The position numbers were made by a program, and so were the translations under genes. DNA of 64,000 bases from Microbacterium protaetiae (GTDB lineage Bacteria; Actinomycetota; Actinomycetes; Actinomycetales; Microbacteriaceae): the NCBI RefSeq assembly GCF_004135285.1, contig NZ_CP035494.1, forward strand, positions 3,038,001 to 3,102,000, in the 5' to 3' direction. A model generated the notes under the pieces. That model was not told the origin of the DNA. It saw only the letters and a list, made by a program, of their open reading frames with translations, and made no database searches. Below are positions 1-64,000 of this stretch, piece by piece (within the stretch, counting starts at the first letter, position 1; every line of letters starts with the position of its first letter).

Positions 1-204
1 AGCGTGCGCCGCTCAGCCCGAGCCGAAGGCACCCCCGAGCACATCCGTGCGCAGTATGAGTACGCGCAGCGGCTGTACGAGGCTGCAGCTGCCCCCTCCG
101 GCGCGCCGGTGCGGCACGGTTGGGACGTGCCGGCGCTGGTGGCTCTGGCGGTGTTGATGGCATGGGCGGTCATCGCCATCGTCGTCGCGGGGCCTGCGGC
201 ATGA
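1..204 (+). CDS. C-terminal end of a PH-domain-like membrane protein (partial)
   Basis: The reading frame is open at the left edge, so this is the last 67 codons of a gene that begins outside the window. What remains is a charged, helical stretch followed by one transmembrane segment near the C-terminus. The motif HGWDVPALVALAV just before and in that segment closely resembles RGWDLPAIIAGAI at the end of the next gene, so the two look like tandem paralogues. The stop TGA overlaps the next start as ATGA, which implies translational coupling. The PH-domain label is inferred from the neighbour, since the PH part of this copy is not visible. Its cellular role is unknown. Confidence 0.6.
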   Translation, partial: SVRRSARAEGTPEHIRAQYEYAQRLYEAAAAPSGAPVRHGWDVPALVALAVLMAWAVIAIVVAGPAA

Positions 205-731
205 TGAAGGACCTGGATGCCGGTGGTGCAGTCGTCTTGCGCGCGACCTCTTCGCTCGTCGCGTTCATCGCCCTCGCCGGGGCCGGTGCGCTGTTCGTGG
301 GCGATGCCCTGTTGCGTGGCCGGTGGGAGCTGGGTCTGCGGGTGGCAGGAGTGTTCCTTTTCGTGCTCTGGGCCGCGTGGGTGTTCCTGGTGCGGATGAG
401 CATCCGGTTCGATCGCGCCGGTGTCAGCGCGCGCAACCTGCTTCGTGTGATCGACGTGCCCTGGGGGCGGATAGTGTCCATCGAGCGGCACGCGCAGCTG
501 AGGCTGGTCCTCGATGACGGTGGTGCGGTGGAATGCTGGGGCAGTCCGTTCGCGCCCCGGGCAGGACGACATCGTGGCGCCGAGGTCAGCGACACGGCGC
601 TAGAGCTGCTGCGCACCGCGTGGCAGTCCTCATCCGCGACCGGGGGAGACGTACGTCGGGGATGGGATCTTCCCGCGATCATCGCGGGTGCGATTCTTCT
701 GCTGGGCGCGACTGCGGCCCTCGTGTTTTGA
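201..731 (+). CDS. PH domain-containing membrane protein
   Basis: A 176-residue protein with two N-terminal transmembrane helices (about residues 13-35 and 45-65), a soluble middle and one C-terminal helix (about 155-175). The middle, around residues 68-110, has the form SIRFDRAGVSARNLLRVIDV then PWGRIVSIER, typical of the bacterial PH domain found in short actinobacterial membrane proteins. The start chosen is the ATG that overlaps the upstream stop; an in-frame extension to 120 would run through the upstream gene. It is coupled to a probable paralogue. The function of this family is not known; membrane anchoring of a ligand- or protein-binding PH fold is inference. Confidence 0.7.
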   Translation: MMKDLDAGGAVVLRATSSLVAFIALAGAGALFVGDALLRGRWELGLRVAGVFLFVLWAAWVFLVRMSIRFDRAGVSARNLLRVIDVPWGRIVSIERHAQLRLVLDDGGAVECWGSPFAPRAGRHRGAEVSDTALELLRTAWQSSSATGGDVRRGWDLPAIIAGAILLLGATAALVF

Positions 732-743
732 CACCCGGTGTCA
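729..743. promoter_or_regulatory. 15-nt perfect palindrome TGACACCCGGTGTCA
   Basis: TGACACC-C-GGTGTCA is a perfect inverted repeat with one central base. It begins at the stop codon of the PH-domain gene and lies 250 bases before the ABC importer operon. The stem is too short, and there is no T-run, for a convincing terminator, so an operator for a dimeric regulator is the more natural reading. This is inference. Confidence 0.35.
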
Positions 744-993
744 CACCAAACCAACATTCGGATAAAGAATTGATGACAAGACAGGAAGAGACCGGGATGT
801 CGATTAGAGTGGACGCCGGCCCCATACGGGTCTGCGCCGAGATGGCTTCGGCATCGACATCGTCGTCGATCACGAGTCGGCGCTCGACGAGCAAGGAAAT
901 GTTCACAGACGTGACCACCGAAAACACCGCGATCGGTGCGCCCCAAGCGCCCCGCACGCGGTCATACAAGATCGCCACCCGCAGGTGGTGCGC
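744..993 (+). other. Leader region before the ABC importer operon, no supported gene
   Basis: These 250 bases separate the PH-domain gene from the first permease. A -10-like TAGAGT lies at 805-810 but I see no -35 partner at the right distance. A short frame from the ATG at 798 ends in an ATGA overlap with the permease start, but it lacks a ribosome site and has an odd Ser/Thr-rich composition, so I do not call it. The region probably carries the promoter and a long untranslated leader. Confidence 0.35.
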
Positions 994-1974
994 ATGACCA
1001 TCTACATCATCCGGCGGATCTTCAACTATCTGATCCTGACGGCAGTGGCAGCCTCTCTGGCGTATGTCCTGGCCAGCATCGGACTGAACCCCGTGTGGGA
1101 GCTGGAGAGCCGGCATCCTCGTCCGCCGCAGTCGTCGATCGACCACCTCTTGGACACCTGGGGAGTCAACCCACAGGTTCCGCTCATCGAGCGTGTGTGG
1201 ACGTGGTTCACGAACATCTTCCACGGCGACCTTGGCCTGACCGTCGGAAATCAGCCGGTCACCCAGCAGCTCATCGTGCGCGCCGGGGTGAGTCTGCAGC
1301 TGCTGTTGATCGGCTCCATCCTGGGCGCGGTGCTCGGCGTGATCCTGGGCGTGTGGGGTGCGGTGCGCCAGTACAAGCTCAGTGACCAGACGGTGACGAT
1401 CCTGTCGTACATCGTCTTCGCCACGCCGACGTTCGTCATGGGCATCCTGTTCATGATCGTGGCGACCGATCTGAACAACCTTCTGGGCGTGCAGCTCATC
1501 ACCTTCAGCGGGCAATACTCCGCCAATGCGCCTGACGGCTTCTGGCCACAATTCGGCGACCGAATATCGCACGCATTCCTGCCGACCCTCGTGCTGATGA
1601 TCGTCGGGGCTGCGTCGTACAGCCGGTACCAGCGCAACGCCATGCTCGACGTGCTGGGCGCGGATTACATCCGCACCGCGCGGTCGAAGGGGCGCACCCG
1701 CGGGTCGGCGCTCGTGCGGCACGGCGTACGCATTGCGCTGATTCCGATGTCGACGTTCTTCGCGTACAGCTTCGGCACGCTGGTGGCGGGCTCCGCGATG
1801 CTCGAGATCGTCTTCAGCTGGCACGGCATGGGTGAGCTCGCCATCCAGTCGATCCAGCAGAACGACATCAATGCCGTGGCCGGTTCCACGCTTTTCGTCG
1901 CAATTCTGATCCTGTGCTCCTCGACGCTGTCAGAGATCTTGTATGCGGCGCTCGACCCGAGAGTGAGGCGCTGA
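994..1974 (+). CDS. ABC transporter permease, DppB/OppB type
   Basis: A 326-residue inner-membrane permease of the peptide/nickel importer family. The N-terminus MTIYIIRRIFNYLILT is the usual DppB opening. It is followed by an extracytoplasmic loop, then five more membrane segments with the family's cytoplasmic EAA-like loop around DYIRTARSKG (about residues 220-230), which contacts the ATPase. ATG 994 is preferred over GTG 985 because family members start directly with the MTxYIxRR helix. The next permease starts two bases after the stop, so the genes form one operon with the ATPase and binding protein. The substrate cannot be read from the sequence; oligopeptides are the default guess. Confidence 0.92.
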   Translation: MTIYIIRRIFNYLILTAVAASLAYVLASIGLNPVWELESRHPRPPQSSIDHLLDTWGVNPQVPLIERVWTWFTNIFHGDLGLTVGNQPVTQQLIVRAGVSLQLLLIGSILGAVLGVILGVWGAVRQYKLSDQTVTILSYIVFATPTFVMGILFMIVATDLNNLLGVQLITFSGQYSANAPDGFWPQFGDRISHAFLPTLVLMIVGAASYSRYQRNAMLDVLGADYIRTARSKGRTRGSALVRHGVRIALIPMSTFFAYSFGTLVAGSAMLEIVFSWHGMGELAIQSIQQNDINAVAGSTLFVAILILCSSTLSEILYAALDPRVRR

Positions 1975-1975
1975 G

Positions 1976-2914
1976 ATGGCCATGCCCGAAGCAGACCTGC
2001 TCGCCCAGTCCGACACCGTGGTGAGCGATCCCGAAGAGGTCAGTCTTGTGCTGGCCGCCAAGCCGGCCTCGCGCGGGCGCGTCATCTGGCGCCGCCTGCA
2101 GCACACACCGCGCTTCTGGATCGGCGCCGTCGTTCTCGTCCTGTTCGTTTTGTGGGCGGTGTTCGGCCAGCTGCTCACGCAGTGGTCGCCCACCGATCAA
2201 GACGTCGATAACATGAACTATCCGCCGACGATCCTGCACTGGTTCGGCACCGACATCCTGGGCCACGACCTGTTCTCGCAGATCGTCTCGGGCCTGCAGA
2301 AATCGCTCATCATCGGCTTCATCGCCGGGCCTGCCTCGACCCTCATCGCCGGCGTCCTCGGTGCCACCGCCGGGTATCTGGGCGGCTGGGGCGAGAAGAC
2401 GATCGCCTGGGTCATCGACCTGCTGCTGGTGCTGCCGGCGTTCTTCATCCTGATCCTGCTGTACCCGTTCACCAAGGGCAGCTGGGTCGTGATGATGATC
2501 TTCCTGGCGGTGACCGGGTGGATGATCATGGCGCAGGTGATCCGAAACCAGACACGGTCGCTGCGCGAGCGTGAATTCGTCAAGGCCGCCCGCTACATGG
2601 GCTTCGGCACCTGGTCGGTGGTGCGCCGGCACATCATCCCGAACGTGGCGTCGCTGCTGATCATCGACGCCACGCTGGGGATCGCGGCCATGATCCTGGC
2701 CGAGACAAGCCTGAGCTTCTTCGGCTTCGGGGTGCAGCCGCCCGCTGTTTCGCTGGGCACGCTGCTGGCCGATGGCCAATCGGCGGCGACCACGCGACCC
2801 TGGCTCTTCCTCTTTCCGGCCGGCACGCTGATTCTGCTGCTGCTGGCCATCAGCCTCGTCGGTGACGCCCTGCGCGACGCCATCGACCCCACCTCGGGGG
2901 TGAACCGTGCCTGA
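1976..2914 (+). CDS. ABC transporter permease, DppC/OppC type
   Basis: A 312-residue partner permease. It has a cytoplasmic N-terminal tail of about 45 residues, a first helix near residues 45-65, the OppC-type FGTDILGHDLFSQIVSGLQ segment near 95-112, and five further helices. The coupling-loop motif EFVKAARYMG sits near residue 200. It forms a heterodimer with the preceding permease. The start is two bases after the previous stop; ATG 1982 is an alternative two codons downstream. Its 3' end overlaps the ATPase start by eight bases, a sign of translational coupling. Confidence 0.93.
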   Translation: MAMPEADLLAQSDTVVSDPEEVSLVLAAKPASRGRVIWRRLQHTPRFWIGAVVLVLFVLWAVFGQLLTQWSPTDQDVDNMNYPPTILHWFGTDILGHDLFSQIVSGLQKSLIIGFIAGPASTLIAGVLGATAGYLGGWGEKTIAWVIDLLLVLPAFFILILLYPFTKGSWVVMMIFLAVTGWMIMAQVIRNQTRSLREREFVKAARYMGFGTWSVVRRHIIPNVASLLIIDATLGIAAMILAETSLSFFGFGVQPPAVSLGTLLADGQSAATTRPWLFLFPAGTLILLLLAISLVGDALRDAIDPTSGVNRA

Positions 2915-5015
2915 GACACTCGCACAGCCGCAACCCGCGGCCACACCCCGCCGGGGAGCGCCGCTGCTGGAGGTGCGCAACCTCTCGGTGACCTTCCCGC
3001 AGCGCTCGGGCGATGTGCGCGCGGTGCGTGACATCAGCTACACGATCGACGAGGGCGAGTTCCTCGGCATCGTCGGTGAGTCGGGATCGGGCAAGTCGGT
3101 CTCGTCGCTGGCGATCATGGGGCTGCTGCCCGACACCGCGGTGGTCGAGGGCGAGATCCTCTACAACGGCAAGCAGCTGTTGACGATGAACGACCGTGCG
3201 CTCAGCCGCATCCGCGGCAGTGAGATAGCGATGGTCTTCCAAGATCCGCTCTCGGCGTTGACTCCGGTCTACACCGTCGGCGATCAGATCTCCGAAGCGC
3301 TGCGGCTGCACGACCGTGCGCTGAGCAAGCAGGCGGCCGCCTCTCGCGCGGTCGAGCTGTTGAAGATCGTCGGCATACCCGACCCCACGCGGCGTGCACA
3401 GGCCTTCCCCCACGAATACTCCGGTGGGATGCGCCAGCGCGCCATGATCGCGATGGCGATCGCCAACGATCCGCGCCTGATCATCGCCGACGAGCCCACC
3501 ACGGCCCTCGACGTGACGATTCAGGCGCAGATCCTCGAGGTGCTGCAGGAGGCCAAGCGGATCACCGGGGCCGCGGTCTCGCTGATCACGCACGACCTCG
3601 GAGTGGTCGCCGGTCAGGCCGACCGTGTCGCGGTGATGTACGCGGGCAAGCTCGTCGAGTCGGGCACAGTCGATCAGGTCTTCACCGAGCCCACCATGCC
3701 GTACACGATCGGGCTGCTGCGCTCGGTGCCGAACATCCGCACAGCGGGCACCAGCCGGCTCGTGCAGTTGGAGGGGCGCCCGCCCTCGCTGGCGAACCTG
3801 CCGCGGGGATGCCCGTTCGCCGCGCGCTGCCCAGCTGCGATCGACATCTGCCGTACCGAGGAGCCCGCCCTCGTGGCGCACGGGGGCCCCGACGGCCACG
3901 TGTCGGCGTGCCACCGGGCCGGTGAGATCCTCTCGGGTGAGCTGACCCGACCCGACATCTTCCCGCGGCCCGAGGCGCTGGTGGCCCGCGAGGTGCCCGC
4001 CGATGCGCCTCCGGTGCTGGTGGTCGACGACCTCAAGAAGCACTTCCCGCTCATGAAGGGCGGGGTCTTCCGCCGCCAAGTGGGTACCGTCCGCGCCGTC
4101 GACGGTGTCTCGTTCTCGCTGAAGCCGGGACGCACGCTGGCGATCGTGGGCGAATCGGGGTGCGGCAAGACGACGACCATCCTCGAGCTCATGGAGCTGG
4201 TCAAGCCCCAGTCAGGCTCGATCGAGATCGTGGGCAAGGATGTCGCCAAGCTGACGGCGCACGCCCGCCGCCAGCTGCGCAGCGAGATCCAGATCGTCTT
4301 CCAAGACCCTGCGGCCGCTGTCGACCCGCGCCTGCCGATCGCCGATGTGGTCGGCGAGCCGCTGCTGGCACAGGGCGTCTCGCGCGAGAAGCGCAACGAG
4401 CGGGTCAGGGAGCTGCTCGATCTGGTGGGACTTGACCCGTCGATGCTCGACCGCTACCCGCACGAGTTCTCGGGCGGTCAGCGCCAGCGCATCGGCATCG
4501 CGCGGGGACTGGCGACCGACCCGAAGGTGCTCGTGCTCGACGAGCCGGTCTCGGCACTGGATGTCTCGATCCAGGCGGGAGTCATCAACCTGCTGCAGGA
4601 TCTGCGCGACCAGCTCGGCCTTTCGCTGATCTTCGTGGCCCACGACCTGGCCGTTGTGCGCCAGATTGCCGACGACGTCGCGGTCATGTACCTCGGCAAG
4701 ATCGTGGAGTACGGCCACATCGCCCAGGTCTTCGACACACCGAAGCATCCCTACACGCAGGCACTGATGTCAGCGGCTCCGATTCCCGACCCGGCGATCG
4801 AGCGCGCCCGAGAGCGCGTGCTGTTGCAGGGCGACCTGCCCAGCCCGGCGGAGCGGATCGACGGATGCCGCTTCCGCACGCGCTGCCCGCTGTATCGGAT
4901 TCTCGGCGATGCCGAGCGCGCGCTCTGCGATGCGAGCGATCCCGAACTCGTCGACCACGACGGCGACCTTGTCGCCTGCCATCACGTGGATCGGAACACA
5001 TTGGTCGTCGGTTGA
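2907..5015 (+). CDS. Fused double ATP-binding subunit of peptide-type ABC importer (DppD-DppF fusion)
   Basis: A 702-residue protein with two complete nucleotide-binding domains in one chain. Domain 1 has Walker A GESGSGKS near residue 57, the signature YSGGMRQR near 172 and Walker B IIADEPTTALD. Domain 2 has Walker A GESGCGKTT near 417, the signature FSGGQRQR near 524 and Walker B LVLDEPVSALD. Both domains carry the oligopeptide-type C-terminal extension with clustered cysteines (GCPFAARCP near residue 300 and GCRFRTRCP near 655), as in OppD/OppF. One chain therefore replaces the usual two ATPases. The GTG start overlaps the permease gene. It energises the importer from the cytoplasmic face. 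Confidence 0.94.
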   Translation: MPETLAQPQPAATPRRGAPLLEVRNLSVTFPQRSGDVRAVRDISYTIDEGEFLGIVGESGSGKSVSSLAIMGLLPDTAVVEGEILYNGKQLLTMNDRALSRIRGSEIAMVFQDPLSALTPVYTVGDQISEALRLHDRALSKQAAASRAVELLKIVGIPDPTRRAQAFPHEYSGGMRQRAMIAMAIANDPRLIIADEPTTALDVTIQAQILEVLQEAKRITGAAVSLITHDLGVVAGQADRVAVMYAGKLVESGTVDQVFTEPTMPYTIGLLRSVPNIRTAGTSRLVQLEGRPPSLANLPRGCPFAARCPAAIDICRTEEPALVAHGGPDGHVSACHRAGEILSGELTRPDIFPRPEALVAREVPADAPPVLVVDDLKKHFPLMKGGVFRRQVGTVRAVDGVSFSLKPGRTLAIVGESGCGKTTTILELMELVKPQSGSIEIVGKDVAKLTAHARRQLRSEIQIVFQDPAAAVDPRLPIADVVGEPLLAQGVSREKRNERVRELLDLVGLDPSMLDRYPHEFSGGQRQRIGIARGLATDPKVLVLDEPVSALDVSIQAGVINLLQDLRDQLGLSLIFVAHDLAVVRQIADDVAVMYLGKIVEYGHIAQVFDTPKHPYTQALMSAAPIPDPAIERARERVLLQGDLPSPAERIDGCRFRTRCPLYRILGDAERALCDASDPELVDHDGDLVACHHVDRNTLVVG

Positions 5016-5070
5016 CGGCCGTTTCGACTCCCGCCCCCAACGGCGGGACATTCAGAAGAAGAGGAAGCAC

Positions 5071-6777
5071 ATGAACCGCAGAACCACAGCTCTTGCGGCT
5101 GTCGCTGTGCTCAGCGTCGCCGGTCTTGCACTGGCCGGCTGCGCACAGCCCAACGCCAAGCCCACCAACGGAGCAGGTGAGACCGAAGCCCCGCAGCTGC
5201 CGCTCGTCGGCTGGACCGATGTTCCCGCGTCGAACCTGGAGCAGGGGGGCACGCTGAGCCTGGCCGTCCTGTCCAGCGGCACCGATGAGGGAAACTGGAA
5301 CATCGCCACCTCGCTCGGTGCGAACGTCGAGGTCGTCAACATGCAGGCGCCCATCATGGGCACCCCCTACAAGGCGACCAAGGACGGCGCCGTCGAGCCC
5401 GACCCCAACTACGCCACCTCGATCGAGCTGACCAGCGACGACCCGCAGACGGTCGACGTCAAGCTCAACGACAAGGCGGTGTGGGAAGACGGCACCCCGC
5501 TGACCGCGAACGACTACGAGGCGACGTTCGCCGCGCTGAGCGGCAAGAACGACAAGTTCGACATCGCCTCGTCGGCCGGCTTCGACAAGGTCGCGAGCTT
5601 CGACGTCAAGAGCGATTACGAGTTCTCGTTCACGTTCTCGTCGCCCTACGCCGACTGGCAGGCACTGCTCACCCAGCCGGCCGTTCCCGCTGACATCGCG
5701 AAGGACCCCGCGAAGTGGGGCGGCTACACGACCAAGCCGCTGCCCTCGAGCGGACCGTACGTGATGTCGAAGATCGACAACAACGCCAAGGTCTACACCG
5801 AGACGCCGAACCCGAAGTGGTGGGGTGACGCGCCCAAGCTCGACAAGATCACCTGGACGGTCATCGACCAGGGTTCGCAGGCGCAGGCCTTCGCCAACAA
5901 CGAGATCAATGCCGTTGACAACGTTCAGGACGTCGACACCTACACGGCAGCGCTGAAGAAGTCGGGCGCGAAGGCGCTCAACTCCGGTGGCCTGACCTAC
6001 TCGCAGGTGACCTTCAACGGTCTGCAGGCGCCGCTGGATGACGCCAACGTGCGCAAGGCCGTCGCCCAGGCGATCGACCGTGAGCTCATCTCGAAGACGG
6101 CGAACTCGCCGCTGGGTGTTGAGGCGACCACCAACGGCAACTGGATCTACATGCCGGGCCAGAAGGGCTACACCGACACCGTCGGCGAGAAGCTGCCCTA
6201 CGACCTTGACGCGGCCAAGAAGCTGCTCACCGACGCCGGCTGGGCCAACGCCGACGGCAAGTGGACCAAGGATGGCACCGAGCTCAAGCTCTCGGTCATC
6301 GTGCCGCAGGGGACAAAGTCGAACGAGCTGCGTGCTCAGCAGATCCAGTCCTCGCTGAAGAAGATCGACATCGACGTGACCCTCGACGAGGTTCCGAGCG
6401 CCGACTACTTCACCAACATCCAGAACGGCAAGTACGAGATGGCCACGTTCAGCTGGCAGGGCACGCTGTTCCCGGTCTCCTCGACCGAGTCGCTGTTCTA
6501 CCCGGCCCAGAAGCCGGGTGGAAACGGCCAGAACTTCGCGTTCGTGTCGGATGACCGTCTGGGTGACCTGTGGACGCAGGCCAACGCTGAGCTCGACCCG
6601 GAGAAGCGCCTGAAGATCACGCAGCAGATCAACGAGGTCATCGCGGACTACATGCCGATGTTGCCGTTTTACCCGTCGCCGAACATCTCCATCGTCGACT
6701 CGAACCTGGCCAACTACGGTCCGAGTACCTTCATGGGCTGGGCCTCTGACTGGACCAAGGTCGGCTTCACAAAGTAA
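5071..6777 (+). CDS. ABC transporter substrate-binding lipoprotein, family 5 (peptide type)
   Basis: A 568-residue secreted lipoprotein. The signal peptide MNRRTTALAAVAVL is followed by the lipobox LAGC, so Cys-24 should be lipidated and the mature protein held outside the membrane. The body has the family 5 solute-binding pattern, with YEATFAALSG early and the NVRKAVAQAIDRELI helix in the middle. The ATG at 5071 is preceded by the strong ribosome site AAGAAGAGGAAG; an in-frame extension to 4909 lies inside the ATPase gene and has no support. It is the last operon gene, followed by a hairpin terminator. It binds the imported substrate, probably peptides. Confidence 0.94.
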   Translation: MNRRTTALAAVAVLSVAGLALAGCAQPNAKPTNGAGETEAPQLPLVGWTDVPASNLEQGGTLSLAVLSSGTDEGNWNIATSLGANVEVVNMQAPIMGTPYKATKDGAVEPDPNYATSIELTSDDPQTVDVKLNDKAVWEDGTPLTANDYEATFAALSGKNDKFDIASSAGFDKVASFDVKSDYEFSFTFSSPYADWQALLTQPAVPADIAKDPAKWGGYTTKPLPSSGPYVMSKIDNNAKVYTETPNPKWWGDAPKLDKITWTVIDQGSQAQAFANNEINAVDNVQDVDTYTAALKKSGAKALNSGGLTYSQVTFNGLQAPLDDANVRKAVAQAIDRELISKTANSPLGVEATTNGNWIYMPGQKGYTDTVGEKLPYDLDAAKKLLTDAGWANADGKWTKDGTELKLSVIVPQGTKSNELRAQQIQSSLKKIDIDVTLDEVPSADYFTNIQNGKYEMATFSWQGTLFPVSSTESLFYPAQKPGGNGQNFAFVSDDRLGDLWTQANAELDPEKRLKITQQINEVIADYMPMLPFYPSPNISIVDSNLANYGPSTFMGWASDWTKVGFTK

Positions 6778-6794
6778 GGCCACATAGCCAACCG

Positions 6795-6844
6795 AACTGA
6801 AGGTGGGGTGATCTCAGTAAACCGAGACCACCCCACCTTCAGTT
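6795..6844. terminator. Long hairpin terminator shared by convergent genes
   Basis: The arms AACTGAAGGTGGGGTG (6795-6810) and CACCCCACCTTCAGTT (6829-6844) match perfectly, and the stem extends inward through TCTC/GAGA after one mismatch, leaving a loop of about eight bases. It starts 17 bases after the binding-protein stop and ends 12 bases from the stop of the minus-strand small gene, so it probably terminates both. There is no long T-run, as is common in high-GC actinobacteria. Confidence 0.8.
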
Positions 6845-6856
6845 GTGAATCGATAG

Positions 6857-7024
6857 TCAGGTGATGCATGGGAAGGGCGTGATGGTCTGCCCATAGGCGT
6901 TCACACATGCAACGTTGGTCGTTGGCACTTGATTAGCGCTGCCAACTACAACTCCCGCAACCGCGAAGGCAAACAATATCGCGATAACCGCAGTCAGGCT
7001 ACGCTTTGAAAGACGGTACTCCAT
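6857..7024 (-). CDS. Small exported or membrane-anchored peptide with two cysteines (55 aa), unknown
   Basis: A 55-residue protein: a basic start MEYRLSKRSL, one hydrophobic segment (about residues 11-29), then a short tail NQVPTTNVACVNAYG... with cysteines at 40 and 53 that could form a disulfide. A signal peptidase I site after GSA near residue 30 would release about 25 residues; otherwise it is a single-pass membrane peptide. The ATG has AAAGGAGAG just upstream, and a near-consensus promoter lies at 7061-7089, which makes this a convincing gene despite its size. Base composition is clearly less GC-rich than its neighbours. I do not recognise a family. A secreted signal, toxin-like or envelope peptide are all possible. 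Confidence 0.7.
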   Translation of the reverse strand: MEYRLSKRSLTAVIAILFAFAVAGVVVGSANQVPTTNVACVNAYGQTITPFPCIT

Positions 7025-7060
7025 CGGACTCTCCTTTCTCTTCAACGGCGTTGCTCCCAC

Positions 7061-7089
7061 ACTGTAGTGGGGGCACGATGCTTTTACAA
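7061..7089 (-). promoter_or_regulatory. Sigma-70-type promoter of the 55-aa peptide gene
   Basis: On the minus strand TTGTAA (7084-7089) is followed after exactly 17 bases by TACAGT (7061-7066). Transcription would begin near 7054, about 30 bases before the ATG, leaving room for the AGGAG ribosome site. It is among the closest matches to the consensus promoter in the window. Confidence 0.65.
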
Positions 7090-7273
7090 CGGGCGCATCG
7101 CCCATCGGCTGGGAACGAGTTGTGGGGAGGTCGAGCCGTCAGGAGCGGGGTGAGTTCGATCGTCGAGGGATGCATTCGTAGAGGTTCATCCTCCAATTGC
7201 CGCTCCCATCGTGTTTGGCGGCTCGTTGTGCCAGAGCCCCTGCTGGCATGCGAACTGAAGGCATCCTGAACGG

Positions 7274-7320
7274 GGCGCCCGCTCCACACCGATAGAATCG
7301 ATGTGGGGCGGGCGCCTTTC
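7274..7320 (+). terminator. Long GC hairpin plus TTTC in front of typA (terminator or attenuator)
   Basis: GGCGCCCGC (7274-7282) pairs with GCGGGCGCC (7308-7316), and the stem continues inward with two imperfect pairs to a very small loop near 7294-7296. TTTCT follows. The -10-like TAGAAT at 7293-7298 sits in the loop. No plus-strand gene ends nearby: 7090-7273 shows no supported gene. The hairpin therefore either stops background transcription or acts as an attenuator in the typA leader. It lies 85 bases before the typA start. Confidence 0.55.
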
Positions 7321-7401
7321 TGCGTTCTCCGCCGCGTCGCGAACCTGCTGCAAGACAGGGCCCCCGCATCCCTCTTCTTCCCACCGAAAGGTGCTTCGGC
7401 C

Positions 7402-9315
7402 ATGTCCCTTGCCCACCGCACAGACCTGCGCAACGTCGCTATCGTCGCTCATGTCGACCACGGAAAGACCACTCTTGTCGACGCCATGCTGCGTCAGACC
7501 GGCTCGTTCGGCGACCACGCGCACGTCGAAGAGCGCGCCATGGACTCCAATGACCTCGAGCGCGAGAAGGGCATCACGATCCTCGCGAAGAACACGGCGA
7601 TCACCTATAACGGGGTGCACACCGATGTTCCGGTGACCATCAACGTCATCGACACGCCCGGCCACGCCGATTTCGGCGGTGAGGTCGAGCGCGGCCTGTC
7701 GATGGTCGACGGCGTCGTGCTGCTGGTGGATGCCTCAGAGGGGCCGCTGCCGCAGACGCGCTTCGTGCTGCGCAAGGCGCTGGAGGCCAAGCTCCCCGTC
7801 ATCCTGCTGGTGAACAAGACCGACCGCCCCGATGCCCGCATCGCCGAGGTCGAAGAGGAGAGCCACGACCTGCTGCTGGGGCTGGCCTCAGACCTCGCCG
7901 ACGACGTTCCCGACCTCGATGTCGATGCCCTCCTCGACGTGCCTGTCGTGTATGCGTCCGGGCGGGCGGGCGCGGCATCCCGCACCCGCCCCGCCAACGG
8001 CGAGCTTCCCGACAACGACGACCTCGAGCCGCTGTTCGAGGCGATCCTCGAGCACGTGCCGGCACCCAGCTACGACGACGAGGCGCCGCTGCAGGCGTGG
8101 GTGACGAACCTCGACTCGTCGCCGTTCCTGGGCCGGTTGGCGCTGCTGCGCGTGTTCAACGGCACGCTGCGCAAGGGGCAGACGGTCGCCTGGGTGCGTC
8201 ACGACGGCTCGCACACCAACGCGCGCATCACCGAGCTGCTCAAGACCCGCGCGCTCGACCGGTATCCGGCCGAGGAGGCCGGCCCCGGCGACATCGTCGC
8301 GATCGCCGGTTTCGAAGACATCACCATCGGTGAGACCATCGCCGATCCCGACGACGTGCGGCCGCTGCCGGCCATCCACGTCGACGAGCCGGCGATCTCG
8401 ATGACGATCGGCACCAACACCTCGCCGCTGGCCGGCAAGGTCAAGGGCCACAAGCTCACCGCCCGCATGGTCAAGGACCGCCTCGATCGCGAGCTGATCG
8501 GCAACGTCTCGCTCAAGGTCGTCGACATCGGCCGCCCCGACGCCTGGGAGGTGCAGGGGCGCGGTGAGCTGGCCCTGGCGATCCTCGTCGAGAACATGCG
8601 CCGCGAGGGCTTCGAGCTGACCGTCGGCAAGCCGCAGGTGGTCACGCGTCGCAACGAGCGGGGCACGCTGCAGGAGCCGTTCGAACAGCTCACGATCGAT
8701 GCCCCCGAAGAGTACCTGGGTGCCATCACGCAGCTGCTGGCGGCGCGCAAGGGGCGCATGGAGAACATGACCAACCACGGCACCGGCTGGGTGCGCATGG
8801 AGTTCATGGTCCCGTCGCGCGGACTCATCGGCTTCCGCACCGAGTTCCTCACCACCACCCGCGGCACCGGGATCGCCAACGCCATCTCGCACGGGTACGA
8901 CGATTGGGCCGGGCACATCGTGACCCGCCAGAACGGGTCGATCGTCGCCGACCGCTCGGGTGTGGTGACGCCGTTCGCTATCATCGCCCTGCAGGAGCGC
9001 ATGTCGTTCTTCGTGCAGCCCACGCAGGAGGTGTACGAGGGCATGGTCATCGGCGAGAACTCGCGCAACGACGACATGGACGTGAACATCACCAAAGAGA
9101 AGAAGCTCACCAACATGCGCTCGTCGACCGCCGACACCTTCGAGTCGATGACGCCGCCGCGCATCCTGTCGCTGGAAGAGAGCCTTGAGTTCGCCCGCGA
9201 CGACGAATGCGTCGAGGTCACCCCCGAGACCGTGCGCATCCGCAAGGTCGTGCTCGACCAGCACGACCGCGCCCGCGCCACCGCCCGCCTGAAGCGCCAG
9301 GACGCCTCGGCCTGA
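7402..9315 (+). CDS. typA: Ribosome-associated GTPase TypA/BipA
   Basis: A 637-residue translational GTPase that binds ribosomes and aids 50S assembly and stress adaptation. G1 is AHVDHGKTTL near residue 18, the switch region carries REKGIT, G3 is DTPGHADFGGEVER near 80, and G4 is NKTD near 135. Domain 2 and the EF-G-like domains III and V follow, with the TypA-typical FRTEFLTTTRGTG near residue 480. ATG 7402 gives the conserved N-terminus MSLAHRTDLRNVAIV and has GAAAGG upstream. An in-frame extension to 7303 would read through the leader hairpin. It stands alone and is followed by an unusual palindromic element. Confidence 0.97.
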   Translation: MSLAHRTDLRNVAIVAHVDHGKTTLVDAMLRQTGSFGDHAHVEERAMDSNDLEREKGITILAKNTAITYNGVHTDVPVTINVIDTPGHADFGGEVERGLSMVDGVVLLVDASEGPLPQTRFVLRKALEAKLPVILLVNKTDRPDARIAEVEEESHDLLLGLASDLADDVPDLDVDALLDVPVVYASGRAGAASRTRPANGELPDNDDLEPLFEAILEHVPAPSYDDEAPLQAWVTNLDSSPFLGRLALLRVFNGTLRKGQTVAWVRHDGSHTNARITELLKTRALDRYPAEEAGPGDIVAIAGFEDITIGETIADPDDVRPLPAIHVDEPAISMTIGTNTSPLAGKVKGHKLTARMVKDRLDRELIGNVSLKVVDIGRPDAWEVQGRGELALAILVENMRREGFELTVGKPQVVTRRNERGTLQEPFEQLTIDAPEEYLGAITQLLAARKGRMENMTNHGTGWVRMEFMVPSRGLIGFRTEFLTTTRGTGIANAISHGYDDWAGHIVTRQNGSIVADRSGVVTPFAIIALQERMSFFVQPTQEVYEGMVIGENSRNDDMDVNITKEKKLTNMRSSTADTFESMTPPRILSLEESLEFARDDECVEVTPETVRIRKVVLDQHDRARATARLKRQDASA

Positions 9316-9343
9316 TCCACCCGGCAAAGATCCACCCGGCAAA
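9314..9343 (+). repeat. Tandem 15-bp direct repeat
   Basis: GATCCACCCGGCAAA occurs twice without a gap (9314-9328 and 9329-9343), starting inside the typA stop codon. The second copy runs into the left arm of the palindrome at 9336-9422. It looks like a small slippage or insertion-associated duplication. Confidence 0.85.
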
Positions 9344-9422
9344 TTCGATATGGAATTTGCCAGACCACACCAGTTTTCTGGAAATTTGATGTGGTCTGGG
9401 CAATTCCATATCGAATTGCCGG
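9336..9422. repeat. 87-bp compound palindrome (three nested hairpins) between typA and azlC
   Basis: The outer arms begin CCGGCAAATTC and end GAATTGCCGG, and most of the left 34 bases match the reverse complement of the right 33, differing mainly by single-base indels in A/T runs. Each arm is itself a hairpin: GGCAAATTC-GATATG-GAATTTGCC on the left and GGCAATTC-CATATC-GAATTGCC on the right. The centre pairs CAGACCACA with TGTGGTCTG around CCAG-TTTT-CTGG. The sequence is far richer in A/T than its surroundings. It may terminate typA, but its regularity suggests a mobile or protein-bound palindrome. Confidence 0.8.
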
Positions 9423-9447
9423 GGCAGGGCGCCGGTAGGCTCTTCGG

Positions 9448-10191
9448 GTGAGTGAGGGGACCGATGCCGCGGCCCGCCGCCGCGCGGTGCGTGACGGGCT
9501 GGGTGTGGCCCTGGCCACGAGCGCGTACGGCATCTCGTTCGGCGCGCTGGCGACGGCATCCGGTCTCGATGTGTGGCAGACGTGCGTGCTGAGCCTGGTG
9601 ATGTTCACCGGTGGCTCGCAGTTCGCCTTCATCGGGGTGATCGGCAGCGGGGGACTGGCCGCGATCCCCGCGGCGATAGCCTCCTCTGCCCTGCTGGGTG
9701 TGCGCAACATCGCCTACGGCATGCGCATGGCGCCGCTGCTGGGTGGGGGATTCTGGCGCCGCGCCGCCGCAGCGCACTTCACCATCGACGAGTCCACGGC
9801 CGTCGCCCTGGGCCAGACCCGCACCCACGCGCAGCGGTGGGGTTTCTGGGTGACCGGGCTCGGCATCTACATCGGCTGGAACCTCACCACCCTGGCCGGA
9901 GCTCTCTTGGGCAACGTGCTCGGCGATCCGAAGACCTACGGATTGGATGCCGCGGCCGCGGCCGCCTTCCTGGCTCTGCTGTGGCCGCGGCTGCGGCGCC
10001 GGCAGGCGATAGCGGTGGGGATCGCGGCCGCGGTGATCGCAGCCATGCTCACGCCGGCGCTCATGCCCGGCATCCCGGTTCTCGCAGCCGCCGTGGTCGC
10101 CATCGTCGTGGGCTGGTTCAACTGGCTCGCCCGCGACGAGGTACCGTCTGCCGAGCCCGACGATGTCGCCGAACGGGAGGGCCTGCCGTGA
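9448..10191 (+). CDS. azlC: AzlC family branched-chain amino-acid exporter, large subunit
   Basis: A 247-residue membrane protein with about six helices. The N-terminal DGLGVALATSAYGISFGALA and the FTGGSQFAFIGV segment are typical of AzlC. AzlC and AzlD together export branched-chain amino acids and toxic analogues across the cytoplasmic membrane. The GTG start lies six bases after a TAGGCT box (9436-9441) with no Shine-Dalgarno sequence, so the mRNA is probably leaderless. Its TGA overlaps the azlD start as GTGA. Confidence 0.9.
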   Translation: MSEGTDAAARRRAVRDGLGVALATSAYGISFGALATASGLDVWQTCVLSLVMFTGGSQFAFIGVIGSGGLAAIPAAIASSALLGVRNIAYGMRMAPLLGGGFWRRAAAAHFTIDESTAVALGQTRTHAQRWGFWVTGLGIYIGWNLTTLAGALLGNVLGDPKTYGLDAAAAAAFLALLWPRLRRRQAIAVGIAAAVIAAMLTPALMPGIPVLAAAVVAIVVGWFNWLARDEVPSAEPDDVAEREGLP

Positions 10192-10502
10192 CGTTGTGGA
10201 ATGCCGTGCTGGTGGCGGCCATCATCTGCGTGGCGTTGAAGACGCTGGGCTATCTCGTCCCGGCACGCGTGATGCAGGCCCCGCGCCCGGCGCGCACCGC
10301 CGACCTCCTCACCGTGGCGCTGCTGGCGGCGCTTGTGGCAGTGCAGACGCTCGGTGCCGGGCAGACCATCGTCGTCGATGCCCGCGTCCCCGCCGTCGCC
10401 GTCGCTGCCGTCCTGCTCCTGCTGCGTGCGCCGTTCCTCGTGGTCGTGGTGGCGGCGGCCGTGGTCGCCGCACTGTTGCGGCTGTGGGGATGGGCGGCCT
10501 GA
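10188..10502 (+). CDS. azlD: AzlD family exporter small subunit
   Basis: A 104-residue, four-helix membrane protein. The TLWNAVLVAAIICVALKTLG opening and the GYLVPARV segment fit AzlD, the small partner of AzlC. The GTG start overlaps the azlC stop by four bases, which also fixes the start, since the frame is open far upstream inside azlC. A palindrome array follows directly. Confidence 0.88.
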   Translation: MTLWNAVLVAAIICVALKTLGYLVPARVMQAPRPARTADLLTVALLAALVAVQTLGAGQTIVVDARVPAVAVAAVLLLLRAPFLVVVVAAAVVAALLRLWGWAA

Positions 10503-10514
10503 GGCGCCCGTTGT

Positions 10515-11060
10515 GCGACACGTGTCGCGGCGTGTCACAGAATATGCGGCATCCGGGCCGTGATTCTGCCTAGTTCTGTGACACGCATGGCGGCGTGTCA
10601 CAGAACGGGTGGGTGAGGGGCCGGCAGGCCGCCATTTGTGTGACACGCCCGCGGGTGGGCGCCGGTCGGTTGCGCCCTCGGGTGGGGTGTGACCGGATGG
10701 CTCACACCCATCCCGCCGCGTGTCACAGAACGGGCGACATCCGGGCTGGAATTCTGCCCTGTTCTGTGACATACCCCGCGGCGTGTCACAGAACGGCCGG
10801 GTGAGGGGGCCGGCAGGCCGCCATTTGTGTGACACGCCCGCGGGTGGGGTGGGGGCGTTTCGGGGTGTCACAGAACGGCCGGGTGAGGGGGCCGGCTGGC
10901 CGCCTTTTGTGTGACACGCCTCCGGGTGGGGTGGGTACGGATGGCTCATACTCATCCCTCGGCGTGTCACAGTACAGCCGGGTGAAGGGGCCAGCAGGCC
11001 GCCATGTGTGTGACAGACAAACCTCCGAGCGGGGCGGCCGCCGCGCGTCACAGAAAGGGC
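10515..11060. repeat. Array A of GTGTCACAGAA/TTCTGTGACAC palindromic repeats
   Basis: The 574 bases between azlD and the next gene contain no gene but at least six palindromic units of 54-59 bp, near 10530-10586, 10592-10649, 10718-10771, 10780-10838, 10862-10920 and 10961-11018. The stems are 10-13 bp (for example GCGTGTCACAGAA with TTCTGTGACACGC) around a core of about 30 bases. Two core types exist: an ATCCGGGC-containing one (units 1 and 3) and GGGTGAGGGG(G)CCGGCAGGCC (units 2, 4, 5, 6). A half-unit lies near 11045, and the 14-nt palindrome GCGACACGTGTCGC sits at 10515-10528. Short reading frames here are shadows of the repeat. Confidence 0.9.
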
Positions 11061-11076
11061 GACGTAGACTGACGCG

Positions 11077-11466
11077 GTGAAGAACACGCTGTTGCGAGTG
11101 CTGGTCTGGGTGATCGCCCTGGCGATCGGCGCCGTCTACGGCACAGCCGGCACCATCGCGCACGCGTACCGGCTCGGTGTGTTTCCGGTCGGGGTCATTC
11201 TCGCACTGCTGGGCATCGGCGCGATGTTCGTCGCCATGCGCGGGATGACCGGCGATCGCTGGACGACGCTGGCCGGAGGCGTGGGAGCCCTCGCGGCGAC
11301 CGTGATGTTCTCGGGCACCGGCCCCGGCGGATCGGTCGTCGTGCCGGCCGTGGAAGAGGGTGCTGTCAACCTCGGATTGGTCTGGGGCATCGGGATGGCC
11401 TTCCTCGCGACGGTCGTGGTCGCCTGGCCGGATCTGTCGAGGACGACCGTCGACGCAGACAACTAG
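11077..11466 (+). CDS. Small four-helix membrane protein, unknown (DUF6113-like)
   Basis: A 129-residue hydrophobic protein with four predicted membrane helices, small loops and an acidic C-terminus. It resembles the short proteins that sit before the ferredoxin gene in related actinobacteria (DUF6113 from memory, unverified). No catalytic motif is visible. The GTG start lies six bases after TAGACT (11065-11070) with no Shine-Dalgarno, so it is probably leaderless. A half-copy of the upstream palindromic repeat touches its promoter. Confidence 0.7.
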   Translation: MKNTLLRVLVWVIALAIGAVYGTAGTIAHAYRLGVFPVGVILALLGIGAMFVAMRGMTGDRWTTLAGGVGALAATVMFSGTGPGGSVVVPAVEEGAVNLGLVWGIGMAFLATVVVAWPDLSRTTVDADN

Positions 11467-11475
11467 ACTGGCCCC

Positions 11476-11796
11476 GTGACGTATGTGATCGCCCTGCCCT
11501 GTGTGGATGTGAAGGACCGCGCCTGTGTCGACGAGTGTCCGGTCGATTGCATCTACGAAGGCGATCGATCCTTGTACATCCACCCCGACGAATGCGTCGA
11601 CTGCGGCGCCTGCGAGCCGGTCTGCCCCGTCGAGGCGATCTACTACGAAGACGACCTGCCCGAAGAGTGGGCCGACTACTACAAGGCCAACGTCGAGTTC
11701 TTCGACGACCTCGGGTCGCCGGGAGGGGCAGCGAAGGTCGGCGTGATCCATAAGGACCACCCCATCGTGGCCGCCCTGCCTCCGCAGAACGGCTGA
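11476..11796 (+). CDS. fdxA: Ferredoxin, 7Fe type (3Fe-4S plus 4Fe-4S)
   Basis: A 106-residue cytosolic electron carrier. Cysteines at positions 9, 17, 21 and 25 and the [12 protein letters not shown] block (Cys 40, 43, 46, 50) supply ligands for the two clusters in the pattern of actinobacterial 7Fe ferredoxins. The C-terminal half lacks further cysteines and has the usual acidic extension. It is followed at once by dapC, an order also known from mycobacteria. TAGACT (11464-11469) ends six bases before the GTG, again a leaderless layout. Confidence 0.95.
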
Positions 11797-11798
11797 TC

Positions 11799-12908
11799 GT
11801 GGGCGTCGCCGACCTCGCCGACTACCCCTGGGACGCCGTCGCACCATATGCGGCGCGCGCTCGCGCGCATGCCGGCGGCATCGTCGATCTCTCCATCGGC
11901 TCGCCGGTGGATGCCACGCCCGACGTGGTCCGCCACGCGCTGGCGGCAGCCACCGATGCGCACGCCTACCCGCAGACGGTCGGAACGCCCGCGCTGCGCG
12001 AGGCCATCGCCGACTGGTTCGCCCGTCGACGCGGCGTACCGGGGCTGACCCCCGCACAGATCTTGCCGACCGTCGGCTCGAAGGAACTCGTCGCCCTGCT
12101 GCCGTTGCTGCTCGGGCTCGGCCCCGGCGATGTCGTGGTGCACCCGCGTGCCGCCTACCCGACCTACGAGGTGGGGGCGCGCCTGGTGGGTGCGACCCCG
12201 TTCGCCTCGGATGACCCGGCCGATTGGCCCGCGGCCACCCGGCTGGTCTGGCTGAACAGCCCCGGCAATCCCGACGGGCGGGTCCGCGGCATCCCCTCGC
12301 TGCAGGCGGCGGTCGCGCGCGCCCGCGCGCTGGGCGCCGTCATCGCCGGTGACGAGTGCTACGCAGAGCTCGGCTGGGAGGCTCCCTGGAACACCGAGCC
12401 GATCCCGTCCATCCTCGACGCGCGAGTGACCGATGGCGACCCGACGGGTGTACTGGCGGTGTACTCGCTGAGCAAGCAATCCAATCTCGCCGGGTACCGC
12501 GCCGCTTTTCTCGCCGGCGATGAACGGCTGGTCGCGCGTCTGCTGACCGCGCGCAAGCACCTGGGCCTGATGTTGCCTCACCCCGTGCAGCACGCGATGG
12601 TGGCAGCTCTGGGCGACGACGAGCACGTGGCCGTCCAGAAGGAGCGCTACCGCCGTCGCCGCGACATCCTTGTTCCCGCCGTGAAAGCCGCCGGCTTCCG
12701 CATCGAAGGGAGCGAGGCAGGCCTGTATCTGTGGGCGACGGAGGGGAAGGATGCCTGGGACAGCCTTGATCGGCTGGCAGGCCTCGGAATCCTCGCAGGG
12801 CCTGGCCACTTCTACGGCCCGCACTTTCCACGGCACATCCGGCTGTCGCTGACCGCCCCCGACGAGCGCATCGAGGCCGCCGCGCAGCGACTGCGCGGCG
12901 CCGACTGA
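11799..12908 (+). CDS. dapC: N-succinyldiaminopimelate aminotransferase (DapC, actinobacterial type)
   Basis: A 369-residue fold-type I PLP aminotransferase. It converts N-succinyl-2-amino-6-ketopimelate and glutamate to N-succinyl-LL-diaminopimelate in lysine and peptidoglycan synthesis. The PLP lysine is in YSLSKQSNLAGYR near residue 226, and NSPGNPDGR near 151 is the phosphate-side loop. The N-terminal YPWDAVAPYAARA is typical of the actinobacterial DapC subfamily. It starts two bases after the ferredoxin stop, and dapD and dapE lie 9 kb away. Another aminotransferase at 59952-61151 is a second, weaker candidate for the same step. Confidence 0.88.
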   Translation: MGVADLADYPWDAVAPYAARARAHAGGIVDLSIGSPVDATPDVVRHALAAATDAHAYPQTVGTPALREAIADWFARRRGVPGLTPAQILPTVGSKELVALLPLLLGLGPGDVVVHPRAAYPTYEVGARLVGATPFASDDPADWPAATRLVWLNSPGNPDGRVRGIPSLQAAVARARALGAVIAGDECYAELGWEAPWNTEPIPSILDARVTDGDPTGVLAVYSLSKQSNLAGYRAAFLAGDERLVARLLTARKHLGLMLPHPVQHAMVAALGDDEHVAVQKERYRRRRDILVPAVKAAGFRIEGSEAGLYLWATEGKDAWDSLDRLAGLGILAGPGHFYGPHFPRHIRLSLTAPDERIEAAAQRLRGAD

Positions 12909-13021
12909 CTTCGTAGCTTTCCGCTAGTCAGACCCGCTGCCCTTTGGCGGATGTCTCAGTGTGCCCAGGGGCGGACTAGGCTGTATGGGACCCCGGATGC
13001 CACGAATCACAAGGAGGCCTC

Positions 13022-14320
13022 GTGTCCGACGCGGGAGCACAGGCGGACGTCGCCACCCTCACCATCGCAGGCCGAACCGCCGAGTTCCCCGTTCTTCGGG
13101 GCATCGACGGCAACCCGAGCATCGACGTCTCGACCCTGACCCGGCAGACGGGGCACACCGCCCTGGATTACGGCTTCGTCAACACCTCGGCGACCAAGTC
13201 CGCGGTGACCTACATCGATGGCGAGCAGGGGATTCTGCGGTACCGCGGGTACCCGATCGACCAGCTCGCAAAGAACAGTTCATACCTCGAGGTCGCCTGG
13301 CTGCTGCTGTACGGCGAACTGCCCACCGCGTCTGAGCTGGCCGACTTCGACGACCGCATCCGGCGGCACACCCTGCTGCACGAAGACCTCAAGCACTTCT
13401 TCTCGGCGCTGCCGCACACCGCTCACCCGATGTCGGTGCTCTCATCGGCGGTCTCGGCGCTGTCGACCTACTATGAGGGCCAGACCGACCCGCACAACCC
13501 CGAGCATGTCGAGCTGAACACCGTGCGCATGCTCGCGAAGCTGCCCGTGATAGCGGCATACGCGCACAAGAAGAGCGTCGGTCAGGCGTTCCTCTACCCC
13601 GACAACTCACTGAGCTTCGTCGACAACTTCCTCAAGCTCAACTTCGGTGTGCACAGCGAGCCGTACGAAGTGAACCCGGTGATGTCCAAGGCGCTCGAGC
13701 TGCTGCTGATCCTGCACGAAGACCACGAGCAGAACGCGTCGACCTCGACGGTGCGTCTGGTCGGTTCGACCGGAGCGAATCAGTTCGCGTCGATCTCGGC
13801 CGGCATCCAGGCGCTGTCGGGCCCGCTGCACGGCGGCGCGAACGAGGCTGTCTTGACGATGCTGGCCCGCATCCGCGACTCGGGTGAGAGCGTGCAGCGC
13901 TTCGTCGAGCGCGTCAAGAACAAAGAAGACGGCGTCAAGCTCATGGGCTTCGGCCACCGGGTCTACAAGAACTACGACCCGCGCGCCAAGCTCGTCAAAG
14001 AGTCGGCCGACGAGGTGCTGCGCGAACTCGGCGTCAAGGATCCGCTGCTGGATCTCGCCAAGGAGCTTGAGGAGATCGCCCTGGCCGACGACTACTTCGT
14101 GGAGCGCAAGCTCTATCCGAACGTCGACTTCTACACCGGCGTCATCTACAAGGCCATGGGCTTTCCGACCCGCATGTTCACGGTGCTGTTCGCGATCGGG
14201 CGCCTGCCCGGGTGGCTTGCGCAGTGGCGCGAGGCCGTCAACGACCCGCAGACGAAGATCGGGCGCCCCCAGCAGCTGTACGTCGGCTCTCCCGAGCGCA
14301 GCTACCCCGGCATCGGCTGA
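13022..14320 (+). CDS. gltA: Type II citrate synthase
   Basis: A 432-residue enzyme condensing oxaloacetate and acetyl-CoA in the citric acid cycle. All three catalytic residues are visible: His in GPLHGGANE near residue 270, His in MGFGHRVYKNYDPRA near 312 and Asp in NVDFYTGVIYKAMG near 368. The length is normal for the type II family. GTG 13022 is preceded by AAGGAGG at good spacing, so this gene has a classic leader, and TAGGCT lies about 40 bases upstream. The ddaH start overlaps its stop. Unlike the paralogues at 31-34 kb, it is intact, so it is the main citrate synthase of the window. Confidence 0.97.
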   Translation: MSDAGAQADVATLTIAGRTAEFPVLRGIDGNPSIDVSTLTRQTGHTALDYGFVNTSATKSAVTYIDGEQGILRYRGYPIDQLAKNSSYLEVAWLLLYGELPTASELADFDDRIRRHTLLHEDLKHFFSALPHTAHPMSVLSSAVSALSTYYEGQTDPHNPEHVELNTVRMLAKLPVIAAYAHKKSVGQAFLYPDNSLSFVDNFLKLNFGVHSEPYEVNPVMSKALELLLILHEDHEQNASTSTVRLVGSTGANQFASISAGIQALSGPLHGGANEAVLTMLARIRDSGESVQRFVERVKNKEDGVKLMGFGHRVYKNYDPRAKLVKESADEVLRELGVKDPLLDLAKELEEIALADDYFVERKLYPNVDFYTGVIYKAMGFPTRMFTVLFAIGRLPGWLAQWREAVNDPQTKIGRPQQLYVGSPERSYPGIG

Positions 14321-15081
14321 TGTCGCGGCTTCTGGTCCGGCGCCCCTCACCGCGACTGGCCGACGGTGAGCTGACCCACCTCGAGCGGGTGCCCGCCGAC
14401 GCCGCGCTGGCGCTTGCGCAGTGGGAAGGGTACGTCGACGCCTTCCGCACCCGCGGCTGGGAGATCGTTCCGCTTCCCGCGGCCGACGATCACCCCGATG
14501 GAGTGTTCGTCGAAGACGTCGTGGTCATCTTCTCCGATCTCGCGGTCATCACCCGGCCCGGGGCCGACTCGCGCCGCGGCGAGATCGAGACGGCACAAGG
14601 GGTGGTGGAGGCATCCGGAATCGAAACCGCTGCCATCCAGGCGCCCGGCACCCTCGAGGGCGGCGACGTGCTCAAAGTGGGTCGTACCGTCTACGTCGGG
14701 CGCTCATCACGCACGAACGACGAAGGCATCGCCCAGTTGCGCACGCTGCTGACGCCGCGTGGATGGGATGTCGTTGCGGTGCCGATCACGAAGGTGTTGC
14801 ATCTGAAGACCGGCGTGACGGCGCTGCCCGACGGCACCGTCATCGGATACGAGCCTTTGGTCGACGACGTGTCGGTGTATCCCGAGTTTCTCGGGATTGC
14901 CGAGCCGGAAGGCAGCGCGGTCGTGGTGCTCGATGAGCACAGCGTCCTCATCTCTGCGGCGGCGCCGCGTACCGCCGATCTGCTGCGCGATCGGGGACTG
15001 GATGTCGTTGCGGTGCCGATCAGCGAGTTCGAGAAGCTCGAGGGCTGCGTCACGTGCCTGTCGGTGCGGGTGCGCGACTGA
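14320..15081 (+). CDS. ddaH: Dimethylarginine dimethylaminohydrolase (DDAH)-like amidinotransferase-fold enzyme
   Basis: A 253-residue protein of the guanidino-group modifying superfamily that hydrolyses dimethylarginine to citrulline and an amine. Visible features are FVEDVVVIF (substrate-binding acid, near residue 64), the catalytic His in LHLKTGVTAL near 160, and the nucleophile region EGCVTCLSVRV at the C-terminus; by DDAH pattern the reactive Cys is the first or second of that pair. The ATG overlaps the gltA stop as ATGA, which sets the start. It is probably co-translated with gltA, though I see no metabolic reason for the link. Arginine deiminase is excluded by the small size. Confidence 0.88.
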   Translation: MSRLLVRRPSPRLADGELTHLERVPADAALALAQWEGYVDAFRTRGWEIVPLPAADDHPDGVFVEDVVVIFSDLAVITRPGADSRRGEIETAQGVVEASGIETAAIQAPGTLEGGDVLKVGRTVYVGRSSRTNDEGIAQLRTLLTPRGWDVVAVPITKVLHLKTGVTALPDGTVIGYEPLVDDVSVYPEFLGIAEPEGSAVVVLDEHSVLISAAAPRTADLLRDRGLDVVAVPISEFEKLEGCVTCLSVRVRD

Positions 15082-15094
15082 TTCAGCCCGCCGC

Positions 15095-18000
15095 TCAGCC
15101 CGCCGTTGAGCTGGTGAGCTCGAACGCCCGCCACATCGCCGCGTAAGCCCCGTCGGCGGCCAGCAGTTCGTCGTGCGTGCCGTGTTCGACGACGCGGCCG
15201 TGGCTGAGCATGAGGATGCGATCGGCGCCCATGGCCGTCTGCAGCCGATGTGCGATGATCACCGTCGTGCGGTCGCGCGCGAGCCGGTGCATGGCCTCGG
15301 TCACACGGGTCTCACTGGCCAGGTCGAGGTTCGAGGTCGCCTCGTCGAGCAGCAGGATCGCCGGGTCGACGAGTTCGGCGCGGGCGAGGGCTATCAGCTG
15401 CCGCTGCCCCGTTGAGAGTGAGGTGCCGCGCTCCGAGATCGCGGTCGCGTAGCCGTCGGGAAGCGCCGTGATCATCGCCTCGGCCCCGACGGCGCGTGCC
15501 GCCCGTGCGACGTCGTCGGCAGTGGCATCCGGTCGCCCATAGGCGATGTTCTCGCCGATCGTGCCGGTGAACAGGAACGACTCCTGGGGCACATAACCCA
15601 GCCGTGCGCGGTACCCGGCCAGATCGAGGGTGCGCAGGTCGGCGCCGTCGGCGCGCACGGCACCGCGATCGGGATCGTAGAACCGGGCGATCAGCTTCAT
15701 CACGGTCGACTTTCCCGCGCCCGTCTCGCCGACCAAGGCCACCGTCTCACCGGGCCGGATGCCGAGTTCGACGCCGCCCAGTGCCTCGGTGGGCCGCGCG
15801 ACCGGCGCCGCCTCGGCGAGGCGCTTCACATCGCGCGGACCCCGCAGGCGCGACGAGACCGCTTCCGTGGGATACGCGAAGTGCACGTCGTCGAGGTGTA
15901 TATCGCCGGCCAGCGCATCGACGGGCCGCGGGTGGTCGGCATCGGGCGTGAGGGTGTCCAGGCGCATGAGCTCGGCGATCCGCGCCACCGACACGCGGGT
16001 CTGCTGCCACGCGTCGAACACCTGCGAGAGCTGCTGGATGGGGGAGAAGAACATGTCGATGTACAGCAGAAAGGCGATGAGAGCTCCGGCCGTGAGCTGC
16101 CCGTGGGCTATCAGCGACGCCCCGAGCCCCAGCACTATCACGTCGGCGATCGCCGAGAGGAACTGCACGAACGGAAAGTAGATCGCCACCAGGCGCTGAG
16201 CGGCCACCCGCGAGCGCAGGTATGCGGCACCGTGGCCGTGGAAGGTGCGCATCGTCTCGTGCTCGTGAGTGAATGCCTGCGACTCGCGTACGCCGGCCAG
16301 GCTCTCTTGGAAGGCGGCGTTCACCACGGCGATCCGCTCGCGCGCCAGGTCGTAGAGCCGCGATGCGCGGCGGCGGAACCACACGGTGGCCAGCGCCAAC
16401 GGGATGATGATCGAGAGCACTGCCAGGCCCAGGGGGGCATCCACGACCACCAGGGCGACGGCGACACCGACGAATGTGACACCGGCGACCAAGGCGCCCA
16501 GCAGTCCGTTCTGCAGCAGCGATTCGAACTGGTCGATGTCGGTGGTCATCCGGGTCATGATGCGCCCGGCCATCTCACGCTCGTAGTAGTCGAGCGAGAG
16601 TCGCTGCAGCTGGGCGAACACCCGCACACGCAGCGAGAGCATGATGCGCTGCGCCACGCGCCCGCTGATGAACGACTCGGCCATTCCGGTGATCATGTCG
16701 CCGAGCGCGATGACCAGGTAGAGGGCGGATGCCGCGAACAGCACGTGCGCGGTGCCGGTGACCACGCCCTCGTCGATGCCGGTCTTCACGATCGCGGGGC
16801 CCAGCAGGCCCGCAAGCGCATCGAGGACGACGAAAACAAGCGCGAAAAGGAGCGGCCGACGGAACTCGCGCAGGAGCGCTCCGAGACTGAAGTCGCTGCG
16901 CCGCAGGCTTTCGTGGGCCAGGTCGAGGTCGGCGTGATCGACGATCGGCGGGAGCTTCTCGACCTGCGCGAGAAGTTGCGGTGTGGGCGCGAGGCTTCCG
17001 CGCAGGCCGCCGCCACCGCTGGAGCCGCCCAGCCCCATTCCCAGGCTCGGCGCCTGCACCGCGTGCGTGGCGGGCGGGGCGGAGGCGACGGCCGACGATG
17101 CGGGCACGACAATTCGTACAGCGGTGGCGCTCGGCGAGCCAGACGAAGGGGATCGGACCGGCTCGTCCGGCGCCTCGTCGGGCACCTCACCATCGCCGAA
17201 CAGAGCCCGATAGGTGGGGCTGGCGTCGATGAGCTCGTCATGGCTGCCCTCGGCCACGATACGGCCGCCCTCGAGCACGACGATGCGGTCGGCCAGGTGC
17301 AGCGTGGAGTGCCGGTGGGCGATAAGCAGCACAGTGCGGTCCTGCATCACCGAACGCAGCGCGTCGTGGATGGTCTGCTCGGTGCGGGCATCCACGGCGC
17401 TGGTGGCGTCGTCGAGCACGAGGATCGCGGGATCCCGCAGAATCGCGCGCGCGAGCGCCACGCGCTGTCGTTGCCCGCCCGACAGACTCAGCCCCCGCTC
17501 GCCGACGACGGTGTCGTAGCCGTGGGGGAGCGCGGTGATGAACTCGTGTGCCCGCGCGGCGCGCGCAGCCTGTTCGATCTGCTCGTCGGTGGCATCGGGC
17601 GCGCCATAGGCGATGTTGTCCCGCACCGACTCCGAGAACAGGAAGGCGTCTTCGAAGGCCATCCCCACGCGGTGGCGCAGCGAGGCGAGCTGGACGCCCC
17701 GCGCATCCCGTCCGCCGATCGTGACCGCCCCGGCATCCGGATCGTAGAACCGAGTGAGCAGCCTGCCCGCCGTCGACTTGCCGCTGCCGCTGGCACCGAC
17801 CAGCGCCACCTTCTCGCCGGGGCGGATCGTGAGTGAGAAGTCGTCGAGCACCGGGGCGCCGCCCGGGTACGCGAACGTGACGTGGTCGAACGATATGGCG
17901 CCGGGCCGCTCGTCGAGCTCGATCGCGTCGGGGGCATCGACCACGGTCGGTTGCAGATCGAGCAGCTGGAAGATGCGCTCCACGCCGGCGCGCGCCTGCT

Positions 18001-18907
18001 GGGCGATCGTCAGCATGCCCGCCAACTGGCGCGAGGGCGCCATCAGCTTGGCGATGTAGGTGGAGAAGGCCAGGAAGGTGCCCAGTGAGATGGAGCCGTT
18101 CAGGGCGAGCCAGCCGCCGAGGGCGAGAATGCCCACCTGCCCGAGCACCGGCACGGCCTCAAGCAACGGCTGGTAGCGCGCCTGGATGCGCACAGCGCGC
18201 ATCTGGGAGCCGTACAGCCGGGACGCGGCATCCGTCAGCCGGCGCAGTTCGCGCCGCTCCTGGCCGAACGCCTTGACCACCCGCACACCGGCGATGTCTT
18301 CGTCGACGATGCCGGCCAGTTCGCCCTCTTTCTGCTGGCCGTCCCAACTCGCCGGGAACAGGCGGCTGCGCAGGCGGTAGCTGATGGCGATCAGCGCCGG
18401 CACGATGGCGAGACTGATGATGGCCAGCAGCGGAGACAGAATGAACATGACGATGAGCGACAACGCCATCATCAGCACGTTGCCGCCGACCATGGGCACG
18501 AAGTTGAGCAGCCCCTGCACGAGCCCGGTGTCGGAGTTCGCCCGGGCGACCAGCTGACCGGTCGGCATGGTGGCCAGGGTTGCGGCATCCATGCCCTGCA
18601 GACGGTCGTGCATGTCGTTGCGCAGGTCGTTCTGCACGTCGAGTCCGATGCGTCCGCCCCGGTAGCGGCGCAGATAGGCGAAGCCGAACCCCAGCACCGC
18701 CAGGGCGATCAACAGCAACAGCCACGGCAGCAACGGAGCGGTGCCGCTCACGATCACGTCGTCGACGATCGTGCGCGCGACCAGAGGCGTGGCCACCTGA
18801 CAGGCAGCGCCCAGCGCAGCGGCGCTCAGGGCGATCACGAGGTGGCGCCGGTGGCGCAGAAGATACCCGCCCAGTCGACGCACCCACCCGGGCTCGGATG
18901 CCTTCAT
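15095..18907 (-). CDS. Fused heterodimer-type ABC exporter (TMD-NBD-TMD-NBD, 1270 aa)
   Basis: One chain carries two complete exporter halves that are usually separate subunits. Half 1 has six membrane helices, Walker A GASGSGKST near residue 370, signature LSGGQRQR near 474, and a Walker B ending DDATSAVD, in which the catalytic Glu is Asp. A Gly/Ser/Pro-rich linker lies near 590-640. Half 2 has Walker A GETGAGKST near 1060, the altered signature LSTGQRQ near 1165 and intact DEATSNLD. The degenerate site therefore combines half-1 Walker motifs with the half-2 signature, as in asymmetric heterodimeric exporters. Substrates are probably drugs or lipids. The ATG overlaps the stop of the upstream MarR gene. 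Confidence 0.92.
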   Translation of the reverse strand: MKASEPGWVRRLGGYLLRHRRHLVIALSAAALGAACQVATPLVARTIVDDVIVSGTAPLLPWLLLLIALAVLGFGFAYLRRYRGGRIGLDVQNDLRNDMHDRLQGMDAATLATMPTGQLVARANSDTGLVQGLLNFVPMVGGNVLMMALSLIVMFILSPLLAIISLAIVPALIAISYRLRSRLFPASWDGQQKEGELAGIVDEDIAGVRVVKAFGQERRELRRLTDAASRLYGSQMRAVRIQARYQPLLEAVPVLGQVGILALGGWLALNGSISLGTFLAFSTYIAKLMAPSRQLAGMLTIAQQARAGVERIFQLLDLQPTVVDAPDAIELDERPGAISFDHVTFAYPGGAPVLDDFSLTIRPGEKVALVGASGSGKSTAGRLLTRFYDPDAGAVTIGGRDARGVQLASLRHRVGMAFEDAFLFSESVRDNIAYGAPDATDEQIEQAARAARAHEFITALPHGYDTVVGERGLSLSGGQRQRVALARAILRDPAILVLDDATSAVDARTEQTIHDALRSVMQDRTVLLIAHRHSTLHLADRIVVLEGGRIVAEGSHDELIDASPTYRALFGDGEVPDEAPDEPVRSPSSGSPSATAVRIVVPASSAVASAPPATHAVQAPSLGMGLGGSSGGGGLRGSLAPTPQLLAQVEKLPPIVDHADLDLAHESLRRSDFSLGALLREFRRPLLFALVFVVLDALAGLLGPAIVKTGIDEGVVTGTAHVLFAASALYLVIALGDMITGMAESFISGRVAQRIMLSLRVRVFAQLQRLSLDYYEREMAGRIMTRMTTDIDQFESLLQNGLLGALVAGVTFVGVAVALVVVDAPLGLAVLSIIIPLALATVWFRRRASRLYDLARERIAVVNAAFQESLAGVRESQAFTHEHETMRTFHGHGAAYLRSRVAAQRLVAIYFPFVQFLSAIADVIVLGLGASLIAHGQLTAGALIAFLLYIDMFFSPIQQLSQVFDAWQQTRVSVARIAELMRLDTLTPDADHPRPVDALAGDIHLDDVHFAYPTEAVSSRLRGPRDVKRLAEAAPVARPTEALGGVELGIRPGETVALVGETGAGKSTVMKLIARFYDPDRGAVRADGADLRTLDLAGYRARLGYVPQESFLFTGTIGENIAYGRPDATADDVARAARAVGAEAMITALPDGYATAISERGTSLSTGQRQLIALARAELVDPAILLLDEATSNLDLASETRVTEAMHRLARDRTTVIIAHRLQTAMGADRILMLSHGRVVEHGTHDELLAADGAYAAMWRAFELTSSTAG

Positions 18908-19356
18908 GCGCGACGTCCGGTCGGGTGGATCTGAGCCTGTCGCTCTTCGAGCGCGGCGCCGAAGGCTGCGATGGCGGCCATTGTCGCAGTGGGTTCGGAG
19001 GTGTGCTCGGCGACCTCGGTGACCAGCGCGACAAGAGCGCGCTCGGCGTCGAAACGCACGCGGTCGCCCTCGGCGGTGATGCGCAGGTCGATGGCGCGCT
19101 GATCGCCGGCGCCCCCGGCACGGGCGAGCAGGCCACGTCGAACCAGCGAGTCCACCGATGCGCTCACACTCGGCTTGCCCACCGCGAGGCGTTGGGCCAG
19201 GCGCGAGGCGCGCGCCTCGCCGTCGGCGACCGCCGAGAGGATCCGATAGTCGCTCAGGCTGAGCGGAGCGTGGTGCTGCAGGGTACGCTCGAGCATCCGC
19301 GCCATGCGGGCGAACGTCAATGTCGCTGCGCGGGCGTCGTCATTTGGTTCGGTCAC
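18904..19356 (-). CDS. MarR family transcriptional regulator
   Basis: A 150-residue winged-helix repressor. The core LSLSDYRILSAVADGEARAS, then RLAQRLAVGKPSVSASVDSL and RRGLLAR, gives the recognition helix and wing near residues 35-80. It sits directly upstream of the ABC exporter with an ATGA overlap, so it most likely controls that exporter and itself. GTG 19356 is chosen because a CAGAAT box ends six bases before it; GTG 19371, five codons upstream, is the alternative. A perfect 19-nt palindrome covers the start codon, a natural autorepression site. The ligand is unknown. Confidence 0.9.
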   Translation of the reverse strand: MTEPNDDARAATLTFARMARMLERTLQHHAPLSLSDYRILSAVADGEARASRLAQRLAVGKPSVSASVDSLVRRGLLARAGGAGDQRAIDLRITAEGDRVRFDAERALVALVTEVAEHTSEPTATMAAIAAFGAALEERQAQIHPTGRRA

Positions 19357-19363
19357 CGAACCA
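19345..19363. promoter_or_regulatory. Candidate MarR operator TGGTTCGGTCACCGAACCA
   Basis: TGGTTCGGT-C-ACCGAACCA is a perfect inverted repeat with 9-base arms, spanning the GTG start of the marR gene and lying next to its probable -10. Size, symmetry and position fit a MarR dimer operator. A related GTTCGGTGGTACCGG lies about 10 bases further upstream and could be a second, weaker site. Binding by this MarR is inference. Confidence 0.6.
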
Positions 19364-19416
19364 TTCTGCACCCTGTTCGGTGGTACCGGTGCGTTCTGTG
19401 CTCGCTGCCCGCGGCG

Positions 19417-19651
19417 GTGTGTCTCAGAAAGTGTTCTGTGGGGCGCGCATTGAGCGTGTCACAGAAAGTGCGGGATATCGCGGGGTGAGGGCGGCTGTTC
19501 TGTGACGCGCGGTGCGGGCGTGGCTGTTCTGTGACGCGCGGTGGGGGCGTGGCTGTGCTGTGAGGCGAGCGTCGAGCGTGTCACAGAAAGTGCGGGATGT
19601 CGCCGGGTAGGGGCGCCTGTTCTGTGACGCGCGGTGCGGGTGTGTCACAGA
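19417..19651. repeat. Array B of GTGTCACAGAA-type palindromic repeats
   Basis: The 433 bases between marR and the nuclease-fold gene hold no gene. Two full units lie at 19454-19510 and 19576-19632, each with GCGTGTCACAGAA pairing TTCTGTGACGCGC (one G-U pair) around AGTGCGGGATnTCGC. Between them are two extra right arms (near 19527 and 19555), with a degenerate small unit at 19417-19440 and a half-unit at 19641-19651. The arms match those of array A nine kilobases away; the cores differ. Bases 19652-19789 show nothing I can name. Confidence 0.85.
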
Positions 19652-19789
19652 TGGTGCTGGTCACGGGCCGCGAGGTCACCCGAGGTGCGACATCCCGCGT
19701 CTCCTCCACAGACAGACAGGAACTCCCAGTTATCCACATATTGGTGCGCAGCATCCCGAACCGCCCCGGCGAGGATGTCGGATGGAACC

Positions 19790-20758
19790 ATGACCCGCAC
19801 AGCACCTCTGCCCGCGCAGCTCATCGGCCGCCCATTCTCCGTCGCAGAAGCACGAGCGGAGGGCGTCAGTCGGTCTCGCTTGCGGGCGAGCGACCTTGTC
19901 ATCCCGACGCGCGGCGCGCGCACGACGCATCCGCATCGTTCCGTCGTTCCAGAGAAGGAGACGCCGTCGCAGCGGATGATTCGTCTGCGCGACGAGATGA
20001 TCGCCCGAGCACGCGAGGTCGCTCCCGTGCTCACGCCGGAGCAGTTCTTCAGTCACGACGTCGGTGTCGGCATCATCGGCGGGCCGCTGCCGTACACCAC
20101 GGCAGACAAACGCGCGGTGGACGTCTCGGCGCGCAGACCGGCCGGGCAGCCGCGGCGAGCGGGGATGATCGGGCACCGATTGCAGCAGCGCGAATCTTCC
20201 TTCCGGATCGCGGAGGGGCTGCGCACGGAGAACCCCGCTCGGCTGTGGCGCCAGGTGGGTGCCCGGTGGGATCTGGATGATCTGATCGCGCTCGGCGACC
20301 ACCTGATCTTGCCGCGCAATCGGCTTGTGACGCTCGAAGATCTCTGGGCCGAGGTTCGGGTGGCCGGCGATGTTCCCGGCGGAAAGCTCATGCGTGCGCT
20401 ACGCGAGATCCGCGTGGGCTCTGAGACGCCCGAAGAGACCAAGCTGCGACTGGTGCTCGTGCGGGCAGGTCTGCCCGAGCCCGAGCTGAACTGGGTGCTG
20501 ACCGACGAGAACGGAGAGTTCGTGGCGCGCCTCGATCTCGCCTACCCGGAGTATCGGGTCTGTCCCGAAAGCGACGGACGGGTGCACGCTTTCGACGAGG
20601 AGCAGTTCGCGCGCGACGCCGACCGGTGGGACGCGATCCGTGGGCAGGGCTGGAACCACGTGCGGATCCTCAGCCATCACCTGCGTCCGAATCCATCGGT
20701 TGCCGTGCGCAAAGTGGCCGAAGCACTCATCGCCGCCGGCTGGCGCCCGGGAGCCTGA
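19790..20758 (+). CDS. DUF559/VSR-like PD-(D/E)XK-fold protein with N-terminal AbiEi-like region
   Basis: A 322-residue protein of a type common and often multicopy in actinobacteria. The N-terminal part (residues 1-60, FSVAEARAEGVSRSRLRASD) resembles the winged-helix start of AbiEi-like proteins. The C-terminal 110 residues have a VSR/DUF559 endonuclease layout: EETKLRLVLVRAGLPEPELN, then ARLDLAYPE with the likely catalytic Asp near residue 255, then ESDGRVHAFDEEQFARDADR and a final GWNHVRIL strand. The usual His pair after the DG motif is VHAF here, so activity is uncertain. It stands alone, bracketed by palindrome arrays B and C. Function is unknown; defence or repeat-associated nuclease roles are guesses. 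Confidence 0.7.
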   Translation: MTRTAPLPAQLIGRPFSVAEARAEGVSRSRLRASDLVIPTRGARTTHPHRSVVPEKETPSQRMIRLRDEMIARAREVAPVLTPEQFFSHDVGVGIIGGPLPYTTADKRAVDVSARRPAGQPRRAGMIGHRLQQRESSFRIAEGLRTENPARLWRQVGARWDLDDLIALGDHLILPRNRLVTLEDLWAEVRVAGDVPGGKLMRALREIRVGSETPEETKLRLVLVRAGLPEPELNWVLTDENGEFVARLDLAYPEYRVCPESDGRVHAFDEEQFARDADRWDAIRGQGWNHVRILSHHLRPNPSVAVRKVAEALIAAGWRPGA

Positions 20759-20806
20759 CGGGCTGGTTGGTGGGCCGCGCCCCGGTGGGCTGCGGCGGCA
20801 CCGGTG

Positions 20807-20872
20807 GGCTGGGGCTGGGCCGGGGGCTGGGCGGGTAGTGATGGGCCGGGGGCTGGGCGGGTAGGCGGCACC
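20807..20872 (+). repeat. G-rich tandem tract with quadruplex potential
   Basis: The block GGGCCGGGGGCTGGGCGGGTAG occurs, up to small differences, at about 20817 and 20842, and GGG runs repeat every few bases on the plus strand from 20807. Runs of this density can form G-quadruplexes. The tract lies in the non-coding stretch after the DUF559-like gene, and no gene is supported in 20759-20880. Confidence 0.6.
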
Positions 20873-20877
20873 GGTGG

Positions 20878-21283
20878 GCCGCGGTACCCCGGTGAGCCGC
20901 GGTACCCCGGTGGGCGGCGGCATCTGTGTGGCCCGCGGCATCCCTGTCACAGAAGTGGTGGGATGCTGCCGCCCGCACCCGTGCGTAGTGTGACACCGTC
21001 CGGTGCCATGTCACAGAACGGGCGACCTCTTGCGCGGCAGCCCGCATTTTCTGTGACACGCCCGGCCCGGGGAGTCTGGGTGGGCGGTGGCGCCCCGGTG
21101 GCCCGCGGCATCCCGGTGGGCCGCGGTACCCCGGTGGGCGGCGGCATCTGTGTGGCCCGCGGCATCCCTGTCACAGAAGTGGTGGGATGCTGCTGCCCGC
21201 ACCCGTGCGTGGTGTGACACCGTCCGGCGCCGTGTCACAGAACGGGCGACCTCTTGCGCGGCAACCCACGTTTTCTGTGACAC
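20878..21283. repeat. Array C: palindromic repeats inside a ~169-bp tandem duplication (224-bp offset)
   Basis: Bases 20891-21060 and 21115-21283 are near-identical copies differing at only about eight positions; the offset is 224 bases. Each copy contains a CTGTCACAGAAGTGG...GTGTGACACCG unit and a TGTCACAGAACGGGCGACCTC...TTTTCTGTGACACG unit, so array C has four palindromes of the same family as arrays A and B. Short CCGCGGTACCCCGGTG repeats fill the joints. No gene is supported here. Confidence 0.85.
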
Positions 21284-21490
21284 GCGAAGCGGCGAAGCGG
21301 CCAAGCGAAGCGGTCAGGACGCGAAGCGGCCAACATGCGAAGCGGCCAACATGCGAAGCGGCCAACATGCGAAGCGGTCAACAAGCGAAGCGGTCAACAA
21401 GCGAAGCGGCCAAGCGAAGCGGCCAACATGCCAAGCGACCAAGCGACCAAGCGACCAAGCGACCAAACGCTCAAGCGGCCAAACGGCGAA
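21284..21490 (+). repeat. 16-bp minisatellite GCGAAGCGGCCAACAT and derivatives
   Basis: From 21321 the 16-mer GCGAAGCGGCCAACAT is repeated three times, then twice as GCGAAGCGGTCAACAA, then in shortened forms that decay to GCGACCAA units by about 21460. The shorter motif GCGAAGCGGCCAA also occurs at 21285-21320. Since 16 is not a multiple of three, every frame stays open and rotates through the same peptides, so the long frames here are not genes. It ends about 45 bases before the dapD stop. Confidence 0.9.
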
Positions 21491-21535
21491 CCGCGGCCGC
21501 CCCGCCCCGATCAGCCAGCGCCCGCGCCCTCCCGC

Positions 21536-22489
21536 TCAGGCGTGCAGCGCCTCGTTGAGAGTGACACCGGCGCCGGCGCGGCGCAACACCTCGACAGCTC
21601 CGCTGAGCGAGTTGCGGCGGAACAGCAGCCGATCGCCCCCCGACAGGGTCGATGCCTTCGCCGTGGGGCGCGTGCCGTCGGCGCGCACAGGTTCGTCAGC
21701 GAGCACGACCTTGGTGCCGCCGGTGAGGTAGAGCCCGGCCTCGACGACGCAGTCGTCGCCTAGCGAGATGCCGATGCCGGCATTGGCGCCCAGCAGGCAG
21801 CGTTGACCGATCGACACACGATGGGTGCCGCCGCCCGAGAGGGTGCCCATGATGGATGCCCCGCCGCCGATGTCGCTGCCATCGCCGACGACGACGCCCT
21901 GCGAGACTCGCCCCTCAACCATGGAAGCCCCGAGAGTGCCGGCGTTGTAGTTCACGAATCCCTCGTGCATGACGGTCGTTCCCGGCGCCAGGTGCGCGCC
22001 CAGGCGCACGCGCGAGGCGTCGCCGATGCGCACGCCGGGCGGGGTGACGTAGTCGGTGAGCCGCGGGAACTTGTCCAGCCCCTGCACCTGGATGCCGGCC
22101 GCGCGCAGTCCCGGGCGCAGCCGGTCGAGATGATCGGGGTGCACCGGACCGGCGTTCGTGAAGGCGACCGTGGGCAGGAACGCGAAGATCCCGTCGAGGT
22201 TGAGCTGGTTCGGCGCGACCAGGCGATGCGAGAGCGCATGCAGGCGCAGGTACACGTCGGCCGTCGAGGCCGGCGCCGCGTCGAGATCGATCTCAAGCTC
22301 GACGATCTCGACCCGCACGTCGCGCCGGGGGTCGTCGCCGACCGATCCCTGCAGCTCGGCAGCACGGGTGGCCTGGGTCGTGCCGTCGGCGATCCCCAAG
22401 CGCGGAGCGGGGTACCACGCGTCGAGCACCGTGCCGTCGGAGGCGATGGTGGTCAGTCCGGTTGCGAAGACAGTGCGCTTCTCGCTCAT
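21536..22489 (-). CDS. dapD: 2,3,4,5-tetrahydropyridine-2,6-dicarboxylate N-succinyltransferase (DapD)
   Basis: A 317-residue enzyme that succinylates tetrahydrodipicolinate, the first committed step of the succinylase branch to diaminopimelate. The C-terminal half shows left-handed beta-helix hexapeptide character (VRIGDASRVRLGAHLAPGTT, then MHEGFVNYNAGTLG and SMVEGRVSQGVVVGDGSDIG), as in actinobacterial DapD. The N-terminal domain is the longer actinobacterial form. It is divergent from dapE, an arrangement also seen in mycobacteria. On the minus strand TAGCGT lies six bases before the ATG, with AAAGGG between, so it is either leaderless or has a very short leader. Confidence 0.94.
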   Translation of the reverse strand: MSEKRTVFATGLTTIASDGTVLDAWYPAPRLGIADGTTQATRAAELQGSVGDDPRRDVRVEIVELEIDLDAAPASTADVYLRLHALSHRLVAPNQLNLDGIFAFLPTVAFTNAGPVHPDHLDRLRPGLRAAGIQVQGLDKFPRLTDYVTPPGVRIGDASRVRLGAHLAPGTTVMHEGFVNYNAGTLGASMVEGRVSQGVVVGDGSDIGGGASIMGTLSGGGTHRVSIGQRCLLGANAGIGISLGDDCVVEAGLYLTGGTKVVLADEPVRADGTRPTAKASTLSGGDRLLFRRNSLSGAVEVLRRAGAGVTLNEALHA

Positions 22490-22551
22490 CCCTTTACGCT
22501 AGCGGTCGTCACGGACAGGGGACGCCACGGTGACGTGGCTAGACTCGAGGG

Positions 22552-23628
22552 ATGCCGGAGCTCGATCTGACCGCCACCTCTGCCGATCTGACCCGGGCGG
22601 TCTGTGACATTCCGAGCGTGTCCGGCGATGAGGCATCCCTCGCCGACGCCATCGAGGCGGCTGTCGCGCGGTACCCGCATCTCGAGGTGACCCGCGATGG
22701 CGACACCCTCGTCGCCCGCACCGACACCGGCAAGGCGCAGCGCGTGGTCATCGCAGGGCACATCGACACGGTTCCCATCAACGGCAACGTGCCCACGCGC
22801 AACATCGAGCAAGACGGCGAGCCGTACATCTGGGGGCGCGGCACAGTCGACATGAAGTCGGGGCTGGCTGTGCAGCTCAAGCTCGCCGCCGAGCTCGTCG
22901 ATCCACGGGTCGACCTGACCTGGATGTGGTACGACCACGAAGAGGTGGATGCCGCCAGCAACGGCCTGAACCGCCTGTCGCAGAACCGACCCGACCTGTT
23001 CGTCGGCGACTTCGCGATTCTGGGTGAGCCGTCCAACGGCCAGGTCGAGGGCGGCTGCAACGGCACGCTGCGAGCGGTGGTGCGCACCCACGGCGTGCGT
23101 GCCCACAGCGCGCGATCGTGGATCGGCGAGAACGCCATCCATGCCGCGGCGCCCGTGCTGGCGCGGCTTGCGGAGTATCGCCCGCGCGATGTGGCGGTGG
23201 AAGGGCTCGTGTACCGCGAAGGACTCAACGCCGTGCGCATCGGCGGCGGGGTCGCCGGCAACGTCGTCCCCGACCTGTGCGAGGTCGAGGTCAACTACCG
23301 TTTCGCTCCGAACCACACCGTTGCGCAGGCCGCCGATCACGTACGCAACGTGTTCGAGGGCTTCGAAGTGGAGATCACGGATGCCGCTGCCGGTGCCCGT
23401 CCGGGATTGGACGCACCGCTGGCCCAGGAGTTCCTGGCCGCAGTGGGGGCCGAGCCTCGCCCGAAGTACGGGTGGACCGACGTCGCGCGGTTCTCTGCCC
23501 TCGGGATCCCGGCCGTCAACTACGGCCCCGGTGACGCTCTGCTCGCACACCATGACGAGGAGCGGGTGCCGATCGCGCAGATCGAGGCCGTGGAGCAGGG
23601 TCTGCGAGCGTGGCTCTCGCCGAGGTGA
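22552..23628 (+). CDS. dapE: Succinyl-diaminopimelate desuccinylase (DapE)
   Basis: A 358-residue M20 metallohydrolase that releases succinate from N-succinyl-LL-diaminopimelate. Metal and catalytic residues are visible: AGHIDTVP (His, Asp) near residue 68, GRGTVDMKSG (Asp) near 97, and MWYDHEEVD (Glu pair) near 127. The dimerisation domain lies near 170-280. The ATG follows TAGACT (22540-22545) by six bases with no Shine-Dalgarno, so it is leaderless. It shares a 62-base intergenic region with divergent dapD and overlaps the downstream membrane gene. Confidence 0.94.
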   Translation: MPELDLTATSADLTRAVCDIPSVSGDEASLADAIEAAVARYPHLEVTRDGDTLVARTDTGKAQRVVIAGHIDTVPINGNVPTRNIEQDGEPYIWGRGTVDMKSGLAVQLKLAAELVDPRVDLTWMWYDHEEVDAASNGLNRLSQNRPDLFVGDFAILGEPSNGQVEGGCNGTLRAVVRTHGVRAHSARSWIGENAIHAAAPVLARLAEYRPRDVAVEGLVYREGLNAVRIGGGVAGNVVPDLCEVEVNYRFAPNHTVAQAADHVRNVFEGFEVEITDAAAGARPGLDAPLAQEFLAAVGAEPRPKYGWTDVARFSALGIPAVNYGPGDALLAHHDEERVPIAQIEAVEQGLRAWLSPR

Positions 23629-24833
23629 GCCGGGATCGCACCCGCGGATGGCAGCGACTCCCGGCCGCGATGCGCATCGCGATCATCTATCTGATCGGGC
23701 GGGTGATCACCACAGGGCTCTTCGCCGGTGCCGCCCAGCTGTCCACGGCCAGCTCGCGGTACGGCGAACGCCCACGGTTGGGCACCCTGCTGATGGGCTG
23801 GGACGCGCAGTGGTACTGGTACATCGCGGTGCACGGTTATCCGAGCTCGCTCCCGCTGGATGAGGCGGGGCAGGTCACACAGAACCAGTGGGCGTTCATG
23901 CCGGTGTACCCGTATCTGGCGCGGCTGCTGGGCGGCACGGGCATCGGATGGCAGGTCGCAGCCATCCTGATCTCCCTGGTCTCCGGGTACCTGGCTGCTC
24001 TCGTGCTGTACCTGCTTCTGCGGCCGCGGATCGGCGCGATCGCCTCGATGTGGGCGGTCGTGTTCTTCGCGAATGCGCCGCTGGCGGCGATGTTCCAGGT
24101 GGCCTACGCCGAGTCGCTGTTCCTGCTGATGCTGTTCGCCGCTCTATGGCTGGTGGCCCGACGTCGATACGCCTGGCTGTATCCACTGGTGCTGCTCATG
24201 GCCTTCACGCGCCCGGGAGCGCTCGCCTTCGCGCTGTTCCTCGCCCTGCACGGGATTGTCCGCTGGGTGCGGCGGCGAGACGAACGTCTGCGACCGAGCG
24301 AGGTCGTGCACATCGTGCTGAACGGCCTGCTGGCGGCGATCGCCGGCTTCGCGTGGCCCGTGATCGCCGCCGCCGTGACCGGGCGGGCCGATGCGTACAT
24401 GGCGACAGAGCTCAGCTGGCGCCGGGGGTGGATCACCGGCGATGACGGCTCGTTCGCCCCGTTCCGCGGATTCTGGGATGCCGCGGCTTTCTGGTTCGGG
24501 CAGTGGGGGCTGGGCGCGACCGCCGGATACATCGCGCTCGGGGCGCTCGTGGTGCTCATCGCCGCGCTGCTGCTGTTCGGCCCGCGGGTACGGCGACTGG
24601 GCACGGACGTGCGGCTGTGGTCGGCGTCGTACCTGCTCTACCTGTTCGCGGTGTTCTTTCCGCAATCGAGTGTGTTCCGACTGCTCCTGCCGCTTTCACC
24701 GCTGTGGGGCGCGGCAGCGGTGCCGAGGTCTCGCACCTGGCGCTGCGGGGTGCTCGCGGCGTGTGTCGTGGGACAGTGGTGGTGGATCTACAACATGTAC
24801 GCACTCGGGAATACGTTCTGGCAGATCCCCTGA
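23625..24833 (+). CDS. PIG-V-like mannosyltransferase family membrane protein
   Basis: A 402-residue polytopic protein with roughly nine membrane helices. The motif WDAQWYWYIAVHGYP near residue 65, just after the first helix, is the hallmark of PIG-V-like and related GT-C glycosyltransferases, where the acidic residue acts in catalysis. Such enzymes use a polyprenyl-phosphate sugar on the outer face of the membrane. GTG 23625 overlaps the dapE stop as GTGA and is preferred over GTG 23610. A cell-envelope glycan role is inferred; donor and acceptor are unknown. Confidence 0.75.
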   Translation: MSRDRTRGWQRLPAAMRIAIIYLIGRVITTGLFAGAAQLSTASSRYGERPRLGTLLMGWDAQWYWYIAVHGYPSSLPLDEAGQVTQNQWAFMPVYPYLARLLGGTGIGWQVAAILISLVSGYLAALVLYLLLRPRIGAIASMWAVVFFANAPLAAMFQVAYAESLFLLMLFAALWLVARRRYAWLYPLVLLMAFTRPGALAFALFLALHGIVRWVRRRDERLRPSEVVHIVLNGLLAAIAGFAWPVIAAAVTGRADAYMATELSWRRGWITGDDGSFAPFRGFWDAAAFWFGQWGLGATAGYIALGALVVLIAALLLFGPRVRRLGTDVRLWSASYLLYLFAVFFPQSSVFRLLLPLSPLWGAAAVPRSRTWRCGVLAACVVGQWWWIYNMYALGNTFWQIP

Positions 24834-24852
24834 GTCGGCTGGTGACGGCTGA

Positions 24853-24883
24853 TTGCCGGCGGGCCGAAACGGCACGGTAAACT
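24853..24883 (+). promoter_or_regulatory. Probable promoter of the DUF3117 gene
   Basis: TTGCCG (24853-24858) and TAAACT (24878-24883) are separated by 19 bases. Transcription near 24890 would give a leader of about 27 bases containing the ribosome site AAAGGGAG. Confidence 0.5.
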
Positions 24884-24916
24884 AACGAGACAGACCAGCG
24901 ACGAAAGGGAGCCACG

Positions 24917-25087
24917 ATGGCAGCCATGAAGCCGAGAACCGGAGACGGCCCGATGGAGGCTGTGAAGGAGGGGCGTCTGATCATCGTCCGCGTTCCGCTC
25001 GAAGGGGGCGGACGTCTCGTCGTCTCCGTCAACGACGCGGAAGCGAAGGAGCTCTACGACGTGCTCGGCGGTGTCGTGAACGCCTAG
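24917..25087 (+). CDS. DUF3117 small conserved protein (56 aa)
   Basis: A 56-residue protein, MAAMKPRTGDGPMEAVKEGR... , highly conserved across actinobacteria as DUF3117. Two short beta-rich segments (LIIVRVPLEGGGRLVVSV) are followed by a C-terminal helix. There is no membrane segment. The ATG has AAAGGGAGCC upstream and a recognisable promoter, and a perfect hairpin follows, so it forms its own transcription unit. Function is unknown in the family. It is easily missed because of its length. Confidence 0.92.
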   Translation: MAAMKPRTGDGPMEAVKEGRLIIVRVPLEGGGRLVVSVNDAEAKELYDVLGGVVNA

Positions 25088-25100
25088 TTCACAGATCTCC

Positions 25101-25136
25101 ACGTCAGCGGCCGGTCGGAAGACCGGCCGCTGACGT
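25101..25136. terminator. Perfect 16-bp hairpin terminator, bidirectional
   Basis: ACGTCAGCGGCCGGTC (25101-25116), loop GGAA, then GACCGGCCGCTGACGT (25121-25136) form a flawless 16-bp stem. It sits 13 bases after the DUF3117 stop and 3 bases from the stop of the convergent methyltransferase gene, so it should end both transcripts. Confidence 0.88.
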
Positions 25137-25139
25137 GTG

Positions 25140-25781
25140 TCAGGCCTCGTCGGGGTGCACGGTGGTCAGCTGCAGCAGCCCCTCGCCGCTCAGCGAGAGC
25201 GCACCGATCACGGCGGGGGAGGACTGCGTCTCTTGGATGAGAGACCGATAGGCGCTGGTGACCGGGTCGCGACGCACCGGGTCGGCGACGGCGCCGCCGG
25301 CAAGCACGCGCGGCACGAGCACGGTTCCTCCCGGGCGAACCAGGCGCAGCCCGTGCTCCACGTATTCGATCACGCCTTCGGCGTCGGCATCGACGAACAC
25401 GATGTCGTAGGCACCCTCGTTCATGCGGGGCAGCACTTCGGCGGCCCGCCCCGTGATGAAGCGCGTACGCGCCGCCGGAATGCGCGCGGCGGTGAACGAC
25501 TGCCGTGCGGCGCCGAGATGCTCGGGCTCGCTGTCGATGGTGGTCAGGATCGCACGTGGTGCCCCGTGCAGCAACCATAGGCCCGACACCCCGGCGCCCG
25601 TGCCGATCTCGATCATGCTGCGGGCCGCGGTGGCCGCGGCGATCACTGCGCATTGGGCGCCCACAGCGGGGCTGATCGGCGCGGCTCCCAACTCGAGCGC
25701 GTGCGCGCGCGCACGGGCGATGTGGTCGGGCTCGGCCGTCGCTTCCTGGACGAACCGCTGGTTCGCGTCCTGCTCGCTCAT
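25140..25781 (-). CDS. O-methyltransferase, family 3 (SAM-dependent)
   Basis: A 213-residue class I methyltransferase. Motif I is MIEIGTGAGVSGLWLL near residues 56-71, an acidic Asp at the end of strand 2 is in LTTIDSEPEHLGAARQ, and YDIVFVDADAE near 123 carries the metal-binding Asp typical of catechol-type O-methyltransferases. The usual lysine next to it is not obvious, so metal use is uncertain. It lies beside tatB, as its likely orthologue does in mycobacteria. GGAGG precedes the ATG. The substrate is unknown. Confidence 0.85.
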   Translation of the reverse strand: MSEQDANQRFVQEATAEPDHIARARAHALELGAAPISPAVGAQCAVIAAATAARSMIEIGTGAGVSGLWLLHGAPRAILTTIDSEPEHLGAARQSFTAARIPAARTRFITGRAAEVLPRMNEGAYDIVFVDADAEGVIEYVEHGLRLVRPGGTVLVPRVLAGGAVADPVRRDPVTSAYRSLIQETQSSPAVIGALSLSGEGLLQLTTVHPDEA

Positions 25782-25858
25782 GTGTGCACCAACCTCCGCT
25801 CCCAGCGTACGCGAGCGGCGTGGGCCGAACCGGCAGACGCGGCAGGTAATCTGAAGTC

Positions 25859-26209
25859 ATGATCTTCGGGCTGACCTTCGAGAAGCTCCTGGTGATCGGT
25901 GTGATCGCCGCGCTTCTGCTGGGGCCCGACCGTCTTCCCAAATACGCGGAGATGCTCGCACGCGCGGTCAAGCGCGGGCGGGAGCTGCTGGGCACCGCCA
26001 AGGAGCGCATGCAGGACGAGCTGGGCGACGACGTGGACTGGCGCACCCTCGACCCTCGCCAGTACGACCCACGCCGCATCATCCGCGAAGCCCTGCTCGA
26101 TGACACTCCGGCCCGGCCCGCGGCGCCGGCGGCACCGGCTCCCGTGGCGGCACAGCCCGAGGCCTTCCGCCCCGGCACCGTGCCCCCGTTCGATTCCGAG
26201 GCCACCTGA
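25859..26209 (+). CDS. tatB: Sec-independent translocase subunit TatB
   Basis: A 116-residue membrane protein with one N-terminal helix (MIFGLTFEKLLVIGVIAALL), the GPDRLPKY hinge, a long amphipathic helix, and a Pro/Ala-rich acidic tail. The MIFGLTFEKL start and the extended tail favour TatB over TatA. With TatC it recognises twin-arginine signal peptides. TAATCT (25847-25852) ends six bases before the ATG without a Shine-Dalgarno, so the message is leaderless. No tatC lies in the window. Confidence 0.88.
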   Translation: MIFGLTFEKLLVIGVIAALLLGPDRLPKYAEMLARAVKRGRELLGTAKERMQDELGDDVDWRTLDPRQYDPRRIIREALLDDTPARPAAPAAPAPVAAQPEAFRPGTVPPFDSEAT

Positions 26210-26298
26210 ACTCCTCCCCAGGTGGGCGCACACCGCGAGTTGTGCACAGATTGGGCTGCGGCATCCCGCGCGTGATCGTCGACGTGCAGGCTGGAGGA

Positions 26299-26748
26299 AT
26301 GACGAACGACACTCTGGCGGCCGACAAAGATGCGCCGCTGACCGATGACACCCTGTTGACCGAGCGCGTGCTCTTTCTGCTCGAACGTGCGAACCTCCGC
26401 CAGTTCTGGATGATGTTCCTCGATGAGCACGACGTTCAAGCACCGACCCTGATGCCGTGTGACGATCTGCCGGTGGACCCATGCCACCAGACCCACACCG
26501 ATGATCTGGGCACCGTGACGCACGCCGAGCTGCTCGCCGCGCGGATAGCCTTCCTGATGGAGCACTGCGAATTCGCCCAGGCGGTGTTCGTATGGGAGCG
26601 CCGGGGCGGCCCGCGGGTGGGTGAGCAGGAGCGCGCGTGGGCGCGCGAGCTCGGCGCGGCATGCGTGCGACACGGTGTGCGGGTGCGCGCGCAGTTCTTG
26701 CTGCACGACCGGGGCGTACGCGTACTCGCGCCCGACGACTACCTCTGA
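26299..26748 (+). CDS. Conserved-looking hypothetical cytosolic protein, unknown
   Basis: A 149-residue acidic protein without membrane segments or signal peptide. It has two helical blocks (LLTERVLFLLERANLRQFWM and ELLAARIAFLMEHCEFAQAV) that look like a weak internal repeat, separated by a loop DDLPVDPCHQTHTDDLG with a Cys/His/Asp cluster that might bind metal. I do not recognise a family. GGAGG sits at good spacing before ATG 26299, so the in-frame extension to 26242 is rejected. Its 3' end overlaps mrp (convergent) by ten bases. Confidence 0.7.
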   Translation: MTNDTLAADKDAPLTDDTLLTERVLFLLERANLRQFWMMFLDEHDVQAPTLMPCDDLPVDPCHQTHTDDLGTVTHAELLAARIAFLMEHCEFAQAVFVWERRGGPRVGEQERAWARELGAACVRHGVRVRAQFLLHDRGVRVLAPDDYL

Positions 26749-27917
26749 GGCTGTGCTCTGGCCCCCGAGGGGTCGCCGGTGTGGCCGATGTTCTGGGCAC
26801 CGCGGCGGCGCGCAGGCAGCAGGTCGATCCGCTCGGCGAGCGCTGTCAGGGCCAGGGATGCCGCATCGTGCGGGTCTGCGAGAACCGCCGGGGTACCGGC
26901 ATCCCCATCGCGTCGCAGTGCCGGGCTCAGCGGAATCGACGCGAGCAGCGGCACCTGCTCGTCGGGAGTGCTCAGCGCGGTGGCGACGGCCTGGCCGCCG
27001 CCGGCGCCGAACAGATCGAAGACGGTGCCGTCGGGCAGGGGCATGGGGGCCATGTTCTCAACCACACCGAGCACGCGCTGACCGGTCTGGCGGGCCACCA
27101 GCCCGCTGCGGGCGGCGACCTCGGCGGCCGCCGGCTGTGGGGTGGTCACCACCAGCACGTCGGCGTCGGGCAGCAGCTGCCCGACCGTGATCGCGATGTC
27201 ACCGGTGCCCGGCGGCATGTCCAGCAGCAGAACGTCGATGTCGTCGAAGTGCACGTCGGCGAGGAACTGCTGCACGGTGCGATGCAGCAGCGGGCCGCGC
27301 CAGGCCACGGCCTGCCGCTCGGCACCCTCGCGCAGGAACATGCCGATGGAGATCGTCTTCACCTCGTGGGCCACCGGCGGCAGGATCATGTCGTCGATGC
27401 GGGTCGGGCGCGGCATGGCACCGGTCGCATCGACCAGGCCCATCAGGCCGGGAATGGAGAACCCGTGCACATCGAGGTCGGCCAGACCCACGCGGTGCCC
27501 CCGCGACGCGAGGGCGACGGCAAGGTTCGCGGTCAGCGTGGACTTGCCCACCCCGCCCTTTCCGCTGGTGACGGCGATGACCCGGGTGCGCGAGGAGCCT
27601 GAATACGGGGCGCTGCGTCGGCCGCGTGCGCCACGCAGCCGCTCGACCAGCGCGGCGCGTTCGGCCGGATCCATGGTGCCGACCGTGACGTCGACCTCGT
27701 TCACCCCGGGAACGGATGCCGCGGCGGTGGCCACATCGGTCTCGATCTTCTGGGCCATCGGGCAGCCCACCACCGTCAGCACGATGGACACGTGCGCGGT
27801 GCCACGTTCGTCGACCGTGATCTCGCGGACCATGTTCATGTCGTCGATCGATCGGCGCAGCTCGGGGTCGACCACGGCCCCGACCGCCGAGCGCACGGCG
27901 TCGGCGAGGGCGGTCAC
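26739..27917 (-). CDS. mrp: Mrp/ApbC family P-loop ATPase, Fe-S cluster carrier
   Basis: A 392-residue protein with an N-terminal MIP18/DUF59 domain (about residues 1-95) and a C-terminal P-loop domain. The deviant Walker A is TSGKGGVGKST near residue 115, and VLLLDMPPGTGD near 213 is the Mrp Walker B region. Members bind and transfer Fe-S clusters to apoproteins. The usual C-terminal CxxC is not seen: ENMAPMPLPDG lies where many members have ENMS...C..C, so cluster binding is uncertain. The GTG overlaps the DUF1003 stop by four bases, placing it last in a three-gene operon. Confidence 0.9.
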   Translation of the reverse strand: MTALADAVRSAVGAVVDPELRRSIDDMNMVREITVDERGTAHVSIVLTVVGCPMAQKIETDVATAAASVPGVNEVDVTVGTMDPAERAALVERLRGARGRRSAPYSGSSRTRVIAVTSGKGGVGKSTLTANLAVALASRGHRVGLADLDVHGFSIPGLMGLVDATGAMPRPTRIDDMILPPVAHEVKTISIGMFLREGAERQAVAWRGPLLHRTVQQFLADVHFDDIDVLLLDMPPGTGDIAITVGQLLPDADVLVVTTPQPAAAEVAARSGLVARQTGQRVLGVVENMAPMPLPDGTVFDLFGAGGGQAVATALSTPDEQVPLLASIPLSPALRRDGDAGTPAVLADPHDAASLALTALAERIDLLPARRRGAQNIGHTGDPSGARAQPQR

Positions 27918-28426
27918 GACGCGCTGCCGGCGTCGTCGCGTTCGTCCAGCAGCGCCTTCAACTCGTGGCGCAGGGCCTCGCGGGTCATCACCTGCTCGGT
28001 CAGCTCGGTCAGTGCCAGGCGCAGCGCGACGATCTCACGGGCGAGGTACTCGGTGTCGGCGAGATTGCGTTCTGCGCGCTGGCGGTCTTGCTCGATCTGC
28101 ACGCGGTCGCGGTCGTCCTGACGGTTCTGCGCCAGCAGGATCAGGGGAGCCGCGTACGACGCCTGCAGTGAGAGCACGAGGGTGAGCACCGTGAACCCGT
28201 ACACCTGCGAGTCGAACCGCAACGGCTCCGGGGCCAGAGTGTTCCAGGCGATCCAGGCGACGCAGAAGATCGTCAGCAGGGCCAGGAACGTGGGGGTGCC
28301 CATGGCCCGGGCCACCCACTCGGTGAAACGCCCGAAGCGGTCGCGTGAGGGCTGTGCGGGGCGCGCGCGCATGCCGCTGCGTCCCCGGGGCGCGTCCAGG
28401 CCCACGCGGTTTGTCGTGCGTGCCAT
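27914..28426 (-). CDS. DUF1003 family membrane protein
   Basis: A 170-residue protein with a basic N-terminal stretch, two membrane helices (about residues 43-63 and 78-100) and a long charged C-terminal helix. The motif between the helices, NTLAPEPLRFDSQVYGFTVL, and the following AAPLILLAQNRQDDRDR are the DUF1003 signature. Function is not established. The ATG abuts the stop of the MgtE_N/CBS gene, with GAGGAGG inside that gene's end as ribosome site, so the genes are co-transcribed. Confidence 0.88.
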   Translation of the reverse strand: MARTTNRVGLDAPRGRSGMRARPAQPSRDRFGRFTEWVARAMGTPTFLALLTIFCVAWIAWNTLAPEPLRFDSQVYGFTVLTLVLSLQASYAAPLILLAQNRQDDRDRVQIEQDRQRAERNLADTEYLAREIVALRLALTELTEQVMTREALRHELKALLDERDDAGSAS

Positions 28427-29710
28427 CTAGCGCCTCCTCGGAATGCTCGCGGTGGTGGTGGGGACGGGCTCGACATCGGTGTCCTGCGAACGCCAGTCCT
28501 CGGGCAGCAGGTAGTCGAGCACGTCGTCGACGCTGACCGCGCCGACCAGGCGCTGGGCCGGATCGACGACCGGCACCGAGACGAGGTTGTAGCTGGCCAG
28601 CAGCCGTGCCACCTCGGCTGCCGACGCGGTGACCGGTACCGCATCGGCGGCATCGTCGATGATCGCACCCAGTCGTTCGTGCGGGGGATAGCGCAGCATC
28701 CGTTGGAAATGCACGGTTCCCAGCAGGCGCCCGGTGGGCGTCTCGTACGGCGGCAGCGTGACGAACACCGCCGCAGCTAGGGCCGGATGCAGCTCATGCC
28801 GGCGAATCAGCGCGAGTGCCTCGGCCACGGTGGCATCGGCGGGCAGCACGATGGGCTCGCTGGTCATCAGGCCGCCGGCGGTATCGGGGCCGTACTTCAG
28901 CAGCGCGCGGACGTCGTCGGCCTCTTCGGGCTCCATCAGATCGAGGAGTTTCTCGAGCTTCGTCTCGGGCAGCTGGCCCAGCACGTCGGCGGCGTCGTCG
29001 GGCTCCATCGCGTCGAGGATGTCGGCGGCACGCTCGTCGCCGAGCTGTTCGAGGATGTGCACCTGATCGTCTTCGGGCATCTCTTCGAGGGCATCGGCGA
29101 GGCGATCGTCGGGCAGCTCCTCGGCGACCTCGAGCAGTCGTTCGTCGGGCAGGTCCAGCAGCGTGTTGGCAAGGTCGGCGGGCTTGAGCTCGGAATAGGT
29201 CGCCACCAACTGTTCGGCCGACTGCGCCTCACCGGGGTTCTGCTGCTCACGCACATCGGACCACTCGGCGAACGTCGTGGGCCCCTTCGCGAACGGCGAT
29301 GCCGAGGTCTTCGGCTTGCGCAGGAACAGCTGCCCTACGCTCCACATGCCCAGGCGGTCCTGTTCGATGGCGACATCTTCGATGACCGCGTGGCCCGAGC
29401 CGTCGCGGAAGAACACTTTACGACCGAGCAACTCGGCCATCACCCGTACCTCGCCGCCGCGCTGCTTGAAGCGGCGCACGTTGATGAGCCCCGTCGTGAT
29501 GACCTGCCCGGTGGCGATCGAGGTGACCCGGCCGATAGACAGGAAAACGTTGCGTCGCCCGGGGATCTCGACCACGAGTCCGATGACTCTCGGGGGATCG
29601 TCTTTGCGGTAGATGACGACGACGTCGCGGACGCGCCCGACCCGGTCGCCCGCGGGGTCGAAGACCGTGCAGCCGGCCAGCCGCGCGACGAAAACCCTCT
29701 GCGTGCTCAC
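28427..29710 (-). CDS. MgtE_N and CBS domain protein without a channel domain
   Basis: A 427-residue soluble protein. The first 100 residues form a PRC-barrel-like module (RVFVARLAGCTVFDPAGDRV). Then comes an MgtE N-domain solenoid of DxLxxLPEDxxxxxLExM repeats (about 195-270), and a CBS pair (about 285-420). MgtE transporters use the same N-CBS unit as a Mg2+ gate, but no membrane helices follow, so this is a free regulatory module. The GTG lies six bases after TACGCT on the minus strand, a leaderless layout; much longer in-frame extensions run antisense to the next gene. It heads an operon with DUF1003 and mrp. Confidence 0.88.
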   Translation of the reverse strand: MSTQRVFVARLAGCTVFDPAGDRVGRVRDVVVIYRKDDPPRVIGLVVEIPGRRNVFLSIGRVTSIATGQVITTGLINVRRFKQRGGEVRVMAELLGRKVFFRDGSGHAVIEDVAIEQDRLGMWSVGQLFLRKPKTSASPFAKGPTTFAEWSDVREQQNPGEAQSAEQLVATYSELKPADLANTLLDLPDERLLEVAEELPDDRLADALEEMPEDDQVHILEQLGDERAADILDAMEPDDAADVLGQLPETKLEKLLDLMEPEEADDVRALLKYGPDTAGGLMTSEPIVLPADATVAEALALIRRHELHPALAAAVFVTLPPYETPTGRLLGTVHFQRMLRYPPHERLGAIIDDAADAVPVTASAAEVARLLASYNLVSVPVVDPAQRLVGAVSVDDVLDYLLPEDWRSQDTDVEPVPTTTASIPRRR

Positions 29711-29779
29711 TCTCCCAGCGTAGCCGTCTGAGGTGTTCCGATCCGGAAATGCGTCGTGCCGCCGTGACAAGATGGAGTG

Positions 29780-30742
29780 GTGACTATGCCGGGGTTGGGA
29801 CAGGGACGCGGAGCGATCGGCGAGACCGTCGCGAGCTTCCCGACGTACGAGGGCGCGCAGAAGGCGGTCTCGGCCCTCGTGGCCGCCGACATCCCTGCCC
29901 GTGACATCGCGATCGTGGGCAGCGGACTGCGCTCGGTGGAGCGCGTCACCGGAAAGCTCGGCTATGCGACCGCCGCGCGCAGTGGTGCCATCAACGGCCT
30001 GCTGTTGGGTCTGTTCTTCTCGGCGATCTTCGTGCTCGGCAACAGCGCCGCGCCGTTGTCGGCGTTCATCGGTGTGCTGTTCGTCGGGGTGGCGCTCGGG
30101 ATGCTGCTGAGCATCGGCGGATACGCGATAGTGCGACGGCGCCGCGACTTCGCCTCGGTCACGCAGGTGATCGCCGACCACTACGAGGTCACGGTGCTGC
30201 CCACCAGCATCCATCGCGCCCGCGAGGTGCTCGGGCCGGTGACCACCGTCGCGCGGCCGCAGGAGTCGAACCCCAGCGCCCCTCCGCAGTATGGCGAGCG
30301 CAGCGATGACCCGCCCCGATACGGTCAGCGCCATGAAGAGCCGCCGCGCTACGGTGAGCGGGTGGTGCCGCCGCCCCCGCAGTTCGGCGTGCGCACTGAC
30401 GACCCGCCGCGATACGGGCAGCGTCTGCCCGAGAAGGCTCAGGCCGACGCCGCGCAGCCCGATCCCGCAGCGTCCGAGAGCACGCCAGAAGATGGCGAGC
30501 CGGCGCCCGAGGCGACTCCGGCGAGTGAGCAGCCGGCTCCCGAGGTGCCGGACGAGCAGCCGCACCCCGACGGGCAACCGGCCCCCGAGGTGCCGGACGA
30601 GCAGCCGCACCCGGACGAGCAGCCGCACCCGGACGGGCAGCCGGCTCCCGAGGCGCCGGACGAGCAGCCGGATGGCGCCCCGGAGCTCGAGCACCCCGAC
30701 GAGTCCACCCTCCCCGACGGAGACGACGATCGCCGCCAGTGA
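29780..30742 (+). CDS. General stress protein-like membrane protein with proline-rich repeat tail
   Basis: A 320-residue protein. The N-terminal 130 residues match the general stress protein 17M-like fold (VASFPTYEGAQKAVSALVAA, with two hydrophobic helices in the middle, about residues 68-115). The remaining ~180 residues are low complexity: five PP[RQ][YF]G[EQV]R motifs, then several Glu/Pro/Gln-rich blocks such as QPAPEVPDEQPHPDGQ. GTG 29780 lies six bases after CAAGAT; GTG 29777 is the alternative. The tail is probably disordered and cytoplasmic, perhaps for protein binding. Function is unknown. Confidence 0.75.
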   Translation: MTMPGLGQGRGAIGETVASFPTYEGAQKAVSALVAADIPARDIAIVGSGLRSVERVTGKLGYATAARSGAINGLLLGLFFSAIFVLGNSAAPLSAFIGVLFVGVALGMLLSIGGYAIVRRRRDFASVTQVIADHYEVTVLPTSIHRAREVLGPVTTVARPQESNPSAPPQYGERSDDPPRYGQRHEEPPRYGERVVPPPPQFGVRTDDPPRYGQRLPEKAQADAAQPDPAASESTPEDGEPAPEATPASEQPAPEVPDEQPHPDGQPAPEVPDEQPHPDEQPHPDGQPAPEAPDEQPDGAPELEHPDESTLPDGDDDRRQ

Positions 30743-30755
30743 AGCCCCCGTTCGG

Positions 30756-31397
30756 GTGGCCCTGCCTCGGGGCGTCGTCGATGTCGACACGGCAACGCAC
30801 GAGCCGGACGCGTCACCCTGGGCCACGGTGCTGCTCACGCACGGCGCGGGTACGCGCTTCGATCATCCGTTCCTGCTCGGCTTCGCCGATGCTCTGGCCA
30901 CAGCCGGTGCCCGGTGCGTGCGCTTCAACCTGCCGTATGCGCAGCAGGGTCGCCGCGTGCCTGGACCTGCGGCGCACGCCATGGCAGGATGGCGCGCGGT
31001 GCGGGATGCCGCCCCTGATGACGCGCCGGTGTTCGCGGCCGGCCGTTCCTACGGCGGACGGATGGCGTCGATGGCGGCCGCCGACGGACGGTTCGACGTG
31101 GCCGGCCTTGTGTACCTGGGCTATCCGCTGCATCCGCCGGGCAATCCCGATCGACTGCGGGCCGACCATCTGCCGGCGATCACGGCGCCGCAGCTGTTCG
31201 TGTCGGGTACCCGCGACCCGTTCGTCGCTCCGCACGACCAGCTTGAGCGCGCCGTAGCCTCGTGCCCTCGCGCCCGGCTGCGCTGGATCGACGGGGGCGG
31301 GCACGGCTTCGAGGTTGCACGCCACTGTCGCCCGGCCGCCCAGATCGGCGTCGAGATCGCCGCTATCGCGGCGGAGTGGATGCGCGCCCAGGTGTGA
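30756..31397 (+). CDS. Alpha/beta hydrolase (KANL3/Tex30-like)
   Basis: A 213-residue serine hydrolase-fold protein. The oxyanion segment LLTHGAGTRFDHP lies near residue 28, the nucleophile elbow GRSYGGRMAS near 93, the acid loop FVSGTRDPF near 150, and the His in DGGGHGFE near 185, so the catalytic triad is complete. The frame is open far upstream through the stress protein; GTG 30756, 14 bases after that gene's stop, gives a family-like N-terminus. Coupled translation is likely. The substrate is unknown. Confidence 0.78.
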   Translation: MALPRGVVDVDTATHEPDASPWATVLLTHGAGTRFDHPFLLGFADALATAGARCVRFNLPYAQQGRRVPGPAAHAMAGWRAVRDAAPDDAPVFAAGRSYGGRMASMAAADGRFDVAGLVYLGYPLHPPGNPDRLRADHLPAITAPQLFVSGTRDPFVAPHDQLERAVASCPRARLRWIDGGGHGFEVARHCRPAAQIGVEIAAIAAEWMRAQV

Positions 31398-31440
31398 TGC
31401 CTGCGCGTGTCCGGCGTGCACCCACCCTTGACCGGGCCGT

Positions 31441-32631
31441 TCACGGCAGCGGGCCGACGTAGCGGCCGCGCGGGCGCAGCCGCATCGGCGGCTCGGCGTA
31501 TTCGGCCAGGCCATGCGCGACCCAACCGACGAGGCGGCCCAGGGCGAACACGGCCGTCCCCGCCCCCGGGGGCATCTGCGCACCGATGGTGAATGCGGCC
31601 AGTGCCAGGTCGAGATTCGGATGCAGCCCGGCACGCCGTACCAGCAGCGCAGTCAGCGTATCCACCGCATCGCGCAGCGGCTGTGTGTCCGACATGGCGT
31701 ACACGAGCGGCAGAAGTATCGCCGCGCGCGCATCGGTTGCCGAATACAACGGCTGGCCGAAGCCCGGCACCCCACGGCCGGTGCGTGCCACCGCCGTTGC
31801 CACGGCGGCTTCGGCATCGGTACCGCTCATGACGTCGAGAATGAGTTCGCGCGCCGCATCGCCGGCGGTTCCGTGCATCGGTGTGTCGAAAGCACCCAGA
31901 GCGGCCGACGCCATGGCGTAGGCCGAGCCGCGAGCGGAGGCCGCCATGCGTGCCGCCATCGTCGACACCGCCAGATCATGATCCACGCACACGACGAGAG
32001 CGGCCTCAAGTGCGCGGCGATCGGCGGGGTTCGCCTCGCGTGACGAGAGCGCACGCCAGAGGTCGGGAGCGTCGTGCTGCTCGTCGCCGAGGGCGTCGGG
32101 AAGGTTCACGAGCATGCGTGCGCCGGCCCGCCGCACGCTCCCGGAGCTCGCCTCGCCCCGCAGCGGATCGGTGGCAGCCAGCACGGCGACGCCGACGCGC
32201 AGCCTGTCGACGAACGAAGCTCCGGATGGCAGAGCGGCCACAGCACGAGCGATGGCGGCGCAGTCTCGCACATCGGCGACCGGCCACGGCTCGTTCATCC
32301 TCCACAACGCGCGCGCCACATCGGGCAGTGTCGCCGTGGCGGCAAGGCGGGCAGCATCCTCGCCGCGGAAGAAGAGCTCGTCGTCGAGGACCACGGCCAC
32401 ATCGGTGTCGATCACCATCAGCGGCGATCCGGCTGCGTGGACGGTGTCGGGCGCGCCGGTGCGACGTCGCCGAGCGGCGAACTGCTCGACTTCGATCGGA
32501 TCGAAGGTGGAGCCGCTCGTTGAGCGTTCACGGTTCAGAAGCCCGCGGGACACGTAGGCGTAGAGCGTGGCCGGCTTGATCCCGAGCCGGTGTGCGGTCT
32601 GCTCGGCGGTCAGACGTGGGGGGAGTGTCAT
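31441..32631 (-). CDS. Helix-turn-helix/citrate synthase-like fusion protein, probably degenerate
   Basis: A 396-residue protein. Residues 1-55 form a MerR/excisionase-type helix-turn-helix (LTAEQTAHRLGIKPATLYAY, then VSRGLLNRE). The rest is a citrate synthase-like domain ending in the family's RYVGPLP. The first catalytic His is kept (TPMHGTAGD) and the Asp is kept (NLDLALAAF), but the second His is Gln in VPGFGQPLYSATDARA, so normal condensation is doubtful. It may sense an acyl-CoA or oxoacid and control the divergent paralogue. A 13-nt palindrome lies right before its ATG. Fusions of this kind occur in other bacteria, mostly without a defined role. Confidence 0.8.
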   Translation of the reverse strand: MTLPPRLTAEQTAHRLGIKPATLYAYVSRGLLNRERSTSGSTFDPIEVEQFAARRRRTGAPDTVHAAGSPLMVIDTDVAVVLDDELFFRGEDAARLAATATLPDVARALWRMNEPWPVADVRDCAAIARAVAALPSGASFVDRLRVGVAVLAATDPLRGEASSGSVRRAGARMLVNLPDALGDEQHDAPDLWRALSSREANPADRRALEAALVVCVDHDLAVSTMAARMAASARGSAYAMASAALGAFDTPMHGTAGDAARELILDVMSGTDAEAAVATAVARTGRGVPGFGQPLYSATDARAAILLPLVYAMSDTQPLRDAVDTLTALLVRRAGLHPNLDLALAAFTIGAQMPPGAGTAVFALGRLVGWVAHGLAEYAEPPMRLRPRGRYVGPLP

Positions 32632-32632
32632 A

Positions 32633-32645
32633 TTGATCCGATCAA
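32633..32645. promoter_or_regulatory. Candidate operator TTGATCCGATCAA between the citrate synthase paralogues
   Basis: TTGATC-C-GATCAA is a perfect palindrome beginning one base upstream of the ATG of the HTH fusion gene, within an 84-base divergent region. A TTGACG (32648-32653) and a second GATC-centred motif (TCGATCATG) lie next to it. The position suits autoregulation and control of the divergent gene. Which protein binds is inference. Confidence 0.5.
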
Positions 32646-32715
32646 CATTGACGAAGTATCGATCATGTTCCGACACTGACGGTAGCGCACCGGCGCAAAG
32701 CGGAAGGAGAGGCTG

Positions 32716-33828
32716 ATGAATGAGACCGAACCCGTGCCTGTGATCGCACCCCGAGGCCTGGCCGGCGTGGTTGTGGCAGACACGGCGATCAGCGATGTTC
32801 GCGGTGCGGAGGGCGTGTTCCACTACCGCGGCCACAACGCCGTTTCGCTCGCCACCGACAGCACGTTCGAAGACGTCTGGCACCTGATGCTCTTCGGCAG
32901 TCTGCCCGACGCGCCCGCGCGCACAGCGTTCCTCAGCCAGATCTCGCGGATCTCGCACGGCGATGACCTGCAGACGGTGCTGGCCGCCGTGCTGCGCGCT
33001 GATCAGGACCCGATCTCGGTGCTGACGGCGGTGTGGCCGCTGCTGGCGAGCCGTCGCGGGATGGGCGCCTCGTACGGTCTCGGTGAGGCGCAGCGGCGGG
33101 ATGCCGCGCTCGAACTCGCTGCCATCGTGCCCACCGTGCTCGCGGGGTGCGCGGGTGCGCTGCCGGTGCCGTCGGGCCAAGGCCTCGTCGCCGACCATCT
33201 GACGGCGATGACAGGTCATGATCCGGATGCCTGGGCGCGACGGGCGCTCACGGCATATCTGATTCTGGTCATGGATCATGGCTTCAACGCCTCCACATTC
33301 ACCGCGCGGGTGATCGCGTCGACGGGCGCGGGCATGGCCGCGTGCCTCACCGGCGCGCTGGGCGCTTTGACCGGTCCCTTGCACGGTGGAGCTCCGGCGC
33401 GGGCGCTGGAAGCCCTGGACAGCTTCAGCGAGGTATCCGACATCGAGCCCTGGGTCCGTGCGGAGCTCGCGGCTGGGCGGCGGCTGATGGGATTCGGACA
33501 CGCCGTGTACCGCACGGTCGACCCGCGGTCGCAGCTGCTGCGGCGACTGGCTCTGGAGCAGGGTGGACCGCGCGTCGAGCTGGCGGTGGCCTATGAACGT
33601 GTCGCCGAGCGCGTACTCGCAGAACTCAAGCCCGGTCGGGCCCTGCATGCGAACGTCGAACTGTTCGCCGCGGTCGTGATGGAGCTGTGCGGCATCCCGC
33701 GTCGGTTCATGACGCCTACGTTCGCGATGGCCCGCGCCGTCGGGTGGAGCGCCCACGCCCTCGAGCAGGCGGCGGATCCGAAGATCATCCGGCCGGCGTC
33801 GCGTTACGTGGGGCCACCGCTGCGCTGA
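32716..33828 (+). CDS. Citrate synthase/2-methylcitrate synthase-like paralogue with Asp-to-Glu change
   Basis: A 370-residue citrate synthase-family protein. Both catalytic His motifs are present (GPLHGGAPA near residue 221 and MGFGHAVYRTVDPRS near 260), and the C-terminal RPASRYVGP is normal. The catalytic Asp position, NVDF in gltA, reads NVELF near residue 313, so Asp is replaced by Glu. In characterised citrate synthases this residue is the general base, so reduced or altered activity is likely. AAGGAGAGG precedes the ATG. No prpB or prpD gene is nearby, so a methylcitrate role has no support from context. Confidence 0.82.
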   Translation: MNETEPVPVIAPRGLAGVVVADTAISDVRGAEGVFHYRGHNAVSLATDSTFEDVWHLMLFGSLPDAPARTAFLSQISRISHGDDLQTVLAAVLRADQDPISVLTAVWPLLASRRGMGASYGLGEAQRRDAALELAAIVPTVLAGCAGALPVPSGQGLVADHLTAMTGHDPDAWARRALTAYLILVMDHGFNASTFTARVIASTGAGMAACLTGALGALTGPLHGGAPARALEALDSFSEVSDIEPWVRAELAAGRRLMGFGHAVYRTVDPRSQLLRRLALEQGGPRVELAVAYERVAERVLAELKPGRALHANVELFAAVVMELCGIPRRFMTPTFAMARAVGWSAHALEQAADPKIIRPASRYVGPPLR

Positions 33829-33838
33829 CCGGCGTGCG

Positions 33839-35248
33839 TCAGCTGCGCAGCCGCGCGACCCAGGCCTCGACCTCGTCGGCGGTGCGGGGCAGTGCCGCCG
33901 AGAGGTTCTCCACGCCAGAGGCCGTGACCAGCACGTCGTCTTCGATGCGCACGCCGATGCCCCGGTACTCCGCCGGCACGGTCTCGTCGTCGATCTGGAA
34001 GTACAGGCCCGGTTCGATGGTGAAGACCATGCCCGGTTCGAGGATGCCGTCGTAGTACATCTCCCGGCGCGCCTGCGCGCAGTCGTGCACGTCGATGCCG
34101 AGGTGATGTGAGGTCCCGTGCACCATGTAGCGGCGGTGCTGACCGCCGCGGTCGGCGTCGAGGGCTTCGTCGGCGCTGACCGGCAGCAGCCCCCACTCGG
34201 CCGTGCGTCGCGCGATCACGCCCATCGCCGTCTCGTGCACCGAGCGGAACGTCACGCCGGGCCGGGCGGCGGCGAATGCGGCATCGGCGGCCTCGCGCAC
34301 GGTCTCGTACACCTTGCGCTGGATCTCGCTGAAGGTGCCCGACACCGGGATGGTGCGGGTGATGTCGGCCGTGTACAGGCTGTCCATCTCGGCGCCGGCG
34401 TCGATGAGAATGAGGTCACCGGGCACCACGGCGCCGTCGTTGCGCGTCCAATGCAGGTAGCACGCGTGCGGGCCGGATGCGGCGATCGTGTCGTAGCCCT
34501 CCCAGTTGCCCTCGCTGCGGGCCCGGCGGTGGAAGACGCCCTCCACGATGCGCTCTCCCCGCGGGTGTTCGATGATCGCCGGCAACTCGCGCACGATGTC
34601 GTCGAATCCGTCGGCGGTGACGCGGATCGCCAGCCGCAGCTGTGCAAGCTCGTACTCGTCTTTCACGAGCCGCAGCTCTGAGACGGCACGCGTGAGGGCG
34701 GCGTCCTCGTCGACGACGAGGTCGTCATCGTGCTGTTCGAAGTCATCGATGTGCGCGGTGGCCAGTCCCAGGTCGGCCGAGACCCCGGCGGCGGAGGGAC
34801 GTGGCCCGATCCAGAACTCGCCGATGGTCGCATCCCCGTAGAACTCCGGCGTGGTGCGGTCGGCCCGTTCGCGGAAGTAGAGAGTGGCGGTGTGGCCGCC
34901 CTCGGTCGGGTCGAGCACGAGCACCGAACCCGGCTCGGCATCACTGCCCCAGCCGGTCAGATGCGAAAAGGCCGCGTGCGCGCGGAATGGATAGTCGGTG
35001 TCGTTGCTGCGCTGCTTGAGTTCGCCGGCGGGGACCACGAGCCGCTTGCCGGGGAACTGCGCCGAAAGCTTCGTACGCCGTGCCGCGGCGTACGGTGCCT
35101 GGTCTCGGGCCGGCGGTGCCGTCTCGGGCCGTGCCGCCCACCCGGTTGAGATCGTGTCGAGGAACCCCTGCGGGAACGGCTGCTTGCGGTTCTGCGTCGA
35201 GTCAGTGGCCGCCGCGGTGGCGGTGGTGGTCTCGCCTGTGCTGCTCAT
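33839..35248 (-). CDS. pepP: Xaa-Pro aminopeptidase family protein (M24B)
   Basis: A 469-residue cytosolic metallopeptidase removing N-terminal residues before proline. The two-metal site is complete: ILIDAGAEMDSLYTADITRT supplies two Asp near residues 280-295, HGTSHHLGIDVHD the His near 370, IEPGLY a Glu, and GVRIEDDVLV a Glu near 440. The N-terminal creatinase-like domain (50-220) is normal for aminopeptidase P. On the minus strand GACACT lies six bases before the ATG with no strong ribosome site. It is convergent with the citrate synthase paralogue. Confidence 0.93.
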   Translation of the reverse strand: MSSTGETTTATAAATDSTQNRKQPFPQGFLDTISTGWAARPETAPPARDQAPYAAARRTKLSAQFPGKRLVVPAGELKQRSNDTDYPFRAHAAFSHLTGWGSDAEPGSVLVLDPTEGGHTATLYFRERADRTTPEFYGDATIGEFWIGPRPSAAGVSADLGLATAHIDDFEQHDDDLVVDEDAALTRAVSELRLVKDEYELAQLRLAIRVTADGFDDIVRELPAIIEHPRGERIVEGVFHRRARSEGNWEGYDTIAASGPHACYLHWTRNDGAVVPGDLILIDAGAEMDSLYTADITRTIPVSGTFSEIQRKVYETVREAADAAFAAARPGVTFRSVHETAMGVIARRTAEWGLLPVSADEALDADRGGQHRRYMVHGTSHHLGIDVHDCAQARREMYYDGILEPGMVFTIEPGLYFQIDDETVPAEYRGIGVRIEDDVLVTASGVENLSAALPRTADEVEAWVARLRS

Positions 35249-35305
35249 GCTTCCAGTGTCGCACGTCGTGCATGCGCGGACCCCGGATCGGCGAGCGCGG
35301 CAGGG

Positions 35306-35806
35306 CTACGCCCGTGCGATGCGCTCGGCCTCTCGGGCAGCGACGATCTTGCGCAGCCCCGAGCTGGAGAACCGGTGATCTCGGCCGTTGAAGTACAGTT
35401 CGATGCCGCGTTGCTCGCAGTACGCACGGCCGGTGAAGTCACGGTCGCGGTACTCGTCGCCGACGATGCGCACGTCGAGCTTGAACGAGCGGAGGATGTC
35501 TTCGAGGTCTTGCTCGGTCGAGTAGGGCACTATCTCATCGACATATTGGCAGCCACGCAGCTGGATGTAGCGCTCGACGACGGTCTGGGTCGGTGCGTTC
35601 TTCTCCGGCCGATCGATCGTCGGGTCCATCTGGAGCCCGCAGATCAGGTAGTCGCACTGCCGCTTGGCTTCGGCCAGCATCATGATGTGACCGGCGTGCA
35701 GCAGGTCGAAAGTGGAGAAAGTGATCCCCACTCGCGGACCGGGGTTGAAATCCTGCGGCTTCTTCACGTCAGCGGACGTCGTCGCATCTTCTCGGTGATC
35801 AGGCAC
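35306..35806 (-). CDS. Cytidylyltransferase-like protein (glycerol-3-phosphate cytidylyltransferase type)
   Basis: A 166-residue nucleotidyltransferase-fold protein. VGITFSTFDLLHAGHIMMLA carries the HAGH (HxGH) nucleotide motif near residue 39. The second motif, RTxGISTT in TagD, is HRFSSSGLRK here. CTP:glycerol-3-phosphate cytidylyltransferase is the closest match by layout and would supply CDP-glycerol, which fits the glycerophosphotransferase at the right edge. The degenerate second motif leaves the substrate open. GTG 35806 follows TAAAGT by six bases on the minus strand, so the mRNA is probably leaderless. Confidence 0.75.
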   Translation of the reverse strand: MPDHREDATTSADVKKPQDFNPGPRVGITFSTFDLLHAGHIMMLAEAKRQCDYLICGLQMDPTIDRPEKNAPTQTVVERYIQLRGCQYVDEIVPYSTEQDLEDILRSFKLDVRIVGDEYRDRDFTGRAYCEQRGIELYFNGRDHRFSSSGLRKIVAAREAERIARA

Positions 35807-35852
35807 GTGAGAACTTTATCGGCCGCCACAGACACTGCGCGCCGTGATGACC

Positions 35853-36872
35853 TCACTTCGCCCGGTCAAGCTGCACCACGAGCGGTCGGTGGTCGCTGCC
35901 ACTGCCGTCGAGCGAGGTCAGCACCACCGAGCCGGTCGGGATCCAGGCATCCGTGGCCATCACGTGGTCGATGGGGGCACCCAACAGCGCGGGCATGTCG
36001 GTCGGCCACGTTCCCACGCCCCCGGTCCCCGTCGCCGAGGCGGCGTCGTGACAGCGGCCCATCGTGGCCCCGTCCACGCCGAGGGCTGCCATGTGGTCGA
36101 TGCCGGCGTTGAAGTCCCCGGCCATGATCACGTTGTCTGCTGCGCACTGATTCGCGATCCAGCGCAGGTCGTTCTCCCAGCTGGCCATGTACGACTGGCG
36201 CGGTGCCACGGCGTGGGCGGCCACGATGATCGGCCCGTCGCCGTCGACGGGCATGGCCACCGCTGAGGGCACCGTCGATGTGTTCGTGGTGCCGTCTGAG
36301 GTGGACTCGACCACGGAATAGTCGCCGAGGTCGGGCGAGATGAGCACCGTCGTCGAACTGGCATCCCAACCGTGCTCGCCGTACTGGGTGTGGTAGGCCC
36401 ACATGCGATGACCGAGCCCGCGCATCGCGATGGCCACCTTCTCGCCGGTGTCGATGGTGGTCTCGGGAAGTGTCACGATGTCGGCGTCCATGGCCACGGC
36501 CGTGCGAGCGATGGTGTCGGGGTCGGTGGCCGAGCCCGCGGTGTTCCACGTCATGACGCGCAGGCTCTGGGAGGTCTTGGCGGGCAGGGCATCGTTTCCC
36601 AGCCCGCGGGAGGCGATGATCCCCGCATTGGCCGCTCCTGCCAGCACGGCGATGAGAGCGATGGATGCCGCGAACCCGCGCAGCGGCCGGATAAGCATGA
36701 GAAGCAGCATGACCACCAGCACCGCCGCGCAGGCCAGCACGATGATCCCGCGGAAAGCCACGAGCTGTGCGATCGGCCAGGTCCGTTCGAGGTGGAAGAA
36801 CTGCGGCCAGCTCAGGATGGCTGCGCCGATGGCGCACAGCACCGTCACCAGGATCCCGAGAAGGCGAAGCAC
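35853..36872 (-). CDS. Membrane-anchored endonuclease/exonuclease/phosphatase (EEP) family protein
   Basis: A 339-residue protein with three N-terminal membrane helices (about residues 1-20, 38-62, 68-92), followed by a catalytic EEP domain facing outside. Motifs include MTWNTAGSATDPD near 107, VTLPETTID (Glu) near 135, AGDFNAGIDHM near 250 and GSDHRPLVVQL at the C-terminus with the catalytic His. Family members cleave phosphodiesters or phosphomonoesters of nucleic acids or lipids. On the minus strand TAGAGT ends six bases before the GTG start, a leaderless layout. Confidence 0.85.
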   Translation of the reverse strand: MLRLLGILVTVLCAIGAAILSWPQFFHLERTWPIAQLVAFRGIIVLACAAVLVVMLLLMLIRPLRGFAASIALIAVLAGAANAGIIASRGLGNDALPAKTSQSLRVMTWNTAGSATDPDTIARTAVAMDADIVTLPETTIDTGEKVAIAMRGLGHRMWAYHTQYGEHGWDASSTTVLISPDLGDYSVVESTSDGTTNTSTVPSAVAMPVDGDGPIIVAAHAVAPRQSYMASWENDLRWIANQCAADNVIMAGDFNAGIDHMAALGVDGATMGRCHDAASATGTGGVGTWPTDMPALLGAPIDHVMATDAWIPTGSVVLTSLDGSGSDHRPLVVQLDRAK

Positions 36873-36936
36873 GAGGTGACTCTAGGTCAGCAGCCTGTGA
36901 GATCGACGCACGGGGCGCCCGCGCTACCCTCGGATC

Positions 36937-37797
36937 ATGGCCGCCCACCAGTTTCGGGGTCCGAGTGATCTGCACCTGCACTCGGAGCGCTCCGACGGCA
37001 CCCAAACACCGGCAGAGGTGATGCGATCCGCGCACGAGCACGGAGTGCGCACCGCGGCACTGACCGATCATGACACGACCGACGGGTGGGCCGAGGCCGC
37101 CACGGCGGCGACATCGCTGGGTATGACGTTCCTGCCGGGCATGGAGATGTCGGCGCGCTATCACGGGCGCAGCGTGCACGTGCTCGCGTATCTCATCGAT
37201 CCTGATGACGCACCGCTGCGGGCCGAGGTCACGCGGGTGCGATCCTCGCGTCTGGATCGGGCGCGCACGATGGCGGATCGGATCGCGCGCGATTACGACC
37301 TCAGCTGGCCCGACATCCTCGCGCATACCCGCGACGGCGCAACCGTGGGTCGTCCGCACATCGCCGATGCGCTGGTGGCCAAGGGCCACGTGCGCGATCG
37401 CACCGAGGCCTTCTCGGGCATCCTCAATCCACGCGGCGACTACTACGTCGCTCTGTACGCCCCCGATCCGGTCACCGCGGTGCGTCTCGTGGTCGGGGCC
37501 GGGGGAGTGCCGATCGTGGCGCACCCCGCCGGTCGTGCGGGGGTGCTGCCCGATGACGTTCTGCGAAGGATGCTGGATGCGGGATTGGCCGGCTTCGAGC
37601 TCGCCCACCGCGAGAACAGGGCGGAGGGGGTGCGCACACTGCGGCGACTTGTCGACGAGCGCGCTCTGATCGTCACCGGCTCAAGCGACTATCACGGCGC
37701 GGGCAAGCCGAACCTGCCCGGCGAGAACACCACGAGCGACGACATGGTGCAGCGCATCATCGACACCGCGTCGGGGACGGCCCCGATCTACAGCTAA
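36937..37797 (+). CDS. PHP domain phosphoesterase (YciV/3',5'-nucleoside bisphosphate phosphatase type)
   Basis: A 286-residue metal-dependent phosphoesterase. SDLHLHSERSDGT near residue 9 gives the HxH motif, ALTDHDT near 43 the second metal site, PGMEMSA near 69, and SSDYHG near 247 the final His. This layout matches YciV-type enzymes acting on 3',5'-bisphosphate nucleotides and short RNA 5' ends. The ATG follows TACCCT (36925-36930) by six bases, again without a ribosome site. A hairpin follows the stop. Confidence 0.87.
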   Translation: MAAHQFRGPSDLHLHSERSDGTQTPAEVMRSAHEHGVRTAALTDHDTTDGWAEAATAATSLGMTFLPGMEMSARYHGRSVHVLAYLIDPDDAPLRAEVTRVRSSRLDRARTMADRIARDYDLSWPDILAHTRDGATVGRPHIADALVAKGHVRDRTEAFSGILNPRGDYYVALYAPDPVTAVRLVVGAGGVPIVAHPAGRAGVLPDDVLRRMLDAGLAGFELAHRENRAEGVRTLRRLVDERALIVTGSSDYHGAGKPNLPGENTTSDDMVQRIIDTASGTAPIYS

Positions 37798-37798
37798 A

Positions 37799-37818
37799 GC
37801 CCGCCGGCGACGGCGGGC
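37799..37818. terminator. Short GC hairpin between convergent genes
   Basis: GCCCGCCG-GCGA-CGGCGGGC is a perfect 8-bp stem located 2 bases after the PHP gene stop and 8 bases before the helicase stop on the other strand. It probably ends both transcripts. There is no T-run. Confidence 0.7.
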
Positions 37819-37826
37819 GTCAGGCC

Positions 37827-39329
37827 TCAGGCACCGGGTGTCGGTGAACCGGCGCCCGAACGGCGCCGCCGACGCCGACGCCGGGCAGCAGCCGGCTTGC
37901 CGTCGTGATGCTCCTTGCCCGCACCGTCGTGCGTGCCGGCGCCGTCACCGGTCACGTCCTCCGACGCTGCGGAGGACTCTTCGGCCGGGTTGGCTTCGCC
38001 CTGCTCGAACGTAGAGCCGACGCGGTCCTGCTCGTCGGCTCGGCGCCGGCGGCGACGACGCTTCGTGCCCGCCTCGCCCTCGGCTGCGGCATCCGTCGCC
38101 CGTGCCGGGGTCTTCTGCGTCTTCACCGACTGCGTGCGCGGCGCCGTCGCTATGCGGCCCTTGGTGCCCTCGGGGATGTCGAGCTCTTCGTACAGGTGCG
38201 GACTGGACGAATACGTCTCCATCGGCTCCGGCTTGCCGAACTCCAGCGCCCGGTTGATGAGGGCCCACTTGTGCAGGTCTTCCCAGTCGACGAAGGTCAC
38301 CGCGATGCCTGTCTTGCCTGCACGGCCGGTGCGTCCGACCCGGTGCAGGTACGCCTTTTCATCGTCGGGCACGGTGTGGTTGATGACGTGCGTGACGTCA
38401 TCGACGTCGATGCCCCGCGCGGCGACCTCCGTGGCGATCAGTACGTCGCGCTTGCCTGCTTTGAACGCCGCCATGGAGCGCTCCCGCGCCTCTTGGCTCA
38501 TGTCGCCGTGCACGGCGCCCGCGTTGAAGCCGCGGTCGCTCAACTCGTCGACGAGCTTCTGAGCGGCGCGCTTCGTGCGCGTGAACACGACGGTCTTGCC
38601 GCGGTCGCGGGCCTGCAGGATGCGTGCGATGACCTCGTCCTTGTCCAGCGCGTGGGCGCGGTAGACGAGGTGGCGGATGTTCGCCTGCGCAATGCCCTCG
38701 TCGGGGTCGGAGGCGCGGATGTGGATCGGGCTCGACATGAACCGGCGGGCCAGGGCGACGATCGGGCCGGGCATGGTGGCCGAGAACAACTGCGTGTGAC
38801 GGACCGCCGGAACCTTCTGGAAGATCTTCTCGATGTCGGGGAGGAAGCCAAGGTCGAGCATCTTGTCGGCCTCATCGAGCACGACCTCGTGCGCGTTCGA
38901 CAGGTCGAGCAGACGCTGCCCGGCCAGGTCGATGAGTCGCCCGGGGGTGCCCACGACGATCTGTGCGCCCGCGCGCAGCTGCTCGATCTGTCCCTCGTAG
39001 GCTTTGCCGCCGTAGATGGCCACGACGCTGGTGGCGCGGTTGGAAGTGAGCATGTCGATGTCTTCGTACACCTGCACCGCGAGTTCACGAGTGGGCACCA
39101 CGATCAGCGCCTTCACCCCCGGCTCGGGATCGAGACCGAGACGCTGGACGACGGGGATGCCGAAGCCGAAGGTCTTTCCGGTGCCGGTCTTGGCCTGGCC
39201 GATGATGTCCTGGCCCGGAAGGCTCAGGGGGATGGTCTGCTCCTGGATGGGGAACGAGTCGATGATGCCGCGTGCGGACAGCGCCTGAACGATGTCCTGT
39301 TCCACGCCGAGGTCGGCGAAAGTCGTCAC
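37827..39329 (-). CDS. DEAD-box ATP-dependent RNA helicase (RhlE/CshA type)
   Basis: A 500-residue RNA helicase. It has the Q motif FPIQEQTIPL, Walker A AKTGTGKT near residue 43, PTRELAVQV, the box VLDEADKMLDLGF near 150, FSATMP near 187, and the C-terminal HRVGRTGRAGKTG motif VI near 330. The last 110 residues are low complexity with arginine clusters (KRRRRRRR), an RNA-binding tail. These enzymes unwind structured RNA in ribosome assembly, decay and cold response. Upstream lies a ~110-base leader with a hairpin. The start is GTG. The divergent neighbour is the MiaE-like gene. Confidence 0.94.
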   Translation of the reverse strand: MTTFADLGVEQDIVQALSARGIIDSFPIQEQTIPLSLPGQDIIGQAKTGTGKTFGFGIPVVQRLGLDPEPGVKALIVVPTRELAVQVYEDIDMLTSNRATSVVAIYGGKAYEGQIEQLRAGAQIVVGTPGRLIDLAGQRLLDLSNAHEVVLDEADKMLDLGFLPDIEKIFQKVPAVRHTQLFSATMPGPIVALARRFMSSPIHIRASDPDEGIAQANIRHLVYRAHALDKDEVIARILQARDRGKTVVFTRTKRAAQKLVDELSDRGFNAGAVHGDMSQEARERSMAAFKAGKRDVLIATEVAARGIDVDDVTHVINHTVPDDEKAYLHRVGRTGRAGKTGIAVTFVDWEDLHKWALINRALEFGKPEPMETYSSSPHLYEELDIPEGTKGRIATAPRTQSVKTQKTPARATDAAAEGEAGTKRRRRRRRADEQDRVGSTFEQGEANPAEESSAASEDVTGDGAGTHDGAGKEHHDGKPAAARRRRRRRRSGAGSPTPGA

Positions 39330-39448
39330 GATAGATGTGCCTGTCTGATGTCAGAGGCGGTTCGGAACCGCCGTGCGAAAAGGTCCACGCCCTTTCGTCG
39401 TCAGCCAGGCGCGGGGTCCCGATCCGTCGCCGGGACGGCACGAGTCTA
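39330..39448 (-). promoter_or_regulatory. Helicase promoter and structured leader
   Basis: On the minus strand a TAGACT -10 (39443-39448) would start transcription near 39436 and leave a leader of about 105 bases. Within it GGCGGTT-CCG-AACCGCC (39356-39372) is a 7-bp hairpin. Long structured leaders are common for RNA helicases that regulate their own synthesis; that role is inference here. Confidence 0.45.
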
Positions 39449-39505
39449 CCCGAGGGGGTCTTGACGACTCCCGGGCACGCCGCGCAGGGCCGTAGGCTGT
39501 AACGC

Positions 39506-40219
39506 GTGTTCGGGTGGTTCAGAGGTCGCCGGCCTGCGGCGCGGGTGCTGCGTCTGCGCTCGCGTGGCGAGCAGGGCGATGCCATTCGCGTCGCCTTCGA
39601 GGCGTTGGCGCCCGATGCGGACACCTTCCTCGGGCAGGCTGCCTATCTGCAGCTGGGCGTCTTCGAGACGCTGAGCGAACTGATCACCGCGACGCCCGAT
39701 CTCGCCCACAAAGAAGCGTTGTCGAAGGCCGCCGGTGCGGCGCTGACCAAGCATCGGGAGATCGTCGCACTGATCCGTGAGCGCGAGGGAGATCCCACCG
39801 CGCTCATGCTGCCGTTCCGTGAGCCGCTGGACGCCTTCCGTGCGGCCACGCACGGCGTGCGCCGGCACGAGACGATGCTGTCGGTGCACATCACGGCAGG
39901 GATGCTCGACGATTTCTACGACGCCCTCTCGCACAGTTACGGCGAGACCGGCGCGCGGGTGGCGCGCATCCTTCAAGCCGACGATGATCGGCAGGCCATC
40001 GTCGACCTCGTCGCCGAGGCCATCGCCGACGATGACGAGTTGCGCTCGCTGTTGGCGATGTGGGGGAGGCGCCTGGTCGGTGACACCATCCTGATCGCGC
40101 GGGCAGCCCTGCGCGAGCGGATGCTGGACGCGGCGGCGTCCGAGCAGGTCGAGCCGGTCTTCACCGAGCTGCTGGCCGCGCACGCGCGTCGTATGCAGGC
40201 GATGGGACTGACCGCCTGA
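39506..40219 (+). CDS. Ferritin-like (MiaE-like) conserved actinobacterial protein
   Basis: A 237-residue, all-helical protein of the ferritin-like fold family placed near tRNA hydroxylase MiaE. Candidate iron ligands are the Glu in YLQLGVFETLSEL near residue 53, the KHREIVALI helix near 90 and Glu/His residues later. I cannot confirm a full di-iron site. The gene's position between the DEAD helicase and DUF3107 is conserved in mycobacteria. TAGGCT (39493-39498) ends seven bases before the GTG, so it is leaderless. The true substrate is unknown. Confidence 0.75.
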   Translation: MFGWFRGRRPAARVLRLRSRGEQGDAIRVAFEALAPDADTFLGQAAYLQLGVFETLSELITATPDLAHKEALSKAAGAALTKHREIVALIREREGDPTALMLPFREPLDAFRAATHGVRRHETMLSVHITAGMLDDFYDALSHSYGETGARVARILQADDDRQAIVDLVAEAIADDDELRSLLAMWGRRLVGDTILIARAALRERMLDAAASEQVEPVFTELLAAHARRMQAMGLTA

Positions 40220-40228
40220 GGCGGCCCG

Positions 40229-40519
40229 TCAGGCGATGCGCAGGCGCTTGCGCTCGCGCTCGTCGTGCGCGTTGCGGATGCGGGCAAGCAGCGGCAACAG
40301 CGCGTACACGATCGCGGCCGGCACGAAGGCGGCGGCCAGCCACAGCCAGGCCGAGGCTGTGGTTACTCCGAGCCAGGTCAGCAGCGCCCAGACGGCGCAT
40401 CCGACCACAGCGCCCACGATGGGGCCCAGGCCCGCGCCGCGGGTGTCGCGTGCGGGAACAGTGAAGTGCGCCAGCGCGCCGATCGCCGCCCCGTAGATGA
40501 GGGCGAGGACGATCTCCAT
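40229..40519 (-). CDS. Small membrane protein, unknown
   Basis: A 96-residue protein with three hydrophobic segments (about residues 3-18, 30-50 and 55-78) and a basic tail NAHDERERKRLRIA. No family motif is evident. Its ATG shares a base with the DUF3107 stop (ATGA overlap), so both are co-translated. It is convergent with the MiaE-like gene. Confidence 0.7.
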   Translation of the reverse strand: MEIVLALIYGAAIGALAHFTVPARDTRGAGLGPIVGAVVGCAVWALLTWLGVTTASAWLWLAAAFVPAAIVYALLPLLARIRNAHDERERKRLRIA

Positions 40520-40743
40520 CAGGCGACGAATCCAACCTTGCGCACGTCTTCGGTGCCCAGCTCGACGTACGCGAGACCCGCGGTGGGAACGATGTAGGAG
40601 TTGCCCTTGGCGTCGCTGAGCGTGACGTGCGGAGCACCCGACTCGAGTGCCTGGGTCACTGTGGCGCGCACGGCGTCGGCCGTGTCGTCGCTCTCGAAGT
40701 TCAGTTCACGTCCGGTGTTCACGATGCCGATGCGGATCTCCAC
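40519..40743 (-). CDS. DUF3107 family protein (74 aa)
   Basis: A 74-residue soluble protein matching the actinobacterial DUF3107 family (MEIRIGIVNTGRELNFES..., then VPTAGLAYVELG). Its small alpha/beta fold has no catalytic motif. The start is GTG with GGAAAGGCAG upstream, and a TAGAGT -10 on the minus strand at 40785-40790 gives a leader of about 35 bases. It heads a two-gene unit with the small membrane protein. Function is unknown. Confidence 0.9.
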   Translation of the reverse strand: MEIRIGIVNTGRELNFESDDTADAVRATVTQALESGAPHVTLSDAKGNSYIVPTAGLAYVELGTEDVRKVGFVA

Positions 40744-40884
40744 GGATCACTGCCTTTCCATGCCGTTCGGGCGGGTATGTGACGACTCTACGGCACCCTC
40801 ACCCCACCTCGGCTCGGGCACCGCACGCTCTGCGCGAACGCGCCGGCAGCCGGTGTCGGTGTCAGGCGCTAGCGTGGCAGAACA

Positions 40885-43800
40885 ATGGACAGCACCACCC
40901 GCACGCCGCCCGCCTTGGCCGCCGTCGACCCCCTCGACCCCGCGCAGCGCACGATCGTCGACCTGCCTGCGGCATCGTCGGGCACGGTGGTGGGCGCGCC
41001 GGGGACCGGCAAGACCACTGCACTGGTCGCACGGGTGCAGGCGCTGGCAAGGGCAGGGCAGCCCGACGATGTGCTGGTGCTGACGCCGAGTCGGGTGACG
41101 GCCACTGTGCTGCGCGACCGGCTGGGGCTTGCCGTCGAACGCGCGACCTCGGGTGCGTTGGCGCATTCGGTGGCATCCTTCGCTTTCCGGCTGGTGCGGG
41201 CCGCACAGGTGCGCGCGGGCGGCGAACCACCCCGGCTGCTGACCGGGGGCGATGAAGACCAGCTGATCCGCGATCTGCTCGACGGTGATGCGCAAGACGA
41301 GGCCGCCGGCGTCGTGCGCTGGCCTGCCTGGCTTTCTGCCGACGTGCGTGCGACGAGGGGCTTCCGCAGCGAGATGCGGGCATTTCTGGCCGAATGCACG
41401 ACCCTGGGCGTCGAACCTGATCGGCTGGCGGCACTGGGTGCGCGATTCAGCATCGACACCTGGGGGGCGGTGGCCTCGTTCTTCCGGGAGTACGTGCAGG
41501 TGCGCGCCGATATGCGCGGCGCGCATCGCGACGCGGCCGGGCTGATACGCGAGGCTGTCGGGCTGGTGCGCACGGGCGATGAGTCCGTGCGCGGCCTGCT
41601 TCCGCGCGCGATGCTCGTCGATGACGCGCAGGAGCTCACCCTCGGGGGCATCGAACTGCTCGAGGCGTGCCGGGCCGCGGGCGTCGCGGTGCTCGCGTTC
41701 GGCGATCCCGATGTCGGAGCGGGGGCCTTCCGCGGGGCGACGCCCGAGAACTTCGCCCGCCTGCAGCGTGCACTGGGTGCGGGGCACGTGCTGGCCACGG
41801 TGCACCGTGGCACTGCTTTTCAGGCCGATCTGGCGCGCACCGTGACAGCCCACATCGGCACCGCCGGCGGGGTCGCCCATCGACGGCCGCCCGCAGGAGC
41901 CGACGACGACGGATCAGTGCAGACCATGCTGCTGCGCTCAGCGGCTGAGGAATACGACGTGATAGCGCGTCTGCTGCGCGAGCGGCACGTGCGCCACGAC
42001 GTGCCGTGGAGCGCGTGCGCCGTGATAGCACACGACACCCGGCAGGTGGCGGCTCTGGAAGCGGAGCTCTCGGCCCGTGAAGTGCCCGCGCGCGCCGCCG
42101 GCCCGGGCCGTGCCCTCGGTGAGCTGCGCCCGGTGCAAGATCTGCTGCGCGTGGTCGAGCTCGCCGCGCTCGACCCGCAGGCCTGGACGGCAGATGACGT
42201 TTCCGATGCGCTGAGCGGCGTCGTCGGCGGGTTCGACCCCGTGCAGCTGCGGCGGCTGCGCACCGCGCTGCGACATGAAGAGCTGCGTGCCGAGGGCCTG
42301 CGGTCCGGCAAGGAGCTGCTGCTGTCTGCGATGCGGCATCCTCTCGAATTCGATCTCATCGACATGCGCGAGGCGCGTCGTGCAGCACGGTGCGCCCGTA
42401 CGCTGCACCGGGTGCGCGAGCAGCGCGCCCTGGGCGCAAGCGCCCACGAGCTGCTCTGGACGGTGTGGGAGGGATCGGGCCTGGCGCGCGTGTGGTCGCA
42501 GGCGAGGCGGGGCAATGGACCGCTCGCCGAACAGGCAGATCGCGACCTCGATGCCGTTGTCGCCCTGTTTCAAGCCGCCAAGAGGTTCGGTGAGCGACAG
42601 GATGCCGCAGCCGATGATCCGATGATCTTCATTCGCGGCATCCTGCACAGCGATGTCGCCGAAGACCGCCTCGAAGCTGACGCGGGTTCCGAGGCCGTGG
42701 CCGTCTTGACCCCCGCCGCCGCGCTGGGGGCCGAATTCGACACCGTCGTGGTCGCCGGCGTGCAAGACGGCGTGTGGCCCAACACCCGGCTGCGCGGCAG
42801 CCTGCTGGACACCTGGCGACTGGCCGACGCCATCGCGCGCGATCCGGCTGACGCGGGCTCGCCCGATGTGCTCGACCGGCGACGGCAGGCGATGCACGAC
42901 GAGCTGCGGCTTTTCGCACGCGCTGTCACGCGTGCGCGCTCGCGTCTGATCGTCACCGCCGTCGACGACGATGACACCGGCCCCAGCGCCTTCTTCGAGC
43001 TTCTCCCACAGCCGACTCCGCCGGGGCATCTGGCCGAGCATCCGCTCTCGCTGCGCGGGCTGGTCTGTGAGCACCGGCGCACGCTGACCGATCCGCGCAT
43101 GGTGCATGACGGCGTCCGGCGCGCACACGCCGCCGGTCAGCTGGCGCTCCTGGCAGCCGCCGACGTGCCGGGGGCGGATCCGCTGCAGTGGTACGGGCTG
43201 GCCGACCCCACCTCGAGCGCGCCGCTGCGCGACCTGCACAGGGAGGATGTGCGGGTCTCGCCGTCGCGCCTGGCGGCGCTGGAGACCTGTCAGCTCGACT
43301 GGGTCATCGGCGACCTCGGCGGTGACGCGGGCGGCGCGACGGCGGGACTGGGCACCATCATCCACTCGGCCCTCGAGCATGCCGCCGGCCCTGACGAGCA
43401 GCAGCTGTGGCAGATCGTGGAACAGCGGTGGGGCGAACTGGACTTCGACGCGCCGTGGCTCGACCGCGCCACGCGACGACAGGCCCGTGACCTGGTGCAT
43501 CGTCTGTCGGTGTATCTGCACCGATTCGAGGCATCCGGCGGCCGGCTGCTCGAGGCAGAGCCGCACTTCGAGGTGCCCGTCGCCATCGACGCGGATGCAC
43601 CGTATCGGGCACTGCTGAGCGGGTACATCGATCGCGTCGAACTCACCGCCGACGGGCGGGTGGTCATCGTCGACCTGAAGACGGGCAAGAGCGAGCCGCA
43701 GAGCGATGCAAAGGTCGTCGACAACCCCCAGCTGGCCGCCTACCAGCTCGCCTTCGAGTCGGGGACCATCGAGGGAACGTCGGGACTCGCCCCCGGAGGC

Positions 43801-44028
43801 GCCAAGCTGCTGGTCCTGCGGCCGTCGGCCAAGGGCAAGGAGTACGCCGAGCCCTGGCAGCCGCCCTTCGATGATCAGACCCGCGTCGCCTTCACGGAAC
43901 GGGTGCGCGCGGCGGTGGAGGTGATGCAGGCGGCGCGCTTCACGGCCCCGTTCGAAGAGCACTGCCGCGATGAGCACAGTCACGGGCTGTGCCGCATCCA
44001 CACCATCGGGGTGGTGAGCGCGTCGTGA
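40885..44028 (+). CDS. adnA: AdnA-type helicase-nuclease subunit (DNA end resection)
   Basis: A 1047-residue subunit of the actinobacterial AdnAB DNA break resection motor-nuclease. UvrD-like helicase motifs include GAPGTGKTTALV near residue 35. Motif II reads MLVDDAQELT near 245, with DDAQ instead of DExQ, consistent with AdnA being the weaker motor. The C-terminal PD-(D/E)XK nuclease has HSALEH near 830, VIVDLKTGK near 930 and QLAAYQLAF. Cysteines in ALETCQLD and in EEHCRDEHSHGLC flank the nuclease and could hold a cluster, which is a guess. It overlaps adnB by four bases. Confidence 0.92.
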   Translation: MDSTTRTPPALAAVDPLDPAQRTIVDLPAASSGTVVGAPGTGKTTALVARVQALARAGQPDDVLVLTPSRVTATVLRDRLGLAVERATSGALAHSVASFAFRLVRAAQVRAGGEPPRLLTGGDEDQLIRDLLDGDAQDEAAGVVRWPAWLSADVRATRGFRSEMRAFLAECTTLGVEPDRLAALGARFSIDTWGAVASFFREYVQVRADMRGAHRDAAGLIREAVGLVRTGDESVRGLLPRAMLVDDAQELTLGGIELLEACRAAGVAVLAFGDPDVGAGAFRGATPENFARLQRALGAGHVLATVHRGTAFQADLARTVTAHIGTAGGVAHRRPPAGADDDGSVQTMLLRSAAEEYDVIARLLRERHVRHDVPWSACAVIAHDTRQVAALEAELSAREVPARAAGPGRALGELRPVQDLLRVVELAALDPQAWTADDVSDALSGVVGGFDPVQLRRLRTALRHEELRAEGLRSGKELLLSAMRHPLEFDLIDMREARRAARCARTLHRVREQRALGASAHELLWTVWEGSGLARVWSQARRGNGPLAEQADRDLDAVVALFQAAKRFGERQDAAADDPMIFIRGILHSDVAEDRLEADAGSEAVAVLTPAAALGAEFDTVVVAGVQDGVWPNTRLRGSLLDTWRLADAIARDPADAGSPDVLDRRRQAMHDELRLFARAVTRARSRLIVTAVDDDDTGPSAFFELLPQPTPPGHLAEHPLSLRGLVCEHRRTLTDPRMVHDGVRRAHAAGQLALLAAADVPGADPLQWYGLADPTSSAPLRDLHREDVRVSPSRLAALETCQLDWVIGDLGGDAGGATAGLGTIIHSALEHAAGPDEQQLWQIVEQRWGELDFDAPWLDRATRRQARDLVHRLSVYLHRFEASGGRLLEAEPHFEVPVAIDADAPYRALLSGYIDRVELTADGRVVIVDLKTGKSEPQSDAKVVDNPQLAAYQLAFESGTIEGTSGLAPGGAKLLVLRPSAKGKEYAEPWQPPFDDQTRVAFTERVRAAVEVMQAARFTAPFEEHCRDEHSHGLCRIHTIGVVSAS

Positions 44029-47000
44029 GCGCGCCACTGCTGACCCCCGGCCTCATCGCGGCCGCGCTCGGGCAGTTCGCCCCGACGGCCGAGCAGGCCG
44101 AAGTGATAGCGTCGCCGTTGGCTCCCGCGCTGGTGGTCGCCGGCGCCGGCAGCGGAAAGACCGAGACGATGGCGGCCCGCGTCGTCTGGCTCGTGGCCAA
44201 CGGCATCGTCCGACGTGATCAGGTGCTCGGCCTCACCTTCACCCGCAAGGCCGCCGGCGAACTGGCCGAGCGCATCCAGCGCCGGCTGGCACGCCTCGCA
44301 GAGTTCGAGCGGAAAGGTCTTCTGCCGCACCTGCCCCGGCTGCACGCCGACGGCGCGCTGCAGGTGTTCGCCGACCTCGAACGTGACGGGGGCTCGGATC
44401 GCGCACGGCGGAAGGCCATGGCCGACCTCGCCGAACGGATCGGCGCCGAGCCGGCTGTCGGCGACGACGAAACCCTGCTGCATCGGCCGACGGTGGCCAC
44501 CTACAACAGCTTCGCCGATTCGATCGTGCGGGAGCACGCGGTGCGAATCGGACGTGACCCCGAGGCGGTCGTGATGAGCGAGACGGCGGCGTGGCTGCTC
44601 ATGCGCCGGGTCGTGTTCGGCTGCGACGACGAACGGCTGGAGAACATCGACCGCGCCCCGCGGACTGTCATCGATGCCGCCCTGCGCATCGCCCGCGACG
44701 CCGTCGACAACCTCGTCGACCTCGACCAGCTCGCCGCCTTCCCGGCCCGGTTCCGCCGCGTGCTCGAGGCGCCCTCCACGCGAAAAGGAACGACCGTCTA
44801 CGCCGGTGTCGCCTCGGCGTCGACGAATGTCGACGCCCTCGAGATCCTGGTCGAGTTGGCGCGGGAGTACGCGGTGCAGAAGCGGCGGCTGGGCGTGCTC
44901 GACTTCTCTGATCAGGTCGCCGGGGCTCTCGAAGTCGTCGACTCCCATCCGGCGGTGGCTGCTGAGCTGCGGGGTCGGTATCGGGTGGTGCTGCTGGACG
45001 AGTACCAGGACACTTCGGTCGTGCAGACCCGACTGCTGTCGGGACTTTTCGCCGGAGCGACGGTGATGGCCGTCGGCGACCCGCACCAGGCCATCTACGG
45101 ATGGCGCGGCGCCAGCGCGGGAAACCTCGGCGGCTTTCAGAGCGCGTTCGCCCCCGACGGTGCGGCGGGCCGGTATTCGCTGATGACCAGCTGGCGCAAC
45201 AGCGCACGCGTGCTGTCGGCCGCCGGCGCGGTGCTCACGCCGCTGGCGGCCTCGAGTCCGATTCCCGTGGGTGAGCTCGTGGCCCGGCCTCAGGCGCCGC
45301 GCGGGGCGGTCGAGATCGCCGTGGAAGACGACGTCGAGACCGAGGCGCAACGGGTCGCCGAGTGGTTCGAGAACGTGCGTGCCCGTCGTGCCGTCGAAGG
45401 TCGCTCCACGACCGGCGCCGTTCTGTTCCGCAGCAAGAAGCACATGGTGCGCTTCGCGGACGCGTTGGCCGTGCGCGGCATCCCGCATCGCATCCTGGGG
45501 CTCGGGGGACTGCTGTCCACGCCCGAGGTCGTCGACGTCGTCAGCGCGCTGCGCGTGATCTGCGACCCGCGCGCGGGCTCAGCCCTCATCCGGCTGCTGG
45601 TGGGTCCCCGCTGGCGGATAGGGCTCGCCGATCTGCGGGTGCTGGCGCAGCTGGCCCGGCGGATCAGCGAGCACGATGCGGCGCTGCAGCGGCTGACCCC
45701 CGAGGTGTCTGAGCGGATCCGCACGTCGTCGGGCGACGAGCAAGGGTCGCTGATCGACGCACTCGATTTCGTTCTGCGCGTGCCCGATGACCACGGATGG
45801 CTCGCCGGATTCACCGCGTCAGCACGAGAGCGGCTGCGCGAAGCCGCCGCGGTGTTCGCCGGGCTGCGGCAGTCGGCGTCGCAGCCGATCGCCGAACTTG
45901 TGCGGATGATCGAACTCGAGCTTCGCCTCGATGTCGAACTGGCCGCGAACGAGGCGCGGGGGCCGGCACGCATCGCCTCGGCCCAGCTGCGCGCGTTCCT
46001 TGACGAGGTGCATGCGTTTCTGGCAGCCGACGAGACCGGGTCGTTGCCCTCTCTGCTGGCGTGGCTGGATCATGCCGAGCAGCTCGACGAGTTCGCGCCG
46101 CGCACCGAGCCGCCCGAAGACGACGTGGTCCAGTTGCTGACCATCCACGGCTCGAAGGGGCTGGAGTGGGATGCCGTCGCCGTCGTTCGGATGGTCGAAT
46201 CCGAACTTCCGACCGCGCCCAAAGACAAGGCGGGCTGGCTGGGCTTCGGGATCCTTCCGTACGAGTTCCGCGGCGATGCCCAGTGGCTGCCGGTGCTGGG
46301 GTGGCAGACGGCACAGACCCAGCAAGAGCTGAAGCAGGCCATCGAGCGGTTCGAAGAGCAGAACCGCCGCCGTCAGGTCGACGAAGACCGCCGGCTCGCC
46401 TACGTGGCCGTCACCCGCGCCCGCGATCACCTGCTGCTGACGGCCTCACCATGGGCGGGCACCGTCAAGCCGCGCGGGCACAGTCCGTTCCTGGTCGAGA
46501 TCGCCGAGGCCCTCGACATCGCTCTGCCCGACCGTGCGCCTGGCGAGAACCCGTTCGACGGACGCCGCCGCCTGCTGAGTTGGCCGCTGGATCCCCTGGG
46601 AACCCGGCGGGAGCGGGTCGAGAACGCGGCCGCCGCCGTGCGGGTCGCACAGCGGGCTGACCCGGTTGCCGCCGACGATGACCTCACCCTTCTGCTGGCC
46701 GAGCGGGCCGCGCGCGGCCGTCCGGCCGCTGCGACTGCTCCGGTGCGCATCCCCGCCTCGCGGTATAAGGACTTCGTCGCCGACTACGCGGGCACGGTGG
46801 CCGCGATCGCCCGGCCGATGCCCGAGCGCCCCTACCGGCAGACGCGGTTGGGCACGCTCTTCCACGCCTGGGTCGAGCATCGCTCGGGGCTCGTCGGCGC
46901 CGCGGGGTCGCTCGACGATGCCCTGTGGGAGTCGGCGGACGAAGCGACGGCCGATGCGGATGCCGCGGCGCTGCGCAGCCTGCAGGAGGCGTTCGAGCGC

Positions 47001-47303
47001 TCGGAGTGGGCCGAACTGGCGCCACTGGAGGTGGAGACAGAGATCGACTTTCCCTTCACCGATCTCGACGGCACCCCGCACCTGGCCATCTGCAAGCTCG
47101 ACGCCGTCTACCGGCGGGGCGAGCGCATTGAGATCGTCGACTGGAAGACGGGAGCCGCGCCGCGCGACGATGCGGAGCGTGAAGCGCGGCTGCTGCAGCT
47201 GCAGCTCTACCGTCGGGCCTACCACGCCAAGCACGGTGTGCCGTTGGACCGGATCGATGTCACGCTGTTCTACCTCGCGCACGACCTGATCGTGCGCGGA
47301 TGA
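44025..47303 (+). CDS. adnB: AdnB-type helicase-nuclease subunit
   Basis: A 1092-residue partner of AdnA and the probable lead motor. Walker A is GAGSGKTETMAAR near residue 37, TRKAAGELAER is motif Ia, motif II is canonical (VVLLDEYQDTSVVQT near 325), LTIHGSKGLEWDAV near 705 is motif V, and YVAVTRARDHLL near 793 is motif VI. The C-terminal nuclease shows LGTLFHAWVEH, IEIVDWKTGA near 1037 and LQLQLYRRAY. GTG 44025 overlaps the adnA stop as GTGA; an extension to 43989 would lie in adnA. Together the pair resects double-strand ends for recombination. Confidence 0.94.
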   Translation: MSAPLLTPGLIAAALGQFAPTAEQAEVIASPLAPALVVAGAGSGKTETMAARVVWLVANGIVRRDQVLGLTFTRKAAGELAERIQRRLARLAEFERKGLLPHLPRLHADGALQVFADLERDGGSDRARRKAMADLAERIGAEPAVGDDETLLHRPTVATYNSFADSIVREHAVRIGRDPEAVVMSETAAWLLMRRVVFGCDDERLENIDRAPRTVIDAALRIARDAVDNLVDLDQLAAFPARFRRVLEAPSTRKGTTVYAGVASASTNVDALEILVELAREYAVQKRRLGVLDFSDQVAGALEVVDSHPAVAAELRGRYRVVLLDEYQDTSVVQTRLLSGLFAGATVMAVGDPHQAIYGWRGASAGNLGGFQSAFAPDGAAGRYSLMTSWRNSARVLSAAGAVLTPLAASSPIPVGELVARPQAPRGAVEIAVEDDVETEAQRVAEWFENVRARRAVEGRSTTGAVLFRSKKHMVRFADALAVRGIPHRILGLGGLLSTPEVVDVVSALRVICDPRAGSALIRLLVGPRWRIGLADLRVLAQLARRISEHDAALQRLTPEVSERIRTSSGDEQGSLIDALDFVLRVPDDHGWLAGFTASARERLREAAAVFAGLRQSASQPIAELVRMIELELRLDVELAANEARGPARIASAQLRAFLDEVHAFLAADETGSLPSLLAWLDHAEQLDEFAPRTEPPEDDVVQLLTIHGSKGLEWDAVAVVRMVESELPTAPKDKAGWLGFGILPYEFRGDAQWLPVLGWQTAQTQQELKQAIERFEEQNRRRQVDEDRRLAYVAVTRARDHLLLTASPWAGTVKPRGHSPFLVEIAEALDIALPDRAPGENPFDGRRRLLSWPLDPLGTRRERVENAAAAVRVAQRADPVAADDDLTLLLAERAARGRPAAATAPVRIPASRYKDFVADYAGTVAAIARPMPERPYRQTRLGTLFHAWVEHRSGLVGAAGSLDDALWESADEATADADAAALRSLQEAFERSEWAELAPLEVETEIDFPFTDLDGTPHLAICKLDAVYRRGERIEIVDWKTGAAPRDDAEREARLLQLQLYRRAYHAKHGVPLDRIDVTLFYLAHDLIVRG

Positions 47304-47304
47304 G

Positions 47305-48543
47305 TCAGGATGACGCCCAGCGGCGCAGTGCGGCTTCTGCGGCGCGGCCGGCCTCGGCAGCGTCAGGGTCGCGCTGCGCGGTGTCGTCATCGTCGGCGCC
47401 GTCGGCGACCCACGCAGAGAACTGCAGGGGGGCTGTCGCCTCCTGATCCGATGCGTCAGCGCTGTCGTCGCCGACGATGCCGTCGTCGGCGAAGAACGAA
47501 GTGTCGCTCGCGTCGTATGCATCGGTCTGCATCGAGGTGTCGACGTCGGAGGCGGAGGGGGCGGCCAACCGGCCGATCAGCGCGATCGCCTCGTCGACGT
47601 CGAGGTCGTCCTCGGCGAGCAGATCGTCATCGACGACGGTGTCGGCGAGCGACGTGAGAAGGCCCTCGGCGTCGTCGACGATCCCGTCGTCGCCGATCTC
47701 GTGCCCGTGCACGAGCCACTTCGCGAACTCGAGTTCGGCGTACAGGCGCGCACGGATGCGCAGGGCCGCGTCGGGGGTGCGCACGCTTCCGGCCAGGTAC
47801 GCGTTGAGCACATCCTCGGCGCCCTCGGGTGCTGAAGAGAGCCAGCGCACATCGAGCGCCGGGTCGCCCACGCTCAACCCCTGCCAGCTCAGCAGACCTG
47901 TGACGGTCGGGATGCCGAGGCGGTTCTCGAACACGAAAGCATCCGCCGTTGTTCCCCCGAGCGTGAGCACCGGTTCGAATCGCCACAGCCGATCCGAGGC
48001 CAGTGCCCGCGACCACCGAGACAGCAGCGAGACCGGCACGCGGTGGCTCGCCGCCACGCGATCCAGCAGCCGCGATACGTCGTCGCGGGCTTGCGCGGCA
48101 GTGCGCTGAGGCAGGTCTTCGGCCCGCGCGACGGATTCGGGAAGAGCATGAACGGCGGCGATGGCCGAGCCCAGCGAGGTGGCCACCCCGCGGCCGGAGG
48201 GTACGTGCGCGGCATCCACGCGGTAGCCGTCGAGGAAGTCGACGACTACCGCGGTGTGCCCGTCCTGTGTGGCACGACCGTGCAGAACCGGCGCGCGGAA
48301 CGGCAGCAGTGCGCGCACGCCGCTGGTGAGCGCGGTCAGGGCGCGGGCCTCGGCGTCGAGCTCGGCCGAGGCGTCGGCATCGGTGGCCACCCGCACCACC
48401 ACACGTGAGCCATCGGCGAGTGAGGCGACGGCCGAATCGAACCTACCGGCCGCGTTTTCGCTGAGCGCACGCACGTCGACGACGTTCGCTCCGGGCCAGG
48501 CTGAGGTCACTGTCGCCGCTAGAGTGAGGGGTGAACGTGCCAT
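47305..48543 (-). CDS. Aminoglycoside phosphotransferase (APH)-like kinase with acidic tail
   Basis: A 412-residue protein-kinase-fold protein of the APH family. VVVRVATDADASAELDAEAR near residue 55 is the nucleotide lobe with a lysine replaced by Arg. The catalytic loop HxD seems degraded: GLLSWQGLSVGDPALDVRWL near 225 holds the metal-binding GDPALD. The last 90 residues are very acidic low complexity. A role in resistance is unlikely, and a small-molecule kinase or pseudokinase is as plausible. On the minus strand TACCCT lies six bases before the ATG, so it is leaderless. It is convergent with adnB with a one-base gap. Confidence 0.75.
   Translation of the reverse strand: MARSPLTLAATVTSAWPGANVVDVRALSENAAGRFDSAVASLADGSRVVVRVATDADASAELDAEARALTALTSGVRALLPFRAPVLHGRATQDGHTAVVVDFLDGYRVDAAHVPSGRGVATSLGSAIAAVHALPESVARAEDLPQRTAAQARDDVSRLLDRVAASHRVPVSLLSRWSRALASDRLWRFEPVLTLGGTTADAFVFENRLGIPTVTGLLSWQGLSVGDPALDVRWLSSAPEGAEDVLNAYLAGSVRTPDAALRIRARLYAELEFAKWLVHGHEIGDDGIVDDAEGLLTSLADTVVDDDLLAEDDLDVDEAIALIGRLAAPSASDVDTSMQTDAYDASDTSFFADDGIVGDDSADASDQEATAPLQFSAWVADGADDDDTAQRDPDAAEAGRAAEAALRRWASS
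48520..48525 (+). promoter_or_regulatory. Candidate -10 box of nudC inside the divergent gene
   Basis: TAGAGT lies within the first codons of the APH-like gene on the opposite strand. A start near 48532 would give nudC a leader of about 70 bases and overlap the divergent promoter. There is no clear -35. Confidence 0.4.
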
Positions 48544-48605
48544 GCCCCCAGGGTAGGTCGGGCCGGGCGACCGGGTGCGTCGCCACGCCCGGCACGGAGG
48601 TATCG

Positions 48606-49532
48606 ATGACGGCACATGCAGACACGCACGCGCGCGTCACGGGTCGCGCCCTTGTTGATCGCAGCGCGGCCGAACGCGCTGATGACGCTCTGATCCCGCG
48701 GCTGCGTTCGGACCCGACCACCCGCGTGCTGGTGGTACGCGGTGATCGCGTCGAGGTGAGCGGCGACTCCGCCTTGCGGCTGCGGTGGTCGCGTGCCGAC
48801 CAAGCGCCCGTCGATGCCGCCTGGGCGTTCCTCGGCCGCGCCGACGACGGCGCGGCACTGCTGCTGGCCCGGGTCGAGGCGCACGAAGGCTCCGAAGGCA
48901 CCTGGGCGTCGCTGCGAACGGTGGGCGGTGCGCTCTCACCCGTTGACGCCGACATACTGGCGATGGCTATAGCCCTGGGCCGTTGGTTGGGCGACTCCGT
49001 ATACTGCCCTCGCTGCGGTGCGGCCACCCAGGTGCGCAGCGCAGGGTGGTCGCGACAGTGCGCGAACTGCAGCACCGAGCATTTTCCGCGCACCGACCCG
49101 GCCGTCATCGTCGCGGTCACCAGCGCTGCGTCGCCCCACCGGCTGTTGTTGGGGTCGAACACGCTGTGGGGCGCCAACCGGTTCTCGTGCTTCGCAGGCT
49201 TCGTCGAGGCCGGCGAATCGGCCGAGGCCGCTGTGGAGCGCGAGCTGTTCGAAGAGGCGGGGGTGCGTGTGCACGACGTGCAGTACCGGCGGTCGCAACC
49301 GTGGCCGTACCCGCGCTCCCTCATGCTGGGTTTTCGCGCACGAGCCGTCGACGACGCGCAGGCGCACGCAGACGGTGAGGAGATCGCCGCGCTGCGCTGG
49401 TTCACCCGCACCGAGATCGGTGAAGCCCTGGGGCGTCGGGAGGCCGCCCCCGCCGACGATCGGCTGCTGCTGCCCGGGCGGGCCTCGATTGCGCACAGCC
49501 TCATCGCCGAGTGGTATGCGGAGAGCGCATGA
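48606..49532 (+). CDS. nudC: NADH pyrophosphatase / RNA deNADding enzyme NudC
   Basis: A 308-residue Nudix hydrolase that splits NADH and removes NAD caps from RNA. The four-cysteine zinc ribbon YCPRCGAATQ...CANC lies near residue 135, the Nudix box GFVEAGESAEAAVERE, LFEEAGV near 200, and the NudC-specific SQPWPYPRSLMLGF just after it (residues 235-248). ATG 48606 has GGAGG six bases upstream and is preferred over in-frame GTG 48531. Its stop overlaps the uvrD2 start as ATGA, an order kept in mycobacteria. Confidence 0.94.
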   Translation: MTAHADTHARVTGRALVDRSAAERADDALIPRLRSDPTTRVLVVRGDRVEVSGDSALRLRWSRADQAPVDAAWAFLGRADDGAALLLARVEAHEGSEGTWASLRTVGGALSPVDADILAMAIALGRWLGDSVYCPRCGAATQVRSAGWSRQCANCSTEHFPRTDPAVIVAVTSAASPHRLLLGSNTLWGANRFSCFAGFVEAGESAEAAVERELFEEAGVRVHDVQYRRSQPWPYPRSLMLGFRARAVDDAQAHADGEEIAALRWFTRTEIGEALGRREAAPADDRLLLPGRASIAHSLIAEWYAESA

Positions 49533-51295
49533 GCGAGCGCGCGCTGGAAGGTCTCGACGAGCGGCAGCGAGAGGCGGCGACGGCTCTGCGCGGGCCGGTG
49601 TGCGTGCTGGCGGGGGCCGGAACCGGAAAGACCCGCGTCATCATCCACCGCATCGCGCATGGCGTCGACACCGGCGCGTACTCGCCGAACCGGGTCATGG
49701 CGGTGACGTTCACCTCCAAGGCCGCCGGCGAGATGCGGGGACGTCTGCGTGCCCTCGGCGTCGCCGGCGTCGCGGCGCGCACCTTCCATGCGGCGGCGCT
49801 CTCGCAGCTGAACTACTTCTGGCCCACCGTCGCCGGCGATACCGCTCCGGCCATCGCCGACAACAAAGTGCGGCTGCTCGCACATGCCGCCGACGGCATC
49901 GGCCTTCGTCTGGACACGCCGACGCTGCGGGATGTCGCGAGCGAGATCGAGTGGCGCAAGGTGACGATGCGCTCCATCGACGCATACGCGAAGGCGCGCC
50001 CGCAGGGTGTGGGCCGGCTCAGCGTCGATCGCGTGGTCGACCTGCAAGGCGCCTATGAGAAGCTCAAAGACGAACGGCGCCAGCTCGACTTCGAAGACGT
50101 GCTGCTGGCCTGCGCCGGAATGCTCGAGGCAGAGCCGCGCGTGGCCGCCGAGGTGCGCGAGCAGTACCGGCACTTCACCGTCGACGAGTTCCAGGACGTT
50201 TCGCCGCTGCAGCACCACCTGTTGCAGCTGTGGGTGGGCGATCGGCGTGACCTGTGCGTGGTGGGCGACGCGAGCCAGACCATCTATTCGTTCGCCGGTG
50301 CCGATGCATCGTATCTGCTCGATTTCGGCTCCCGGTATCCCGATGCGCGGGTGGTGCGCCTGGAGACGAGCTACCGCAGTGATGCGGCGATCCTCGGGGT
50401 GGCCAACGAGCTCATGCGGGGCCGTCCCGGGGCGCTGCGTCTGCAGGCGGCGACGGATGCCGCACCCGGTCCGGTGCCCGTCGCGGCCGCATACGACGAC
50501 GATGTCGCCGAGGCCCGCGGGGTGGCGGCATCCGTGGCCGCCCAGGTGCGCGAGGGCACCGATCCGCGGCGCATCGCGGTGCTGTACCGCGCGCACGCGC
50601 AGTCGGCCGAGCTGATTCGTGCCCTCGCCGATGAACAGGTGCCCACGACCGTGCTGGGTGGTCGACGCTTCTTCGACATGCCCGAGGTGCGCCAGGCTGT
50701 GCTGGCGCTGCGGGGAGCATCAGTGGCTCCCCTGTCAGGGGGGTTTCTCACCGCGGTGCGCGACGTGTTGCGTTCCCTCGGACTCACCGAAGAACCCCCG
50801 CCGGCAGGCGGGGCCCTGCGCGACGCCTGGGAGGCGCGCCGTGCGCTGCTGCGACTGGCCGAAGAGGCTCCCGAGGGTACGAGCCTGCGTGTGTTCACCG
50901 ACGAGCTGTTGGCGCGCGCCAAAGACCAGCACGAACCTGCGATGCGCACGGTGACCCTGGCCACCCTGCACGCGGCGAAGGGACTGGAGTGGGATCACGT
51001 GCACCTGGTGGGCGTCAGCGAGGGGCTGCTGCCGATCTCGTACGCCACGACCTTCGAGCAGGTGGACGAAGAGCGACGACTGGCATATGTCGGCATCACG
51101 CGGGCTGCGCGATCGCTGTCGATGTCTTGGTCTCGGGGGAACGCGTCACGGGCGCAGAGATCGCCCTCGCGCTTTCTGCAGGAAATCGGCAACCACAGTC
51201 TGCGTGCGGTCGATGCATCCGCCAACGCCGGCGCATCGAGCCCGCGAACACAGTCACCGAGCCGGCGGAGCCGTCCGGCGCGGCAGACTCGCTGA
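49529..51295 (+). CDS. uvrD2: UvrD2-type superfamily 1 DNA helicase, short form
   Basis: A 588-residue 3'-5' helicase. Motifs: LAGAGTGKTRVIIHRI near residue 28, TFTSKAAGEMRGR, FTVDEFQDVSPLQ near 220, TSYRSDAAIL near 285, LHAAKGLEWDHV near 480 and LAYVGITRAARSLSMSWSR near 520. It ends about 45 residues after motif VI, so the HRDC domain and cysteine region of mycobacterial UvrD2 (about 700 residues) are absent. Its last 200 bases overlap a convergent gene, and that overlap covers motif VI. It is co-translated with nudC. Confidence 0.9.
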   Translation: MSERALEGLDERQREAATALRGPVCVLAGAGTGKTRVIIHRIAHGVDTGAYSPNRVMAVTFTSKAAGEMRGRLRALGVAGVAARTFHAAALSQLNYFWPTVAGDTAPAIADNKVRLLAHAADGIGLRLDTPTLRDVASEIEWRKVTMRSIDAYAKARPQGVGRLSVDRVVDLQGAYEKLKDERRQLDFEDVLLACAGMLEAEPRVAAEVREQYRHFTVDEFQDVSPLQHHLLQLWVGDRRDLCVVGDASQTIYSFAGADASYLLDFGSRYPDARVVRLETSYRSDAAILGVANELMRGRPGALRLQAATDAAPGPVPVAAAYDDDVAEARGVAASVAAQVREGTDPRRIAVLYRAHAQSAELIRALADEQVPTTVLGGRRFFDMPEVRQAVLALRGASVAPLSGGFLTAVRDVLRSLGLTEEPPPAGGALRDAWEARRALLRLAEEAPEGTSLRVFTDELLARAKDQHEPAMRTVTLATLHAAKGLEWDHVHLVGVSEGLLPISYATTFEQVDEERRLAYVGITRAARSLSMSWSRGNASRAQRSPSRFLQEIGNHSLRAVDASANAGASSPRTQSPSRRSRPARQTR

Positions 51296-51941
51296 GCAGT
51301 CGCGCGGCAACCAGGCCCGCCTCCACGTTGAGCCCTCGCGGCGAGGGCGGGGCCGCAGCGGTGAGCAGCTGTGCCGCCAGCGCGGGCCATGCCGGATCGA
51401 CGTCGTTCCGGGCTGCTTCGACACACTGCAGGCAGGCGGTCACCCCGGGTCGTACCAGCGGCCCGATCGTCAGGCTGTCGCCGTGCAGCACGACGGCCAG
51501 ATGAGGGATGTCGGCGCGCATCAGCGGTCGGATGGCGGCGGGATCGACGACATGGGCCGCGACCAGCAGCGCCGTGGCCGTCGGGACCGTGTCGTCGACC
51601 AGTTCGACCCCGGCTTCGCGCAATCCGCGAGCCACCTCGTGCGCGGCCAGAACGACATCGGTGCCCAGCGCCCGCAGAGTCACCGCGGGCGGACCCGATC
51701 GCGGAGGTGGCCGCAATGCGGGGGCGAGCTGCGCAAGCAGCGAGCGCGCTCGCGATGCGGTCCCCCCAAGAGCGATGGCGACGGGGTCGAGCGCCGAGTC
51801 CGGAAAACCACGTTCGAGCTCGCTGATCATGCGCTGCTGCCAGCGATCGGGATGCTCGAGCACGGCGACGGCGTCGGGGCCGAACTGCAGGCAGTCGGGC
51901 GACCGCCACAGCGGCGGATGGGCGGGGTCGAGGTTCGGCAT
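51096..51941 (-). CDS. TOMM cyclodehydratase-like (ThiF/Ocin-type) protein
   Basis: A 281-residue protein resembling the E1/ThiF-like leader-binding half of thiazole/oxazole peptide cyclodehydratases, a family also next to uvrD2 in mycobacteria. GPLVRPGVTACLQCVEAARN near residue 165 with CxxC, and HADCGC near 250, would form a four-Cys zinc site. No precursor peptide, YcaO or dehydrogenase gene is nearby, so it is probably an orphan with another role. The last 30 residues, after CGC, are antisense to helicase motif VI and look like a run-on tail. GTG/ATG alternatives exist; ATG 51941 gives the family-like MPNLDPAHPPLWRS. Confidence 0.75.
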   Translation of the reverse strand: MPNLDPAHPPLWRSPDCLQFGPDAVAVLEHPDRWQQRMISELERGFPDSALDPVAIALGGTASRARSLLAQLAPALRPPPRSGPPAVTLRALGTDVVLAAHEVARGLREAGVELVDDTVPTATALLVAAHVVDPAAIRPLMRADIPHLAVVLHGDSLTIGPLVRPGVTACLQCVEAARNDVDPAWPALAAQLLTAAAPPSPRGLNVEAGLVAARLLSESAAPDGSAGSVTVFAGSMRRRWRMHRPHADCGCRFPAESARAISAPVTRSPETKTSTAIAQPA

Positions 51942-52038
51942 TCCCCGATTGTGCGCCCGTCGACGACCAGCCGTGCGGTTTTCCACAGGCGAACCCGAAA
52001 AGACCCCGATCCACCCCGCCTGGGGAGGAAACGGTGTG

Positions 52039-53427
52039 TCAGACGGGGCGCTGTTCCTCGGGCGGATCGTCGCCGGTCTCGTCGTCCGCGGATGCCGGCG
52101 GCACATCCCCGCGCAGCAGGGCATCGAGTGCCTCGTCCATCTCGTCGCGCACCGGCTGCTCGCCGCGGGCGTGCGCCTGCACCCGCGCGATGAGAGCACT
52201 CGGGTCGTCGATGTCGTCGGAGGTCGGCATGAGGTCGGGATAGTCCCACAGCGCATCGCGACCGGCCGGGCCCACAGCATCCGTCACCGCACGCCACATG
52301 GCGGCAGCCTCGCGCATGCGACGCGGTCGCAGTTCGAGTCCGACAAGCGACCCCAGGGCCTTCTCAGCCGGTCCGCCCACCGCACGCCGGCGGCGTACGG
52401 CCTCGGCGATGCGCACCGCGTGCGGCAGCCTGCCGGTGGCGTCGGCGGTGACCACCTCGACCCACCCCTCGATGAGCGCCAGCAGGTTCTCGAGCCGGGT
52501 CAGCGCCGCCGTCTGCGCGTCGGAGCGCTGGGGGAGCAGCGCACCGCTTTCCAGCGCCTGCCGCAGTTCATCGGGATGCTGCGGGTCGAAGCGCGAGGCG
52601 AGATCTTCCAGAGCGTCCATGTCGACGTGCACACCGCGCGCGAACTCGGTGATCTGACTGATCACGTGCAGTCGCAGCCATTTCGCGTGCCGGAACAGCC
52701 GCGCGTGGGCGAGTTCACGGGTGGCCAGATACAACGCGAGCTGGTCCTCGGGCACTTCGAGGTCGCGACCGAAATCGTCGAAGTTCTGCGGGAGGATCGC
52801 CGCCCGGCCGTCGGGCATCACCGGGATGCCGACATCGCCGCCGGAGACCACTTCCAGCGACAGCCGACCGATCACCTGGCCGAGCTGACTGGCGAACAGG
52901 CTCCCGCCGATCGTGCGCATCACCTTTCCCGCACCGGCGATCGCCTGCTGCATGTCGTCGGGGGCCTGGCTGCGCATCGCCTCGGTGAGAGCATCGGCGA
53001 TGCTGGTGGCCACCGGTTCGGCCAGTTCCTGCCACACCGGCATGGTCGCCTCCACCCACCCGCCACGGGTGAGAGCGCGCGCCGGCTCGGCCAGCTCTGA
53101 GATCGTGGTCACCTCACCCAGCCAGAGGGCGGCCAGGGCGAATGCCTGGTCGAACTCGCCGCGCTGCCCGCTGGTGACTCCCAGATCGCTCTGGTTGGCG
53201 ATGTGCAGGGCTTGACGCTGAGCGACATCCCACGAAATGCCACCGGCCGGTGCGCTGCTGAACGCAGCCTGCAGCTGGCGCATGACGCCTTCCATCATGG
53301 CGGGATCGACGCCCATGGCGCGCAACTGCTCGAGCTGATCCGCATCGAAGTTGCCGTCCTGTCCGCCGAACAGCCTGCGCAGCATCTCCTGGAAGTCCTC
53401 TTCCGGATCGCGGTCGTCGTCTGCCAC
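52039..53427 (-). CDS. Zinc-dependent metalloprotease-like protein (DUF2342)
   Basis: A 462-residue protein of the actinobacterial DUF2342/coenzyme F420-type zincin family. The N-terminal third is helical and acidic (EDFQEMLRRLFGG). The putative metal helix is ATRELAHARLFRHAKWL near residue 240, where the expected HExxH is ELAHA, so only one His is evident and catalysis is uncertain. GWVEVVTADATG near 315 is a conserved downstream block. The C-terminus is acidic and Pro-rich. The GTG start has AAAGGCGG upstream. It is divergent from the PDZ/Lon protease, as in mycobacteria. Confidence 0.8.
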   Translation of the reverse strand: MADDDRDPEEDFQEMLRRLFGGQDGNFDADQLEQLRAMGVDPAMMEGVMRQLQAAFSSAPAGGISWDVAQRQALHIANQSDLGVTSGQRGEFDQAFALAALWLGEVTTISELAEPARALTRGGWVEATMPVWQELAEPVATSIADALTEAMRSQAPDDMQQAIAGAGKVMRTIGGSLFASQLGQVIGRLSLEVVSGGDVGIPVMPDGRAAILPQNFDDFGRDLEVPEDQLALYLATRELAHARLFRHAKWLRLHVISQITEFARGVHVDMDALEDLASRFDPQHPDELRQALESGALLPQRSDAQTAALTRLENLLALIEGWVEVVTADATGRLPHAVRIAEAVRRRRAVGGPAEKALGSLVGLELRPRRMREAAAMWRAVTDAVGPAGRDALWDYPDLMPTSDDIDDPSALIARVQAHARGEQPVRDEMDEALDALLRGDVPPASADDETGDDPPEEQRPV

Positions 53428-53550
53428 TTCAGCCGCCTTTCAGCACGGTCTGGGGGTGTGGTTCTACGCTAGTCGCACGGATCACTCCGATCCCCGGCAC
53501 TGCACGCGATGTCAGTACGCCGGCCGCGAACGATTGCTCAAGAGGTGCCG

Positions 53551-54675
53551 GTGACGCTGTTCGACGAGAACCTCTCTGTGGTGCCCGCTCCTCGACGGCG
53601 CCGCCCACGCGGTGTCGTGGTGGGGGCCTGGGCGTTGACCGTTTCGCTGGTCGTGCTGCTCGTGCTCACATTCCTGCCCACGGGGTATGTGATCCAGCGT
53701 CCCGGTCCGGTCTTCAACACCCTCGGCACCGTCGCCGATTCCACCGGCGAGAAGGTGCCCCTGATCTCCGTCGACGGCGCCACGACGTACCCGACCGCCG
53801 GCACCCTCGACCTGCTCACGGTGCAGGCGGTGGGAAACCGCGAGCGCACGCCGTCGTGGCTGCAGCTGGCCGCTGCGTGGTTCGACCCGTCCAAGGCCGT
53901 GCTGCCCATCGATGCGGTCTTCCCGCAGGGGATGACCACCGAAGAGCGCCAGCAGGAGTCGGCCGAGATGATGACCGATTCGCAGAAGGAGGCCACCGCC
54001 GCTGCCCTCACCCATCTCGGCTACGACGTGCATCCGAAAGTGACGGTGTATTCGCTCACCGACGATTCGGCCGCGCAAGGCGTGCTGCGCAAAGACGACG
54101 TGATCACCCGCGCGAACGGCACAGCCATCACCGACGCCGAGACGCTGCGCGACGTGATAGCACGGGGGGCCGGCGACCCCGTGACGCTGACGATCGATCG
54201 CGCCGGCACAACCTCGACGGTCACCGTCACGCCGAACCAGGCGACGGTGAACGGCGAGAAGATGTGGCTGATCGGCGTCACGCTGCTCACCGACTTCGAC
54301 TTCCCGATCGACGTGACCATCCAGCTGAACAACGTCGGGGGCCCCTCTGCAGGCATGATGTTCGCCCTCGGCATCATCGACACTCTCACGCCGGGCAGCC
54401 TCAACGGAGGGGCGAACGTCGCCGGGACCGGCACCATCGACGCGCAGGGCGATGTCGGCGCGATCGGCGGCATCCGGCAGAAGCTGTACGGCGCGAAGGG
54501 AGCCGGAGCCACCTACTTCCTCGCGCCCGCCTCCAACTGCGACGAGGTCGTCGGGCATGTGCCTTCGGGGCTGCGCGTGTTCTCGGTGAGCACCCTGGAT
54601 CAGTCGCTGCAGGTGCTGGAGACCATCCGCGGCGGCGGCGACCTCGACAAGCTTCCCACATGCAGCTCATCCTGA
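53551..54675 (+). CDS. PDZ domain-containing Lon-like membrane protease (YlbL family)
   Basis: A 374-residue protein with one N-terminal membrane helix (about residues 25-47), an extracellular PDZ domain near 165-230 (LTDDSAAQGVLRKDDVITRA), and a Lon-type S16 domain. The catalytic Ser is in VGGPSAGMMFALG near 265 and the Lys in GGIRQKLYGAKG near 310. It probably degrades membrane or exported proteins. GTG 53551 has AGAGG before it and is chosen over ATG 53509, which has none. A TACGCT box lies near 53466. The UPF0182 gene follows, an order kept in mycobacteria. Confidence 0.9.
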   Translation: MTLFDENLSVVPAPRRRRPRGVVVGAWALTVSLVVLLVLTFLPTGYVIQRPGPVFNTLGTVADSTGEKVPLISVDGATTYPTAGTLDLLTVQAVGNRERTPSWLQLAAAWFDPSKAVLPIDAVFPQGMTTEERQQESAEMMTDSQKEATAAALTHLGYDVHPKVTVYSLTDDSAAQGVLRKDDVITRANGTAITDAETLRDVIARGAGDPVTLTIDRAGTTSTVTVTPNQATVNGEKMWLIGVTLLTDFDFPIDVTIQLNNVGGPSAGMMFALGIIDTLTPGSLNGGANVAGTGTIDAQGDVGAIGGIRQKLYGAKGAGATYFLAPASNCDEVVGHVPSGLRVFSVSTLDQSLQVLETIRGGGDLDKLPTCSSS

Positions 54676-54719
54676 GCGTTCTCACCCGATCCACACAGAC
54701 CCCCTCTTAGGATGAGGTG

Positions 54720-57629
54720 GTGACCTCGACACCCGCCCCCGCTCCGGCCACGCCCCGTCGCTCGCGACGCGTCCTCGCCATCTCTCTGGTGGTGATCGCC
54801 GCGATAGTGGTGGCGTTCTTCATCTTCGCGAATCTGTACACCGACTGGCTGTGGTACGACCAGCTCGGGTTCGCGGGAGTGCTGACCACGCAGTGGCTGG
54901 CCCGGATCGGCATGTTCGCGGTCGGATTTTTGGGCATGGCCATTCCGGTGTGGCTGTGCATTCAGCTCGCCTACCGACTGCGTCCGGTCTACGCGCGGCT
55001 GAGCGCGCAGCTCGACCGCTACCAAGAGGTCGTCGAACCGCTGCGACGGCTGGGGATGTGGGGCATCCCGATCTTCTTCGGCTTCTTCGCCGGGTTCGCG
55101 GCATCCACCCAGTGGGAGACCGTGGCCATGTGGGTCAACGGCACGAGCACCTCGGTCACCGACCCGCAGTTCGGGCTGGACACCGGCTTCTACATGTTCG
55201 CGATGCCGTTCTACAGCGCGCTGCTCGGATTCACCTCGGCAGTGGTGCTCATCTGCCTGCTGGTGTCGGCCGTGGTCGCCTACCTCTACGGCTCGGTGCG
55301 CATCGCCAACCGCGAACTGCGCATCTCACGTGCGGCACGCATCCAGTTCGCGGTGCTGGCGGGGGTGTATCTGCTGTTGCAGGCGGCGAGCCTGTGGCTG
55401 GACCGCTACAAGACCCTGGTCTCAGACAACGGGACCATCACCGGCCCCGGCTACACCGAGGTGCACGCGACGATCCCCGGTCAGATGATCCTCGCCATCA
55501 TCGCGGCGTTGGTGGCGCTGCTGTTCTTCGTCACCGCCGTGATCGGCCACTGGCGGTATCCGCTGATCGCGACCGCTCTGCTGGTGGTCTCGGCGATTGT
55601 GCTGGGCATGGCCTACCCATGGGCGGTCAACCTGGTGCAGGTGCGGCCCAACGCGCTGACGCTGGAAAAGCCGTACATCCAGAACAACATGGACGCCACC
55701 AAGGCCGCCTACAACGTCGAGGGCATGGAATCGACCGACTTCGCCGCGAAGACGGATGCGACCAAGGGCCAGCTGCGCTCCGACGCCGAGACGACCGCGC
55801 AGATTCGCATCATGGACCCGGCGATCATTCCGCCCACGGTGCAGCAGCTCGAGCAGTACCGGTCGTACTACCAGTTCCAGAATCCGATGGACGTGGACCG
55901 CTACGACATCGACGGAACCAGCCAGGATGCTGTCGTGTCGGTGCGCGAGCTCAATCTCAACGCCCTGGGCGCCAACGCCTCGTGGCAGAACACGACGCAG
56001 ATCTACACGCACGGCTACGGCATCGTCGTGGCCAAGGGCAACGCGCGCACCAGCGACGGCAAGCCGGTCTTCCTCGAGCGCGGCATCCCCGCCGCCGGCT
56101 TCCTCTCCGATGAAGACTACGAACCTCGGGTGTACTTCGGCGAGAACTCGCCGACGTATTCGATCGTGGGCTCGCCTGCGGGGTCACCGCCGATCGAGCT
56201 TGACTATCTCTCCGGCAGCGACACCGGTGCCAACGAGGTCAAGACCACCTTCACCGGTGACGGCGGACCCAACATCGGCAACTGGTTCAACCGCCTGGTC
56301 TATGCACTGAAGTTCCAGTCCGAGCAGGTGCTGTTCTCAGACAGCATCAACGCCGACTCGCAGATTCTCTACGATCGTGACCCGGCCACCCGGGTGCAGA
56401 AGGCGGCGCCGTACCTGACGCTGGACAGCGACCCGTATCCGAGCGTGGTGGACGGCCGGATCGTGTGGATCGTCGATGGTTACACGACCAGCGCGAGCTA
56501 CCCCTATTCGCACACGACGAGCTTCTCGCAGGCGATCGCCGATTCGTCGAATCCGAGGCCGACCATCGCCATGGACGACGTGAACTACATCCGCAACTCG
56601 GTGAAGGCCACGGTGGACGCGTACGACGGCAAGGTGACGTTGTACGCATGGGATGCCGACGACCCGGTGCTGCAGACGTGGGAGAAGATCTACCCGTCGA
56701 CGGTCAAGCCGCTCTCACAGATGAGCGGTGCGCTGATGAGCCACGTGCGCTACCCGACCGATTTGTTCAAGGTGCAGCGCTCGATCTTGAGCACCTACCA
56801 CGTCGACGACCCGCAGTCGTTCTTCCGGGGCGACAACAAGTGGATCACGCCCGACGACCCGCAGAACCCCGACGAACTGCAGCCGCCGTACTACCTGACG
56901 ATGAAGATGCCGGGCCAGGACGACCCGCAGTACTCGATGTTCACGAGCTTCATCCCAGCATCCAACGCGGGCAGCGATTCGCGAAACGTGCTGATGGGCT
57001 ACCTCGCCGTCGACTCGAACGCGGGTGACGAAGCTGGGGAGAAGGCTTCGGATTACGGCAAACTGCGGATGCTGGAGATCAGTGCCGATACGCCGGTGCC
57101 CGGGCCCGGGCAGGTGCAGAACAGCTTCGACGCTGAGCCGACCGTCTCGCAGTACTTCAACCTGCTCAAGCAGGGTGATTCGCAGGTGCTCAAGGGCAAC
57201 CTGCTGACCCTCCCCGTCGGCGGCGGCCTGTTGTACGTGCAGCCGGTGTACGTGCAGTCGGCCGGGGCGACGAAGCTGCCGACGCTGCAGAAGGTGCTCG
57301 TGGCCTTCGGCGACAAGGTGGCGTTCGAAGACACTCTCGCCGAGGCGCTGGACACACTGTTCGGCGGCGACTCCGGTGCCTCCACCGGTGACAGCAACGT
57401 CACTCCGACGCAGACTCCGACGCCCGGGGCCACCGAGGGGACCGGCTCGGACACCGGCGTCAACCCCGACACGTCGGTGGCGTTCCAGGCCGCCCTGCAA
57501 GAGGCCAAGCAGGCACTGGCCGACCGCGAAGCGGCGATGAAGGCGGGCGATTGGACGAAGTACGGCGAGGCCGACACCCGGCTGACGCAGGCACTGAACA
57601 CGCTGCTGCAGCTCTCCGGGGGCCAGTGA
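54720..57629 (+). CDS. UPF0182 family large membrane protein
   Basis: A 969-residue protein with seven N-terminal membrane helices (within residues 15-300), a very large extracytoplasmic domain (about 310-880) and a Thr/Pro-rich linker before a final charged helix. Blocks such as LYTDWLWYDQLGFAGVLTT and NNMDATKAAYN identify UPF0182, nearly universal in actinobacteria and of unknown function. TAGGAT (54708-54713) lies six bases before GTG 54720, so this codon is preferred over GTG 54717 one codon earlier, and the mRNA is probably leaderless. Confidence 0.93.
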   Translation: MTSTPAPAPATPRRSRRVLAISLVVIAAIVVAFFIFANLYTDWLWYDQLGFAGVLTTQWLARIGMFAVGFLGMAIPVWLCIQLAYRLRPVYARLSAQLDRYQEVVEPLRRLGMWGIPIFFGFFAGFAASTQWETVAMWVNGTSTSVTDPQFGLDTGFYMFAMPFYSALLGFTSAVVLICLLVSAVVAYLYGSVRIANRELRISRAARIQFAVLAGVYLLLQAASLWLDRYKTLVSDNGTITGPGYTEVHATIPGQMILAIIAALVALLFFVTAVIGHWRYPLIATALLVVSAIVLGMAYPWAVNLVQVRPNALTLEKPYIQNNMDATKAAYNVEGMESTDFAAKTDATKGQLRSDAETTAQIRIMDPAIIPPTVQQLEQYRSYYQFQNPMDVDRYDIDGTSQDAVVSVRELNLNALGANASWQNTTQIYTHGYGIVVAKGNARTSDGKPVFLERGIPAAGFLSDEDYEPRVYFGENSPTYSIVGSPAGSPPIELDYLSGSDTGANEVKTTFTGDGGPNIGNWFNRLVYALKFQSEQVLFSDSINADSQILYDRDPATRVQKAAPYLTLDSDPYPSVVDGRIVWIVDGYTTSASYPYSHTTSFSQAIADSSNPRPTIAMDDVNYIRNSVKATVDAYDGKVTLYAWDADDPVLQTWEKIYPSTVKPLSQMSGALMSHVRYPTDLFKVQRSILSTYHVDDPQSFFRGDNKWITPDDPQNPDELQPPYYLTMKMPGQDDPQYSMFTSFIPASNAGSDSRNVLMGYLAVDSNAGDEAGEKASDYGKLRMLEISADTPVPGPGQVQNSFDAEPTVSQYFNLLKQGDSQVLKGNLLTLPVGGGLLYVQPVYVQSAGATKLPTLQKVLVAFGDKVAFEDTLAEALDTLFGGDSGASTGDSNVTPTQTPTPGATEGTGSDTGVNPDTSVAFQAALQEAKQALADREAAMKAGDWTKYGEADTRLTQALNTLLQLSGGQ

Positions 57630-57674
57630 GTCGATTCGCCCCGACACCCGCGGCATGTTAGGCTATTGATGTGC

Positions 57675-57748
57675 CGCGGGGTGGAGCAGTTCGGTAGCTC
57701 GCTGGGCTCATAACCCAGAGGTCGTAGGTTCAAATCCTGCCCCCGCAA
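57675..57748 (+). tRNA. Initiator tRNA-fMet (CAT)
   Basis: The 74-base cloverleaf has the acceptor CGCGGGG paired with CCCCGC, a C1-A72 mismatch, D-arm GAGCAGTTCGGTAGCTC, anticodon CAT in a stem with three G-C pairs (CTGGG/CCCAG), and T-arm GTAGG-TTCAAAT-CCTGC. The C1-A72 mismatch and the GGG/CCC anticodon stem are the marks of initiator rather than elongator tRNA-Met. CCA is not encoded. TAGGCT at 57659-57664 is the probable -10 box, and a strong terminator follows. Confidence 0.97.
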
Positions 57749-57752
57749 CAAG

Positions 57753-57792
57753 AAGAAGAAGGGTCCCACACACGTGGGGCCCTTCTTCTTTT
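57753..57792 (+). terminator. Rho-independent terminator of tRNA-fMet
   Basis: AAGAAGAAGGG (57753-57763) pairs with CCCTTCTTCTT (57780-57790), with an inner CCCAC/GTGGG stem and ACAC loop; TT continues after the stem. With four T residues ending at 57792 it is one of the few textbook terminators in the window. The A/G-rich left arm begins 4 bases after the tRNA. Confidence 0.92.
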
Positions 57793-57901
57793 GGCCCCCG
57801 TTCTGGAGCAGCGGCGAAGAGGAGAAGGCTCTCACACGGCGTTCCTCGTTTTCGCGAGGTGACAGACTGGGGAAGTTCGTGCAACAACCGATGGGAAGAA
57901 C

Positions 57902-58474
57902 GTGACCCAAGAAGAATTCGACCTGAGCGGCGATTGGGACTTCGATCCTGCGCACACACGCATCGGCTTCTCGGCCAAGCATGCGATGGTGTCCACTGTT
58001 CGCGGGGCCTTCAACGATGTGGCCGGTGCACTGCACGTCGACCTCGACGAGCCCGAGAACTCGACCGCCGAGGTCGTGCTGCGGGTCGCCAGCGTCGACA
58101 CGCGCAGCGCGCAGCGCGACGAGCACCTGCGCAGCGCCGACTTCTTCGACGCCGAGACCTGGCCCGACATCGTGTTCCGCAGCACCCGGATCGAGGAAGT
58201 GAGCGAGAACGCGCTCGTCGTGTTCGGCGAGCTGACGATCCGCGATGTGACCAAGCAGATCACCGTGCCGATCGAGTTCACCGGCGTGCACCGCGATGCC
58301 TTCGGCGCGCTGCGTGGCGGGTTCGAGGGAACGCGACGCTTGGACCGGCGCGAGTACGGCCTTGAGTGGAACATGCCGTTGGATGCCGGCGGGCTGCTGG
58401 TCTCCGAGAAGATCACGCTCGAGTTTGAGATCTCGGCGGTCAAGCGTGAGGGCGCCTCCGAAGAGGCGGCCTGA
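57902..58474 (+). CDS. YceI family lipocalin-like protein
   Basis: A 190-residue beta-barrel protein of the YceI family, which binds isoprenoid-type lipids. The opening DWDFDPAHTRIGFSAKHAM, followed by VRGAFNDVAGALHVD, and the RDEHLRSADFFDAETWPDI block near residue 68 are diagnostic. There is no signal peptide, so it is likely cytosolic. The GTG is preceded by GATGGGAAGAAC. It stands alone between the tRNA and a convergent flavin reductase gene. Confidence 0.92.
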   Translation: MTQEEFDLSGDWDFDPAHTRIGFSAKHAMVSTVRGAFNDVAGALHVDLDEPENSTAEVVLRVASVDTRSAQRDEHLRSADFFDAETWPDIVFRSTRIEEVSENALVVFGELTIRDVTKQITVPIEFTGVHRDAFGALRGGFEGTRRLDRREYGLEWNMPLDAGGLLVSEKITLEFEISAVKREGASEEAA

Positions 58475-58494
58475 GCCGAGTTCGGCATCGCCTT

Positions 58495-59046
58495 CTACTG
58501 GTAGTCCGAGCGCCAGCGCACCAGGGGTCGGGCGCTCCACCGCGCCGTGGCGCTGGTGGCGACGACCTCGCCGATCACCAGAAGGTGGGTGGCGGCCGTG
58601 TGCACGGCCGCGACGTGCAGGTCGAACCACACGATGGCCCCGTCGACCAGTGCGGGCCCGCCCGGCTCGCGGCGACGGTGCGGCACCTGGTCGAGAAGTC
58701 CCACCAGGGGTGCGCCGGGCTCGCCGAGTCGGTCCGCGATAGCGCGCTGATCGTGGGCGAGCACGCTCAGCGCGAACCGTCCCGACGCGACCACCGCCTC
58801 GGCGATGCGTGACAGCGAGAACAGGCTCACGAGCATGGTGGGCGGGTCGTACGACACCGACAGGAAGTCGGTGACCGTCACCGCGACATCCCACCGTCCT
58901 TGCACGGCCGAGACGACCGCGACGCTCTTGGCGGCGAGCGTCGCCAGCTGCTTGTAGGCATCTTCGTCGGCCCGCGTCGGGCGCTCGGCGAGGATGTGGG
59001 CCGGCGCGGCCTCGTCATCCATCGGCTCAGCTGCGAAGTCGGTCAT
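58495..59046 (-). CDS. Flavin reductase family protein
   Basis: A 183-residue split-barrel FMN-binding protein. SVAVVSAVQGRWDVAVTVTD near residue 42, SVSYDPPTMLVSLFSLSRIA near 63-83 and ALSVLAHDQRAIADRLG near 93 follow the flavin reductase pattern. Such proteins reduce flavin with NAD(P)H, often for a partner monooxygenase; none is adjacent. GGAAGGGA precedes the ATG. It could equally be a flavin-binding storage or redox protein. Confidence 0.85.
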   Translation of the reverse strand: MTDFAAEPMDDEAAPAHILAERPTRADEDAYKQLATLAAKSVAVVSAVQGRWDVAVTVTDFLSVSYDPPTMLVSLFSLSRIAEAVVASGRFALSVLAHDQRAIADRLGEPGAPLVGLLDQVPHRRREPGGPALVDGAIVWFDLHVAAVHTAATHLLVIGEVVATSATARWSARPLVRWRSDYQ

Positions 59047-59135
59047 GTGGTCCCTTCCAGAGCGGATGCCGCCACCAGGCTATGCCCGCCGGTGCCCGGC
59101 TTGCCGCCGATGCGACACAGGGTGAGGATGGGACC

Positions 59136-59948
59136 ATGCCCTCCACCGACACGGTCGCCGTCGCGGTCGCGCAGTTCGCCCCGACCGGTGACGCCGCCGC
59201 GAATCTGCGGGAGATCGAGCGCCTGGCCGTGGTCGCTGTGAACCGCGGCGCGCGGGTGGTGGTCTTCCCGGAGTACTCCAGTGCCTTCGTCGAGCCGTTC
59301 GACGAGTCGCTGGCCGCGCTCGCACAGGATCTGCACGGACCTTTCACCGCGGCGCTGACGCAGCTGGCCGCACGCCTTGACCTGCACCTGGTGGCAGGGC
59401 TGCTCGAACGCGGTGCCGACGGCCGAAAGGTGCGCAACACCGTGGCAGCTGTCGGGGCAGCGGGGGTGGTGGCCAGCTACCGCAAGCTGCATCTGTACGA
59501 CGCGTTCGGGCAGCGAGAATCCGACTGGGTTGAAGCCGGCGGAATCTGTGACCCTGAGACCTTCACGGTCTCGGGAGTGCGATTCGGGCTGCAGACCTGC
59601 TACGACCTGCGCTTTCCTGAGGTCACACGACGAATCGTCGATGCCGGCGCCGACGCCGTGCTGGTGCCGGCCGAGTGGGTGCGTGGCCCGCTCAAAGAGC
59701 ACCACTGGCGTACTCTGCTGCAGGCACGCGCCATCGAGAATACGGTGTATGTCGCCGGTGCTGATCATCCGCCGCCGCTGGGCGTCGGCAATTCGGCCGT
59801 CGTCGACCCGCAGGGGCTGGTGACAGCCGCAGTGGGGACGACCACGGATGTCGCCGTTGCCCACCTGGATCCGGCTGTACTGCAGGCGGTGCGCCGAACC
59901 AATCCGGTGCTGCGCCAGAGGCGGTTCGAGGTCGTTCCGCGCGCGTGA
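59136..59948 (+). CDS. Carbon-nitrogen hydrolase (nitrilase superfamily)
   Basis: A 270-residue amidase-type enzyme. The catalytic Glu is in VVFPEYSSAF near residue 45, Lys in YRKLHLYDAF near 113 and Cys in LQTCYDLRFPEV near 149, so the Glu-Lys-Cys triad is complete. The pattern resembles deaminated glutathione amidase or omega-amidase. ATG 59136 is chosen; an extension to 59082 adds a stretch with no family look. GAGGAT lies six bases before the ATG. It converges with the aminotransferase gene. Confidence 0.88.
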   Translation: MPSTDTVAVAVAQFAPTGDAAANLREIERLAVVAVNRGARVVVFPEYSSAFVEPFDESLAALAQDLHGPFTAALTQLAARLDLHLVAGLLERGADGRKVRNTVAAVGAAGVVASYRKLHLYDAFGQRESDWVEAGGICDPETFTVSGVRFGLQTCYDLRFPEVTRRIVDAGADAVLVPAEWVRGPLKEHHWRTLLQARAIENTVYVAGADHPPPLGVGNSAVVDPQGLVTAAVGTTTDVAVAHLDPAVLQAVRRTNPVLRQRRFEVVPRA

Positions 59949-59951
59949 GGC

Positions 59952-61151
59952 TCACACCGCGGTGCGCAGGCGCCCGGCGGCCTCCTCGATGACCTCGACC
60001 CGCTTGCATGCGGCGAAGCGCACGAGCGTGGCGTAGTCGGCGCGATGCTCGGTGGTGACGAAAGCGGTCAGCGGAATGGCCACGACACCGGCCCGCCGTG
60101 GCAGTTCGCGGCAGAACTCACCCGCGTCGTGCGCACCCAGCGGCGCGGCATCCGCCACCGTGAAATACGACCCCTGCGGTTGTGAGACGGCGAAGCCCGC
60201 CGCTGCCAGACCCTCGCCGAGGAGGTCCCGCTTCTCGCGCAGAGCCGAGGCGATGCCGGTGAAGAAGGCGCCGGGCAGACCCAGTCCGGCGGCGATCGCG
60301 GGTTGAAATGGCGCGCCGTTGACGTAGGTGAGGAACTGCTTGACCGCCAGCACCGCATCCACCAGTTCAGCCGGTCCCGAGATCCACCCGATCTTCCATC
60401 CCGTGACCGAGAACGTCTTACCCCCCGACGAGATCGACAAGGTGCGCTCGGCGGCGCCCGGCAGCGTGGCGATCGGCACGTGCGCAGCATCGAAGGCCAA
60501 ATGCTCGTAGACCTCGTCGGTGACGATGATCGCGTCATGACGATCTGCGAGGCGGACGATCTCGTCGCGCACGTGGGCGCTGAACACGGTGCCGGTGGGG
60601 TTGTGCGGGTCGTTCACGAGGATGACTCGGGTGCGATCTGAGACCGCGGCCCGCAACGCGTCGAGATCGGGGGAGAAGTCGGGCCAGCGCAGGGGGACGG
60701 TCACCAGCCGGGCCCCGGCCAGGGCCACGCACGCAGCATACGAGTCGTAATAGGGCTCGAAGACGACCACCTCGTCGTCGCTGCCGTCCACGAGCGCGAG
60801 CAGCGCCGCGGCAATCGCCTCGGTCGCACCGGCGGTGACCACCACATCGCGGTCGGGATCCAGGTGCAGGCCGTAGAAGCGCTGCTGGTGCTCTGCTATC
60901 GCCTCGCGCAATTGCGGGATGCCGCGCCCCGGCGGATACTGGTTCGCGCCATTCGCGATGGCGTCTCGGGCGGTGTCGAGCACGACGCGGGGCCCGTCTT
61001 CGTCGGGGAATCCCTGACCGAGGTTGATGGCCCCGGTCTGTACTGCCAGCGCTGTCATCTCGGCAAAGATCGTCGGGGCACTGCGGCCATCGGTGCCGAG
61101 CAGTCCCGCGCCGGCCGCAACGCGGCGCCACGCGCCCGCTATCTCTCGCAC
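59952..61151 (-). CDS. Class I/II pyridoxal-phosphate aminotransferase
   Basis: A 399-residue fold-type I aminotransferase. NLGQGFPDEDGP near residue 44, VNDPHNPTGTVF near 165, TDEVYEHLAFD near 200 and the PLP lysine in SSGGKTFSVTGWKIGW near 233 are all in place. It resembles kynurenine/methionine aminotransferases and also the mycobacterial DapC-annotated enzyme, so the substrate is open. GTG 61151 is preferred to GTG 61160, because TAGCGT (61159-61164, minus) overlaps the latter and ends seven bases before the former. It is divergent from the HtrA protease. Confidence 0.85.
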   Translation of the reverse strand: MREIAGAWRRVAAGAGLLGTDGRSAPTIFAEMTALAVQTGAINLGQGFPDEDGPRVVLDTARDAIANGANQYPPGRGIPQLREAIAEHQQRFYGLHLDPDRDVVVTAGATEAIAAALLALVDGSDDEVVVFEPYYDSYAACVALAGARLVTVPLRWPDFSPDLDALRAAVSDRTRVILVNDPHNPTGTVFSAHVRDEIVRLADRHDAIIVTDEVYEHLAFDAAHVPIATLPGAAERTLSISSGGKTFSVTGWKIGWISGPAELVDAVLAVKQFLTYVNGAPFQPAIAAGLGLPGAFFTGIASALREKRDLLGEGLAAAGFAVSQPQGSYFTVADAAPLGAHDAGEFCRELPRRAGVVAIPLTAFVTTEHRADYATLVRFAACKRVEVIEEAAGRLRTAV

Positions 61152-61158
61152 AGGACAC

Positions 61159-61176
61159 ACGCTACCCGCATAGAGT
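61159..61176. promoter_or_regulatory. Back-to-back -10 boxes of the aminotransferase and htrA genes
   Basis: TAGCGT on the minus strand (61159-61164) and TAGAGT on the plus strand (61171-61176) lie six bases apart, so the two divergent promoters overlap and probably compete. The plus transcript would have a leader of about 70 bases with AAGGAG before the htrA ATG; the minus one would be leaderless. No clear -35 boxes are visible. Confidence 0.4.
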
Positions 61177-61250
61177 CATCGGGGCGCCGCCATACCGAAC
61201 ACACAGAAACGGGCGTCATGCTGGCACCTGTCAGCAAGAAGGAGCACCCC

Positions 61251-62792
61251 ATGAGTGAGAACCAGGACATCCGTCCCGAGGAGAACTCCGCATCGTCGAT
61301 CCCGCCGGTGCCGCCGTTGCCGTCGACGGCCGCATCGTCTGCAGCGCCGGGTGCGGCATCCTCCGTGCCACCAGCCACCCCGGCTGCCGCGCCGAGCACC
61401 CCGGCTGGCGCACCGAGCACCCCGGCTGCCGCGCCGACCGGTGGCGTTCGTCCGCAGGCAGCGCCTGCCTTCCCGTCGCACCCGGCGCCGGCCGACACGA
61501 GCTCGCCGACTCTGCCCTACCCCGGTCAGGGCTTCGGCATTCCGCTGACCGCGCAGTCGGGCGTGACCCCGCCTGCCCCCGAGAAGAAGAAGTCGGGCGC
61601 GGGCAAGGTGGTCGGCCTTCTGGTCGCGGCCGCGCTGGTCGGGGGCGCGGCAGGCGTGGGCACCTCGTGGGCTGCTCCCAACCTCTGGGGACCCACGGGC
61701 GCCTCGTCGACGGCGGCGGGTCCCCAGGTCGTGACGGTGAACAACACCGACAGCGTCAATGCCACAGCGGCCATCGCCACCAAGGTCGTGCCCAGCGTCG
61801 TGACCATCAACGTCACGGCCGGGCAGAGCGGCGGCACCGGGTCAGGTGTCGTGCTGAGCAAAGACGGTTACGTGTTGACGAACACGCACGTGGTCACGCT
61901 CGACGGTGAGAGCGGCAGCGCGACGATCTCGGTCACCACCTCGGACGGCCACATCTACCAGGCCAAGATCGTCGGCACCGACCCGGTCTACGACCTTGCC
62001 GTCATCAAGCTGGAAGGCGCCACCGATCTCACCCCGATCACCTGGGGTGACTCCTCGAACCTGAATGTCGGCGACCAGACGGTGGCCATCGGCGCCCCGC
62101 TGGGGCTGTCGAACACCGTGACCACCGGCATCGTGAGTGCACTGAACCGATCAATCGAGATCGCGTCGTCTGCCGCCCCCGACAGCGGCCAGAGTGATGG
62201 TGACAACGACGGCGAGCAGGGCGACAACCCCTTCTTCTTCGATTTCGGCCAGGGGCAGGGTCAGTCGCAGCAGACCACCGACACCATCAAGATCGCGGTG
62301 ATCCAGACCGATGCACCGATCAACCCCGGCAACTCGGGGGGCGCACTGGTCAACAACAAGGGCGAGCTGGTCGGCATCAACGTCGCCATCGCATCGGCCG
62401 GCAGCACATCGACATCGGAACAGAGCGGGTCGATCGGGGTCGGCTTCTCGATCCCCTCCGACATCGCCCACCGGGTGGCCAACGATCTGATGAAGGACGG
62501 CAAGACAACGCATGGTCTGCTGGGGGCGAGTGTGCGTGATGCGTCCAGCGTCGAGGGCTCGACGATCACCGGCGCCTACATCGTCGACGTGACCGATGGC
62601 GGCGGCGCCGCGGCGGCCGGACTGCGCGCCGGCGACATCGTGACGAAGTTCAACGACGTGCCCGTCACCGGGGCCGTCGACCTCACCGCGCAGGTGCGGG
62701 CGCTGGCCACCGGCAGCAAGGCCGATGTCACCTTCGTGCGCGACGGACAGACCAAGACCACCGAGGTCACCCTGGGCACGCTCGCCGAGTGA
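61251..62792 (+). CDS. HtrA/DegP-like membrane-anchored serine protease with PDZ domain
   Basis: A 513-residue protease. The first 105 residues are cytoplasmic and Pro/Ala/Ser-rich, with repeats such as PAAAPSTPAGAPSTPA. One membrane helix follows (about 113-135). The trypsin-like domain has the triad His in LTNTHVVT near 211, Asp in VYDLAVIKL near 247 and Ser in NPGNSGGAL near 360, with an acidic insert around DNDGEQGDN. A PDZ domain occupies about 415-505. It handles misfolded exported proteins. ATG 61251 follows AAGAAGGAGC; in-frame sequence upstream to 60864 is antisense to the aminotransferase and is rejected. A hairpin follows. Confidence 0.93.
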   Translation: MSENQDIRPEENSASSIPPVPPLPSTAASSAAPGAASSVPPATPAAAPSTPAGAPSTPAAAPTGGVRPQAAPAFPSHPAPADTSSPTLPYPGQGFGIPLTAQSGVTPPAPEKKKSGAGKVVGLLVAAALVGGAAGVGTSWAAPNLWGPTGASSTAAGPQVVTVNNTDSVNATAAIATKVVPSVVTINVTAGQSGGTGSGVVLSKDGYVLTNTHVVTLDGESGSATISVTTSDGHIYQAKIVGTDPVYDLAVIKLEGATDLTPITWGDSSNLNVGDQTVAIGAPLGLSNTVTTGIVSALNRSIEIASSAAPDSGQSDGDNDGEQGDNPFFFDFGQGQGQSQQTTDTIKIAVIQTDAPINPGNSGGALVNNKGELVGINVAIASAGSTSTSEQSGSIGVGFSIPSDIAHRVANDLMKDGKTTHGLLGASVRDASSVEGSTITGAYIVDVTDGGGAAAAGLRAGDIVTKFNDVPVTGAVDLTAQVRALATGSKADVTFVRDGQTKTTEVTLGTLAE

Positions 62793-62799
62793 TCGCTCA

Positions 62800-62847
62800 G
62801 AGAAGGCACGCCACCTCGCGATAGGCTCGCGGGGTGGCGTCCTTCTC
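62800..62847 (+). terminator. Hairpin after htrA that contains the next gene's start codon and -10 box
   Basis: Bases 62800-62821 (GAGAAGGcACGCCACC...) pair with 62826-62847 (...GGTGGCGTCCTTCTC) over about 21 bp with one bulge and one G-U pair. It starts 8 bases after the htrA stop and looks like its terminator. The next gene's TAGGCT overlaps the loop and its GTG start lies in the right arm. Confidence 0.75.
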
Positions 62848-64000
62848 GTTCGGCGCGGGAAACGCGGCCAAGCTTCTGCGGATACCCCTGTATGCGGCCG
62901 GCCGTCTCGCGACCGTGTTCATTCCGCGATCCGCCGATGAATGGGTGTTCGGGTGCGGCGCCGGTATCGGCGACGGCGCCCTGGCACTGTGGAACGAGGC
63001 CGCGGCGCAGCATCCCTCAGTCTGGCTCGTCGGATCCGAGCGCGAAGAACGCGACGCCGCCGCCCGGGGGATCCGCACCGTTCGCCGACACTCGGTGCGC
63101 GGATTCTGGCGTACCGCGCGGGCGCGTGTCGCGGTGGTCACGCACGGGTTCGGCGACGTGAACCGCTATGCGATAGCCGGGGCCTTCATCGTGCAGCTGT
63201 GGCACGGGATTCCCCTCAAGCGAATCGGACTGGACTCACCCGAGACGGTGCAACTACCCGCGGTGGTGCGGCGCCTGCCGGCCGCCGCCGTGCTACGGGC
63301 CCTGCTGCGTCTGCTGTATCGGCGCACGACGCGGCAGATCGATCTCATCCCGGCCGCGTCGCACATCGTGCGCGGGCGGCTCGAATCGGCGTTCTCGCTT
63401 TCCGACGCCCACGTGCCGGTGACCGGGGAACCGCGGGTGGACGTATTGTCGCGGGGGGATGCCGCGGGTCGGCGCAGCGCGGCGCGGGCACTGATCGCCC
63501 AGGCGGTGGGTGAGATCGGTGATCGCCCCCTCGTGCTGTACGCGCCCACCTGGCGCGACGGCGCCGCCGATGCGGCGATCCCCGATCCGGCCGCGTGGGA
63601 GCAGATCATTGCGATGCTCGAGAAGCATGACGCGGTGTTACTCGTGCGCTCGCATCCCCTCGGGGTCGGCCGGTACGTGCCGCCGCAGCCCACGCAGTGC
63701 GTGCGGATGCTGGGCAGCGACCTTGTCGCCGACGTCGCACCTCTGCTGCCGGGCATGGACGTGATGATCACCGATTATTCATCGCTCGTGTTCGACGCGG
63801 CACTGGTCCCGCTTCCCGCTGTCTTTTTCGCGCCCGATCTCGATGACTATCTCGCCCGACGCGGTATGTACGGGACCTACGCCGATGTGGCCGGCCCGGA
63901 CTGGGCCCAAGACTGGGCGGCAGCGGTCGCGCAGATCGACGCCGTGCTCGGCGACGAGCGGGTGCGTGCCGAACGCATCGCTCGGGCGCGTGCGCTCGGC
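62834..64000 (+). CDS. CDP-glycerol glycerophosphotransferase family protein (partial, runs off right edge)
   Basis: The first 389 codons of a TagB/TagF-type enzyme; no stop occurs before the window ends. VQLWHGIPLKRIGLD near residue 122, the APTWRDG block near 237, LLVRSHPLG near 275 and the MDVMITDYSSLVFDAAL block near 310 are the family motifs. These enzymes transfer glycerol- or ribitol-phosphate from the CDP form to a lipid-linked chain for teichoic acid-like wall polymers. The GTG follows TAGGCT (62822-62827) by six bases, so it is leaderless. The cytidylyltransferase at 35.3 kb could supply the donor. Confidence 0.9.
   Translation, partial: MASFSFGAGNAAKLLRIPLYAAGRLATVFIPRSADEWVFGCGAGIGDGALALWNEAAAQHPSVWLVGSEREERDAAARGIRTVRRHSVRGFWRTARARVAVVTHGFGDVNRYAIAGAFIVQLWHGIPLKRIGLDSPETVQLPAVVRRLPAAAVLRALLRLLYRRTTRQIDLIPAASHIVRGRLESAFSLSDAHVPVTGEPRVDVLSRGDAAGRRSAARALIAQAVGEIGDRPLVLYAPTWRDGAADAAIPDPAAWEQIIAMLEKHDAVLLVRSHPLGVGRYVPPQPTQCVRMLGSDLVADVAPLLPGMDVMITDYSSLVFDAALVPLPAVFFAPDLDDYLARRGMYGTYADVAGPDWAQDWAAAVAQIDAVLGDERVRAERIARARALG

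Follow-up and report, generated by a model that had tools for sequence, protein, structure and literature searches.

REP and REPIN elements together with RAYT, an HUH Y1 transposase, form one of the closest described systems. In the GTAG class, palindromes of 20–40 bp with GTAG at one end are dispersed between genes, often in pairs, the gene of the enzyme is flanked by them, and lineage-specific repeats go with the lineage of the enzyme. The CGTC REPs are likewise palindromic, with 8–9-bp stems, 4–5-nt loops and a tag often changed to TGTC; they are reported from five phyla, Actinobacteria not among them, and apparently lack a dedicated transposase (PMC3733652). Related DNA geometries are described for two further groups of proteins. 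The type IV antitoxin AbiEi binds two 23-bp inverted repeats that lie 3 bp apart, 49 bp in total, and bends the DNA, and the Rv2827c promoter carries four 23-bp repeats with 13 bp inside the pairs and 4 bp between them, giving a 63-bp period (PMC7319586). The target on which the EDxHD homing endonuclease I-Bth0305I forms a dimer is nearly 60 bp long (PMC3943268).

The locus considered here lies in a 64,000-nucleotide stretch of the Microbacterium protaetiae genome (the window) and appears to follow the logic of REP–RAYT, but with a predicted enzyme of another fold and with larger, operator-like units. Dispersed, often paired intergenic palindromes, an enzyme gene flanked by them and repeats that go with the enzyme lineage are common to both. 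The differences concern the candidate enzyme, a predicted EDxHD/Vsr-type fusion, the units, which measure 52–53 bp, carry the half-site gcGTGTCACASAA and lack the GTAG tag, and the half-site statistics, which for two of the sets agree better with duplex DNA than with a hairpin. The arms contain GTGTC, comparable to the TGTC tag variant of the CGTC REPs, but half-site and unit length differ from those of that class. The predicted nuclease fold and the very long putative target recall I-Bth0305I, whereas the gene here is free-standing, has palindromes on both sides and encodes an AbiEi-like N-terminal half. This predicted N-terminal fold is in turn shared with AbiEi and Rv2827c, whose paired 23-bp repeats come near the unit length and period found here. 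Those antitoxins lack a nuclease half, and the 13- and 4-bp gaps of Rv2827c do not correspond one to one to the gaps here; in addition, the palindromes here also occur downstream and dispersed, and no DUF1814 toxin gene was seen beside the gene at its own locus. No account of palindromic repeats paired with such a nuclease-like protein was found in the literature searched, which covered few subscription papers or preprints and does not establish absence from print.

The azlD array and related arrays in the genome

Between azlD and the gene that follows it lie 574 bp, which hold six complete palindromes of 52–53 bp and extra sites resembling an arm at 10511 (with 2 mismatches) and at 11045 (with 1) (Table 1). 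A sequence-only reading had noticed this array, and the observation is confirmed, with units shorter than the 54–59 bp that it gave. Its two core types are both recognisable by eye (10532 and 10720 versus 10595, 10783, 10865 and 10964), and the palindrome that it described across a unit junction is real, with perfect 14-nt arms at 10573–10586 and 10593–10606. It had placed the array between azlD and fdxA; azlD does lie on the left, but the direct right neighbour is a membrane-protein gene, after which the ferredoxin gene follows. With at most one mismatch the arm occurs 25 times in the window, versus a mean of 0.64 and a maximum of 3 in 100 shuffles. A scan of 10480–11100 gave neither terminators nor sigma-70 promoters. 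At the Rfam gathering score the window contains one tRNA, and the array itself gives three sub-threshold matches to microRNA models, with no family near the gathering score.

Table 1. Coordinates of the array, its units and the neighbouring features (window positions)
Feature	Position	Strand	Remarks
Left neighbour gene, azlD	10188..10502	+	name from the sequence-only reading; blastn anchor for the gap comparison
Whole azlD-gap array	10511..11055	.	14 arms (at most 2 mismatches), 6 complete units, right of azlD
Unit 1, core type 1	10532..10584	.	
Unit 2, core type 2	10595..10646	.	63 bp after unit 1
Unit 3, core type 1	10720..10772	.	
Unit 4, core type 2	10783..10835	.	63 bp after unit 3
Unit 5, core type 2	10865..10917	.	
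Unit 6, core type 2	10964..11016	.	right arm degenerate
Right neighbour gene, DUF6113-like membrane protein	11077..11466	+	DUF6113 25.9 bits, just under the 27-bit cut-off
Second array, upstream of nuclease-like gene	19419..19652	.	complete units 19456–19508, 19578–19630
322-aa ORF, AbiEi-like half and EDxHD/Vsr-type nuclease half	19790..20755	+	predicted model; flanked by second and third arrays
Third array, downstream of nuclease-like gene	20944..21283	.	units 20944–20996, 21008–21059, 21168–21220, 21232–21283

The recurrence of the arms at 19.4 kb and 20.9 kb, already reported from the sequence, is real, and both arrays flank the 322-aa ORF. Directly after the third array, at 21285–21520, a degenerate tandem run of short GCGAAGCGGCCAA-like units is visible by eye. 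In the whole 3.79-Mb genome, the exact 10-mer TGTCACAGAA is found at 87 sites and its reversed control at 0, which places the arms far above chance frequency. The census of the window and of 19 stretches around the remaining exact TGTCACAGAA sites comprises 18 arrays of at least three arms each, with 251 arms and 117 plus–minus units; none overlaps a gene, as called by a crude gene caller, by more than 30 bp. The azlD array is missing in the 11 relatives with short azlD gaps, yet it belongs to a wider family with 18 arrays and is not a one-off local duplication.

The geometry of the units is conserved. In the register of the 10-mer, the plus and minus arms of a unit are 40 bp apart in 62 units, 41 bp in 54 and 42 bp in one, and a minus arm is followed by the next plus arm after 22–23 bp in 63 cases, the remainder being scattered. 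These spacings produce the common period of 63–64 bp, which is about six turns of B-DNA, and adjacent arms would therefore lie near multiples of 21 bp. The pooled half-site consists of two blocks, gcGTGTCACASAA and KGYGRSYT, with a degenerate centre between them, and the unit cores vary from locus to locus.

The nuclease-like protein and the palindromes beside its gene

In the predicted model, the 322-aa ORF between the second and third arrays carries an AbiEi-like DNA-binding domain (residues 3–208) and a domain of EDxHD/Vsr-type catalytic fold (residues 211–318). Its match to PF18741 (REase_MTES_1575) is sub-threshold, at 22.5 bits versus a cut-off of 38.2, NCBIfam and PADLOC gave no match, and a sequence search of solved structures gave no relative at a useful E-value. 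Residues E216, D249, E260, H266 and D278 are invariant in 66 close homologues (alignment A1); across 20 homologues of greater distance, the invariant positions include E216, E260, H266 and D276, and D249 and D278 vary. Acidic and histidine residues of the catalytic type are thus kept, their roles being assigned without structural superposition. The neighbours of the gene are MarR and a DapD-like gene, and beyond MarR lies a fused ABC exporter, which also matches the generic ATPase model AAA_21. Four other DUF559 genes in the same genome are without convincing palindromes.

A homologue of the protein at E 1e-20 or better is present in 129 of 149 genomes. The strict unit pattern occurs in 6 of the 247 genomes of the genus, the own genome included, and in two of these six (L053, L063) units flank, left and right, a gene whose product shares 63–64% identity with that of ORF 19790–20755. 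The association of palindromes with such genes was measured by the best inverted repeat with 12-nt arms and a 49–54-bp unit in stretches of 300 bp, a match of 11/12 counting as strong. This test replaced a more lenient detector (10-nt arms, four spacings), which fired inside 17 of 29 genes and whose spacing control was uninformative, as one palindrome scores at several registers. The sample consisted of 65 loci of the genus, namely 30 given by the search, less L105 at a contig end, which is excluded from the flank, arm-similarity, paralogue and orientation counts, and 36 chosen by hand, mostly for same-genome paralogues. Strong palindromes were found in 59 of 130 adjacent flanks, versus 3/130 for flanks at a distance of 400–700 bp and 2/130 for stretches inside genes; over half of the adjacent flanks therefore stay below the threshold.

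The link between palindrome and protein reaches other families of the class. Among 29 loci given by a class-level search (L180 being the same gene as L109), 33 of 58 near flanks have strong palindromes versus 1/58 in the control, with 26/44 on recount for the 22 loci outside the genus and 7/14 for the seven within it. Twenty more distant, hand-chosen loci gave 14/40 versus 1/40. A second unit at a period of 61–66 bp accompanies only 11 of 59 and 6 of 48 qualifying flanks, and doublets are therefore not the rule elsewhere. A profile of the protein, at E 1e-15 or better, finds 193 of 296 genomes and 87 of 114 genera of the class. Five homologues lie on Arthrobacter and Tsukamurella plasmids, two with strong palindromes on both sides (L261, L266), one with a strong palindrome on one side (L262) and two with palindromes of at most 10/12 (L267, L268). 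The phage collection yielded one match, in an uncultured record of 6.7 kb, where one of the two sides has a strong palindrome.

The arms follow the protein. Arm types beside the homologues include TGTCACAGAA, TGTCCGGGTT, TGTCCCACTT, AGGTCCCAGTT, TACGGACGCGAC, AGGTGGCAGTTC, GAATCGCGCACT and CGCCAGTGCGGG, and family f31 has GATCATGGAGAAG. The arms of the left and right flank are alike (at least 11/12) at 31 of 65 loci versus 0/65 for control flanks, a zero that comes partly from the fewer candidate palindromes far from the gene. The fair control is permutation among near flanks, by which the left–right match averages 8.98 versus 7.06 (p at most 1e-4). Protein identity correlates with arm similarity (Mantel rho 0.36, p at most 5e-4), the share of like arms rising from 1% at 30–40% identity to 3% at 40–50, 17% at 50–60 and 68% at 60–70. 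Like arms occur in 67 of 99 different-genome pairs of at least 60% identity versus 1 of 30 same-genome paralogue pairs, which argues against a mere genome effect, the paralogues being also less alike in protein (30–54% identity). Since several loci seem to lie beside pfkA, shared descent of the locus contributes to the correlation. Six of the nuclease-like genes, with differing arm types, seemingly stand by eye beside the end of a pfkA-like gene, a possible hotspot (L080, L082, L083, L084, L089, L094).

Unit types and protein classes also co-occur across genomes. The TGTCCCACTT units, present in 31 of 148 genomes with 1–36 per genome (reversed control 0), accompany the intermediate protein class (28/31 vs 16/117, p 1e-15), and TGTCACAGAA accompanies the own-type protein (5/6 vs 5/143, p 2.6e-6); crossed pairings of unit type and protein class show no co-occurrence (p 0.88, 0.91). 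The E-value classes behind these figures were set after the data had been seen. Units of GATCATGGAG occur in 8 of the 17 f31 genomes searched, with 1–5 each.

Probable gain and dispersal among relatives

For the azlD gap 28 genomes were searched, the own one included, and 12 others of the genus could be anchored on both genes, gap lengths being extrapolated from the anchors to the gene ends without gaps. In 11 of these 12 the gap is 21–94 bp and in one, G007, 450 bp, versus 574 bp here; short gaps in all but one of the measurable relatives suggest a lineage-specific gain. The 450-bp gap of G007 (L166 597–1048) contains no unit in an inverted-repeat scan and is perhaps an independent insertion at the same place.

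The nuclease locus itself belongs to a 6.45-kb block (window 15082–21535) with the fused ABC exporter (1270 aa) and MarR. From gene g14212, which ends at 15081, to the dapD-like gene (21536–22489) the distance is 6,454 bp here and about 18, 105, 115, 220 and 460 bp in five relatives (L248, L255, L253, L254, L247). Four other loci have no g14212 match, and citrate synthase lies 0.2–1.0 kb from dapD (L243, L251, L252, L258); eight further ones gave no match left of dapD within the available stretch. In none of the 17 dapD loci was a match to the ABC exporter, MarR or nuclease-like protein found.

An exact-pattern scan of named genomes, from which own-genome records were possibly omitted, returned two stretches, one of a Microbacterium MAG and one of Cryobacterium melibiosiphilum. 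The latter holds related palindromes with GTGTCACAGAA or GTGTCAGAGAT arms (L051 2037–2420), and no nuclease homologue was found in this 8-kb stretch. On two Azospirillum plasmids, of Azospirillum sp. TSH58 (L264, ~950–1022) and p1 of A. brasilense (L265, ~949–1018), a DUF559 gene stands directly behind a palindrome doublet. These short genes (Pfam 1.9e-36 and 3.6e-39) lack the AbiEi half, and the doublet consists of ~25-bp CCCTCCCC…GGGGAGGG palindromes, the second one degenerate in L265. The palindrome family has 51 and 27 copies on the two plasmids versus 2 and 1 in the reversed control; this lead consists of two orthologous loci found by looking, with locus pairing and short-palindrome scan carried out without a control.

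Probable duplex sites, rival explanations and meaning

The symmetry of the units was examined at within-unit positions 11–20, compared with right halves shuffled within the genome or locus. It is 4.47 versus 4.66 shuffled for own-genome units (n=93, p 1.0; 93 of the 117 units, with at most one mismatch per arm) and 6.01 versus 6.26 for TGTCCCACTT units (n=76, p 0.99; first run on 61 of the 76, then on all). The lack of a within-unit excess in these two larger sets indicates that the two halves match a local half-site independently, which accounts for the symmetry and is what a dimer needs. Half-sites are thus exchangeable within genomes in two of three sets, which favours duplex dimer sites over hairpins. 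In the third set, f31, the symmetry is 7.67 versus 6.88 (n=18, all units, p 0.023), which leaves room for a hairpin role.

The array is probably a REP-like system with the AbiEi–nuclease fusion as partner instead of RAYT, to which binding, cutting and mobilisation may be attributed. The basis consists of the association of palindromes with the gene, arms that diversify together with the protein, a conserved unit geometry, the predicted folds, the kept catalytic-type residues, the short azlD gaps and the half-site exchangeability in two of three sets. The azlD array would be a cluster of ~52-bp operator-like palindromes, each composed of two inverted ~22-bp bipartite half-sites (gcGTGTCACASAA-nn-KGYGRSYT) and read as duplex DNA by two copies of the fusion protein. 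The AbiEi-like half would read the arms, and the EDxHD/Vsr-type half may cut at or near the unit. The fusion gene would sit among its own palindromes, copies of which, behaving as non-autonomous REP-like repeats, may have reached 16 further intergenic sites and expanded there into arrays with locus-specific cores, cutting and subsequent repair presumably driving the spread. Each option raised by the sequence-only reading fits in part: dispersed intergenic repeats are REP/BIME-like, spacing and half-site statistics agree with sites of a dimeric protein, and the short azlD gaps suit a non-autonomous mobile repeat, whose movement we infer. Its interpretation is supported; the likely partner, the nuclease-like gene between the other two arrays, lay beyond its view.

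The strongest alternative, still an unlikely one, is that the fusion acts as an AbiEi-type autorepressor with operators beside its gene, the dispersed arrays arising by ordinary duplication and serving as decoys or a regulon, and the nuclease half having no part in the spread. The predicted AbiEi-like fold agrees with this explanation, as does the likeness of the units to the operators of AbiEi and Rv2827c in length and 63-bp period. By gene orientation, a strong palindrome stands upstream at 31 of 65 loci, as an autorepressor would have it, but downstream palindromes are about as frequent (28/65; both sides 17, either side 42). The dispersed arrays are unlike a regulon: of the 36 array borders, 24 point to the 3′ end of a gene (binomial p 0.033), and 2 of the 18 arrays are divergent, with 8 convergent and 8 tandem (convergent versus divergent, p 0.055). 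How far the arrays lie from 3′ ends or from 5′ starts shows no clear difference (p 0.17). The nuclease-type residues, invariant in the 66 close homologues, also speak against an idle nuclease half.

It is very improbable that the units are MITEs or IS end fragments with a transposase elsewhere and the nuclease-like gene as a bystander. Many IS elements have 10–20-bp ends, and inverted repeats with variable centres would suit such an origin; against it, the arms change along with the nuclease-like protein, and no transposase was recognised by eye among the proteins neighbouring the arrays. Elements acting at the RNA level, as terminators, mRNA stabilisers or structured RNA, are still less credible. 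The transcript of the array folds strongly (z -8.05), the arrays are biased to gene 3′ ends, and the f31 units have within-unit symmetry, but a strong z-score is expected from any such palindrome array, compensatory pairing is absent in the two larger unit sets, and the array has neither a terminator-like site in 10480–11100 nor an Rfam family near the gathering score. Classical REP/BIME elements mobilised by RAYT are the least probable of all, since the intergenic palindromes, doublets, dispersal and repeats on both flanks of an enzyme gene that they would explain come with ~52-bp instead of 20–40-bp units and without within-unit pairing excess in the two larger sets, and the RAYT partner is ruled against by the missing Y1_Tnp gene (PF01797, 0 matches in the own genome; control search positive in 5 of 14 genomes).

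Under the preferred reading of a REP-like system with a nuclease-type partner, the results suggest that in many actinobacteria the branches of this protein family come with palindromes of their own next to the gene, which would be an unrecognised repeat-and-enzyme system. More tentatively, AbiEi–EDxHD/Vsr-type fusions could mobilise a separate class of palindromic repeats across Actinomycetes, in which an operator of toxin–antitoxin style was turned into a mobile unit, and in a wider sense RAYT-less REP families may have their missing partners in DUF559-type nucleases. Bacteria commonly carry REP-like repeats, of which at least one large class, that of the CGTC REPs, reportedly lacks a dedicated enzyme (PMC3733652); here another repeat class would gain a candidate enzyme of unrelated fold. 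Three fields that usually stand apart, toxin–antitoxin operators, homing endonucleases and REP elements, would become linked, and the paired variants of protein and arm may serve as natural data for learning the rules of DNA reading by AbiEi-type domains.
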